A stretch of 49,024 bases of DNA, from positions 1 through 49,024 of the IMG/VR virus record IMGVR_UViG_3300021142_001129. One strand, 5' to 3'. Under the pieces are notes generated by a model. The model had not been told where the DNA came from. It worked only from the letters and a program-made list of their open reading frames with translations, and searched no databases. Position numbers and translations under genes: made by a program. This document shows positions 1-49,024 of this stretch, piece after piece; the first letter of the stretch is position 1, and every line of letters begins with the position of its first letter. This DNA comes from a virus.

Positions 1-8
1 TTAGGAAG

Positions 9-527
9 ATGACTCCAGAACAGAAATTAAAATTAGCCAAAAAAGGAGAAGATGCTGTAGAAGAATACATCTACAACATGGCTGTTAAGCACAATATGTT
101 AATAGATTATGACGCAGATGATGATGCCAATCGACACAAATTTGCAGAAGAAGATATTGCAGAATGCCAAGGATACTTACCTGAAATATTCCACGATCCT
201 GCTATCGACAGTTGGGTAATGGTATTAACAGACGGCAAGCCTATCCCTGAACCCCGCAAACGTAAACCAAAAGATTTAGGTCCTTTTACTGTTAAAATTA
301 ATCAAATAGCTGATACTCACGACGAGAACGGTAGAGTTGTAGGCAGCGGATTGAGTAATCGAACTTGGAAACCAGTTAAACAATTCCAGACTAGACCTGA
401 AGCAGAAGCCTACGCAAAACATCTAATTGCCAAATACCCAACACATTATATTGGTGTTACTAATGGCACTGACACTCATAACTTCAATGTTACTTACATA
501 CATAGCCCGCCTGATACAAGAAACTAA
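9..527 (+). CDS. hypothetical protein, 172 aa (possibly 5'-truncated by the window edge)
   Basis: I do not recognise this protein. It is a soluble, mixed-charge protein with no signal peptide or membrane segment. An acidic stretch lies at about residues 38-52 and a basic proline-containing patch (PEPRKRKPKD) near residues 80-90. The first ATG in the window is at 9. The AGGA at 3-6 is too close to it to be a good ribosome binding site, and the frame is open to the left edge, so the true start could lie outside the window. Its stop overlaps the 3' end of the convergent zinc-ribbon gene by four bases. The coding call rests on length and tight packing only. Confidence 0.6.
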   Translation: MTPEQKLKLAKKGEDAVEEYIYNMAVKHNMLIDYDADDDANRHKFAEEDIAECQGYLPEIFHDPAIDSWVMVLTDGKPIPEPRKRKPKDLGPFTVKINQIADTHDENGRVVGSGLSNRTWKPVKQFQTRPEAEAYAKHLIAKYPTHYIGVTNGTDTHNFNVTYIHSPPDTRN

Positions 528-811
528 AGCTGGTCTATCGTCTTAAGACTGCTTACTGGCATGTCCCAGACTCGACGTGCTTCAACTCCTTTTTCCTGCG
601 CAAACTTTTTAGCATCACAATTTCCGCACACGTGATAAACTGAATCTGTTATTCTTCTCGGGTCCATGTCGCCTTTATCACGCTGAAAAATACCTTGGCA
701 ACAATCACATCTTATAACCAATACGGTTTTTTTACGACTATAGGTATGAGTACGTCCGCGACTGCTAGTGCGTACATAGTGGTTTTCTCTAAATTCAGTA
801 CCTAGTATCAT
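524..811 (-). CDS. small zinc-ribbon protein, 95 aa
   Basis: One of only two clear minus-strand genes here. The centre of the protein carries two cysteine pairs, CDCC near residue 35 and CGNC near residue 62, spaced like a zinc ribbon, with basic residues around them. Such small zinc ribbons in phages usually bind nucleic acid or a partner protein; the exact role cannot be read. It converges on the first gene with a 4-bp overlap and diverges from the IscA-like gene. A TATAAT hexamer on the minus strand (835 to 830) lies just upstream, but I see no good -35 box and no clear Shine-Dalgarno before the ATG, so its start is less sure than others. Confidence 0.6.
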   Translation of the reverse strand: MILGTEFRENHYVRTSSRGRTHTYSRKKTVLVIRCDCCQGIFQRDKGDMDPRRITDSVYHVCGNCDAKKFAQEKGVEARRVWDMPVSSLKTIDQL

Positions 812-845
812 AGTATTATTTACATTAAGATTATAAAATGGTATT

Positions 846-853
846 GATAAATA
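846..853 (+). promoter_or_regulatory. late-promoter-like GATAAATA
   Basis: GATAAATA matches the T4 late promoter element TATAAATA at seven of eight bases. It lies 20 bases before the GTG start of the IscA-like gene and could drive that gene plus the giant structural gene that follows. The same element recurs before several other genes in this window. Confidence 0.4.
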
Positions 854-873
854 TCATATCGAGGGCCTAACAC

Positions 874-1197
874 GTGATTACAATTACAGAATCAGCAAAA
901 ATAAAGATCAAAGATCTACTTCTTGAAGAAAATAATCCCCAACTAGCACTACGTACATTCGTACAAGGCGGAGGCTGTAGCGGTTTCAGCTACGGATTTA
1001 CATTTGATGAAGTAAAGAACGAAGACGATTTTGAAATTCCTTTAGACGAATACAAGGTACTAGTAGATAGCATGAGCATGCAATATCTAGCAGGTGCTGA
1101 AATAGATTATAAAGAAGACCTAATGGGTAGCAGTTTTAGCATAAAGAACCCAAACGCAACAACAACCTGCGGCTGCGGTAGCAGTTTTGGAGTATAA
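874..1197 (+). CDS. A-type iron-sulfur cluster carrier (IscA/ErpA/HesB family)
   Basis: This 107-aa protein has the full length of the A-type carrier family, which receives Fe-S clusters and passes them to apo-proteins in the cytoplasm. The three ligand cysteines are present: C35 in GGGCSGFSY and C99/C101 in the C-terminal [10 protein letters not shown]. It starts at GTG, preceded by GAGGG at 861-865 at good spacing; no ATG fits the family N-terminus. It sits six bases upstream of the giant structural gene and may share its transcript. HesB-like genes occur in T4-like cyanophages, where they are taken as host-metabolism genes. Here it may support host or phage Fe-S enzymes during infection; the client is unknown. 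Confidence 0.9.
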
Positions 1198-12368
<11,171 letters not shown>

Positions 12369-12369
<1 letters not shown>

Positions 12370-14423
12370 TGACACAGCAAACTATAAACATTGGTTCAAG
12401 CGCGAACGATCGTTCAGGCGATCCCCTACGCACAGCATTCAGTAAAGTTAATGCAAACTTTAGCGAACTGTATGCGGCAATGGGTGCAGACGTGCAAATA
12501 CCAGTTCAAACTGGTAATAGCGGCAAGTATCTTACTACAAGCGGTTCTGCCCTTAGTTGGAGTAATGTTAGTCAGTTGGTTAACAGTACCTACAGCCTAA
12601 CATTAGGCAGTGATGGTACATTAAATTTACCTCAAGCACCGTCAGCAGGAGCGGCTGTAATACAACCTTCAAGTACAACTTATGGTATTAAACTTGTAGC
12701 TAATAATAACATATGGACTCTTGGTACTAATGGTAGTTTAACATTTCCAGATACTAGCGTACAAACAACGGCGTGGTTAGGCTACGTTAATCAGGTCAAC
12801 AGTCCGGGTGGTTCTATGTATACTCCACTTACTGTAAACAGTGATCACACTGTATCATTGCCTATATCTAACAGCCAAAATTTTACCAGCATTATCGACG
12901 GAAGCGACAACAGTCAGCTGACCATAGCCAAATTTTCAGGATCATACAACCGTAATAATCAAGGAGGAGTACAAAGTTCTTCTGTGGCAAGTAGTGCTAT
13001 CAATTTGTTTAGAGACGGACACATTACCCTTACTACCAACGATGGTAATACTCCAGTTCCTGCTTTCACTACTTATACTTTTAGCAACACAGGAAATTTC
13101 ACAGTTCCTACTTCTATAACATTTAGTGGCGATAGTAGTGTACAAACAACGGCGTGGACTGGTATATTGCCTAGCCCAACTTATAGTGGAAGCAATAGTA
13201 TAGGCAATGTAACTCCTGCTCCGTTAAATCTAAACAATACCGGCAGTGCTGGACAGATTAAAACACAGCTTACTTTAATTAATACTGCGGGCGGTGGTAA
13301 TACTGGTAGTGCTATTGATTTTTATACTTATACTGGTCAAGGCAATGGTGTGCCTGGTGCTAGACTTCAATCTATAGATAATAATAATTATAGTGCTAAT
13401 TTTAGTATAGCACTGAAAGGTGTAGGCAATGCTGGTAATAATACTCTTACAACTAAGTGGACATTTGGCGCCGACGCTAGCTTAACTTTTCCTGACACTA
13501 GTGTACAAACTACCGCTTATACGGCAACCGCAGTTGAAGGATTGTTTAGTGTAACAACAAATTCAGCTAGTGGTAGCGGAGCATTGAGTTATTCAAACGG
13601 CGTGTTTTCATTCACACCGCCAGTTATTCCTACAGTGCCTACATATACTGTATCTACTGGTAGTGCCAGTGGCGGAGGTAGTTTAAGCCTGAGCGGAACA
13701 ACATTTACTTTTGCTCCAGCAAGTATTCCAACATACACAATATCTACTGCGGCGGCAAGTGGTGTTGGTAGTTTAAGTCTAAGTGGTACAGTATTTACAT
13801 TTACACCTGCCGCAACAGTAACCGCTAGTACAATAACTGGTACATCATTAAACAATACTGTGGTAACATTTGCATCAACAACTACAACACAAACTGTAAG
13901 TATTGCAGGCGGTGCAACAGCTAACGCACAAACTAATACAATACAGATTGGTAACGGTGGTGTTGCTGGTTCAACAACTGCTATTACCATCGGTAGTGCA
14001 AGTGGTACTAGTACAACTCAGTTCAACGGTTCTAGTACTTTTGCTAGCGCAGTTAATTTTAACGGAGCATTGAAAAGTGGTGGCGGTGCTACTAACATTA
14101 CATTGACCAACAACGGTCCAACTATGAATGGTACTACAACAATGGGTATAGTTGCTACAGCACAGACAGCTGGAACCATTGCTAGTGCCGCTACGATTGC
14201 TCCTACAAACCCAATCACATTTATATCAGGAACAGTACAAATTACAACAATTACAGCACCAAGTGGTATTACAACTTATGGCGGACAAATTACATTAATT
14301 CCAACTGGTGCATTTACTACTGGAACCAGCGGAAATATTGCTCTAGCAACTACAGCAGTTGTTAACAAAGCCTTAATTATGACCTATGATGCTGGTACAA
14401 CTAAATGGTATCCTAGCTATTAA
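12369..14423 (+). CDS. tail-fibre-like structural protein, 684 aa
   Basis: The N-terminus (NIGSSANDRSGDPLRTAFSK) is clearly homologous to that of the preceding giant protein and of the next gene, which suggests a common docking domain with variable distal parts. The remainder is Ser/Thr/Gly-rich, predicted beta structure, without membrane segments. It has two internal repeat families: three copies of a TFPDTSVQTTAW peptide (residues about 125-385) and three copies of a roughly 33-residue SLSLSGTxFTF unit (residues about 393-480). The ATG overlaps the stop of the giant gene (TAATG), so translation is probably coupled. It is likely a fibre or fibre-associated virion protein; receptor binding is an inference from type and position. 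Confidence 0.75.
12741..13520 (+). repeat. three copies of an SVQTTAW-encoding repeat
   Basis: Copies lie at 12741-12776, 13119-13157 and 13485-13520, each encoding TF(P/S)(D/G)xSVQTTA(W/Y). The first two share a long identical DNA core around GTACAAACAACGGCGTGG. They may be hinge or trimer-strand positions in the fibre, and could serve as recombination points. Confidence 0.7.
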
Positions 14424-14429
14424 TAAATA
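14422..14429 (+). promoter_or_regulatory. late-promoter-like AATAAATA
   Basis: AATAAATA overlaps the stop codon of the upstream fibre gene and lies 18 bases before the next start codon. It resembles the T4 late element TATAAATA and fits late expression of structural genes. Confidence 0.35.
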
Positions 14430-14447
14430 TTAAAAGAGATTAACAAA

Positions 14448-16244
14448 ATGACTATACAAACAATTAACTTAGGTAGCTACGCAAATGATGGATCTGGCGA
14501 TGATCTGCGCACTGCTTTTACCAAAGTCAACAGTAATTTTTCTTTCTTAAATGCAACAGCGGCCATTGCAAGCGGTACAAATTTAGGAGCAGGTGCAGGT
14601 GTATTTGCTGACAAGAATGGCACAAACTTAGAATTTAAAAGTTTAACCAGTACCGGAAACAGTGTTGCAATTACTTCTACGGCGTCAACAATTGACTTAG
14701 AAGCTGTAACTACATTATCTAGCGACCTTGTACCTACACTAGGTGGAGATTTAAATCTAAACGGATACTATACCTACGGTGGCGACTCACAAACTACAGT
14801 TTACGGACACAGTGTTCCAGCTAATACTGTATTAAATTCATTACTAATCGAAAGTAATAATCTAAATGTAGACATGGGAAGTATGTTAAGTCCCACAGGT
14901 TATCAAAATAATTATCGAGGATACACATTTGATTGGGGTATGTTTTCAGATAACCCTATCAACAATCAATTAAATTTTGGATCATTCACTGATCACCTAT
15001 CGGGCGGTATTGGACAGTTGACTCTAGCTGGCAATTTAACAACTATTGGTGCAAATAATCTAACATTAACAACTACAGCTAACACTAACTTAACATTGCC
15101 AACTAGCGGTACGCTAACTACTACAGCTAACAATCTTAGTGCATTTGCTGCCACCACTAGCGCACAATTAGCCTCAGTAATAAGTGATAAAACTGGAAGC
15201 GGATACGCTGTTTTTTCATCAAGTCCTGTTCTAAGTGGAACTGTAAGCGCCGGCAGTATCAGTGCCAGTGGTACAATAAATGTTACTGGCTTAATAACTG
15301 CTAATGGCGGTATAAATGTAACTGGTACTTTATCTGCGACCAGTCCAAGTTTTGCAACTAGTGTTACTACACCTAGTACATCATTTAATCTGTACAATAC
15401 AACAGCAACTACTATTAATGCTTTCCAAGCCGCAACAACAATTAGTATAGGTGCAAGCACTGGTACAACAACAATCAACAACAATCTAGCTATTACCGGC
15501 ACTAGCACTTTAAGTAATACATTATTTTTTAGTAGTCAAACTGTAAGTGCGGCAGGAACTAATCAAGGAACAGCTACAGCAGTTACAGCAGATAATGTAT
15601 TTGTTACAGGCGGTACAGGTGGTATTATATTACCATCAGCTACCAGTGGTCGTGAAATATCAATTACTAATAATACAGCAAGTTCAATCAACGTTTATCC
15701 TGCAAGCGGTCATACAATTGAAAATAGTGCTGCCAACGTGGCAACAAGTTTACCAGCGTATGCTACACTTGGACTTATTGCTAAATCAGGCACTAACTGG
15801 TGGACTAGTCAACCAGTATATGCTGCCGGTACAGGAGTTAGTATTACACAAGCAGCCAATGGTACTGTTACTTGGAGTATTGGTCAAGCGGTTAGCACAA
15901 CCAGCAATGTAACATTTGCTAACGTAGCAACTACTGGATTAACATTACGCAATGTTAACTTTATTCCTGTTGCTAGCACAGCAACCTATGCCTTAAGTAC
16001 TACAACCAGTTATAATGTATTAGTAGTAAGCACTACAGGATTAACTGTAACGGTAACTATGCCTCCAAGTCCGGTTGATCAACAATTATGTTCATTTACC
16101 ATTGCATCTAACACCGTATCAACACTTAACATGACCGCTGGCCCTACAGTTATACCTCCATTTACAGGTACTGCTAACGTAACATCAGGTACAGTATATC
16201 AGTATGTATACCGCGCAAGCACAACTACATGGTATAGAAACTAA
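14448..16244 (+). CDS. tail-fibre-like structural protein, 598 aa
   Basis: Third gene with the shared N-terminal docking-like domain (NLGSYANDGSGDDLRTAFTK). The middle is a long Thr/Ser/Asn-rich beta region with many short alternating repeats (TLTTTANNLSA, GTINVTGLIT and similar). The C-terminal 150 residues look globular (SGREISITNNTASSINVYPA and onward) with a beta-rich end, as expected for a distal or capping domain. A 24-base gap containing a late-promoter-like motif separates it from the gene before. Virion adhesin is the likely role; receptor and exact location are unknown. Confidence 0.7.
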   Translation: MTIQTINLGSYANDGSGDDLRTAFTKVNSNFSFLNATAAIASGTNLGAGAGVFADKNGTNLEFKSLTSTGNSVAITSTASTIDLEAVTTLSSDLVPTLGGDLNLNGYYTYGGDSQTTVYGHSVPANTVLNSLLIESNNLNVDMGSMLSPTGYQNNYRGYTFDWGMFSDNPINNQLNFGSFTDHLSGGIGQLTLAGNLTTIGANNLTLTTTANTNLTLPTSGTLTTTANNLSAFAATTSAQLASVISDKTGSGYAVFSSSPVLSGTVSAGSISASGTINVTGLITANGGINVTGTLSATSPSFATSVTTPSTSFNLYNTTATTINAFQAATTISIGASTGTTTINNNLAITGTSTLSNTLFFSSQTVSAAGTNQGTATAVTADNVFVTGGTGGIILPSATSGREISITNNTASSINVYPASGHTIENSAANVATSLPAYATLGLIAKSGTNWWTSQPVYAAGTGVSITQAANGTVTWSIGQAVSTTSNVTFANVATTGLTLRNVNFIPVASTATYALSTTTSYNVLVVSTTGLTVTVTMPPSPVDQQLCSFTIASNTVSTLNMTAGPTVIPPFTGTANVTSGTVYQYVYRASTTTWYRN

Positions 16245-16263
16245 TGCCATTGGAGCATAACTA

Positions 16264-18849
16264 ATGTCATTAAACATTTGGACTCAACCCTCAGGTTACA
16301 GTTTTGGAACTTTTACAGAAGCTGTTAGTTTAAATCAGTCATTACCGGTTAGTTCATCTGCTGGAATTACATTTGCTGTTATTAGTGGAAAACTACCACC
16401 AGGTCTAAGAATTTCCAATGCGGCAATTATAGATAGTCCAGAAATTATTTCAAACACTACTACATACAATTTTTGTATACGAGCATCTGATGCTCATGGC
16501 AATATTAGTGATCGAACTTTTAGCATGACCATACAGGCCACTAATGTTCCTACATTTATAACTCCAGCCGGCGAGATTCAATTTGGTCAGCAGTTATATG
16601 CTCTCGATCAAACTTATGTAAATTATCAAATAGAAGCATTTGATCTTGCTACAGCCGCTGGACAAAAATTAACCTATTATATACAATCGGGCGACGGCGA
16701 ACTACCTCCAGGGTTGACTTTAAGTGACAGCGGAGTTATCAGCGGATTTATTACACCAACTCTACGTGTAAGCGTAGCAGATGGAAGTGGTACCTATGAT
16801 GAAACATTCTATGACGCAGTAGCATATGACTTTGCCAGTTTACCTAGCAATGGTTATGATAGTTATATCTATGATAATGTATTTTATGACTATAGCCTAG
16901 CACAAACTAGACCAACTAGTCTAAGTCGTAATTTTCAATTTAGAGTTACACTTACAGATGGCAGCTTGTATGCCCAACGAACATTTAGAATATTTGTCAT
17001 CGGCGACGATACGTTTAGGGCCGACAGTACTACACTAGACAGTGTAGCTGGTATATTTACAGCTGACAGCACCTATTTACGTCAGCCTGCATTTAAGACT
17101 GCTAGTAATTTAGGCACATATCGAGCTAATAACTATATTACTATACCTATTGAGTTATACGATAATAGCTCAATTATTCTTAGATTAGAAACTACCAACG
17201 AAGAAATTTTTGCTAATACACATCAATATCTAGTATCTGACAATACTGTTGGCAGTACAAATCTCACAATTACAGGGGCGACTGGTACACCGTTAGTTGG
17301 ACACTATCTGACTTTTGATAATTGGTATAGTCAAGCTGATGGGACAGTCTATAGAATTACTGCGGTTACAAGACTAAGTTCGGGCAGTTACAGATTAACA
17401 CTAGCTAGTCCCCTCGATTTAACATTACCAGATAACGTAGGTTTTTATATCGGTACACTGAGTGTTCTTCCTCCTGGATTAAATTTTGATATCAATACTG
17501 GTAACTTGTACGGAACTGCTCCGTACCAACCTGCAATTTCTAAAAATTATACATTTACTATAACTGGTAGTCGATTTGGTAATAACCCTGGAGATACTAT
17601 TAGTTCTAGTAGAACATTTACTATTAGCTTGATTGGCGAAATTGACAGCGTTATTAATTTTACATCTAACAGTAAATTAGGTACATTGTCAGCAAACTAT
17701 AACAGCACATTAAAAATATCTGCTACTAGTACAATACCTAATGCATCAGTGATCTACACACAAGTAGGAGGAAAGTTACCTCCTGGGATTACTCTAAATC
17801 TCGACGGAGAACTTATTGGTCAAGTTCCTCAATATAGTTCTTCTAAAGGTCCAGGACTAATTACATTCAATAGTGGTACTACAACTTTCGATGGTGGTAC
17901 TACGACCTTTGACCGTAGCTATACATTCACAGTACAAGCACAAGATCAATATGGATATAGTGCTACAACTAAAACATTTACTGTTAAAATAATAACACCT
18001 AATACCTACGGATACAGTAATATTCGTGTCAAACCATATTTAAACTCTACTCAAAGATCTGCATGGCAACAATTCATTAACGATAATACTATCTTTACTC
18101 CAGGATCAATTTATAGAACCAATGATCCTAATTTTGGAATACAAAGTAATCTAAGTATGATTGTTTATGCTGGAATACAAACTGAAGTAGCCGCTGCCTA
18201 CATAGGTGCTATTGGCCTAAATCATAAAAAGAAAAGATTTGCATGGGGTGATATAAAAACCGCAGTTGCTATAGATCCCGACACTAATGCATCAGTGTAT
18301 GAAGTCGTGTATGTTGAACTAGTAGATCTTCAAGAACCCGGTGGCAAACATTTACCTTTAGAACTGTTCTTATCTTCACAAGGTCTTAGCAGTGACAATA
18401 TAAGTGCAGACAGTAGTACTAATTTTTGGTCAACTAGTCTTAGTGATTTAGGTGCCACTGCACCCTACAATGATCGTCCACATCCTATAGTAACTGTTGA
18501 CAGTACCGGATATCAAGTTAGTAATCCACACCCCGGAAGCTATTTTCCAAACAGTATTTCTAATTGGCAAAATCGACTAGGAGCACTTGGAGCTTCTGAA
18601 CGCAACTACTTGCCGTTATGGATGCGCAGTATACAGCCCGGAACAAAATCTCAAATAGGATTCGTACCAGCAGTACCGCTATGCTATTGCCAAATTGGTG
18701 CATCTAAAACCATAGTAGCCAACATTGTTAATAGTAAATTTGATTTTAAACAGCTTGATTACACCGTAGATCGTTATACAATAGATTCTGTGACCGGTTA
18801 CGCAAGCGATAAATACCTTGTATTTAGAAACGATAGGATAACCGTATGA
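16264..18849 (+). CDS. structural protein with four putative Ig-like (He_PIG) domains, 861 aa
   Basis: Four copies of the hallmark LPPGL(x)aspartate/asparagine motif of He_PIG-type Ig-like domains are visible: GKLPPGLRIS at 42-51, GELPPGLTL near 145, SVLPPGLNF near 401 and GKLPPGITL near 503. Each is followed by a xGxITGxP-like strand (for example NLYGTAPYQP). From residue about 585 a different globular domain runs to the end. Ig-like domains on phage virions are generally taken to bind carbohydrate surfaces weakly or to brace structures. It sits within the fibre cluster and couples by ATGA overlap to the next gene. It lacks the shared docking N-terminus of its neighbours, so it may attach differently. 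Confidence 0.7.
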   Translation: MSLNIWTQPSGYSFGTFTEAVSLNQSLPVSSSAGITFAVISGKLPPGLRISNAAIIDSPEIISNTTTYNFCIRASDAHGNISDRTFSMTIQATNVPTFITPAGEIQFGQQLYALDQTYVNYQIEAFDLATAAGQKLTYYIQSGDGELPPGLTLSDSGVISGFITPTLRVSVADGSGTYDETFYDAVAYDFASLPSNGYDSYIYDNVFYDYSLAQTRPTSLSRNFQFRVTLTDGSLYAQRTFRIFVIGDDTFRADSTTLDSVAGIFTADSTYLRQPAFKTASNLGTYRANNYITIPIELYDNSSIILRLETTNEEIFANTHQYLVSDNTVGSTNLTITGATGTPLVGHYLTFDNWYSQADGTVYRITAVTRLSSGSYRLTLASPLDLTLPDNVGFYIGTLSVLPPGLNFDINTGNLYGTAPYQPAISKNYTFTITGSRFGNNPGDTISSSRTFTISLIGEIDSVINFTSNSKLGTLSANYNSTLKISATSTIPNASVIYTQVGGKLPPGITLNLDGELIGQVPQYSSSKGPGLITFNSGTTTFDGGTTTFDRSYTFTVQAQDQYGYSATTKTFTVKIITPNTYGYSNIRVKPYLNSTQRSAWQQFINDNTIFTPGSIYRTNDPNFGIQSNLSMIVYAGIQTEVAAAYIGAIGLNHKKKRFAWGDIKTAVAIDPDTNASVYEVVYVELVDLQEPGGKHLPLELFLSSQGLSSDNISADSSTNFWSTSLSDLGATAPYNDRPHPIVTVDSTGYQVSNPHPGSYFPNSISNWQNRLGALGASERNYLPLWMRSIQPGTKSQIGFVPAVPLCYCQIGASKTIVANIVNSKFDFKQLDYTVDRYTIDSVTGYASDKYLVFRNDRITV
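18808..18815 (+). promoter_or_regulatory. late-promoter-like GATAAATA inside the upstream gene
   Basis: GATAAATA lies in coding sequence 30 bases before the start at 18846. The wider 15-base string GCAAGCGATAAATAC is identical to that at 31893-31907, which is intergenic and precedes another gene. That makes a promoter role more plausible than chance. Confidence 0.35.
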
Positions 18850-19937
18850 GTAACATAAATTACGCCGCAATTAGCACAACTTACCCTGTAGCAGGGCAAG
18901 ACAACGACAGTCAAGGATTTCGCGATAATTTCACAGCAATATCTGCAGGACTAGCCGAAGCTGCCACAGAAATTTCAGCACTACAGACTAATTCTGTAGT
19001 TGTAGCAAGTTTAACTACAGGTTTACCTGTAGTCAATGATTTGTTACAAAGCACTATAAGCGACGGTACATACAAGACATTCCACGGTGTTTATTTTGAT
19101 GCTGGTACTGTTAGCACTAGTGCAAACATAGATTTAACTAATGGTCCTGTACAAAAGTTCACTCTTAGCGGTACCCCTACACTAACATTTACTAATTGGC
19201 CAGTTGTTGGACAAAGCGGATATGTTAGAGTACATATCGCTAGCGATCAAAATGGTGTTCGTTATCCAATCTTTGCAACTAGTAATAGCGGTACTATTCA
19301 CTATGCTACAGACTTCCCAACAAACCCTATTACTAGCGGTAAAGGATTTACTGTAGGTGGGGAAAGCGTATCAGCAATTAATGTTACAAGTGCAGGAACC
19401 GGTTATACTACACCCACTACTGTTAGTTTTAGCGGAGTTAGTCCTATCACTGGTGGATTCATACCAACTACTAGCATAAGTTATACAGTTGTTTCTGCTA
19501 CAGTAAGCGGAGGATCTGCAGGAACTGGCTATGCAGTAAATGATACTTTAACTATCAACGGATATCCAGGTGTTGTATTAACTGTAGCTAGTGTTACTGG
19601 CGGTAGTACTGGTCCTATTGCTACTGTTAATGTAACCTCAGGCGGTTCATTTACTAGTCCAATGCCGTTGGCATTTGGTACTAGTCCTATAAACAGTGCT
19701 GGGTCAGGAGCAAGAGTTGTATTAGGATTTGGTGTAGGATCTATTAGCCTTACAAATGGCGGCGGTGATGGATACACTACTACTCCTCCAACTGTTACTA
19801 TTGGTTCAAGTACTGGTAGTACTGCTACCGCTACCGCTACATTGACTTCAAATACATCTACCCATATCAAAGTTATCGAAGCTTGGTCTAACAATGCTGG
19901 TACAGATGTGTATGTAAGATACCTTGGTGAATATTAA
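18846..19937 (+). CDS. fibre-like structural protein, 363 aa
   Basis: The N-terminus (NDSQGFRDNFTAISAGLAEA) is a distant version of the RTAFxKVNxNF docking-like domain of the neighbouring fibre genes. Residues about 180-345 contain three GTGYTT-P-T-V-type beta repeats (SAGTGYTTPTTVSF, GTGYAVNDTLTI, GDGYTTTPPTVTI), also present near residue 2670 of the giant protein. The ATG overlaps the preceding stop (ATGA) and its own stop overlaps the next start (TAATG). A virion adhesion or baseplate-proximal protein is the best guess. Confidence 0.65.
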   Translation: MSNINYAAISTTYPVAGQDNDSQGFRDNFTAISAGLAEAATEISALQTNSVVVASLTTGLPVVNDLLQSTISDGTYKTFHGVYFDAGTVSTSANIDLTNGPVQKFTLSGTPTLTFTNWPVVGQSGYVRVHIASDQNGVRYPIFATSNSGTIHYATDFPTNPITSGKGFTVGGESVSAINVTSAGTGYTTPTTVSFSGVSPITGGFIPTTSISYTVVSATVSGGSAGTGYAVNDTLTINGYPGVVLTVASVTGGSTGPIATVNVTSGGSFTSPMPLAFGTSPINSAGSGARVVLGFGVGSISLTNGGGDGYTTTPPTVTIGSSTGSTATATATLTSNTSTHIKVIEAWSNNAGTDVYVRYLGEY

Positions 19938-20167
19938 TGCATCCATTAGCTGAAAATTTATCCGGTTTAAAAGATGCTGAAATAGAATCTAAAATTTCAG
20001 ATCTTACCAAAAAATATTTTTTAGTTCAAAATACCGGAGTGAAGGCTCAAATTGCGTCATTACTTGAAGATTACCGAGCAGAAATGAGCAAACGTCAACA
20101 AGCCGCATGGGAAAAAATGATGGCTAACCGTGATAAAAGTCTTGACAAACTGATCAAAGTCAATTAA
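19937..20167 (+). CDS. small coiled-coil protein, 76 aa
   Basis: Not recognised. It is a short, highly charged, almost wholly helical protein (EIESKISDLTKKYF, then EDYRAEMSKRQQAAWEKMM) with heptad-like hydrophobic spacing and no membrane segment. It is translationally coupled to the fibre-like gene upstream by TAATG. Its position at the end of the structural block suggests an assembly or accessory role, but nothing in the sequence proves this. Confidence 0.6.
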   Translation: MHPLAENLSGLKDAEIESKISDLTKKYFLVQNTGVKAQIASLLEDYRAEMSKRQQAAWEKMMANRDKSLDKLIKVN

Positions 20168-20177
20168 AATATAGGCT

Positions 20178-20687
20178 ATGCGCCTAGATCAATTCGGTAA
20201 TCCTATTTTTAATTCATTAGATATTTTTAAAGCTCTTTATCAGGGCAAGCTGACTAACCTTAAAGATATCACTGTAGACTATACAGATGATATTGAACAG
20301 TTAGAACAAGTCGCTGGATTTACCTTTCAGAGATTTAATGAGCAACTAGATCAAATCAGTATTGAAGATTTTGATTCTGCACTACAAAGCGATTGGTTCA
20401 TGCCCTCTGAATATAGAGACTTTGATGTAGAAGCATGGTGCCTAGATCGTTGTACTACACCTGAGCAAATAAAACGGGTCAAAGACGAAATGGACGCCTA
20501 TAAAGAACGAGGCATGATTCCATTGCTACAATGGACTAAACATTTTGTAGACACATGTAACGAAAACGGCATTGTTTGGGGTGTAGGACGTGGCTCAAGT
20601 GTAGCTAGTTTTGTGCTATTTTTGCTAGGTGTACATCAAATAGATTCAGTCAAATATAATTTAGACTGGCAGGAATTCCTGAGATAA
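20178..20687 (+). CDS. orphan DNA polymerase III alpha-subunit-like fragment, 169 aa
   Basis: Residues about 95-169 match the start of the catalytic region of bacterial replicative polymerase PolC/DnaE: a helix, then WTKHFVDTCNENGIVWGVGR, the GRGS motif at 137-140, then ASFVLFLLGVHQIDSVKYNL and a final EFLR. In full enzymes GRGS lies in the palm and is followed within about 25 residues by the PDxDxDF catalytic aspartates. Here the gene stops just before that point, so catalysis is unlikely. The frame ends in a clean stop and the next gene has its own ribosome binding site, so this looks like a stand-alone protein rather than a recent break. It might bind host polymerase partners or nucleotides; that is speculation. 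Confidence 0.65.
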   Translation: MRLDQFGNPIFNSLDIFKALYQGKLTNLKDITVDYTDDIEQLEQVAGFTFQRFNEQLDQISIEDFDSALQSDWFMPSEYRDFDVEAWCLDRCTTPEQIKRVKDEMDAYKERGMIPLLQWTKHFVDTCNENGIVWGVGRGSSVASFVLFLLGVHQIDSVKYNLDWQEFLR

Positions 20688-20714
20688 GTAGTAGTATAAT
20701 CCAAGGAGATTAAA

Positions 20715-21032
20715 ATGGGTATGAAAGAACAACCAAAACAAATATATCGTTCAATGAACGGTAGAGAAATTGATATGAACAAATTGATTAATATCAATGA
20801 AATGACTCCAGCTGTGGGTAACATTCGTGTTAATGCTCGAGGCGACGAACTAGGCCCAGGCGGTCAAGTTATTCGTAAAAGAGAAGAAATCTTAACTGCT
20901 CCTGTTAATGCTGTTCCGGATCAAATTGCCGTACAACCTGTTGCAACTGCACAACAACCTGTACAGCAACCTGCTCCAGCGGCTGTAACGGTTAAAGATG
21001 TAACTAATCAAGATCCGGAAGGAAAAGAGTAA
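20715..21032 (+). CDS. conserved small phage protein with Pro/Gln/Ala-rich tail, 105 aa
   Basis: Function unknown. The N-terminal half (YRSMNGREIDMNKLININE, then NARGDELGPGGQVIRKREE) resembles a small protein I recall from T4-like marine phages. The C-terminal 40 residues are low-complexity (VATAQQPVQQPAPAAVTV) and probably disordered. A strong AAGGAG lies at 20703-20708 before the ATG, and a TATAAT at 20695-20700 could be a -10 box, though I see no convincing -35. It is coupled to the GroES-like gene by TAATG. Confidence 0.65.
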   Translation: MGMKEQPKQIYRSMNGREIDMNKLININEMTPAVGNIRVNARGDELGPGGQVIRKREEILTAPVNAVPDQIAVQPVATAQQPVQQPAPAAVTVKDVTNQDPEGKE

Positions 21033-21451
21033 TGTTAGATTCAAAAGGTATCGGTCATGTGGGTTTTAAAGCCCCAGTACAAGGTAAACTTATACCGTTG
21101 CATGACAATGTTTTTGTCACAGATATGAATTTTGAAGAACAAATTACCAAAGGTGGTATTTACATACCTAGCGACGATGGTAAGACTGAAGGTATTAAAC
21201 CTCGATGGGGCCGTGTATGGGCCATTGGTCCTAAACAAACTGATGTTAAAGTCGGTGAGTGGATTCTTATTGAGCATGGTCGCTGGACTAGAGCTATCAA
21301 TGTGGAAGAACCAGATGGTACTAAAGTAAAAGTATTTCGAGTTGATACTAACTGTATGTTAATGTCAGCAGATGAAAAACCTAGTGAAATTTCATTTGGT
21401 TTAACTGCGATCGACCTAAGTCCTCCAGAATACGATTTCCATCCAAAATAA
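21032..21451 (+). CDS. GroES-like co-chaperonin (T4 gp31-type role)
   Basis: The protein shows the Cpn10 beta-barrel pattern: LIPLHDNVFVTD near the N-terminus, a mobile-loop-like segment FEEQITKGGIYIPSDDG that matches the GroES K-x-S-GGI-x-P region, then GRVWAIGP and VKVGEWILIEHG. It is 139 aa, longer than GroES (97) and T4 gp31 (111), with a C-terminal extension of about 25 residues. Such phage co-chaperonins cap host GroEL to fold the major capsid protein. No GroEL or capsid gene lies in the window. A hairpin follows the stop codon at once. Confidence 0.8.
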   Translation: MLDSKGIGHVGFKAPVQGKLIPLHDNVFVTDMNFEEQITKGGIYIPSDDGKTEGIKPRWGRVWAIGPKQTDVKVGEWILIEHGRWTRAINVEEPDGTKVKVFRVDTNCMLMSADEKPSEISFGLTAIDLSPPEYDFHPK

Positions 21452-21465
21452 TATTTACTTTGAGC

Positions 21466-21490
21466 AACAGGGCTATTGACTAGCCCTGTT
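21466..21490 (+). terminator. perfect 10-bp hairpin after the GroES-like gene
   Basis: AACAGGGCTA at 21466-21475 and TAGCCCTGTT at 21481-21490 pair perfectly around the 5-nt loop TTGAC. The hairpin is G+C-rich enough to terminate or protect the 3' end, but no long T run follows (CTCTTCTG), so it is not a classic intrinsic terminator. Its loop contains most of the -35 box of the next promoter. Confidence 0.5.
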
Positions 21491-21504
21491 CTCTTCTGTA
21501 TAAT
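21476..21504 (+). promoter_or_regulatory. sigma70-type promoter TTGACT-17-TATAAT
   Basis: TTGACT at 21476-21481 and TATAAT at 21499-21504 are separated by exactly 17 bases, a near-consensus host-type promoter. It would start a transcript around 21511, just before the AAGGAGAGG ribosome binding site of the small membrane gene, and would drive that gene and the clamp loader. Confidence 0.8.
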
Positions 21505-21524
21505 GTACAAAAGGAGAGGTTCAT

Positions 21525-21776
21525 ATGAGTACACATAATGAAGCAGTAGAAGATATTAAAAAAGCTAAAGATGCTCTAGACAGCGTTGGCACTAAAATTG
21601 TCAGTAAAAAAATATTCACGCATACCAGCGTTAGCATGATCAAAAGCGTATTTAGAATTATCGCAGGTCTCGCACTTGCCGGTGGCGGTTGGTTAGAAAT
21701 GAATCCTTACATTCAAGGCGCAGGCCTGTTGTTAGTATTAGCAGAAATTTTAGGCATTGCCGAGGAACTAGTATGA
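21525..21776 (+). CDS. small membrane protein, 83 aa
   Basis: The N-terminal 45 residues are charged and helical. They are followed by two hydrophobic stretches, about 47-60 (SVFRIIAGLALAGGG) and 66-80 (YIQGAGLLLVLAEIL), consistent with a hairpin in the inner membrane. A strong AGGAGAGG precedes the ATG. Its stop overlaps the clamp-loader start (ATGA), so the two are co-translated although the functions look unrelated. Function unknown. Confidence 0.65.
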   Translation: MSTHNEAVEDIKKAKDALDSVGTKIVSKKIFTHTSVSMIKSVFRIIAGLALAGGGWLEMNPYIQGAGLLLVLAEILGIAEELV

Positions 21777-22687
21777 AAGAATTATGGGTAGAGAAATATC
21801 GACCTAAGAATATCGATGGTTATGTATTTCGTGATAATCATCAAAAAGAGCAGATACAAAGTTGGATTAAACAAGGCAGTATTCCACACTTGTTATTCAG
21901 CGGATCTGCTGGTATCGGTAAAACTACTCTAGCTAAAATACTGTTTAATGAATTAGATATTAATGATTTGGACGTATTAGAAATCAATGCCAGTCGTACT
22001 AACTCAGTTGAAGATGTACGTGATAAAATTGTAAACTTTGTCCAAATGATTCCGTTCGGTGACTTTAAGGTGGTGCTACTAGATGAAGCAGATTATTTGT
22101 CTCCGAATGCTCAAGCGGCACTTCGTGGAGTTATGGAGGAATACCATACTACTGCTCGCTTTATCCTTACCTGTAACTATCCTAATAGAATTATTCCTGC
22201 CCTACACTCTAGATGTCAAGGTTTTCATATTGAAAGGGTTGATATTACAGAGTTCACTGCTCGTGTTGCTACTATCCTCGTGGAAGAAAATATCGAGTTT
22301 GATCTAGACACATTAGACACATTTGTCAAAGCAACGTACCCGGACTTGCGTAAATGTATTAACACAGTTCAAATGAACAGTTTAGAAGGCAAACTACATA
22401 CTCCCGAAAAAGGCGATACTGGTGAAGCTGACTATAAAATTGAAATGGTATCTCTATTCAAAGCTGGAAAAATTACAGAAGCTCGTAAACTTGTATGCTC
22501 GCAAGCTCGTCCAGAAGAGATGGAGGAAATCTATCGTTGGCTGTATGATAATATCACTATATTCGGCGATGAAGCTACTCAAGACAAGGCCATACTTATT
22601 ATCAAACAAGGCCTAGTTGATCATACCCTAGTAATAGATCCAGAGATTAATCTGGCGGCCACATTAATTAGACTAAGTCATTTATAA
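21773..22687 (+). CDS. 44: sliding-clamp loader AAA+ subunit (T4 gp44-like), 304 aa
   Basis: Classic clamp-loader ATPase: N-terminal LWVEKYRPK, Walker A GSAGIGKTT at about 44-52, Walker B LLDEAD at about 102-107, sensor-1 TCNYPNRIIPALHSRC with the SRC arginine finger near 145-147, then the lid and C-terminal collar domain. It should form the ATP-driven complex that opens the gp45-type clamp onto primed DNA. I chose the start at 21773, not an earlier in-frame start, because it gives the conserved N-terminus and the ATGA overlap seen throughout this genome. Length is close to T4 gp44 (319 aa). The small subunit gp62 is not next to it, unlike in T4. Confidence 0.92.
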   Translation: MKELWVEKYRPKNIDGYVFRDNHQKEQIQSWIKQGSIPHLLFSGSAGIGKTTLAKILFNELDINDLDVLEINASRTNSVEDVRDKIVNFVQMIPFGDFKVVLLDEADYLSPNAQAALRGVMEEYHTTARFILTCNYPNRIIPALHSRCQGFHIERVDITEFTARVATILVEENIEFDLDTLDTFVKATYPDLRKCINTVQMNSLEGKLHTPEKGDTGEADYKIEMVSLFKAGKITEARKLVCSQARPEEMEEIYRWLYDNITIFGDEATQDKAILIIKQGLVDHTLVIDPEINLAATLIRLSHL

Positions 22688-22690
22688 ACA

Positions 22691-22718
22691 AAAAGGACGC
22701 ACACAGCGTCCTTTTTTT
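22691..22718. terminator. bidirectional intrinsic terminator between gp44-like gene and phoH
   Basis: AAAAGGACGC (22691-22700), loop ACACA, GCGTCCTTTT (22706-22715), then more T to 22718. The A-tract before and T-tract after let it work in both directions, as expected between two convergent genes. Confidence 0.9.
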
Positions 22719-22728
22719 ATGACTATCT

Positions 22729-22747
22729 AAAATAGCAATGCTATTTT
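22729..22747 (-). terminator. second small hairpin at the phoH 3' end
   Basis: AAAATAGC (22729-22736) and GCTATTTT (22740-22747) form an 8-bp stem with a 3-nt loop that overlaps the phoH stop codon. It is weaker than the adjacent terminator and may protect the mRNA end or assist termination. Confidence 0.4.
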
Positions 22748-23465
22748 ATTCTCCATACACTGCTAACACCTCCTTCACAGCGTTATGGCGTTCGATGTCT
22801 TTGGCTTCAAATTGAATAATGTCAATATGTTCCAAGTATTCTTTTTGTTCAAGTAGTTTGCAAAAATCAATCAGACCATTATCGCTCAATCGATCTGCTT
22901 GTGCTAAATCGCCTGTCACTACCATCTTAGACCCTTCTCCTAAACGAGTCAGTAGCATTTTCATTTGATTAATTGTTGCATTTTGCATTTCGTCTGCAAC
23001 TATGTATGCGTTTTTAAATGTGCGTCCACGCATGTACGCTAATGGGCTTATTTCGATAACACCTTCCTCTAACATTTTTGCTATTTCTTTGGTTTGGTAA
23101 TATTCTCCTAGGACGTCAAATATAGGTCTTGTCCATGGTGCCATCTTTTCATTTAAGTCACCTGGTAAAAATCCTAAATCTTCGTCTACGGAAACGGCGG
23201 GTCTTGTTACCACGATTTTGTCAACTTTCCCTTCCTGAAATAACTTAATTCCATATTGTACAGCTAGCATGGTTTTACCCGTGCCGGCAGGGCCAATAGC
23301 AAGTACTATGCTAGTGGTTTCTGCATACAATTTTTGGAGATAAAGTTTCTGATTAGCGTTACGTGCTTGAATTGTCACACGTTGCTTTTTAGCCGGAAGA
23401 TATGGCTGGAAATCAATGATATTAACTTCTGATGTAAAACGCTTTTTCACTCGTTGTTTACTCAT
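22746..23465 (-). CDS. phoH: PhoH-like ATPase
   Basis: A 239-aa protein with the PhoH P-loop NTPase core: Walker A GPAGTGKT at 58-65 and Walker B VADEMQN with D158/E159, followed by the TRLGEGSKMVVTGD segment conserved in the family. PhoH proteins are RNA helicase/ATPase-related enzymes of uncertain role; phoH is a common accessory gene in marine phages and in hosts is often linked to phosphate stress. This copy is on the minus strand alone, with its own structured leader and terminators, so it is a separate regulated unit. The Shine-Dalgarno TAGGAG lies nine bases before the ATG, inside a hairpin. Confidence 0.92.
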   Translation of the reverse strand: MSKQRVKKRFTSEVNIIDFQPYLPAKKQRVTIQARNANQKLYLQKLYAETTSIVLAIGPAGTGKTMLAVQYGIKLFQEGKVDKIVVTRPAVSVDEDLGFLPGDLNEKMAPWTRPIFDVLGEYYQTKEIAKMLEEGVIEISPLAYMRGRTFKNAYIVADEMQNATINQMKMLLTRLGEGSKMVVTGDLAQADRLSDNGLIDFCKLLEQKEYLEHIDIIQFEAKDIERHNAVKEVLAVYGE

Positions 23466-23474
23466 CTAAGTTGC

Positions 23475-23537
23475 TCCTACTTTAGTTGAAAAAGTAGGAC
23501 TTGTAGTGACCGCCTTTGATAACTACAGAGGTCCTAC
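23475..23537 (-). promoter_or_regulatory. phoH 5' leader with two mutually exclusive hairpins
   Basis: Read on the minus strand, three arms are present: A = GTAGGAC (23537-23531), B = GTCCTACTTT (23500-23491) and C = AAAGTAGGA (23483-23475). B pairs with C in a 9-bp stem with a 7-nt loop that buries the AGGA of the phoH Shine-Dalgarno. A pairs with B over 7 bp, reinforced by an inner 6-bp stem TGTAGT/ACTACA (loop of 14 nt), which would free C. This is the architecture of an RNA switch. No known riboswitch class was recognised. Confidence 0.55.
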
Positions 23538-23594
23538 ACTATTATTTAACGAATACACAAAATAATAAACTAATACGTTATGATTTTAAACCAG

Positions 23595-23607
23595 CTAAAT
23601 AAGTATA
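23595..23607 (+). promoter_or_regulatory. CTAAATAAGTATA motif (copy 1)
   Basis: This 13-base string is repeated identically at 40161-40173. Both copies precede transcription units that follow a short non-coding gap. It contains TAAATA and may be a phage promoter element, here 20 bases before the ATG at 23628. Confidence 0.4.
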
Positions 23608-23627
23608 GAGGATTCTAGGACAACAAC

Positions 23628-24218
23628 ATGCACCACGATATTTTAGATGTAATTAAAAACATCAGCGATTTGTACGAAAATAACAGCAGTCTAGCTGTTC
23701 TAAAGGACTTTGAACGTGTCCTAGACGAGATGGATATGTACGTCTATGAAAACTGGGAAGATGGTGAATTGGCCTATGGACCTAAAGTAGATCGTCATTG
23801 GATCACTGCTGGATTTATGTGGCCTCAAGATAAAATGCCTAATCCTACTGCCGCAAAGCGTTTAACGGAATTAGGTTGCAAAGTGTTGTATCAAAAGAGC
23901 CATTTAGTAGAGCCACGCAAAATTCGCACACAAGAAGACATGCGTCCTGGAACAAAGAAGGGCAAGTTGGATCGTCATCCTATATGGATTGTTGAGATTC
24001 AAATGCCAAAGAAAGTAGCATTTGATATCTATCGCGGATATATGGACAAACTTAAAAATGAAAATCGCAGTCCTGATATTGACAAAGCAGATAACAGTCC
24101 TCCAGGAGGGGCACCAGCACCTACAGCGCCAGGGGCACCGGGAGTCGCACCAGCAGGCGGAGCACCAGCAGGCGGAGCACCAGCAGGCGGAGCACCAACT
24201 CCAGGAGCACCAGTATGA
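23628..24218 (+). CDS. hypothetical protein with Pro/Gly/Ala repeat tail, 196 aa
   Basis: Function unknown. Residues 1-145 look globular ([20 protein letters not shown], then [14 protein letters not shown]). The last 40 residues are a flexible [20 protein letters not shown]-type tail with PAGGA repeated three times. Similar tails occur on phage virion and linker proteins. The start has a modest AGGA upstream at about 23617. It overlaps the next gene by four bases (ATGA) and follows the divergent phoH promoter region. Possibly co-functional with the next gene. Confidence 0.6.
24150..24194 (+). repeat. 15-bp tandem repeat, three units
   Basis: CCAGCAGGCGGAGCA is repeated exactly three times (24150-24164, 24165-24179, 24180-24194) and encodes PAGGA. 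The G+C-rich unit stands out from the A+T-rich surroundings and could change copy number by slippage without breaking the frame. Confidence 0.9.
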
Positions 24219-24943
24219 ACGTAGCAGAAAGTTTACGATCACATGACCTACGCCATATGGTCAAAAAAGTTTTTGGCATAGATAGTCACTCAAGTAAAAT
24301 AGGCAACGATGAAGATACCGTTGTATTAAGTTTTACTGTAGAAGACGAAGATCCTGCTAAAGATCTTGAAAATTTTATTGAGATGGGCTACAACTTTGTA
24401 CTAGATGCAGATTGTACTCCCGGCGAAGGCGACGATGGCAAATATCAAGTGTTTGTTGAATTAGAGCGCACACGCCATGTTGGTGAGCAAATCCATGAAA
24501 TTATCGAAGGAATTAAAAAGTTAACTGGACTAGAAGACATGCGTTTTCGCTATTTTAAAAGTTTTAAAAGTGAACCTGCAACATTAGAAAGTCTAATTGC
24601 TAGTGTTCCTAAAGATCGTAGAGCTTATGAAATCGCTACTGAAGAACACAAATTAAATAATTTTAGCGAATTTTTTAAAAATAGTTATGCTGACAAAATA
24701 ATTGTTGATGAAAGTCTTCAATTTAAAAAAGTTAACAGCGATGTAATCAAATTTGATATAATTACAAGTGGGCCTAAGAAAGAAGTATATGAAAGTGTTC
24801 CAGGTCCAATCATGTTAGAACATAAAGATATTTCAGAAGTACTTTTTTTAACCAAGGCAATTGGTAACTACAATATCACCAAGATTGGTGGTAAATTTAT
24901 ATTTGAAAACAGCGGATGGGCTGTAGCACTAGAAAGGAAATAA
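24215..24943 (+). CDS. hypothetical protein, 242 aa
   Basis: Not recognised. It is an acidic soluble protein with a likely two-domain layout: residues 1-110 ([20 protein letters not shown], then [20 protein letters not shown], which looks like a small alpha/beta fold) and 115-242. No signal peptide or membrane segment. It overlaps the gene before (ATGA) and lies one base before the endolysin, so it is in the same transcript as lysis genes, though it shows no lysis features itself. Confidence 0.6.
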
Positions 24944-24944
24944 T

Positions 24945-25577
24945 ATGGCAGACGGATTTACATTTGATTTTAGTTTAGAGAAGTGTACAGCGATTCTACA
25001 AAACAATCCATATAGCGAACACTGGCACGAAGCATTATGCAAAATTTTGCCCGACTATGACATCAATACTCCAGAGCGTGTAGCATGTTTTTTAGGGCAG
25101 ACTATGGTAGAAAGTGCTGGATACAAGGCACTTATAGAAAATCTTAATTATCGCCCAGAAACATTAGTTAAGATTTGGCCAAGTCACTTTCAGAACATGG
25201 ATATTGCTAATCAATATGCGCATCAACCAGAAAAAATTGCCAACAGAGCCTACGCAGGTCGAATGGGCAATGGCGATGAAGCAAGTGGTGATGGATGGAA
25301 CTATTGTGGACGCGGCCTAATTCAAATTACAGGCAAAGCTAACTATGCGGCTTTTGCTGAAAGTATTGACACTCCAGTAGAACAAGTTCCAGAATTTTTA
25401 GGAACATTTGAAGGTGCTGTACAAAGTGCCTGTTGGTTCTGGGAAAATAACAATCTTAATGCTCTAGCTGATAACGGTGATGTACTAGGCATTACTAAAA
25501 AAGTTAACGGCGGAACATTAGGATTAGAAGAACGTCAGCATTATACACAACTAGCTCATCAAGTACTACAAGGTTAA
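24945..25577 (+). CDS. endolysin, chitinase-like glycoside hydrolase family 19
   Basis: A 210-aa GH19 (lysozyme-like fold) enzyme that should cut the glycan strands of host peptidoglycan. Seen: FLGQTMVESAGY with the probable general-acid E56, the LNYRPETL segment with E65 nearby, YAGRMGNGDEASGDGWNY, and the family signature YCGRGLIQITGKANY at 120-134. No signal peptide is present, so it needs a holin for export. It is directly followed by spanin genes and a holin, which confirms a lysis role. Confidence 0.9.
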   Translation: MADGFTFDFSLEKCTAILQNNPYSEHWHEALCKILPDYDINTPERVACFLGQTMVESAGYKALIENLNYRPETLVKIWPSHFQNMDIANQYAHQPEKIANRAYAGRMGNGDEASGDGWNYCGRGLIQITGKANYAAFAESIDTPVEQVPEFLGTFEGAVQSACWFWENNNLNALADNGDVLGITKKVNGGTLGLEERQHYTQLAHQVLQG

Positions 25578-25578
25578 T

Positions 25579-26037
25579 ATGTTTACTTGGATAATTGGTT
25601 TAATACTAGGCGATTTACCCAGTTGGATTTGGCCAGCACTAGCGGGTGCCGGATTTGCTATCTATTTCTTTGCTGGTGTTATTGCGCATTTTCCGGAATT
25701 CAAACCCTACACAATTTTTATTAGACCATTAGGTGGTTTGATTTGTGTTGCTGGTATTTTCTTATATGGTGGTGCTGGTGTTACTGCTGTCTATCAAGCA
25801 CAAGTAGATGCAATGAAACAAAGAATAGCTGTTGCTGAAGAAAACAGCAATAGTGCCAATGCTTTGTTAAATCAAAAAGTAGAAACAAAAACAAAAGTCA
25901 TACACGATGTTCAAATAGTCTATAAAGAAAAGATTAAAGAAGTTACTAAGACTATTGATAAAGATTGTAAATTTGATGATGTCGCAAAACAAATTATAAA
26001 TGATGCGGCAAAAAACCCTAATAAGGACAAGCAATGA
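25579..26037 (+). CDS. inner-membrane spanin subunit (Rz-like) with extra N-terminal membrane segment, 152 aa
   Basis: Two hydrophobic segments (about 15-35 SWIWPALAGAGFAIYFFAG and 50-72 PLGGLICVAGIFLYGGAG) precede a charged coiled-coil region (about 75-135), which is the periplasmic part expected of an i-spanin. It overlaps by ATGA with a lipoprotein gene, the usual Rz/Rz1 pairing. A single N-terminal membrane segment is normal for Rz, so the second segment is unusual and may add a holin-like property. With the o-spanin it should fuse inner and outer membranes at the end of lysis. Confidence 0.7.
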   Translation: MFTWIIGLILGDLPSWIWPALAGAGFAIYFFAGVIAHFPEFKPYTIFIRPLGGLICVAGIFLYGGAGVTAVYQAQVDAMKQRIAVAEENSNSANALLNQKVETKTKVIHDVQIVYKEKIKEVTKTIDKDCKFDDVAKQIINDAAKNPNKDKQ

Positions 26038-26306
26038 AAAAAATATTAATATTATTTTTTGTTCTTATCCTTTCTGGATGTGTAACAACACAAACTAATG
26101 TTCAAATGACATTTCCAGAAGTACCTGATGATTTAATGAAGGCATGTCCTGATCTTAAAACAGTTGATACATCAACTGACAAATTAAGTGATGTACTACC
26201 TGTAATCGTCGATAACTATGGCACATACTACGAATGTAAAGTTAAAGTTGACACATGGATTGAGTGGTATAACAAGCAGAAAGAAATTTCTGCTACTATT
26301 AAATAA
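26034..26306 (+). CDS. outer-membrane spanin lipoprotein (Rz1-like), 90 aa
   Basis: It begins with a lipoprotein signal peptide, MKKILILFFVLILSGC, with lipobox LSGC (lipidated C16). The mature part is about 75 residues and carries two further cysteines (PDLMKACPD region and YYECKVKVD). The position directly after, and overlapping, the i-spanin gene supports the o-spanin role. In known systems the lipoprotein sits in the inner leaflet of the outer membrane and binds the i-spanin coiled coil. This gene is the main sequence evidence for a Gram-negative host. Confidence 0.75.
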   Translation: MKKILILFFVLILSGCVTTQTNVQMTFPEVPDDLMKACPDLKTVDTSTDKLSDVLPVIVDNYGTYYECKVKVDTWIEWYNKQKEISATIK

Positions 26307-26317
26307 GGAGAAGTATA

Positions 26318-26707
26318 ATGGGTTTTTTTACAAATTTAGAAAAGGCAGCGGCTAGTAAATTAAAAAGTATTTTTTTAGATGCTAAATCATTAGTTGATGC
26401 GAGCGAAACAGAGATAGCAAATTTAGAAGCAAAATTGGCTAAAGAAAAACAACATGTTGCCGAATTAGCCGCTAAGGCTCATCAGGCAGCGATTGTTGCC
26501 GCTGAAAAGGCCAAGAAAGAAGCAGAAGATTTAGTAGATGAAGCATGGCAAGCAGGTCAACGTGCGGCCAAGCATGCAGCCAATGTGCCACAAATAGTAG
26601 AACCAACATTAACAGTTCAACCTACTACAGAAGAAATAGTAGAACCAACAGCAACAGTTCAACCCACTACAGAGGCACAAGCGGACCCAAACGTAACACC
26701 GCAATAA
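26318..26707 (+). CDS. coiled-coil protein with Thr/Pro-rich tail, 129 aa
   Basis: Residues 15-90 form a long Ala/Lys/Glu-rich helix (SETEIANLEAKLAKEKQHVA onward). A low-complexity tail then contains two copies of EPTxTVQPTTE. A strong AAGGAG precedes the ATG. It lies between the spanins and the holin, so it may belong to the lysis block, but no signal peptide or membrane segment is seen. Function unknown. Confidence 0.6.
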   Translation: MGFFTNLEKAAASKLKSIFLDAKSLVDASETEIANLEAKLAKEKQHVAELAAKAHQAAIVAAEKAKKEAEDLVDEAWQAGQRAAKHAANVPQIVEPTLTVQPTTEEIVEPTATVQPTTEAQADPNVTPQ

Positions 26708-26710
26708 ATA
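26703..26710 (+). promoter_or_regulatory. late-promoter-like AATAAATA before the holin
   Basis: AATAAATA overlaps the stop of the coiled-coil gene and lies 26 bases before the holin ATG. It could allow late, separate control of the holin. Confidence 0.35.
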
Positions 26711-26736
26711 GTAATACAAAATTAGGAGCGAATCAA

Positions 26737-27393
26737 ATGGCACAAGAAAAAGAAGGTGGCGCAGAATGGATGCAAAAATACTGGCGGCCAGCAATGGGTT
26801 GGATGTACATGTTAATCTGTATGGCCGACATGATAGTATTTCCAGTACTGTGGGCATTATGGCAAGGCATTAATCATGTGCCTATCACCCAATGGAATCC
26901 CTTAACACTACAAGGTGCAGGACTATTTCATATTGCGATGGGTGCTGTATTAGGTATTAGTGCGTTTGGTCGTACACAAGAAAAACTAGCAGGTACAGCC
27001 GCTAATCCAACATCTACAAGTCAAACAATGACAAGCAATACTAACATGTCAGGTGTTCCAGCAGGAATGCAAGGCGGTATGGGTGGCGGTATGGGTGGTG
27101 GATTCGGCGGTTCAATGAGTTCAGGAGGATTTGGCGGTGGTTCATCATTTGGCGGCGGCTCAACATTTGGCGCACCTGCGTCAGGAGGATTCGGTTCCTC
27201 AACCGGTGGCTTTGGTTCATCAACACCATCTACAGGCGGCTTTGGAAGTACACCTTCAGCAGGTACAGGAACAGGGAGTTTTGGATCGGGTTTTAATAGC
27301 GGGTCTGGAGCGACACCCGCGGCAACAACACCAGTAGCAGTTAACGCTAGTGGTAAGAAAGTCATTCCAACTTTTGACCAACCAGCACTATAA
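26737..27393 (+). CDS. probable holin with long glycine-rich tail, 218 aa
   Basis: The first 100 residues hold two or three membrane segments: WRPAMGWMYMLICMADMIVF, VLWALWQGI and GAGLFHIAMGAVLGISAFGR. The KYWRPAMGW start and the GLFHIAMGA..GRTQEK end resemble 3TM holins of T4-like and gene-transfer-agent phages. I chose the ATG at 26737, preceded by TTAGGAG at 26722-26728; an earlier in-frame start would overlap the previous gene and add a meaningless Ser/Thr/Asn run. The C-terminal half is a Gly/Ser/Phe low-complexity tail (GGFGSSTGGFGSSTPSTGG), unusual for a holin. It sits in the lysis block and should permeabilise the inner membrane. Confidence 0.65.
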   Translation: MAQEKEGGAEWMQKYWRPAMGWMYMLICMADMIVFPVLWALWQGINHVPITQWNPLTLQGAGLFHIAMGAVLGISAFGRTQEKLAGTAANPTSTSQTMTSNTNMSGVPAGMQGGMGGGMGGGFGGSMSSGGFGGGSSFGGGSTFGAPASGGFGSSTGGFGSSTPSTGGFGSTPSAGTGTGSFGSGFNSGSGATPAATTPVAVNASGKKVIPTFDQPAL

Positions 27394-27403
27394 GGAAAAT
27401 ATT

Positions 27404-27574
27404 ATGAAAAAATTACTAGCACTTTTAGTAGCAAGTTGTTTTTTAGCTAGTCCAGTAATGGCCGCTAAGAAACCAGCTCCTGCTAAAAAAGAAGTTAAGC
27501 ATCACAAAAAAGCAGAAGGTACTGAAGTAGCAGGAACTAAACCAGATACAGTGGTACCTAAAAAGAAAAAGTAA
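27404..27574 (+). CDS. small secreted lysine-rich protein, 56 aa
   Basis: Residues 1-20 are a textbook Sec signal peptide (MKKLLALLVASCFLASPVMA) with cleavage predicted after VMA. The mature 36-residue peptide is Lys/Pro/His-rich (AKKPAPAKKEVKHHKKAEGT) and ends in KKKK. Preferred start 27404 has AAGGAAA upstream; the longer in-frame start would overlap the holin. A terminator follows at once, so this ends the lysis transcript. Possible roles are periplasmic polyanion or peptidoglycan binding during lysis; unproven. Confidence 0.65.
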   Translation: MKKLLALLVASCFLASPVMAAKKPAPAKKEVKHHKKAEGTEVAGTKPDTVVPKKKK

Positions 27575-27587
27575 GCAACTCAAAAAC

Positions 27588-27616
27588 TTGACAGGCTCCA
27601 TTTAAGATAGTATAAT
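27588..27616 (+). promoter_or_regulatory. consensus sigma70-type promoter TTGACA-17-TATAAT
   Basis: TTGACA at 27588-27593 and TATAAT at 27611-27616 with a 17-base spacer match the bacterial consensus exactly. The start point should be near 27623, 25 bases before the dnaJ-like ATG. It would drive dnaJ, peptide deformylase and clpA-like genes. Confidence 0.88.
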
Positions 27617-27641
27617 TAATACTATTAATGGAGCCTTTTTT
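27594..27641 (+). terminator. intrinsic terminator enclosing the next promoter
   Basis: GGCTCCATT (27594-27602) pairs with AATGGAGCC (27627-27635), with an inner ATAGTAT/ATACTAT stem, and is followed by six T (27636-27641). It should end the lysis transcript. The -10 box of the downstream promoter lies inside the hairpin, so RNA started from that promoter contains only the 3' arm and escapes termination. Confidence 0.85.
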
Positions 27642-27647
27642 ACGATT

Positions 27648-28535
27648 ATGATTGATTATTACCAAACACTAGGTGTTAGCGAAGGTGCTAGCCCAGATGA
27701 AATTAAGAAAGCCTATAGAAAATTGGCTAATCAACATCATCCAGATAAGGGTGGAGATCAAGCCAAGTTTAAAGATATCAGTGTAGCATACGATACACTC
27801 AGCGATGCTAACAAGAAAGCCGAATACGATCAACAACGACAATTCGGAAACATGGGCGGTTTTCCTGGCGGAGGAGGAACTCAATTCCATTTCCATACTG
27901 GAAATCCATTTGGAGGTGCTGGAGACCCATTCGGAGGAATGTTCGGTGGCGGACATCCATTCGGCGACATATTTGGTCAAATGCACAGACAACAACTACG
28001 TCGAAATAGAGATTTGAACATACAGTGTACGGTCAGTTTTATTGACAGTTATCACGGTAAACAGTTAGAAGCAAATTATCAATTACCAAGTGGTCGTAAT
28101 CAAAATGTTGTGATCAATGTACCAGCAGGAGTAAACAATGGAGACACAATTCGATACGCTGGACTAGGTGATGACAGTGTTCCAGGTGCGCCTAGAGGCA
28201 ATTTAAATGTTACTATTTTAGTAACACCAGACCCAGTATATACTAGACAAGGCGATGATATCTATTTAAAAGTTGATATAAGTCCTATCGAAGCAATGAT
28301 TGGTTGTAGAAAAACTATTAAGATGTTAACCGGTCAGCCAATGGATTTAGAAATACGTGCAGGCATAGAATCAGGCGTTGAATATGCATCACACGGCAAC
28401 GGATTTAGTAATGTCAATAATGGCCGCAGAGGACGATTTGTATCTGTCATTAATATAAAATCGCCAGTGGTTACAGATCCTACACTTGTTCAACAATTGA
28501 AAGATATCGATGTTCGAATTAATCAAAGAACCTGA
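27648..28535 (+). CDS. DnaJ-family co-chaperone without zinc finger (CbpA/type II)
   Basis: Residues 1-70 are a J domain (DYYQTLGVSEGASPDEIKKA, HPD at 31-33). A Gly/Phe-rich linker with repeated FGG follows (about 70-120). Then comes the two-lobed C-terminal client-binding domain (DLNIQCTVSFIDSYHG, then GDTIRYAGLGDD). The CxxCxGxG zinc region of type I DnaJ is absent, so it is like CbpA. It should stimulate host DnaK ATPase and steer it to phage proteins. First gene after a consensus promoter; a GGAG lies 14 bases before the ATG, longer than usual. It overlaps the deformylase by 26 bases. Confidence 0.9.
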   Translation: MIDYYQTLGVSEGASPDEIKKAYRKLANQHHPDKGGDQAKFKDISVAYDTLSDANKKAEYDQQRQFGNMGGFPGGGGTQFHFHTGNPFGGAGDPFGGMFGGGHPFGDIFGQMHRQQLRRNRDLNIQCTVSFIDSYHGKQLEANYQLPSGRNQNVVINVPAGVNNGDTIRYAGLGDDSVPGAPRGNLNVTILVTPDPVYTRQGDDIYLKVDISPIEAMIGCRKTIKMLTGQPMDLEIRAGIESGVEYASHGNGFSNVNNGRRGRFVSVINIKSPVVTDPTLVQQLKDIDVRINQRT

Positions 28536-28998
28536 TCCGATACTAAAACAAAAAGCTGAACGTTGGGATTTTGATCAGTATGTTAATGCCGCGGCAGTAG
28601 AACGTGAAATGATAGAAACCATGAAGGCACACAACGGTATAGGGCTTGCCGCCAATCAAGTTGGCCTACTACGCAGAGTATTTGTTATGCAATTACAAGA
28701 TGGTAGAGAAATGGGGTTCTTCAATCCTACAATACTTGTAGGTGATAATGCAGATATACAAACCGATGAAGGTTGTTTAAGTTTTCCCAACCTATGGCTT
28801 AAGATTAAACGAAGTGATAAAATTACAGCCATGTACCTTGACAATACCGGAAAACAGTGTATAATAGAACTTGAAGGAATTGATTCTAGATGTTTTCAGC
28901 ATGAATTAGATCATCTAGATGGTATTACATTTACAGAGTACGTAAGTGATTTAAAATTACAAATGGCAAGAAAAAAACAAAGGAAATTAAATGGTTGA
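28510..28998 (+). CDS. def: peptide deformylase
   Basis: A 162-aa enzyme that removes the N-terminal formyl group from new proteins. All three family motifs are intact: GIGLAANQ at 43-50, EGCLS at 87-91 with metal-binding C89, and HELDH at 131-135 with the two metal histidines and catalytic Glu. Length is typical of phage deformylases, slightly shorter than bacterial ones. Coupled to dnaJ upstream (26-bp overlap) and to the clpA-like gene downstream (8-bp overlap), in one protein-maturation operon. Confidence 0.95.
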   Translation: MFELIKEPDPILKQKAERWDFDQYVNAAAVEREMIETMKAHNGIGLAANQVGLLRRVFVMQLQDGREMGFFNPTILVGDNADIQTDEGCLSFPNLWLKIKRSDKITAMYLDNTGKQCIIELEGIDSRCFQHELDHLDGITFTEYVSDLKLQMARKKQRKLNG

Positions 28999-31261
28999 AC
29001 CGAGCGACAATCTACAAGCAGTATTTGAAAAGGCTATTGATACTGCTAAAAAGCTACACCACGAATACTTAACTATAGAGCATTTGTTGGCGGCTATGTT
29101 AATGGAAGAAAATTTCAGTGCCTGTTTAACAGAGTTTGGTGCTAAACCAGACGAATTAAAAACTCAATTACTTGAATATTTACAAAATAAATGCGACGAA
29201 ATTACAGTGCCAGACGTTGTAGTTAAACCTAAAAAGACACAATCAGTCGAACGTGTTCTAAATCGTGCGTTCACGCAAGTATTGTTTAACGGTCGCCAGC
29301 GGATTGAGCCTACAGATATTTTCCTAGCAATGATGGGAGAAAAACGTTCATGGGTACACTATTACATTACTCTTGCTGAAATTGATAAAGATAAGTTTGC
29401 CGCTTTCTTAAACAGCAGTATTGACGAAGAAGTAGGTGAGGAAGCCGTAGGACAAAGTAGTAAAGTCCTACAAGCATATACCACAAACTTAAACGAAGCA
29501 GTTAAGAAAAATAAGATTGATCCAGTTATTGGTCGTATCGATGAATTAGAAAATATTGCGCTGGCTTTGGGTCGTCGTAGTAAAAACAATGTGATCCTTG
29601 TAGGAGATCCAGGTGTAGGTAAAACAGCCATTGCTGAAGGCCTAGCCTATAATATTGTCAAGGGTGCTGTTCCAGAATTCCTTAAAGACTATACCGTTTA
29701 TAACTTAGACATTAGTGCTATGTTAGCAGGCAGTAAATATCGAGGAGATTTTGAAGAACGCTTTAAAATGATCCTTAAGATTCTTACTAAGAAAGGTAAG
29801 ACTGTATTGTTCATTGACGAAGCACATATGATTAGTGGCGCAGGTTCAGCAGGCAATAGTGCTAACGATCTCGCTAACATGATGAAGCCTGCACTGAGCA
29901 AAGGCAACATCAAGGTTATAGCATCAACTACTTGGGAAGAATATCGTAAACACTTTGAAAAGGATCGTGCATTAATGCGTCGTTTCCAACGCATCACTGT
30001 TGACGAGCCTACACAAGAAGTAACATTACAAATCCTTAAAGGTATTAAGAAATATTACGAAGGATTCCATAATGTTAAAATTCGTAATGATGCTCTTACA
30101 GCCGCTGTGAAACTGTCAGTCAAATATCAGACAGATAAGAAATTACCAGATAAAGCTATTGACTTAATTGACTTGGCCTGCTCGCGATTCAATCTTAAAC
30201 TTGCAGATGACCGTGTTATCGGTGAACGCGAAATTCAATACGAACTTGCTAAAGTTGTTCAGATGCCTGAAGACAAGATTATGGAAACTGAAAGCAGTAC
30301 TATGGCATCCCTCGAAAATAACGTTCGTCAAGATGTCTACGGCCAGGATATGGCTGTTACAGAAATTGTAGATAAGATTATTGTAGCACAGGCTGGTTTG
30401 AAATCTGAAAACAAACCAATTGGTAGTTTTGTGTTCATGGGTCCTACTGGTACAGGTAAAACTGAAACTGCCAAGAGCCTTGCCAAACACTTAGGTGTTA
30501 AGTTGCTACGTTTTGATATGAGTGAATACCAAGAAAAGCACAGCATCAGTAAGTTGATTGGTAGTCCTCCTGGTTATGTTGGGTTTGAAGACAACGCAGG
30601 ATTGTTAATTACTCAAATTCAAGAAAATCCAAACGCTGTTCTATTGTTTGATGAAGTTGAAAAATCACATCCAGATGTCAGCACAGTATTGTTGCAAATG
30701 ATGGATAATGGATTTATCACTGGCTCAAACGGCAAACAGGCTGACTGTAGAAACCTAGTGTTGATCCTAACTACTAATGCAGGTGCCAATGAAGCTGAAA
30801 AGAACGCCATTGGATTTGGTAGTCAAGAAAAAGAATACAGTGACAAAGACCTTAAAAAGTTCTTTACTCCTGAATTCCGTAATCGATTAGATGCTGTTAT
30901 TACCTTTAATAAACTACACCGAGACACAGTAGTTAAGGTAGTTGAGAAATTCATTGACGAACTTAGAACACAAGTTAAAGATAAGAGTGTCAAGATCAAA
31001 GTTGATAAAGAAGCTATCAATTGGTTTGTTGATAATGGTTACGACAGTAAGATGGGTGCCCGTCCTCTACAACGTGTTATCGATAAAGAAATCAAACGTG
31101 ACCTTGCTAAGATGATGTTGTTTGGTGAATTGCGAGGCGGTGGCTGGTTGTATGTATCAGTCGACAATAATAAGATTGTATTAACTTCTAAACCAAAGGC
31201 CGCTGAAGTACCTTTGCTAACTGTAGAAGATATTGTAGAAAATGCAAATCAAGACAACTAA
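28991..31261 (+). CDS. clpA: ClpA-like AAA+ unfoldase
   Basis: At 756 aa it has full ClpA length and order: N-domain (EYLTIEHLLAAMLMEENF), first AAA+ module with Walker A GDPGVGKT at 205-212 and Walker B VLFIDEAH, second AAA+ module with Walker A GPTGTGKT at 484-491 and Walker B LLFDEVEKSH, then the arginine-finger and sensor region (FFTPEFRNRLD). No ClpB-type middle coiled coil is present. The tripeptide I607-G608-F609 sits exactly where ClpA/ClpX carry the IGL/IGF loop that docks on ClpP. It may therefore redirect the host ClpP protease, since no ClpP is seen in this window. AAAGGAAA precedes the start. Confidence 0.93.
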   Translation: MVEPSDNLQAVFEKAIDTAKKLHHEYLTIEHLLAAMLMEENFSACLTEFGAKPDELKTQLLEYLQNKCDEITVPDVVVKPKKTQSVERVLNRAFTQVLFNGRQRIEPTDIFLAMMGEKRSWVHYYITLAEIDKDKFAAFLNSSIDEEVGEEAVGQSSKVLQAYTTNLNEAVKKNKIDPVIGRIDELENIALALGRRSKNNVILVGDPGVGKTAIAEGLAYNIVKGAVPEFLKDYTVYNLDISAMLAGSKYRGDFEERFKMILKILTKKGKTVLFIDEAHMISGAGSAGNSANDLANMMKPALSKGNIKVIASTTWEEYRKHFEKDRALMRRFQRITVDEPTQEVTLQILKGIKKYYEGFHNVKIRNDALTAAVKLSVKYQTDKKLPDKAIDLIDLACSRFNLKLADDRVIGEREIQYELAKVVQMPEDKIMETESSTMASLENNVRQDVYGQDMAVTEIVDKIIVAQAGLKSENKPIGSFVFMGPTGTGKTETAKSLAKHLGVKLLRFDMSEYQEKHSISKLIGSPPGYVGFEDNAGLLITQIQENPNAVLLFDEVEKSHPDVSTVLLQMMDNGFITGSNGKQADCRNLVLILTTNAGANEAEKNAIGFGSQEKEYSDKDLKKFFTPEFRNRLDAVITFNKLHRDTVVKVVEKFIDELRTQVKDKSVKIKVDKEAINWFVDNGYDSKMGARPLQRVIDKEIKRDLAKMMLFGELRGGGWLYVSVDNNKIVLTSKPKAAEVPLLTVEDIVENANQDN

Positions 31262-31880
31262 ACGACTTTTTAATAACAAGTACCAGTACAAAATTGTTTT
31301 AGTTTGTGCTGGTGCTAGTTATTTTAAAAATAAAGACTTTTCACACTCGATTGGCTTAATTAGTAAACTTAATATCGACGAAAGCAAAATTACCGCTAGA
31401 TATGGATATAAAAGAAATTCTATCAAAGATCCGTCTGACAGAGATTATGCGTTATCATTATTAAACATAATAAAAGATCTAACAGACTACGAAATTCGTA
31501 TTGAAAATCCCTGGATCAGTTTTTATACTAATAGTAGAGAAGATGTTGATAAATTATGCTCAGTAAGTATTGATCAGGTAAAGTATATCAGCGTTCCGCC
31601 AAGCTCTGGCATCATTGCAGAAAATACTGTACTGTTACCAAAAATTGATTTTGAATACCGTGTAACTTTAGGTAAAACTACACAAGAACACTCAGCATTT
31701 ATCGAGTGGGCTAAAAGTAATAAAAAACTCAAACTAACTAAAAGTTGTGAGCGAGATTTAACTAGATCAAACAGTTGGGGCGGTACATACTTCTATTGTA
31801 CCGGCGATAACAACTTACTTATGGCAAAAATGCACTTGGGCGGCTCAATAAACAAGGTTGAGCGGGTAGTCAAAGCATAA
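31242..31880 (+). CDS. hypothetical protein, 212 aa
   Basis: Not recognised. It is a basic soluble protein with KYQYKIVLVCAGASYFKNKD near the N-terminus and a C-terminal segment (GGTYFYCTGDNNLLMAKMHL) that looks like beta-hairpins. It overlaps the clpA-like gene by 20 bases and so closes that operon. The pattern of short strands suggests a small alpha/beta fold. No motif points to a reaction. Confidence 0.55.
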   Translation: MQIKTTKRLFNNKYQYKIVLVCAGASYFKNKDFSHSIGLISKLNIDESKITARYGYKRNSIKDPSDRDYALSLLNIIKDLTDYEIRIENPWISFYTNSREDVDKLCSVSIDQVKYISVPPSSGIIAENTVLLPKIDFEYRVTLGKTTQEHSAFIEWAKSNKKLKLTKSCERDLTRSNSWGGTYFYCTGDNNLLMAKMHLGGSINKVERVVKA

Positions 31881-31898
31881 GTTCTTATTCCTGCAAGC

Positions 31899-31906
31899 GA
31901 TAAATA
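31899..31906 (+). promoter_or_regulatory. late-promoter-like GATAAATA
   Basis: GATAAATA lies in the 72-base gap before the gene at 31953, within the 15-base string GCAAGCGATAAATAC that also occurs at 18802-18816. It is a good candidate for the start of the late transcript that covers the internal-protein-like cluster. Confidence 0.45.
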
Positions 31907-31952
31907 CACTAACCGCAGAGTTTTCTGCTGAATCTTAACGACAGGATTAAAA

Positions 31953-32324
31953 ATGCGTATACGTGAATTGCTTGAAGGCAAATATTTTAATGATTTAGAC
32001 TTTGTTAGTCACGGTGAAAAGGGACGAGAAATCAACTTTGATCTACCAGAAGATCTAGTGTATTTCATGCACAACGATGATCACGCATATCGTCGCCATA
32101 CACATCCAGTAATTTCACACTGTCTAGAAAGAATTAATAATAACAAAAAAACTAGTGCAGAAGTTTTTGAACCTGCTGTAAAAGAATGTTACAAGATGTA
32201 CATTCACCAGTTTCCTATAAGAGAATTACCAGACGATCTTGACGAAGAACTTACTAAACAAATCTGCGATAAACTACATGAAGAATTAAAACAGCATGTA
32301 GAAAACGACAAATATAAGGATTAG
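31953..32324 (+). CDS. possible internal virion protein with capsid-targeting-like N-terminus, 123 aa
   Basis: Function unknown. The first residues MRIRELLEG fit the pattern M-x-x-(R/K)-(E/Q)-(L/F)-(L/F/I) ending in L-x-E, shared with five neighbours and resembling the T4 capsid-targeting sequence cut by the gp21 prohead protease. The rest is acidic and helical with several His residues (HNDDHAYRRHTHPVISHC), which could bind metal. First gene of the cluster, following a late-promoter-like motif. Confidence 0.55.
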   Translation: MRIRELLEGKYFNDLDFVSHGEKGREINFDLPEDLVYFMHNDDHAYRRHTHPVISHCLERINNNKKTSAEVFEPAVKECYKMYIHQFPIRELPDDLDEELTKQICDKLHEELKQHVENDKYKD

Positions 32325-32326
32325 TA

Positions 32327-33487
32327 GTGTTACTTCGAGAGCTTTTCCTCAAAGAAACTGATGCAGTGCCTGCTAAAAAATTAGGACGGGCATTTAATCA
32401 TCCAGAGCATTTTGTTTTCTTTCATGGTGCTGATGGAGCCAGAGAAGCTATTCAACACTATGAAGAAGTATCAGTAGAAAAGCCTGGAGCAACTACTATT
32501 CGTAAAAAATGGGACGGCAATCCTCAAATCTACTGGGGTAGAGAACGTAAGAACGGTCCTCTTATCTTAGCCGGACATAACGGATGGTCTCGCGGTGCTA
32601 AAGGAACTAATCCGGAAGAGATAGCAGATTTTATTGCCAACAAGAGCGGTAAACCTGGAACTCCTGAGCAAACTGCTGAACGTCAACGCTTTGCTCAAGA
32701 ATTTGCAAGTCTACACCCAATCTTTGATCGTGCAACTCCAAAAGATTTTGTTGGATTTGTCTATGCTGACGGACTATTTTTAAAGCGTCCCCCATTAGAC
32801 AAACAAGGTGTATATACATTCTGTCCTAATCCTAATAGTAAAACTTGTTATCATGTAAGGGCAGACAGCGAGTTAGGACAACGAATCGCTAACGCACAAG
32901 TTATGGTAGTAGGCCATGCATATTTTCCACAGTTTGGAATGAGTGACGAATCGCAAACTCCAATTGACGATTTTAGTCAATTTAATCATACTGCTGGATT
33001 AATTGTGCAAGGTCCTATGTATAATCCTACTGCACCAGAACACGATACTAGTATTTTAAAACCTTTAAAACATTATTTAGAAAAACACGGACCTGCGATA
33101 GATTCTTTCTTAGCCAGTATTCCTGCTACCGACAAAGAAGGTATTTTTTATAAATTTGCCAATCAAATGAGTCGAGGTGGGCAGTTTGATAGTGTTGACA
33201 ATAATATGTTCTTTCAATGGATGTCAAATCCTGCAAATAAAATAAGTGCTAAAAAAGCTGAACATATACGAGCTATGGCACAACATCATGGCACAGCGTT
33301 GAGTGCTATCTGGGAACTGATGAAAAAATTACGTCATGTAAAAGATCAACAGCATGGTGCTTTAGAAGCACAGCCTAAACCAGATATATGGGATACTCAC
33401 GGCGAAGGCAACGTAAGATACGCTCAACCGGGCAAGCATAAATATGGTAATGTAAAGTTTGTACCTACCAGTTGGACTCCAAAATGA
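32327..33487 (+). CDS. nucleotidyltransferase/ligase-superfamily-like protein with KxDG motif, 386 aa
   Basis: The segment TTIRKKWDGNPQIYWGR carries K61-W-D-G64, the KxDG motif in which the lysine is adenylylated in DNA/RNA ligases and capping enzymes. The following AGHNGWSRGAKG may be the RxG-type motif. Related KWDG proteins occur widely in T4-like marine phages with unproven activity. The C-terminal half is helical (SAKKAEHIRAMAQHHGTAL). It starts at GTG 32327, supported by AAGGA at 32316-32320; the N-terminus MLLRELFLKET fits the capsid-targeting-like pattern. Coupled to the next nucleotidyltransferase by ATGA overlap. Ligase activity is a hypothesis. Confidence 0.55.
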   Translation: MLLRELFLKETDAVPAKKLGRAFNHPEHFVFFHGADGAREAIQHYEEVSVEKPGATTIRKKWDGNPQIYWGRERKNGPLILAGHNGWSRGAKGTNPEEIADFIANKSGKPGTPEQTAERQRFAQEFASLHPIFDRATPKDFVGFVYADGLFLKRPPLDKQGVYTFCPNPNSKTCYHVRADSELGQRIANAQVMVVGHAYFPQFGMSDESQTPIDDFSQFNHTAGLIVQGPMYNPTAPEHDTSILKPLKHYLEKHGPAIDSFLASIPATDKEGIFYKFANQMSRGGQFDSVDNNMFFQWMSNPANKISAKKAEHIRAMAQHHGTALSAIWELMKKLRHVKDQQHGALEAQPKPDIWDTHGEGNVRYAQPGKHKYGNVKFVPTSWTPK

Positions 33488-34575
33488 ATTTAAGACAGTT
33501 ATTTGAATCACATCATAAGGCCACAGCAAGTTTTTGTTTTGGACGATTCAACCCTCCGCATCAAGGGCATGCAGAAGTATGGTCAGCTGTAAAACATGCA
33601 GGACATAAATGGTACATTGGTACCAATCCTAGTACTATTGGTCCAAATGATCCTTTAACATTTGATGTTAAAACAGCGTGGATGACAGCTATTGATCCTG
33701 AAATTAAAGGACATATCTTAGGAGAAACTAGTGTAGTTACCCTAGCCGCTAAAATTTATGCCGATGTAGGCGAAGGCGCTACGATTGCTTATGTTACAGA
33801 TGCAACTGACTGGGCATGGGCAGGTAAACTGTTAATGGATTATAACGGAAAAGAAAGTAATCATGGGTATTATAAATTTGCAAAAATTATACATGTACCT
33901 AGCCCACGAGTAAGTTCAGCTACAGCTTTGCGCACTGCGGCTCGTGCAGGAGATATGGCAGCATTTTATGCCGCGGCTGGCACTGATCCAGACCTACGTG
34001 TAAACGGCAAGCATTACTTTGACACCGTGGTTGCCGCAGTAGGTGAGCATCCTGAAAAAGTTAAACGTGCTAAGAAAGAAAAAGCCACCGCAGAAGATGC
34101 CGCCGGAGTAGGAACTATTACAAAACAAAACACTACAGTTGATGTAAATAAGAATACACCCGCAAAGAATTTACGTGCCTTTAATCTAATTAAAGAAACA
34201 AACGCAAGGATAAGAGCAATGAGAGCCAAAGAATTTATAGCAGAAGAAGCTACTGCATTTAGCGTAGATGTGCAAAATGCTTTACCAAATGTACGCATCC
34301 ATCCGGATTTAGATAACTCTAGTCCGTATAAAGCCTATCGTTATGGTATTGCTATGGCGGGTGCTCCTAATATGCAAGGAGATCCACTAGCTGGAATTGG
34401 CCAAAAAATGATTACAGTAGGATATACCGATGCTGATGATGCTATTATTGCGTCTGCTGATAAGTTTATGAGTTCAAAAAGTAAACCTATTACCAGTAAA
34501 GGTAGTCAAGAACTAAAAGATACTAATAAAACAAGTCCTGTTGCCAAAGTTAAACGCAACAAGTATGGTGTGTAA
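33484..34575 (+). CDS. HxGH nucleotidyltransferase fused to an internal-protein-like C-terminal domain, 363 aa
   Basis: Residues 14-200 form a Rossmann-type nucleotidyltransferase: CFGRFNPPHQGHAEVW with H26-x-G-H29, and near 140-155 PSPRVSSATALRTAARAG, equivalent to the ISSTxIR ATP-binding motif. Such enzymes join a nucleotide to a phosphate-bearing small molecule (for example NMN or pantetheine phosphate); the substrate cannot be told. From residue 246 a second part begins with its own MRAKEFIAEEA and is homologous to the two small genes downstream. I chose ATG 33484 (ATGA overlap) over an earlier in-frame start. The N-terminus MNLRQLFES fits the capsid-targeting-like pattern. Confidence 0.75.
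   Translation: MNLRQLFESHHKATASFCFGRFNPPHQGHAEVWSAVKHAGHKWYIGTNPSTIGPNDPLTFDVKTAWMTAIDPEIKGHILGETSVVTLAAKIYADVGEGATIAYVTDATDWAWAGKLLMDYNGKESNHGYYKFAKIIHVPSPRVSSATALRTAARAGDMAAFYAAAGTDPDLRVNGKHYFDTVVAAVGEHPEKVKRAKKEKATAEDAAGVGTITKQNTTVDVNKNTPAKNLRAFNLIKETNARIRAMRAKEFIAEEATAFSVDVQNALPNVRIHPDLDNSSPYKAYRYGIAMAGAPNMQGDPLAGIGQKMITVGYTDADDAIIASADKFMSSKSKPITSKGSQELKDTNKTSPVAKVKRNKYGV
34219..34575 (+). other. possible in-frame nested gene (internal start), 118 aa
   Basis: Inside the nucleotidyltransferase gene an in-frame ATG at 34219 is preceded by AAGGA at 34206-34210, eight bases upstream. The product would begin MRAKEFIAEEA, nearly the same as the start of the gene at 34575 (MRAKEFITEQ), and would be a full member of the small paralogue family. 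Either the two are fused, or both long and short products are made. Confidence 0.45.
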
Positions 34576-35087
34576 TGCGAGCTAAAGAATTTATAACAGA
34601 ACAACATACAACTATAAAGCAGGCTGAAGCACGACTTAAAAAAACTCAGCCTGCTAAAGAGTATCATCCTATAAAATTTAAACATGGCAAATTAGGTGTT
34701 CCTGTAGCAGATGATCCGCACGATACACATAGCCTACATCAAAGTAATACAGAATATGGTAGCAATCGTGGTGATCTGTCGACAGAAGCCAATGCGGCTA
34801 TGCCTGGAGCATTTAGTGTGGAAGATTTACCTAGCGATTTCTATGGCCTATATAGATTAGGAATGGGATTAGCTGCCGGAGACCGTAACGTGGCGGCTGA
34901 AGACAATATCGGCAAACACCCATTTATTATGCCTTTCGCTCGTGAAGAACATGCTAAATTTGATAAAGAGATCAAACGTCAAGGACATAAGACCAAGTTA
35001 AGAACAAGCCCTGACAGTTTAGAGTTATCAACTAATAATACAACTAGCCCAGTAGCTGGTCGTAAACCTAACAAGTACGGTGTATAA
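34575..35087 (+). CDS. internal-protein-like paralogue with TSPVA...YGV tail, 170 aa
   Basis: Begins MRAKEFITEQ (capsid-targeting-like, I-x-E site) and ends TSPVAGRKPNKYGV. A central domain near residues 90-135 (FYGLYRLGMGLAAGDRN, then HAKFDKEIKR) is homologous to the C-terminal part of the preceding gene and to the protein at 35311. Overlaps both neighbours by TAATG. No enzymatic motif is seen. The shared start, domain and tail indicate tandem duplication. Confidence 0.6.
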   Translation: MRAKEFITEQHTTIKQAEARLKKTQPAKEYHPIKFKHGKLGVPVADDPHDTHSLHQSNTEYGSNRGDLSTEANAAMPGAFSVEDLPSDFYGLYRLGMGLAAGDRNVAAEDNIGKHPFIMPFAREEHAKFDKEIKRQGHKTKLRTSPDSLELSTNNTTSPVAGRKPNKYGV

Positions 35088-35314
35088 TGGACGAATTAGC
35101 AAGCCTTAAGAAATTAGCAGGTATTAAAGAATACAGTGGTCTGCAACCTTATGGCGGAAGTAATATTAGTATTACTGGAACTGAAAAAGCTGTATTAATG
35201 CGTGAAAATAATATTAAACCTGGTACAGCAGAATGGTTTCAACTATGGTTTAGTTTGCCCTATATGACTGGCGAACAACCTGTCGGTGCTGGTATTAGGA
35301 GCCGTAAAAAATGA
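35087..35314 (+). CDS. hypothetical protein, 75 aa
   Basis: Small protein, not recognised. It begins MDELASLKKLAGIKEY and has an aromatic centre (TAEWFQLWFSLPYMTG) that looks like a buried helix rather than a membrane span. It is coupled on both sides (TAATG and ATGA) within the internal-protein-like cluster and lacks their N-terminal pattern and YGV tail. Confidence 0.55.
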   Translation: MDELASLKKLAGIKEYSGLQPYGGSNISITGTEKAVLMRENNIKPGTAEWFQLWFSLPYMTGEQPVGAGIRSRKK

Positions 35315-35748
35315 AAATGCGTGAACTACTAAATGAAAACTCCGATGGAGGATCTTCGACACTCGACGACGAGTCTAGTTCATCGCCATCTGGATCTGGT
35401 TCTGCATTAAGTGGTACTGCTGGTAAAATCCATCCGCATCACGATGCGGTTATTAAAAATTTAACTAATTTTCCAGATCTAGCTGGTAGATACTACGACA
35501 TGTATCGATTTGGTGTAAGTATGGCAGGCATGCCTAGACCAGAGAATGATATGGCTCCTACTGGTCCGTGGAAAAACGACTTATTAACAGCAGCCTACAC
35601 CGAAGCTGATGAAGAAATTATCAAAGCAAGTGCTAAAGCTATGGGATTAAAGATGACTACTCTTAGTTCTAATCGCAGTGATGAACCACAAGGAACAAAC
35701 ACTACAAGCCCAGTAGCCAAACGTAAACCTAACAGATACGGAGTTTAA
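35311..35748 (+). CDS. internal-protein-like paralogue with TSPVA...YGV tail, 145 aa
   Basis: Begins MKMRELLNEN (L-x-E pattern), then an Asp/Ser/Gly-rich spacer (about 12-38). The shared domain follows (YYDMYRFGVSMAGMPRPEND, then YTEADEEIIKASAKAMG), and the end is TSPVAKRKPNRYGV. It is the third member of the family formed with the 3' part of 33484-34575 and the gene at 34575. No catalytic motif is seen. Confidence 0.6.
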   Translation: MKMRELLNENSDGGSSTLDDESSSSPSGSGSALSGTAGKIHPHHDAVIKNLTNFPDLAGRYYDMYRFGVSMAGMPRPENDMAPTGPWKNDLLTAAYTEADEEIIKASAKAMGLKMTTLSSNRSDEPQGTNTTSPVAKRKPNRYGV

Positions 35749-35749
35749 A

Positions 35750-36253
35750 ATGAAGATTAAAGAATTATTAGAAGGCAGACACGGGTATGATGACAGTGGT
35801 ATGAGTCTTGCTCCTGGCCACGATGAAGGCGAAGATAGTTGGGAGTACAGTGCGGCACACGATAGAATAGGTGCGGGGGATCCTCGTAGACATCGTCAAC
35901 ATAGACGCGGTTTTATGCATGTCGATATTCCGCATGATGTGTACATCGACGGTCGTAAATGGAAAACATTTGGATCAATGGAACATGCCAGTGCAGTTGC
36001 TAGAAAACTAGAAGCTAAAGGTAAGAAAGTAGATATTGTTCGAACACCAAAAAGTGTGGAAGAATCAGCAACAGAAGGTGCTACAAGTTCAGCAAGTGTC
36101 GCTAGTGTAGCAAATCCTAATCAAGCCTACAGTAAAAAACCAGTAAAAAGCGTTAACGCACTAGATCAAAACAGTGTAAGTTTGTTTGGCGCACCTATAG
36201 AAACTATGAAAAACAAGCCTTCAAAAAAGGCCGCTATCATCAAAAGACGATAA
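35750..36253 (+). CDS. possible internal virion protein, 167 aa
   Basis: Begins MKIKELLEGR, matching the capsid-targeting-like pattern with an L-x-E site. The middle part (HVDIPHDVYIDGRKWKTFGS, then AVARKLEAKGKKVDIV) looks like a small alpha/beta domain that reads as a generic peptide or nucleic-acid binding module. The C-terminus is basic (KKAAIIKRR). It overlaps neither neighbour but lies one base after the previous stop. Function unknown. Confidence 0.55.
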   Translation: MKIKELLEGRHGYDDSGMSLAPGHDEGEDSWEYSAAHDRIGAGDPRRHRQHRRGFMHVDIPHDVYIDGRKWKTFGSMEHASAVARKLEAKGKKVDIVRTPKSVEESATEGATSSASVASVANPNQAYSKKPVKSVNALDQNSVSLFGAPIETMKNKPSKKAAIIKRR

Positions 36254-36256
36254 ATA
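36249..36256 (+). promoter_or_regulatory. late-promoter-like GATAAATA
   Basis: GATAAATA overlaps the stop of the gene before and lies 24 bases upstream of the start at 36281, which has a good GGAG ribosome binding site. Likely a late start for the next three genes. Confidence 0.45.
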
Positions 36257-36280
36257 TATTAAGATAACGGAGTTATAAAC

Positions 36281-38140
36281 ATGCCAGCAGAATTAGATCA
36301 ATTAAGCCCAGAAATGGGAGACCAAATGAATTCACCAGATCACGTGATCGGTACACACGGTGACGAAGTAGATCGTGAAGGTGAAATGGCTAAGATCGAC
36401 TTAGAAAAAGCCGCTTCATATGCACACAAACTAAGCCAAGAGCTACAAGATAATACTCAACTAGAAGCCTGGGTACAGAAGAAAATAAGCGTTGCCGCTG
36501 AAAATCTTGCTAGTGTATACCATTATATGGCATATGAAATGAAAATTAACGAAATGGCCAAGACCCTGAAGCAAGCTGGCGTGATCACTGAAGGTAAAAA
36601 TCTTGACGTAGTTCGTAAATTAATCGAAGCTAAAGAAAAAATTAAAGATCTTAAGAAAGCTCAAGCTGAAAAGATCAAGGCTAAGAAAGAACAAAAGATG
36701 GACGAGTCTTTCATGGAGCCATGCGGACACTGCGGTGGCGCTGGTCATGTAGAAAAGAAGATTCCTGAAGAAGTTAAAGGTAAAGTTGAAAAATACAATA
36801 AGTTAACTAAGGCTATGAAAGCCGCTCACAAGCGTTTAGATAAAAATCATAACGGTATTCCAGATGATCAAGAAATGGAAGAAAACTTTGACGGTGAGCG
36901 TGGCGGAGATCAAGATACTCCAAGCAAGTTTAATGTACAAAAAACTGGCCCTAACAGCACACGATATACTCGTAAGTCTAAGACATTTAGCGATGAGCAT
37001 GATGGCGGCGATGGCAAGAAGAGTCATGCTAAATCAAAATCGGCTGCTGAAAAGAAAGCCGAAGCTCCACACCAAAAGAAATCTAAAACAGGTACTTGGG
37101 GAATGGAGAACGGTGAGAAGTTTGATAATCGTAAGAAAGAAGAATCATTTGCCGAAGGTGCAAAACCAGATTTTTTAGATCTAGATAAAGACGGCAACAA
37201 GAAAGAATCAATGAAGAAAGCTGCCGCTGATAAAAAGAAAGGCGCAAAAAAAGTTGATGAAGCTAAAATGACTCCAGCTCAACTAGCGCATCATCACGCT
37301 ACTGAATACGCTAAACATCACAAGACAGGTAATTTAGAACTTGCAAGTCATCACAAAGATGAGTGTGAAGCATGCGGTGGCACTATCAAACACGGTGCAA
37401 TGGGTGAGTGCTATCATAGCCATCCACACATCAACAACGGTACTATGTATGAGTGCCCAGGTAACATGGCCACTACAATAGCAGAAGCTAAACCAAGCGC
37501 AGGTCAAAGAAGTCAAGACTCTGCTATAAAAGTAGCTCAGATTGGCAAAAGCAAAAGCCCTGGTGCAAACTTAAAACAAGGAGCAGAGGACGCTCTTGAA
37601 AAAGGCAATCATAAAAAGATTGATCAAATACATCAATATGCAACGACTACTACTCCTACAGGTAGAGCAAAGAAAGTTTCCGAAGCTAAACCTAGCGCAG
37701 GTCTAAGTGCCGCTAAGAAGTCTGCTACAGTTAAGAAAGCTAAAGCAGGCGGTGACATTGGTAAGCCAGGCAAGAGTTTTGACAAAGTAGCTAAGTCAGC
37801 AGGTGGTGGTGAGAAAGGTAAGAAGATTGCCGCAGCCGCTATGTGGAAGAACATTAAAGAAACTACTGCTTACATCGAAGAAAAGAAAGCTGTAGAAAAG
37901 AAAGCTGACAAAGACTACGATGGCGATGGCAAAATCGAATCTGGTAAAGATGAGTACATGGGTAGCAAAGACAAAGCTATCAAAGCCGCAATGGGCAAGA
38001 AAGAAACTGTTAAAGAGTCTACAGACTTTGCACGTATGCAAGAACAACTAGCACGTTTGAATCGTAGTGAAACACAAACTTTAAAAGAAAGTAGTGAAGC
38101 AGATCAAATTCGTGCATTAACTCAAAAGCTATTGGGATAA
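36281..38140 (+). CDS. lysine-rich metal-binding-like virion/core protein, 619 aa
   Basis: A very Lys/Ala/Glu-rich protein. Residues 30-130 form a helical domain (LEAWVQKKISVAAENLASVY). A CGHCGGAG zinc-knuckle-like motif lies near 148-155, and a Cys/His cluster (CEACGGTIKHGAMGECYHSH) near 365-385. Three EF-hand-like loops are seen: DKNHNGIPDDQE near 186, DLDKDGNKKES near 299 and DYDGDGKIESGKDE near 545. The phrase EAKPSAG is repeated (near 405 and 468). The basic, disordered character suits a prohead core or DNA-associated internal protein. The role is an inference; the metal motifs are plain in the sequence. Confidence 0.65.
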   Translation: MPAELDQLSPEMGDQMNSPDHVIGTHGDEVDREGEMAKIDLEKAASYAHKLSQELQDNTQLEAWVQKKISVAAENLASVYHYMAYEMKINEMAKTLKQAGVITEGKNLDVVRKLIEAKEKIKDLKKAQAEKIKAKKEQKMDESFMEPCGHCGGAGHVEKKIPEEVKGKVEKYNKLTKAMKAAHKRLDKNHNGIPDDQEMEENFDGERGGDQDTPSKFNVQKTGPNSTRYTRKSKTFSDEHDGGDGKKSHAKSKSAAEKKAEAPHQKKSKTGTWGMENGEKFDNRKKEESFAEGAKPDFLDLDKDGNKKESMKKAAADKKKGAKKVDEAKMTPAQLAHHHATEYAKHHKTGNLELASHHKDECEACGGTIKHGAMGECYHSHPHINNGTMYECPGNMATTIAEAKPSAGQRSQDSAIKVAQIGKSKSPGANLKQGAEDALEKGNHKKIDQIHQYATTTTPTGRAKKVSEAKPSAGLSAAKKSATVKKAKAGGDIGKPGKSFDKVAKSAGGGEKGKKIAAAAMWKNIKETTAYIEEKKAVEKKADKDYDGDGKIESGKDEYMGSKDKAIKAAMGKKETVKESTDFARMQEQLARLNRSETQTLKESSEADQIRALTQKLLG

Positions 38141-38144
38141 TACC

Positions 38145-38888
38145 ATGGATGTTAAGATAAACGGTCTTAATTTATCAGAAGCTATTTTAAAAGAAATGGC
38201 TCCTGAAGTTGAAGAAGGCGTTCTTGGAAAATTTGCTAAAGGTGCGATTCCATTTTTAGGCGGTGCTGCCGCAGGTGTTGCCGGTGGGGTTTATAGCAAA
38301 TTTCAAACAGAAAAGAATTTAGAATACAAGTTAAAACAAGATCCTAAATTTCAGGAAATTATGATAGCTCTAAAGCAACATAGCATCAATAGTCCAGAAG
38401 GCCAAGAAGCTTTTCATCAATTAAATAGCCTGCGAGTAGACTACGGTTTACCAATAATCACTGATCCTAAAGATGTATTGGTTTATCTAAATAAGATTAA
38501 TACTGCTACTTCAGAAGATTATGCAGAAGAAGGTCAAAGGGATCAACAAGATCCTACAGTACGAGATCTTAATCACTTGCTCACAATTGAAAAAGAACCT
38601 TGGAAACAAAATTTAACTAAATGGCGTATACAATATTACCTCGATGGTAAGAATGATGCAGAAAATCCAAGTGTGCCGTTAGACAGTCAGGGTCATCGTA
38701 AACCAGTAGTAGATTCAGAAACTTGGATTAAACAAAATCCAACTCTAATCAGTCGTGGCCTAGTTCCAAGTGACTGCTTACCACCAACAATGCATCAACC
38801 AGGTATGCTTGATCGTTTAAAAACTGGCCTAGGCATAAACGAAGACTTAGATCGTATTAAGACTTTAAAAAATCATCTACTAGGTTAA
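38145..38888 (+). CDS. hypothetical phage protein with a glycine-rich hydrophobic segment, 247 aa
   Basis: Not recognised. The N-terminus (INGLNLSEAILKEMAPEVEE) is amphipathic with an L-x-E site, and residues about 30-48 are a Gly/Ala-rich hydrophobic stretch (GAIPFLGGAAAGVAGGVY), possibly membrane-active. The remainder is soluble and charged. The junction TAATACCATGGA before the start is repeated before the next gene, and both this protein and the previous one end in LLG. These points suggest related genes in one late cluster. Confidence 0.55.
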   Translation: MDVKINGLNLSEAILKEMAPEVEEGVLGKFAKGAIPFLGGAAAGVAGGVYSKFQTEKNLEYKLKQDPKFQEIMIALKQHSINSPEGQEAFHQLNSLRVDYGLPIITDPKDVLVYLNKINTATSEDYAEEGQRDQQDPTVRDLNHLLTIEKEPWKQNLTKWRIQYYLDGKNDAENPSVPLDSQGHRKPVVDSETWIKQNPTLISRGLVPSDCLPPTMHQPGMLDRLKTGLGINEDLDRIKTLKNHLLG

Positions 38889-38892
38889 TACC

Positions 38893-39831
38893 ATGGACAT
38901 GAAGCGTATTCTACAAGCCATGGACAGCGCGGCTACTAAACCTGTAGAAGGTGTTTCTGATATGGCTAAATTTTTATCGGTCGTAGATAAAAATGCCAAT
39001 GTTCAAATATTACAAGAAGGTAATCCACATAAAGTATCATTGCCAGTGCAAATGGCCATGCAACATTATCAATCACCTCAAATCGATTCTACACCAATTG
39101 TTAAAAAGAAAACCAGTATTCTAAAAGGCTATTATCAATCAGTTGAAGAAGAACTTGCAGAAGAACAAACTAGTAAACAGCAATTAATAAATCAATATGC
39201 AAGCAAAATAGCTGAACGTGTATTAATGAAAGAATCAGCAGGCGCACAACAGGCAGCCATTGCTATTGCTAAGAAAAAATCCGGCAAATACGATAAAGAA
39301 GGCAAGCGTATTAAAGAAAGTACTGTAGATCAAAATGGTACTCAGCATCATGCAGGATTTAATCCTACAGGTGGCCCGGGCATGCAAAATTATGTAGTAG
39401 ACGAAACTCCGCTACATGACTTTGATAAAAATGATCCTATTAAAACAGGTGTTTCTCTCCCTGGACACAATCCTGGAACGATTGAATATCGTATTATGAG
39501 AGCCCGTAGTCAACTTAAAGATCTAGCCAGTCGTGCAGAAAGTAATGACCTACTTACATGGGAATCTATCGCTAAACATTTCCCAGAACTAGCAATGAAC
39601 ATGCGACTGATCGAACATGGTATACAAGAGTTGGCAGCCAAACGCAAGAAGGGCGGAAGAGGCACACATAATATTCCTAAAGAAATAGGTGAATCAAATC
39701 CTATTAAAGAAGCCAACGCTAAGAAAAAGAGTCTAAAAAATAGTAACCCATGTTGGACGGGTTACCATCCTGTAGGTACCAAAAAGAAGGGCGGACGTAC
39801 CGTTCCTAACTGCGTACCAAATAAAAAATAA
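38893..39831 (+). CDS. hypothetical phage protein with conserved Cys-containing C-terminus, 312 aa
   Basis: Function unknown. It has a helical N-terminal half with many Gln/Glu/Ala, a central segment (EYRIMRARSQLKDLASRAES, then HFPELAMNMRLIEHGIQELA) and a basic C-terminal signature, NPCWTGYHPVGTKKKGGR followed by VPNCVP. I recall this C-terminal pattern from T4-like marine phage proteins of unknown function. It ends the run of internal-protein-like genes; a hairpin and a new promoter follow. Confidence 0.6.
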   Translation: MDMKRILQAMDSAATKPVEGVSDMAKFLSVVDKNANVQILQEGNPHKVSLPVQMAMQHYQSPQIDSTPIVKKKTSILKGYYQSVEEELAEEQTSKQQLINQYASKIAERVLMKESAGAQQAAIAIAKKKSGKYDKEGKRIKESTVDQNGTQHHAGFNPTGGPGMQNYVVDETPLHDFDKNDPIKTGVSLPGHNPGTIEYRIMRARSQLKDLASRAESNDLLTWESIAKHFPELAMNMRLIEHGIQELAAKRKKGGRGTHNIPKEIGESNPIKEANAKKKSLKNSNPCWTGYHPVGTKKKGGRTVPNCVPNKK

Positions 39832-39834
39832 TTT

Positions 39835-39886
39835 GAGCAGATAAAAATTTTTATCTATTGCTCTCTGTTGATAATTAATATATAAT
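39835..39886 (+). promoter_or_regulatory. hairpin plus possible promoter before the DsbA-like gene
   Basis: GAGCA (39835-39839) pairs with TGCTC (39859-39863) around an A/T palindrome (GATAAA/TTTATC). TTGCTC at 39858-39863 and TATAAT at 39881-39886 are 17 bases apart, a plausible sigma70-type promoter with a weak -35. No T run follows the hairpin. Confidence 0.45.
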
Positions 39887-39906
39887 AGGCTATAAAGGAG
39901 ACTTAC

Positions 39907-40164
39907 ATGTCAGGTAGAAATTACGGAGCAGAAGAGAAGGCTAAATTGGAACGACTAATCAACGAAGGTTCCACAGTATTACGAGAAGTTGAAGATTTAC
40001 AAGAAGGCTTAAAAGAAACTGTTAAGGCAGTTGCAGAAGAACTACAAATCAAACCAAGCGTTATTAATAAAGCTATTAAGATCGCACACAAAGGCGATTG
40101 GGCGGCTTATAACGAAGATTGGGAAGAGATTGAAGCAATTTTAGATATTACTAAAAAAATCTAA
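39907..40164 (+). CDS. dsbA: DsbA-like double-stranded DNA-binding protein (late-transcription associated), 85 aa
   Basis: A small charged helical protein (LERLINEGSTVLREVEDLQE, then TVKAVAEELQIKPSVINKAI) matching the size and C-terminal pattern of T4-type DsbA, a dsDNA-binding protein reported to bind near late promoters. The AELQIKPSVINKAIKIAHKG segment looks like a helix-turn-helix. AAGGAG at 39895-39900 precedes the ATG. Position just before the DNA polymerase fits a DNA-binding role. Confidence 0.6.
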   Translation: MSGRNYGAEEKAKLERLINEGSTVLREVEDLQEGLKETVKAVAEELQIKPSVINKAIKIAHKGDWAAYNEDWEEIEAILDITKKI

Positions 40165-40173
40165 ATAAGTATA
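40161..40173 (+). promoter_or_regulatory. CTAAATAAGTATA motif (copy 2)
   Basis: Identical 13-base copy of the motif at 23595-23607, starting at the end of the DsbA-like gene and 75 bases before the DNA polymerase start. A promoter element is the simplest reading. Confidence 0.4.
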
Positions 40174-40215
40174 CACAAGAAAGGTCAGCTGGCCATAAAC
40201 AGCAAAGATGGTATT

Positions 40216-40241
40216 TGCAAGCCGTAAATTGCATGGAGAAG
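40216..40241 (+). promoter_or_regulatory. candidate gp43 translational operator hairpin and Shine-Dalgarno
   Basis: TGCAA (40216-40220), loop GCCGTAAA (8 nt), TTGCA (40229-40233), directly followed by TGGAGAAG (40234-40241), ten bases from the ATG. A 5-bp stem with an 8-nt loop abutting the ribosome binding site is the geometry of the T4 gene 43 operator, where the polymerase represses its own translation. A second, overlapping hairpin, GCAAA (40202-40206) with TTTGC (40214-40218), would exclude it. Confidence 0.45.
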
Positions 40242-40248
40242 AAAATTT

Positions 40249-42915
40249 ATGTCTTATGTAGACGCATGGTTTGACCGCGAAAACGATATCATCAAGATCG
40301 TTGAACGCAACAAGAAAGGCGAACGAGAATTTAGAGACATTCCGGTTCGACACACTTTCTATGTAAAAGATCCCCGAGGTAAACACACCTCAATCTATGG
40401 CGATCCCGTACAGCGGATCGTATGTAAAAATACTAAAGAACTTCGTAAAGAAATGGCCATTAACAGTGGCAAAACTATGTACGAAGCAGATATTAATCCA
40501 ATCTTTGTAACACTCAGCGAAAATTATCTTAATCAAGATGCTCCAAAACTAAACGTAGCATTTTTCGATATTGAGGTAGACTTTGATCCAGAGCGTGGCT
40601 ATGCTAGTCCAGACGATGCATTTATGCCCATTACTGCGATTGCTGTCTATCTACAATGGCTTGATACTATGGTATGCTTGGCTATTCCCCCTAAAAAACT
40701 TCCAATGGAGGAGGCTAAGGAAATGGTCAAAGATTTTCCTAATACATATTTGTTTGACAACGAAGCAGATTTGTTAGACATGTTCTTAGATTTGCTTAAA
40801 GATGCAGATATCATTAGTGGGTGGAATAGTGAAGGTTTCGATATTCCGTATACAACTAATCGTGTCATTAAAGTGTTATCAAAAGAAGACACAAGACGTT
40901 TTTGTTTGTTTGATCAATTTCCGAAACGTAGAGAATATGAAAAGTTTGGTCGCGATAGTGTAACCTATGATTATATTGGTCGTGTTCATTTAGACTATCT
41001 TGAACTGTATCGCAAGTACACGTATGAAGAACGCCACAGTTATAGACTTGATGCGATTGCAGAATATGAGTTAGGTAAGCGTAAAACACAATACGAAGGC
41101 ACACTTGATCAACTGTACAACAATGACTTTAAGACATTCGTTGAATACAACATTAATGACTGTAAACTGCTTGATGACCTAGACAAAAAATTAAAATTTA
41201 TCGATCTTGCCAATACACTGGCACATGAAAATACAGTTTTGCTACAAACCACTATGGGTGCTGTGGCAGTAACTGAACAAGCTATTATTAACGAAGCACA
41301 TCGTCGAAATATGATTGTACCTAATCGTACTAAGATGGATGAAAGAGAAGATACTAATGCGGCCGGTGCTTACGTTGCTTATCCTAAAGAAGGTCTTCAA
41401 GACTGGGTAGGATCATTAGATATTAACAGTCTTTATCCTAGTGCGATTAGAGCACTTAACATGGGTCCGGAAACTATTGTTGGGCAACTACGTCCTATTA
41501 TGACTGATGAATATATTGAAACTCAGCAGGCTAAAAATAAATCATTTGCCGCGGCTTGGGAAGGTATGTTTAGTACACTCGAGTATACTGCTGTTATGAA
41601 TCAAGAGATTGGCACTGACATTACTATTGATTGGGAAAACGGTGACACTGATGTATTAAGTGCCGCTGAAGTTTATAGACTTATATTTGAAAGTAATCAA
41701 CCTTGGATGCTCAGTGCCAATGGTACTATTTTTAGTCATGAAAACGAAGGTATTATTCCCGGACTACTTAAACGTTGGTATGCAGAACGTAAGGAGATGC
41801 AGGCCAAATTAAAGGAGGCTATAAATGCCGGTAACAAAATTGAAGAAGAGTATTGGGACAAGAGACAGTTGGTCAAAAAGATTAACCTCAATAGTCTATA
41901 TGGTGCTATTCTCAATAGCGGCTGCCGTTTCTTTGACAAACGCATTGGACAATCTACTACGCTAACTGGCAGACAAATTGCCAAACACATGGCTAGTAAA
42001 GTAAATGAAATCATCACCGGTGAATATAATCACGTAGGAAAGGCAGTTATATATGGTGACACTGATAGTTGTTATTTTAGTGCTTATCGCACTCTACAGA
42101 AGGACATTGAAGCCGGACGTATTCCCTGGACCAAAGAAACAGTCATTCAACTCTACGATCAAATAGGTGAAGAAGTCAATCAAACATTCCCACAATTTAT
42201 GTTAGATGCATTCCATGTGCCAAAGACTCGTGGAGAAGTTATCAAAGCAGGTCGTGAGATTGTTGGATCAAAGAGCTTGTTCATTACTAAAAAACGCTAT
42301 GCTGTTCTTTACTATGACAAAGAAGGCAAGCGTACAGACCTAGATGGTAAAGCAGGAAAAATCAAGGCCATGGGCTTGGATCTCAAACGCAGTGATACTC
42401 CTGAATTTATTCAAAACTTTTTAAGCGATGTTCTTGAAATGGTGTTGATGGGTAAACCCGAACAAGAAGTTTTAGATATGATTAGTGAATTCCGTATCAA
42501 ATTCAAAGCCCGTCCAGGTTGGGAAAAAGGATCACCTAAACGTGCTAATAACATTACAGAATACGAAGCCAAAGAAAAGAAACAGGGCAAGGCCAATATG
42601 CCAGGACATGTCCGTGCTAGTATCAACTGGAATACTCTTAAACGCATGTACAATGACAAATATTCAATGGCTATCACAGACGGTGCCAAAGTCATTGTAT
42701 GTAAACTTAAACCTAATCCGTTAGGATTTACTAGTGTAGCATATCCAGTAGACGAACTGAGGTTACCACAGTGGTTTAAAGATCTGCCATTTGATCATGC
42801 AGAAATGGAACAAACTATTATTGATAACAAATTAGATAACTTGATTGGTGTTCTAAAGTGGGATATTAATAGTACAGAAGAAAAAAATACATTTAACAGT
42901 TTATTCGAGTTTTAA
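40249..42915 (+). CDS. 43: family B replicative DNA polymerase (T4 gp43-like)
   Basis: At 888 aa the protein matches T4 gp43 in length and motif order. Exonuclease: FFDIEVDFD with D107/E109, ISGWNSEGFDIPY near 189, and YNINDCKLLDDL near 301. Polymerase: motif A SLDINSLYPS with D391, motif B KKINLNSLYGAI near 545-556, and motif C YGDTDS with D604/D606. All catalytic residues are present, so both proofreading and synthesis should work. The C-terminal peptide FNSLFEF is of the type that docks family B phage polymerases on the sliding clamp. Expression is probably autoregulated by the hairpin just upstream. It is followed one base later by the sugar dehydrogenase gene. Confidence 0.97.
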   Translation: MSYVDAWFDRENDIIKIVERNKKGEREFRDIPVRHTFYVKDPRGKHTSIYGDPVQRIVCKNTKELRKEMAINSGKTMYEADINPIFVTLSENYLNQDAPKLNVAFFDIEVDFDPERGYASPDDAFMPITAIAVYLQWLDTMVCLAIPPKKLPMEEAKEMVKDFPNTYLFDNEADLLDMFLDLLKDADIISGWNSEGFDIPYTTNRVIKVLSKEDTRRFCLFDQFPKRREYEKFGRDSVTYDYIGRVHLDYLELYRKYTYEERHSYRLDAIAEYELGKRKTQYEGTLDQLYNNDFKTFVEYNINDCKLLDDLDKKLKFIDLANTLAHENTVLLQTTMGAVAVTEQAIINEAHRRNMIVPNRTKMDEREDTNAAGAYVAYPKEGLQDWVGSLDINSLYPSAIRALNMGPETIVGQLRPIMTDEYIETQQAKNKSFAAAWEGMFSTLEYTAVMNQEIGTDITIDWENGDTDVLSAAEVYRLIFESNQPWMLSANGTIFSHENEGIIPGLLKRWYAERKEMQAKLKEAINAGNKIEEEYWDKRQLVKKINLNSLYGAILNSGCRFFDKRIGQSTTLTGRQIAKHMASKVNEIITGEYNHVGKAVIYGDTDSCYFSAYRTLQKDIEAGRIPWTKETVIQLYDQIGEEVNQTFPQFMLDAFHVPKTRGEVIKAGREIVGSKSLFITKKRYAVLYYDKEGKRTDLDGKAGKIKAMGLDLKRSDTPEFIQNFLSDVLEMVLMGKPEQEVLDMISEFRIKFKARPGWEKGSPKRANNITEYEAKEKKQGKANMPGHVRASINWNTLKRMYNDKYSMAITDGAKVIVCKLKPNPLGFTSVAYPVDELRLPQWFKDLPFDHAEMEQTIIDNKLDNLIGVLKWDINSTEEKNTFNSLFEF

Positions 42916-42916
42916 T

Positions 42917-43693
42917 ATGAAAATAATTGTAGCAGGTTACGGATTCGTTGGTAAAGCAGTTGCCAGTGCTATTGATCAAACTCATACAGTGTATGTTGTT
43001 GATCCAAAAATAAATCAGCAGACAGTAAAAGATTACACAGATGCCGACGGTGTAATCATTTGTGTTGGGACACCTAGCAATAATCTAGGAGACTGTGATG
43101 TTAGTCAAGTATATGCAGTAATGAATACTGTACCTGAGACTATGCCAGTACTGATCAAATGTACAGTACGTCCAGACTATTTGAATAAGATTGTAACAGC
43201 CTTCCCTAAACATGATATTGCCTATAGTCCAGAATTCTTACGTGCGGCAACAGCCAACGAAGACTTTGCCAATCAGGAATATATGATTTTAGGTAGAAGT
43301 AATTCTGAAAATATTTGGAGAGAATTATTCATAACTTCGCTTAAAAACCTAAATAAGATCGAACATTGTACACTAACAGAAGCAAGTATGGTCAAATATG
43401 CTACCAATTGTTTCCTAAGCGTCAAGGTAGCGTTCTTCAATCAGTTATATGATATGTGCCAAATGAATGGTGCTGATTATAATAAGGTTGTTGAACTGTT
43501 AAAACTGGACGAGCGTATTGGTGACAGCCATATGCAAGTTCCAGGACCCGATGGATCACGTGGCTTTGGCGGTGCTTGTTTCCCTAAGGATACTAATGCA
43601 TTTATACACTACGCGGATAGTTTACAAATTTCACATACATTAGTAGAATCGGCAGTAAAATATAATAAACGAGTTAGAAAAACATTGACATAG
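42917..43693 (+). CDS. short UDP-sugar dehydrogenase-like protein, 258 aa
   Basis: N-terminal NAD-binding GYGFVGKAVA (GxGxxG), VGTPSNN, SPEFLRA with E106, the central helical region TEASMVKYATNCFLSVKVAF and the catalytic-cysteine motif GFGGACFPKDTNAF with C221 are all present, as in UDP-glucose 6-dehydrogenase. Family members are about 390-450 aa; this one ends shortly after the second domain and lacks the C-terminal UDP-binding domain. It may oxidise another nucleotide sugar or work with a partner. It lies between polymerase and clamp; a link to surface or DNA sugar modification is only a guess. Confidence 0.8.
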   Translation: MKIIVAGYGFVGKAVASAIDQTHTVYVVDPKINQQTVKDYTDADGVIICVGTPSNNLGDCDVSQVYAVMNTVPETMPVLIKCTVRPDYLNKIVTAFPKHDIAYSPEFLRAATANEDFANQEYMILGRSNSENIWRELFITSLKNLNKIEHCTLTEASMVKYATNCFLSVKVAFFNQLYDMCQMNGADYNKVVELLKLDERIGDSHMQVPGPDGSRGFGGACFPKDTNAFIHYADSLQISHTLVESAVKYNKRVRKTLT

Positions 43694-43712
43694 TCGCAAA
43701 AACCTATATAAT
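43685..43712 (+). promoter_or_regulatory. sigma70-type promoter TTGACA-16-TATAAT
   Basis: TTGACA at 43685-43690, overlapping the end of the dehydrogenase gene, and TATAAT at 43707-43712 with a 16-base spacer. It would start just before the GGAG of the clamp gene and drive the clamp-to-glycosyltransferase operon. Confidence 0.8.
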
Positions 43713-43732
43713 AACAAAACATGGAGAATCAT

Positions 43733-44464
43733 ATGAAAGACTTTTTACAAGACCTAGTAGCACATACACACAGTTTGGGCTTCCTACCTTTGGTCAAGGT
43801 TACTGCTTCTGATAAAGAAACTAAAATCGAATCAATGGCTGAAGATCGTTCAGTTATTTTAAATGCCAAAACTCACGATGCAGTAGATAACTTTGAAGGC
43901 GTGTTCGGCATGCCTAACTTGAACAAGTTAGATCTACACTTAAAATGTCCAGAATACAAAGAAGGTGCTGGCATTAGTGTTGTAACACAAGAACGTAATG
44001 GCGAAACTATTCCAACAGGATTGCATTTTCAAAATTCATTAGGCGACTTTGAGAACGACTATCGCTTTATGAATCAAGATATCATTAACGAAAAATTAAA
44101 ATCAGTAAAGTACAAAGGTTCGTCATGGGAAGTTGAGTTTCAACCTACAGTGGCAAGTATCCAGCGTCTAAAATATCAAGCGGCGGCTCATACTGAAGAA
44201 ACCACTTTCCAAGTCAAAACAGATAATGGTAACCTAGTGTTTAGTTTTGGTGATGCAAGTACACACGCAGGATCATTTACATTCCAAAGCGGTGTTAGTG
44301 GCAAATTAAAACAAACATGGGCATGGCCAGTTAATCAAGTACAGGCAATTTTAGGTCTAAGCGGTGACATTACTATGCGTATTGCTGATGCCGGTGCTAT
44401 GCAAATCAGTGTTGATAGTGGTATCGCTGTATACGATTACATTTTACCAGCACAATCTAAATGA
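43733..44464 (+). CDS. 45: probable sliding clamp (T4 gp45-like), 243 aa
   Basis: The length (T4 gp45 is 228 aa) and an all-beta duplicated pattern fit a clamp: NFEGVFGMPNLNKLDLHLKC corresponds to the LNGFLGILSL region, and the C-terminal VDSGIAVYDYILPAQ resembles clamp ends. It is flanked by the polymerase and the TGT-like gene, both ending in NSLFEF, which supports the call. Similarity to T4 gp45 is faint by eye. Start 43733 is chosen because GGAG at 43723-43726 has correct spacing; the in-frame ATG at 43721 has none. Confidence 0.6.
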   Translation: MKDFLQDLVAHTHSLGFLPLVKVTASDKETKIESMAEDRSVILNAKTHDAVDNFEGVFGMPNLNKLDLHLKCPEYKEGAGISVVTQERNGETIPTGLHFQNSLGDFENDYRFMNQDIINEKLKSVKYKGSSWEVEFQPTVASIQRLKYQAAAHTEETTFQVKTDNGNLVFSFGDASTHAGSFTFQSGVSGKLKQTWAWPVNQVQAILGLSGDITMRIADAGAMQISVDSGIAVYDYILPAQSK

Positions 44465-44820
44465 TGACATTTGAACAGATAGCTTATGCTACTATAGCAT
44501 GGTTTATAATAACCTTAATTATATATACTCATTGTAAATGGGATAATATTAAATCATGTTACAGTATGTGGCTCACTCGAGAGTACTGGACTAGCTATAA
44601 TATAGTAGATGCACTCAGTTGGTTGGCAAAGGCTATGATTATAATTCCAGGATTAATCTTTGGAATACAAATATGGCAACTATATTGGATTGCGTTGGTA
44701 ACATCAGTCGGATTGATATGGGCCAGCTATAAGCGATTTAGTCCGACAGTAGTTGGATTTAATACAATATGGTGTTGGATCAGTTGCATGGTGCTAGCAC
44801 AACATTTGGTAAAATCATGA
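44461..44820 (+). CDS. four-segment membrane protein, 119 aa
   Basis: Four hydrophobic segments are visible: about 7-24 (IAYATIAWFIITLIIYTH), 52-72 (LSWLAKAMIIIPGLIFGIQI), 73-89 (YWIALVTSVGLIWASY) and 97-115. No signal peptide or enzymatic motif. It overlaps the clamp gene (ATGATG) and the TGT-like gene (ATGA), so it is co-translated with both. It is too short for the YhhQ/QueT 7-deazaguanine transporters, so I do not assign transport. Function unknown. Confidence 0.65.
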   Translation: MMTFEQIAYATIAWFIITLIIYTHCKWDNIKSCYSMWLTREYWTSYNIVDALSWLAKAMIIIPGLIFGIQIWQLYWIALVTSVGLIWASYKRFSPTVVGFNTIWCWISCMVLAQHLVKS

Positions 44821-46526
44821 ATAAAAATTTAACAGCTACACAAAACGATTACGCATACTTTCTTCCGGCAACATCTGGATTCTATAGTACCTTTATAGGC
44901 AAACAACGTTACGGCAATTATGTCGATCCAGTACGTCTACCTCAATCTTTTACTAACGGTGTTGAAGGTTTGAATTACCTCGAACCCGATAAAGGCATGT
45001 TCTACTATGATCATTGCTTGTATTCAGCAGGTCATGCTAATTTAGATCTGTCTAAACAAGATGACAGTGAAGATATGTTCCGTAATAGAGACCGTACAAC
45101 CAGTTGGGTATTAGGCGACTCTGGAGGATTCCAGATTGGTAAAGGTGTGTGGGAAGGTGAATGGAATGATCCAAATGGCCCTGTAGTTGCACAGCGTATG
45201 GCAGAAGCAGTTGCCAAAGGTGTCGAACTAGTACCACAATTACATCCAACTGGACATCCTAAGACAGATAAGAATGGCAATCCAAAGTTTAATAAGATTG
45301 ATCATGTTAAAATTTATCAAGCTAAATTAGATGCGGCACAAAAGAAGCGTGAACAAGTTCTAGCATGGATGGATACACTCATGGACTACGGTATGGTCTT
45401 AGATATTCCTGCATGGGTATGCCGTAGTCCGGCAGGTATTAAGGCTACTGGTATTTCAACTTATCAAGAAGCTGTAGAAGCTACAAAGTATAATAATGAG
45501 TATTTTATTAAACATCGCACAGGTGCTTGTAAATTCTTAAATGTATTACAAGGTGAAAATCATACCGATGCCGAACATTGGTATGATGAGATGAAAAAAT
45601 TCTGTGACCCTAAGCAATATGATAAACCATTTAATGGTTGGGCGATGGGTGGACAGAATATGTGCGATGTTCATCTAGTATTAAAAAGACTAGTAACATT
45701 AAGATTTGATGGTCTCCTTGAAAAAGGTCATCAAGATTGGATGCACTTCTTGGGCACCTCTAAACTAGAGTGGGCAGTTCTTTTAACCGATATTCAACGT
45801 GCTGTTAGGAAGTACCATAATGAAAACTTTACCATCTCTTTTGATTGCGCCTCACCGTTCCTTGCTACAGCAAACGGACAAATCTATATGGCGACAGAAA
45901 CCCCAAACGGTGACAAATGGGTCTACCGCATGCAGGCTTCTGCAGACGACAAAAAATATTCAACAGACACGCGACTGTTCAAAGACGCAGTAGTGCAAGA
46001 CGGAATATTTGATCGTTTTGAATCTAGTCCAATTATTGATCAAGTACTAATGAAAGATATTTGTATCTATGCGCCGGGAGATCTAAATAAAGTAGGTAAA
46101 GAAGGTCGTACTAGCTGGGATAGTTTTACCTATGCAATCATGATGGGGCATAATGTTTGGATGCATTGTAATGCTGTACAAGAAGCTAATCGTCAAAGCG
46201 ATGCTGGAATAATTCCTGCTATGTTAAGTGCTACTACCGCAGATAGATCCCATAGAGATTATAGCCCTGCTCCAAATAAATTTAAAGATATTGTAGATTT
46301 AATATTTTCTATCGACAACAGACAAGATGCTCTCGACCTAGTTGAATTTTACGGAGCCTATTTTGATAGCATAATCGGTACTAGAGGTAATACAGGAGAT
46401 CGAATTACTAATGCTAGTGCCAAAGCAGACGAGTTTGGCTTTCCTGCGGTTGACTTTAGTGACCTAAAAACTGTAAAATCAGAGAAAGCAACACCTATCT
46501 TAAACAATTCACTATTTGAGTTTTAA
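44817..46526 (+). CDS. TGT/DpdA-like 7-deazaguanine transglycosylase, 569 aa
   Basis: The motifs of tRNA-guanine transglycosylases are clear: DSGGFQ at 101-106, FLNVLQGENHTDAEHWY (the VQGG region), GWAMGG at about 274-279, and SFDCASPF...ANGQIY with D343 at the place of the nucleophilic Asp in FDCVLPTR...NGQAF. Phage members of this fold (DpdA) swap guanine in DNA for a 7-deazaguanine. No CxCxxC zinc site of bacterial TGT is visible, and the protein is longer than Tgt (about 375 aa), both more like DpdA. It ends NNSLFEF, matching the DNA polymerase C-terminus. Start 44817 is chosen for the ATGA overlap. DNA rather than tRNA as substrate is inferred. Confidence 0.75.
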   Translation: MNKNLTATQNDYAYFLPATSGFYSTFIGKQRYGNYVDPVRLPQSFTNGVEGLNYLEPDKGMFYYDHCLYSAGHANLDLSKQDDSEDMFRNRDRTTSWVLGDSGGFQIGKGVWEGEWNDPNGPVVAQRMAEAVAKGVELVPQLHPTGHPKTDKNGNPKFNKIDHVKIYQAKLDAAQKKREQVLAWMDTLMDYGMVLDIPAWVCRSPAGIKATGISTYQEAVEATKYNNEYFIKHRTGACKFLNVLQGENHTDAEHWYDEMKKFCDPKQYDKPFNGWAMGGQNMCDVHLVLKRLVTLRFDGLLEKGHQDWMHFLGTSKLEWAVLLTDIQRAVRKYHNENFTISFDCASPFLATANGQIYMATETPNGDKWVYRMQASADDKKYSTDTRLFKDAVVQDGIFDRFESSPIIDQVLMKDICIYAPGDLNKVGKEGRTSWDSFTYAIMMGHNVWMHCNAVQEANRQSDAGIIPAMLSATTADRSHRDYSPAPNKFKDIVDLIFSIDNRQDALDLVEFYGAYFDSIIGTRGNTGDRITNASAKADEFGFPAVDFSDLKTVKSEKATPILNNSLFEF

Positions 46527-46527
46527 A

Positions 46528-46779
46528 ATGACAATGCCTGACGAAAGATTCCGTGCGGTAATGTATGCAAAAGAATTTCTAATTGAACTTTCTACTCCGA
46601 CTATTACAAAACGTATTCCAAAAGAAATACGCCAACGTGCTTATAGTATTTTAAGACACTTCCCTGATCATAATGATTTAAAACTAGTCGAAAGGGCTTC
46701 TCCAGAAATATTCCAGGAACGCATGGAAGATGTTTATAAATTAATAAAAACTTACGAGGCTAAAAAAGATGAAACGTGA
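46528..46779 (+). CDS. small hypothetical protein, 83 aa
   Basis: A charged helical protein (RFRAVMYAKEFLIELSTPTI, then IPKEIRQRAYSILRHFPDHN) with no recognised motif. An upstream TTG in frame is possible, but ATG 46528, or 46534, is more likely. It follows the TGT-like gene by one base and overlaps the next gene by 11 bases, so it is in the same operon. I recall similar BPSL-like small proteins in T4-like phages but cannot name a function. Confidence 0.6.
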   Translation: MTMPDERFRAVMYAKEFLIELSTPTITKRIPKEIRQRAYSILRHFPDHNDLKLVERASPEIFQERMEDVYKLIKTYEAKKDET

Positions 46780-47296
46780 ATATACAAGTGGTACAAGTGA
46801 AGAAGTAACATTCTTTATTGGTACTGAAATTGAACGTACTCCTGCATACGGTATGAAAACATTATTTGTAGTCGGAGTACAAGATGAACAAACTATTGTT
46901 AATATTGCCAAAGATAATAATTGCAGTCATATCTATTTTGGTGCTAATCAAAGTTTTCCAAGTCTTGATGTAAATGATTTTCATAGTTGGAGACCATGGG
47001 AAGACATGATCCAGTACTGCATCGATGCAGGATTTTGGTGTACATTAGACTTTGATGTTAGTCAGCATGAAGGCGTATTAGAAAGCGGATTAGTCGAATA
47101 CCGTAGATTTATTCCGCAAATTAGTGTAAAATTGCCATATCTGTCTCAGTTAGGGTATAATGCTACTATTAAGATAGATGACAAGGGATTTGAAGCAACG
47201 AATCCAGGTGTATGGTGTGTACCAATTGGCGCTATTACACAACGTAAGTACTTTACCAATTGGGATGAATATACAAAAGATGAAATTATCAAATGA
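46769..47296 (+). CDS. hypothetical alpha/beta protein, 175 aa
   Basis: Not firmly recognised. The order of predicted strands (GMKTLFVVGV, NNCSHIYFGA, GFWCTLDFDV, ISVKLPYL, NATIKIDD) resembles part of a TIM barrel of the kind found in QueE-type enzymes. The CxxxCxxC cluster needed for radical-SAM chemistry is absent, so it is not an active QueE. It sits two genes after the TGT-like gene and overlaps the T-fold-like gene (ATGA). A role in base modification is only a contextual guess. Confidence 0.6.
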   Translation: MKREYTSGTSEEVTFFIGTEIERTPAYGMKTLFVVGVQDEQTIVNIAKDNNCSHIYFGANQSFPSLDVNDFHSWRPWEDMIQYCIDAGFWCTLDFDVSQHEGVLESGLVEYRRFIPQISVKLPYLSQLGYNATIKIDDKGFEATNPGVWCVPIGAITQRKYFTNWDEYTKDEIIK

Positions 47297-47682
47297 TTAT
47301 TAGACAAGACGTTCGACCAAACAAAATGATCTGGGTTACCTTCCAGAAAGAAGGCATTCATGCTTATCCAGCGGCTGCCACTGATCCAAACTTAGCAACA
47401 GGAGATGAATATGATGTATCGTTTTTGGCTACTCCTCATCGTCATATATTCCATTTTCGCGTTTGGCTTTCAGTTACCCACAACGACCGTGATGTCGAAT
47501 TCATCCAGTTCAAACGCTGGTTGGAAAATCTCTACAAAGATAGTATACTAAAACTAGATTATAAAAGTTGCGAAATGATGTCAGATGATTTGTATGACAT
47601 GATTTCACAAAAATACCCAGACCGAGAGGTTTGGATTGAGGTCTCCGAAGATGGAGAAAATGGCAGTTTTATCAAATACTAA
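47293..47682 (+). CDS. possible QueD/PTPS-like T-fold protein, 129 aa
   Basis: The order of segments fits a T-fold enzyme: HRHIFHFRVWLSV (an HxH strand like HGHNYxV), DVEFIQFKRWLENLY (like the DFxxLK strand-helix), LDYKSCE (like LDHxxLN), MMSDDLYDMI (like PTxENLA) and EVWIEVSEDGENG (like VxVxET). QueD makes carboxytetrahydropterin on the route to 7-deazaguanines. The N-terminal histidine and cysteine of a standard QueD active site are not evident, so it may be divergent or inactive. The neighbourhood of a TGT/DpdA-like gene makes the match more interesting. Confidence 0.55.
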   Translation: MIIRQDVRPNKMIWVTFQKEGIHAYPAAATDPNLATGDEYDVSFLATPHRHIFHFRVWLSVTHNDRDVEFIQFKRWLENLYKDSILKLDYKSCEMMSDDLYDMISQKYPDREVWIEVSEDGENGSFIKY

Positions 47683-47694
47683 TAAGAGGCTATA

Positions 47695-47952
47695 ATGGCT
47701 AAGAACTACAAAGAAATCAATTATTTTGAAACCCGTCCCGATATCGTTAAGATTTTTGACGATCTTGAAACATATCATGACTACTGTCGTCTAGAAATGT
47801 TTCCGTTTGATGAAAGTCATCTCTACAATCGAGATAGCTGGGCTTGGCGCAACTTTGAAAAGAGCCGCCGTCCAAAGAAACCCGGCAACGGTGAACGCAA
47901 ACCTTACCTAGGTAAGAATCCGAGATACAATAATGACCGTATTTCTAATTGA
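47695..47952 (+). CDS. small hypothetical protein, 85 aa
   Basis: Not assigned. N-terminal part NYFETRPDIVKIFDDLETYH followed by CRLEMFPFDESHLYNRDSWA, then a basic Arg/Lys/Pro/Asn tail (SRRPKKPGNGERKPYLGK), likely disordered and possibly nucleic-acid binding. Similar short proteins occur beside this type of neighbourhood in T4-like phages as far as I recall. It overlaps the glycosyltransferase start by 20 bases. Confidence 0.6.
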   Translation: MAKNYKEINYFETRPDIVKIFDDLETYHDYCRLEMFPFDESHLYNRDSWAWRNFEKSRRPKKPGNGERKPYLGKNPRYNNDRISN

Positions 47953-49000
47953 TTTAGAAGCTGTTGAGACTAGGTACACGGGTCAATGGAAGACTCATGT
48001 ACCTGCTCTCTTACGAAAGGCAGGACACAATGTTCAAATTCTATCTGGGCCTACGGATATTCCTACAGCCACTACTCCTGGTGCTTTTCTTAATTTTGGC
48101 GGCACCAATATCTATAAGTCTAGCCAAGTGGAACAAATGGGGCGTCTATTTTGCTCCGGATCAGTTCAGCCTGGCGATCATTTCATCTTCACTGATGCTT
48201 GGCATCCTGGAATCATTAATTTAAAGTACATGAGTGAACTACTGAACATTCCAGTAGTCACACATGGCTTATGGCACGCCGGTAGTTATGATCCTCAAGA
48301 CTTTCTTGGACGCTTAGTTGGAGATAAGCCTTGGGTACGTCACGCAGAGAAGAGTTTTTACGAAGCGTTTGATCACAATTACTTTGCTACAACATTCCAT
48401 ATTGAAATGTTTGGTAAGAACTTACTAGGCAAAAGTGCGTATGTTCCAGAAGCTAATGTAACTAAAAAAGTAGTACGCACAGGCTGGCCGATGGAGTATA
48501 TGGAAGATATACTACTCATGTATAAGAACATGCCCAAGCGTAATCTAATTCTTTTCCCTCATCGCATCGCACCCGAGAAGCAAGTTGAGATTTTCAGAGA
48601 CTTAGCTACGCATTTACCGCAGTATGAATTTGTAGTGTGTCAGGATCAACAGCTAACAAAAAATGAATATCATAACTTGTTAGGCGAAGCAAAGATGGTG
48701 TTTAGTGCTAACTTACAAGAAACTTTAGGCATTAGTTGCTACGAAGGTGCGGTGGTTGATGCTATTCCTATGGTTCCGGATAGACTTAGCTATACAGAGA
48801 TGTATTACGAAGGATTTAAGTATCCGAGTAAGTGGACTGAAAGTTTTGATGCGTATACAGTTTACAGACCAGATTTATGTGGTAAAATAATGGAACATAT
48901 GGATAATTACACTACACGAATTCCTATGATCCGAAAACAATCAAAGGACTTACATGACAACTTCTTTAGCGCAAACGGATTACTTACCTATATCAAATAG
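47933..49000 (+). CDS. GT-B-type glycosyltransferase (group 1 like), 355 aa
   Basis: The C-terminal half carries the nucleotide-sugar domain of GT-B enzymes: NLILFPHRIAPEKQVEIFRD, YEFVVCQDQ, then AKMVFSANLQETLGISCYEG with the E-x7-E-like glutamates and DAIPMVPDRLSY. The N-terminal half is a Rossmann-like acceptor domain (THVPALLRKAGHNVQILSGP). It should transfer a sugar from a nucleotide donor; acceptor may be DNA, a virion protein or host glycan. The short nucleotide-sugar dehydrogenase lies upstream in the same region. No signal peptide, so it acts in the cytoplasm. Confidence 0.75.
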   Translation: MTVFLIDLEAVETRYTGQWKTHVPALLRKAGHNVQILSGPTDIPTATTPGAFLNFGGTNIYKSSQVEQMGRLFCSGSVQPGDHFIFTDAWHPGIINLKYMSELLNIPVVTHGLWHAGSYDPQDFLGRLVGDKPWVRHAEKSFYEAFDHNYFATTFHIEMFGKNLLGKSAYVPEANVTKKVVRTGWPMEYMEDILLMYKNMPKRNLILFPHRIAPEKQVEIFRDLATHLPQYEFVVCQDQQLTKNEYHNLLGEAKMVFSANLQETLGISCYEGAVVDAIPMVPDRLSYTEMYYEGFKYPSKWTESFDAYTVYRPDLCGKIMEHMDNYTTRIPMIRKQSKDLHDNFFSANGLLTYIK

Positions 49001-49024
49001 TGGGGGATTTTCTGGAGGCTTTAT
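48954..49024 (+). CDS. possible start of a further gene, cut by the window edge
   Basis: An ATG at 48954, preceded by AAAGGA at 48943-48948, opens a frame (MTTSLAQTDYLPISNSGG...) that stays open to the window end and overlaps the glycosyltransferase by 47 bases. An alternative is that the next gene begins at the very edge, since GGAGG at 49014-49018 is followed by TTTAT at 49020-49024. Only more sequence can decide. Confidence 0.35.
   Translation, partial: MTTSLAQTDYLPISNSGGFSGGF

Follow-up and report, generated by a model that had tools for sequence, protein, structure and literature searches.

Capsid-targeting-like N-terminal peptides on a gene cluster of an uncultured T4-like virus whose enzymes are probably carried in the particle

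In phage T4, the internal proteins IPII and IPIII and the Alt protein bear a capsid-targeting sequence, as given in PMC9026906, which cites Mullaney and Black 1996. The T4 starts are MKTYQEFIAE for ipII and ipIII, MELITELFDE for alt, and MAKINELLRE for gp24. NMNAT-like virion proteins have been reported for the cyanophages S-CBWM1, S-SZBM1, S-SCSM1, and S-CREM2 (PMC10665884, PMC9602691, PMC9146016), and the nucleotidyltransferase was detected in virions by mass spectrometry for S-CREM2 (PMC10665884), S-SZBM1 (PMC9146016), and S-SCSM1 (PMC9602691). The available text of these three papers does not name a targeting peptide, and that of the S-CREM2 and S-SCSM1 papers warns that enzymes of this kind may have been carried over as contaminants in the CsCl preparation (PMC10665884, PMC9602691). 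In the literature outside subscription papers, a search for a capsid targeting sequence in cyanophages found only a T4 review. Here, we analyzed a 49,024-nt stretch of viral DNA (the window) with peptides of the T4 design at the starts of clustered genes. No DNA similarity of the window to named phages was found.

The cluster (31953–36253, plus strand) lies between clpA and the DNA polymerase gene, and six of its seven consecutive genes encode a short N-terminal peptide whose last residues are (I/L)-x-E. The earlier note had described these near-common starts and their single exception, gene 35087, and all were confirmed in the translations, with the Glu at residue 8–10 in each of the six. The first gene (31953–32324, 123 aa; family unassigned, no Pfam match above the cut-off) starts with MRIRELLE (31953–31976), followed by Gly, with a predicted cut after Glu8. 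It is followed by the genes of a DUF6267 protein (32327–33487) and a nucleotidyltransferase (33484–34575). The next gene (34575–35087, 170 aa) is a free-standing copy of the nucleotidyltransferase C-terminal domain that ends in NKYGV. It starts with MRAKEFITE (34575–34601), and a relative, G002:35126, starts with MRAKEFIDE. Its product is a paralogue of the nucleotidyltransferase C terminus (E = 8e-7) and of the product of gene 35311 (E = 3e-9). The latter gene (35311–35748, 145 aa) is a second free-standing copy and starts with MKMRELLNE (35311–35337). The last gene (35750–36253, 167 aa; family unassigned by translation and Pfam search) starts with MKIKELLE (35750–35773), followed by Gly, and its relatives start with MRLIDIINE, MKIMEILSE, MKRNEIISE, and MKITEIITE. 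Gene 35087 is the sole member of the run lacking the peptide. An RLAG motif is common to 35087 and the gp22-like C terminus, with two clear cases only.

The starts were counted with a fixed rule, (I/L)-x-E with the Glu at residue 8–10, applied to all window genes that encode 60 aa or more (45 genes). Six of them matched, all inside the seven-gene run and none outside it (hypergeometric p = 8.6e-7, a post hoc value because the cluster had been picked for this very feature). The pattern was replicated in 41 protein families from 88 related loci: the cluster families matched the rule at 52–78% (78% of 45 distinct members for the family of the first gene), and 30 families matched at 10% or less. 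The match rate at internal Met positions of the related loci, used as a control, was 2.7%. A loose regular expression run over genomes gave many chance matches, both at starts and internally, and was therefore replaced by the fixed rule, a pattern modeled on T4, and family-level counts. A recurrence of the peptide in related phage genomes, for which the earlier note had proposed a search, was found in dozens of related IMG/VR contigs.

The peptides conform to the T4-type design, in which about 8–19 N-terminal residues end at (I/L)-x-E. Peptide and domain are conserved, whereas the linker between them can be as short as 4 or longer than 50 residues. AlphaFold placed the peptide outside the folded domain, with low confidence at the peptide and values above 90 over most of the domain, so that the peptide is set apart from the fold. 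It occurs on four unrelated families, and one single genome carries it on unrelated mature domains. These features bear on the possibility that the similar N termini are functionless remnants of gene duplication or shared translation-start sequences. In its favor, a paralogous domain is common to three of the genes, and several genes overlap or abut. However, the peptide is kept across wide divergence, with linkers that differ per family and on unrelated folds, and a second (marine) lineage has a different yet T4-like peptide (MINFSSFLTE and MKKFSEIIE) on the same two enzymes; we regard such a remnant as extremely improbable.

The DUF6267 protein (32327–33487, 386 aa) was assigned by Pfam PF19782 (E = 4.3e-9; 36.6 bits against a Pfam cut-off of 27). 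Its gene has a GTG start, and its peptide, MLLRELFLKE (32327–32356), has a predicted cut after Glu10. In an alignment of 40 homologues, Glu5 and Glu10 are nearly invariant. Orthologue peptides such as MRLRELF, MRANEFLRE, and MRAFEFLNE are followed by a variable linker. The residue at P3 of the predicted cut sites is often Phe or Tyr rather than Ile or Leu, and 90% of the family match a hydrophobic-hydrophobic-x-E rule modeled on T4. The AlphaFold model has a mean pLDDT of 91, with residues 1–15 below 50 except residue 4. The covalent nucleotidyltransferase (DNA/RNA ligase) superfamily is defined by motif I (KxDG), motif IV (EGxV), the motif V lysine, and the ligase fold. Lys61-Trp-Asp-Gly64, Glu360-Gly-x-Val363, and Lys377 are invariant across the 40 homologues. 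A fold search against the PDB gave no significant match (DNA ligase IV at a probability of only 0.33), a profile search of the PDB gave no match, and the label "ligase-like" therefore denotes the motifs. The activity may be a ligase-like nucleotidyl transfer. In the literature outside subscription papers, no paper on DUF6267 was found.

The nucleotidyltransferase (33484–34575, 363 aa) is a fusion of a HIGH-type (NMNAT-like) domain (Pfam PF01467, above the Pfam cut-off) with a C-terminal cargo-like domain. The GRxNPxHxGH core is kept in its homologues. The best Foldseek matches of the enzyme domain are NadM, NMNAT, and PPAT, and the profile matches to NadR and NadM are weak (E about 0.05). The activity is probably an adenylyl transfer of the NMN/NAD type. 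The N-terminal peptide MNLRQLFE (33484–33507) has a predicted cut after Glu8; among 30 homologues, Met1, Leu3, and Arg4 are invariant, Phe7 and Glu8 are conserved in at least 90%, and the linker is between 4 and over 50 aa long. An internal MRAKEFIAE, also pointed out in the earlier note, was confirmed at residues 246–254 (34219–34245), between the two domains, where homologue alignment predicts a second cut site. The Glu of this site is present in 27 of the 30 homologues and the P3 residue is hydrophobic (Val, Leu, Ile, Phe, or Met) in 26 of those 27, and the surroundings of the site are not conserved. This conservation lends indirect support to cleavage. The domain that follows the site is also encoded on its own, in genes that start with a peptide of this kind.

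The cluster proteins might instead be parts of the prohead core that are mostly degraded, like T4 gp22, gp67, and gp68, and not injected enzymes. The window proteins 38893 and 31953 are enriched in (I/L)-x-E (z = 4.1 and 3.0), as for a degraded core protein. In contrast, the domains of DUF6267 and of the nucleotidyltransferase are strongly conserved, with no or mild enrichment of internal sites (z = 0.5 and 2.2), and they keep the enzyme-like motifs KxDG and HxGH, which a scaffold has no reason to conserve. A scaffold role of these proteins thus appears quite unlikely.

A T4-type late promoter motif, GATAAATA (31899–31906, plus strand), precedes the first cluster gene. Of 40 distinct relatives, 34 have it at a distance of about 47–54 nt before the same gene. 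A possible internal late promoter, CATAAATA (33437–33444, plus strand), lies before the nucleotidyltransferase gene, where HATAAATA occurs in 20 of 63 family members, and a further GATAAATA (36249–36256, plus strand) precedes gene 36281. Within the window, NATAAATA upstream of genes occurs seven times in sense and never in antisense orientation. The conservation of the motif points to late expression of the cluster. The window, as a 49-kb fragment, contains no head genes. G002, a 270-kb relative, encodes a gp21-type prohead protease (PF03420, E = 7.8e-27), and its gp22-like scaffold has the top (I/L)-x-E enrichment among 215 proteins (21 sites against 8.3 expected). A proposed link of the peptide to this protease was tested and did not hold: the protease is present in all 10 genomes compared, those of phages with peptide-less enzymes among them, and its presence alone therefore predicts nothing. 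This absence of a link would also suit a peptide that serves as a docking helix for another assembly, for example one for replication or nucleotide metabolism, and stays uncleaved and outside the virion, as would the genes flanking the cluster and the cyanophage homologues, which adjoin uvsX, primase-helicase, and mazG. Nevertheless, such docking seems unlikely in view of the late promoter motif, the conserved Glu at the peptide end, and the internal site (the latter two are accounted for by cleavage, not by docking), and peptide-bearing homologues occur in virions while an adjacent peptide-less partner is not listed in the available virion data.

This last point, the strongest test of packaging, was obtained by joining published mass spectrometry to the N termini read here. 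The virion-detected nucleotidyltransferases of S-CREM2, S-SZBM1, and S-SCSM1, which belong to the same family as the 33484 protein (E = 3e-8 for S-SZBM1), have the T4-like starts MKNFSSFLTEA, MRFRQFIIEA, and MKSFLQFLKEA, respectively. The DUF6267 proteins encoded by these three phages carry no such peptide and do not appear in the virion lists of the available text; the DUF6267 and nucleotidyltransferase genes of S-SZBM1 have a one-base overlap. Using a pattern modeled on T4 IPIII, six annotated starts of S-CREM2 match, and five of the six (SAM hydrolase, kinase, nucleotidyltransferase, gp13, and gp136) were detected in virions (p = 0.003). The pattern is imperfect, as S-SZBM1 _191 and _192 and S-SCSM1 _30 match and are absent from the available lists. 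The S-CREM1 nucleotidyltransferase starts with MKRYTNFLSEA, and none is described among the 14 detected proteins of that phage. The NMNAT-like protein of S-CBWM1 was not found by the query search. In S-CAM1-type cyanophages, both enzymes occur without the peptide (79 DUF6267 and 62 nucleotidyltransferase sequences).

With a detachable peptide, a late promoter motif, the protease in a relative, and three peptide-bearing homologues in virions, the comparison with T4 capsid targeting survives the tests made here. We consider it quite likely that the cluster is a late operon of head-packaged proteins with T4-type capsid-targeting propeptides. Since the start peptides resemble the T4 head-loading label, the enzymes are probably carried in the particle and enter the cell with the DNA. 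In the mechanism proposed here, the peptide would bind to the scaffold core of the prohead and thereby bring about the enclosure of the attached protein. A gp21-type prohead protease would then cut after (I/L)-x-E and release the mature protein within the head. As a two-part precursor, the nucleotidyltransferase would be cut once more between the NMNAT-like and C-terminal domains, and the proteins released in this way would reach the host along with the DNA. More tentatively, with slightly less than even confidence, we suggest that these phages reserve a late operon for injected proteins with one genome-readable propeptide, that the prohead protease splits a two-cargo precursor in the head into the NMNAT-like enzyme and an independent C-terminal protein, and that T4-like phages, by gain or loss of the peptide, switch an enzyme between action in the infected cell and virion delivery.

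The earlier note had taken the injected enzymes as not described before. This does not apply to the nucleotidyltransferase, given the NMNAT-like proteins of four cyanophage virions, but the tagged DUF6267 protein appears to be new as far as the available texts go, as does the link of the packaged nucleotidyltransferase to a targeting peptide. Cyanophage virion enzymes have so far been reported singly and partly dismissed as possible contamination. The T4-type label is common to the three packaged nucleotidyltransferases and to the SAM hydrolase, the kinase, and two unknown proteins of S-CREM2, and with it the choice between cargo and contaminant becomes a matter of simple experiment. If the proposal is true, genomes reveal what T4-like virions carry, since a peptide of about ten residues marks it, and an enzyme of NAD or nucleotide metabolism and a ligase-like enzyme would be among the earliest players when abundant aquatic phages infect.

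Compared with NadM, the bifunctional NMN adenylyltransferase and best fold match, the nucleotidyltransferase domain has the HxGH motif in common, but the identity is about 15% and the window enzyme lacks the Nudix domain. It has an additional C-terminal domain relative to the cyanophage nucleotidyltransferases, and the DUF6267 peptide is present in the window lineage but absent in the three cyanophages checked. In Kyanoviridae such as Methylophilales phage Melnitz, for which we know of no virion proteome, the two genes are close and both have a peptide ending in hydrophobic-x-E, whereas the peptide is nearer to T4 (FSSFLTE type) and the neighboring genes differ. T4 IPII, IPIII, and Alt are alike in having a short N-terminal peptide with a hydrophobic-x-E end on otherwise unrelated proteins and a late promoter motif; on the side of the window lineage, a gp21-type protease gene is present in the relative G002, and ELFDE of Alt resembles RELFVE and LRELFE of the window lineage. 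Unlike in T4, the cargo consists of DUF6267, the NMNAT-like enzyme, and the NKYGV domain, encoded in a single conserved cluster; the peptide is often one residue shorter and Lys/Arg-rich, and an internal site joins two cargo domains in one precursor.

The window, a virus record of 49,024 bases, comes from a T4-like myovirus, its genes, named from their translations, including those for a DNA polymerase, PhoH, the clamp loader, ClpA, and tail and baseplate proteins. The polymerase has its best named match in Sinorhizobium phage Phosso (469 kb; 49.6%), and no DNA-level similarity of the window to named phages was found. Re-reading the translations confirmed the run of seven genes at 31953–36253 with common N-terminal peptides described in the earlier note. 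Under a fixed rule, (I/L)-x-E with the Glu at protein residue 8–10, 6 of the 45 window genes matched, all inside the run (p = 8.6e-7, post hoc). Scans with the 33484 protein (NT, an NMNAT-like nucleotidyltransferase) and the 32327 protein (DUF6267) fetched 87 loci from IMG/VR, mostly window kin, in which the gene order ClpA–31242–31953–DUF6267–NT–...–polymerase is mostly preserved. For the 41 families represented by five or more distinct proteins, match rates were 0.78 for 31953, 0.77 for NT and its paralogues, 0.57 for DUF6267, 0.52 for 35750 (whose cluster also takes in 38893-like proteins), and ≤0.10 in 30 families, against a background of 2.7% at internal methionines. With T4 proteins as the template for a hydrophobic-hydrophobic-x-E rule, the DUF6267 rate rose to 0.90. 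The sole run gene lacking the peptide, 35087–35314, starts with MDELASLKKLAGI, and the gp22-like scaffold of a 270-kb relative (G002) ends with DIRRLAGLK; this start could be a different tag, with two clear cases only. Relatives carry a Dps/ferritin-like gene in the same cluster (e.g., G006:87642–88082 and G002:169981–170415), which is absent from the window.

The peptide is a detachable module. Across 30 NT homologues, M1, L3, and R4 never vary, and conservation of F7 and E8 is 90% or higher; a linker of 4 to >50 residues then leads to the conserved GRxNPxHxGH core. DUF6267 orthologues bear interchangeable forms (MLLRELF, MRLRELF, MRANEFLRE, or MRAFEFLNE) before a variable linker, and some have a small Cys module inserted. 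AlphaFold scores were <50 for DUF6267 residues 1–15 (residue 4 excepted) against a mean of 91, and ~57 for NT residues 1–10, with >90 across most of the domain beyond. In S-CAM1-type cyanophages, both enzymes begin directly at the domain (79 DUF6267 and 62 NT sequences). DUF6267 of S-PM2 (AJ630128) spans two reading frames, p138–p139, the second part in-frame with the nucleotidyltransferase, through either a frameshift or a sequencing error.

Published virion proteomes of cyanophages contain NMNAT-like/cytidylyltransferase proteins: S-CREM2 gp154 (PMC10665884), S-SZBM1 _140 (PMC9146016), and S-SCSM1 ORF91 (PMC9602691), which start with MKNFSSFLTEA, MRFRQFIIEA, and MKSFLQFLKEA, respectively. 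The DUF6267 proteins of these phages (gp87, _141, and _257) start at the domain without a peptide and are absent from the detected virion proteins. The S-SZBM1 genes for _140 and _141 have one base in common, which makes their peptide contrast close to a natural control, with non-detection being weak evidence. Six annotated S-CREM2 starts match a pattern modelled on IPIII, and five of these proteins were detected in virions (SAM hydrolase gp6, gp13, kinase gp14, gp136, and NT gp154; p = 0.003); the sixth, gp175 (55 aa), was not. Virion-detected Cas9-like gp12 has RFASFMAEA a few residues inside its N-terminus. The pattern-matching S-SZBM1 _191 and _192 and S-SCSM1 _30 were not virion-detected, and the S-CREM1 NT, bearing MKRYTNFLSEA, is not described among the 14 detected proteins of that phage. 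The S-CREM2 and S-SCSM1 authors cautioned that such enzymes may be contaminants of the preparations (PMC10665884, PMC9602691); the common targeting peptide argues against this.

In S-CREM2 (OR473000), gp6, gp12, gp13, and gp14 (SAM hydrolase, Cas9-like nuclease, small protein, and APH-like kinase), all in virions, look like a second cargo cluster. The window protein 38893–39831, which has the top (I/L)-x-E enrichment in the window (8 versus 2.5), carries near its C-terminus (residues ~280–308) a short Cys module, NPCWTGYHPVGTKKKGGRTVPNC. Two virion-detected proteins, S-SZBM1_139 and S-CREM2 gp160, share this module, as does the nucleotidyltransferase protein of Melnitz; it is possibly a module of packaged proteins. 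Another module, AKPDFLDLDKDGNKKESMKKAA (window 36281–38140, residues 286–311), is common to virion-detected S-CREM2 gp111 (E 1e-5) and visible close to the start of virion-flagged S-SCSM1_92.

A second site, MRAKEFIAE (34219–34245, NT residues 246–254), precedes the NT C-terminal domain. Its Glu is kept in 27 of 30 homologues, and 26 of these 27 have a hydrophobic residue (V, L, I, F, or M) at position P3 of the site, with variable flanks (VAEG, LAEG, IAEG, or LQEG). The C-terminal domain is also encoded separately by 34575 and 35311, each with its own peptide, and distantly by G002:35126, with MRAKEFIDE. On these sequences, the simplest reading is that NT would be made as a two-cargo precursor, which the prohead protease would split at the internal site.

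Because no head genes were seen in the window, gp21 was sought in relatives. G002, which bears a MRLRELFVE-DUF6267, encodes a Peptidase_S77 (gp21) protein (E = 7.8e-27) flanked by portal-like and gp22/gp23-like genes. Its gp22-like protein has the top (I/L)-x-E enrichment among 215 proteins (21 versus 8.3 expected, z = 4.9), which is what the cutting rule of T4 would predict if it also applies to the lineage. The proposal that the peptide tracks with a gp21-type protease failed: gp21 was found in 10/10 genomes tested, peptide-bearing or not, and the protease is thus at most necessary. Upstream of genes, NATAAATA occurs 7/0 times (sense/antisense) in the window and 19/7 in G002. The late promoter motif GATAAATA, at 31899–31906 in the window, lies ~50 nt 5' of the first cluster gene in 34 of 40 relatives. 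Directly 3' of it, the cluster leader holds an inverted repeat, GCAGAGTTTTCTGC (~31907–31940), and many relatives have similar repeats.

As to the possible cargo functions, the NT fold is HIGH-type, with NadM, NMNAT, and PPAT as best matches and weak profile matches to NadR and NadM. NT may be an adenylyl or cytidylyl transferase, perhaps, speculatively, serving NAD synthesis at infection onset; NAD/ADP-ribose enzymes of phages have been argued to be packaged in myovirus heads (PMC9503650). In DUF6267, the invariant KWDG, EGxV, and K377 suggest a putative ligase-type nucleotidyltransferase, and fold and profile searches gave no match supporting this type.

The capsid-targeting reading is well supported for packaging, and we infer cleavage, injection, and enzyme activities of the tagged proteins. 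In T4, the record gives MKTYQEFIAE for ipII and ipIII, MELITELFDE for alt, and MAKINELLRE for gp24. The first ten IPIII residues suffice for targeting, residues 4 and 7 serving targeting and 8 and 10 processing (PMC9026906), and in the diverse internal proteins of T4-like phages, the targeting sequence alone is conserved (PMC3012670). In marine contigs akin to Methylophilales phage Melnitz, both enzymes bear the peptide in a more T4-like form (MINFSSFLTEDKG, MKKFSEIIEARGD). This kind of system is already familiar from T4; new here are how widely the label is spread, its presence on a DUF6267 protein, the cargo operon, and the second site within NT.
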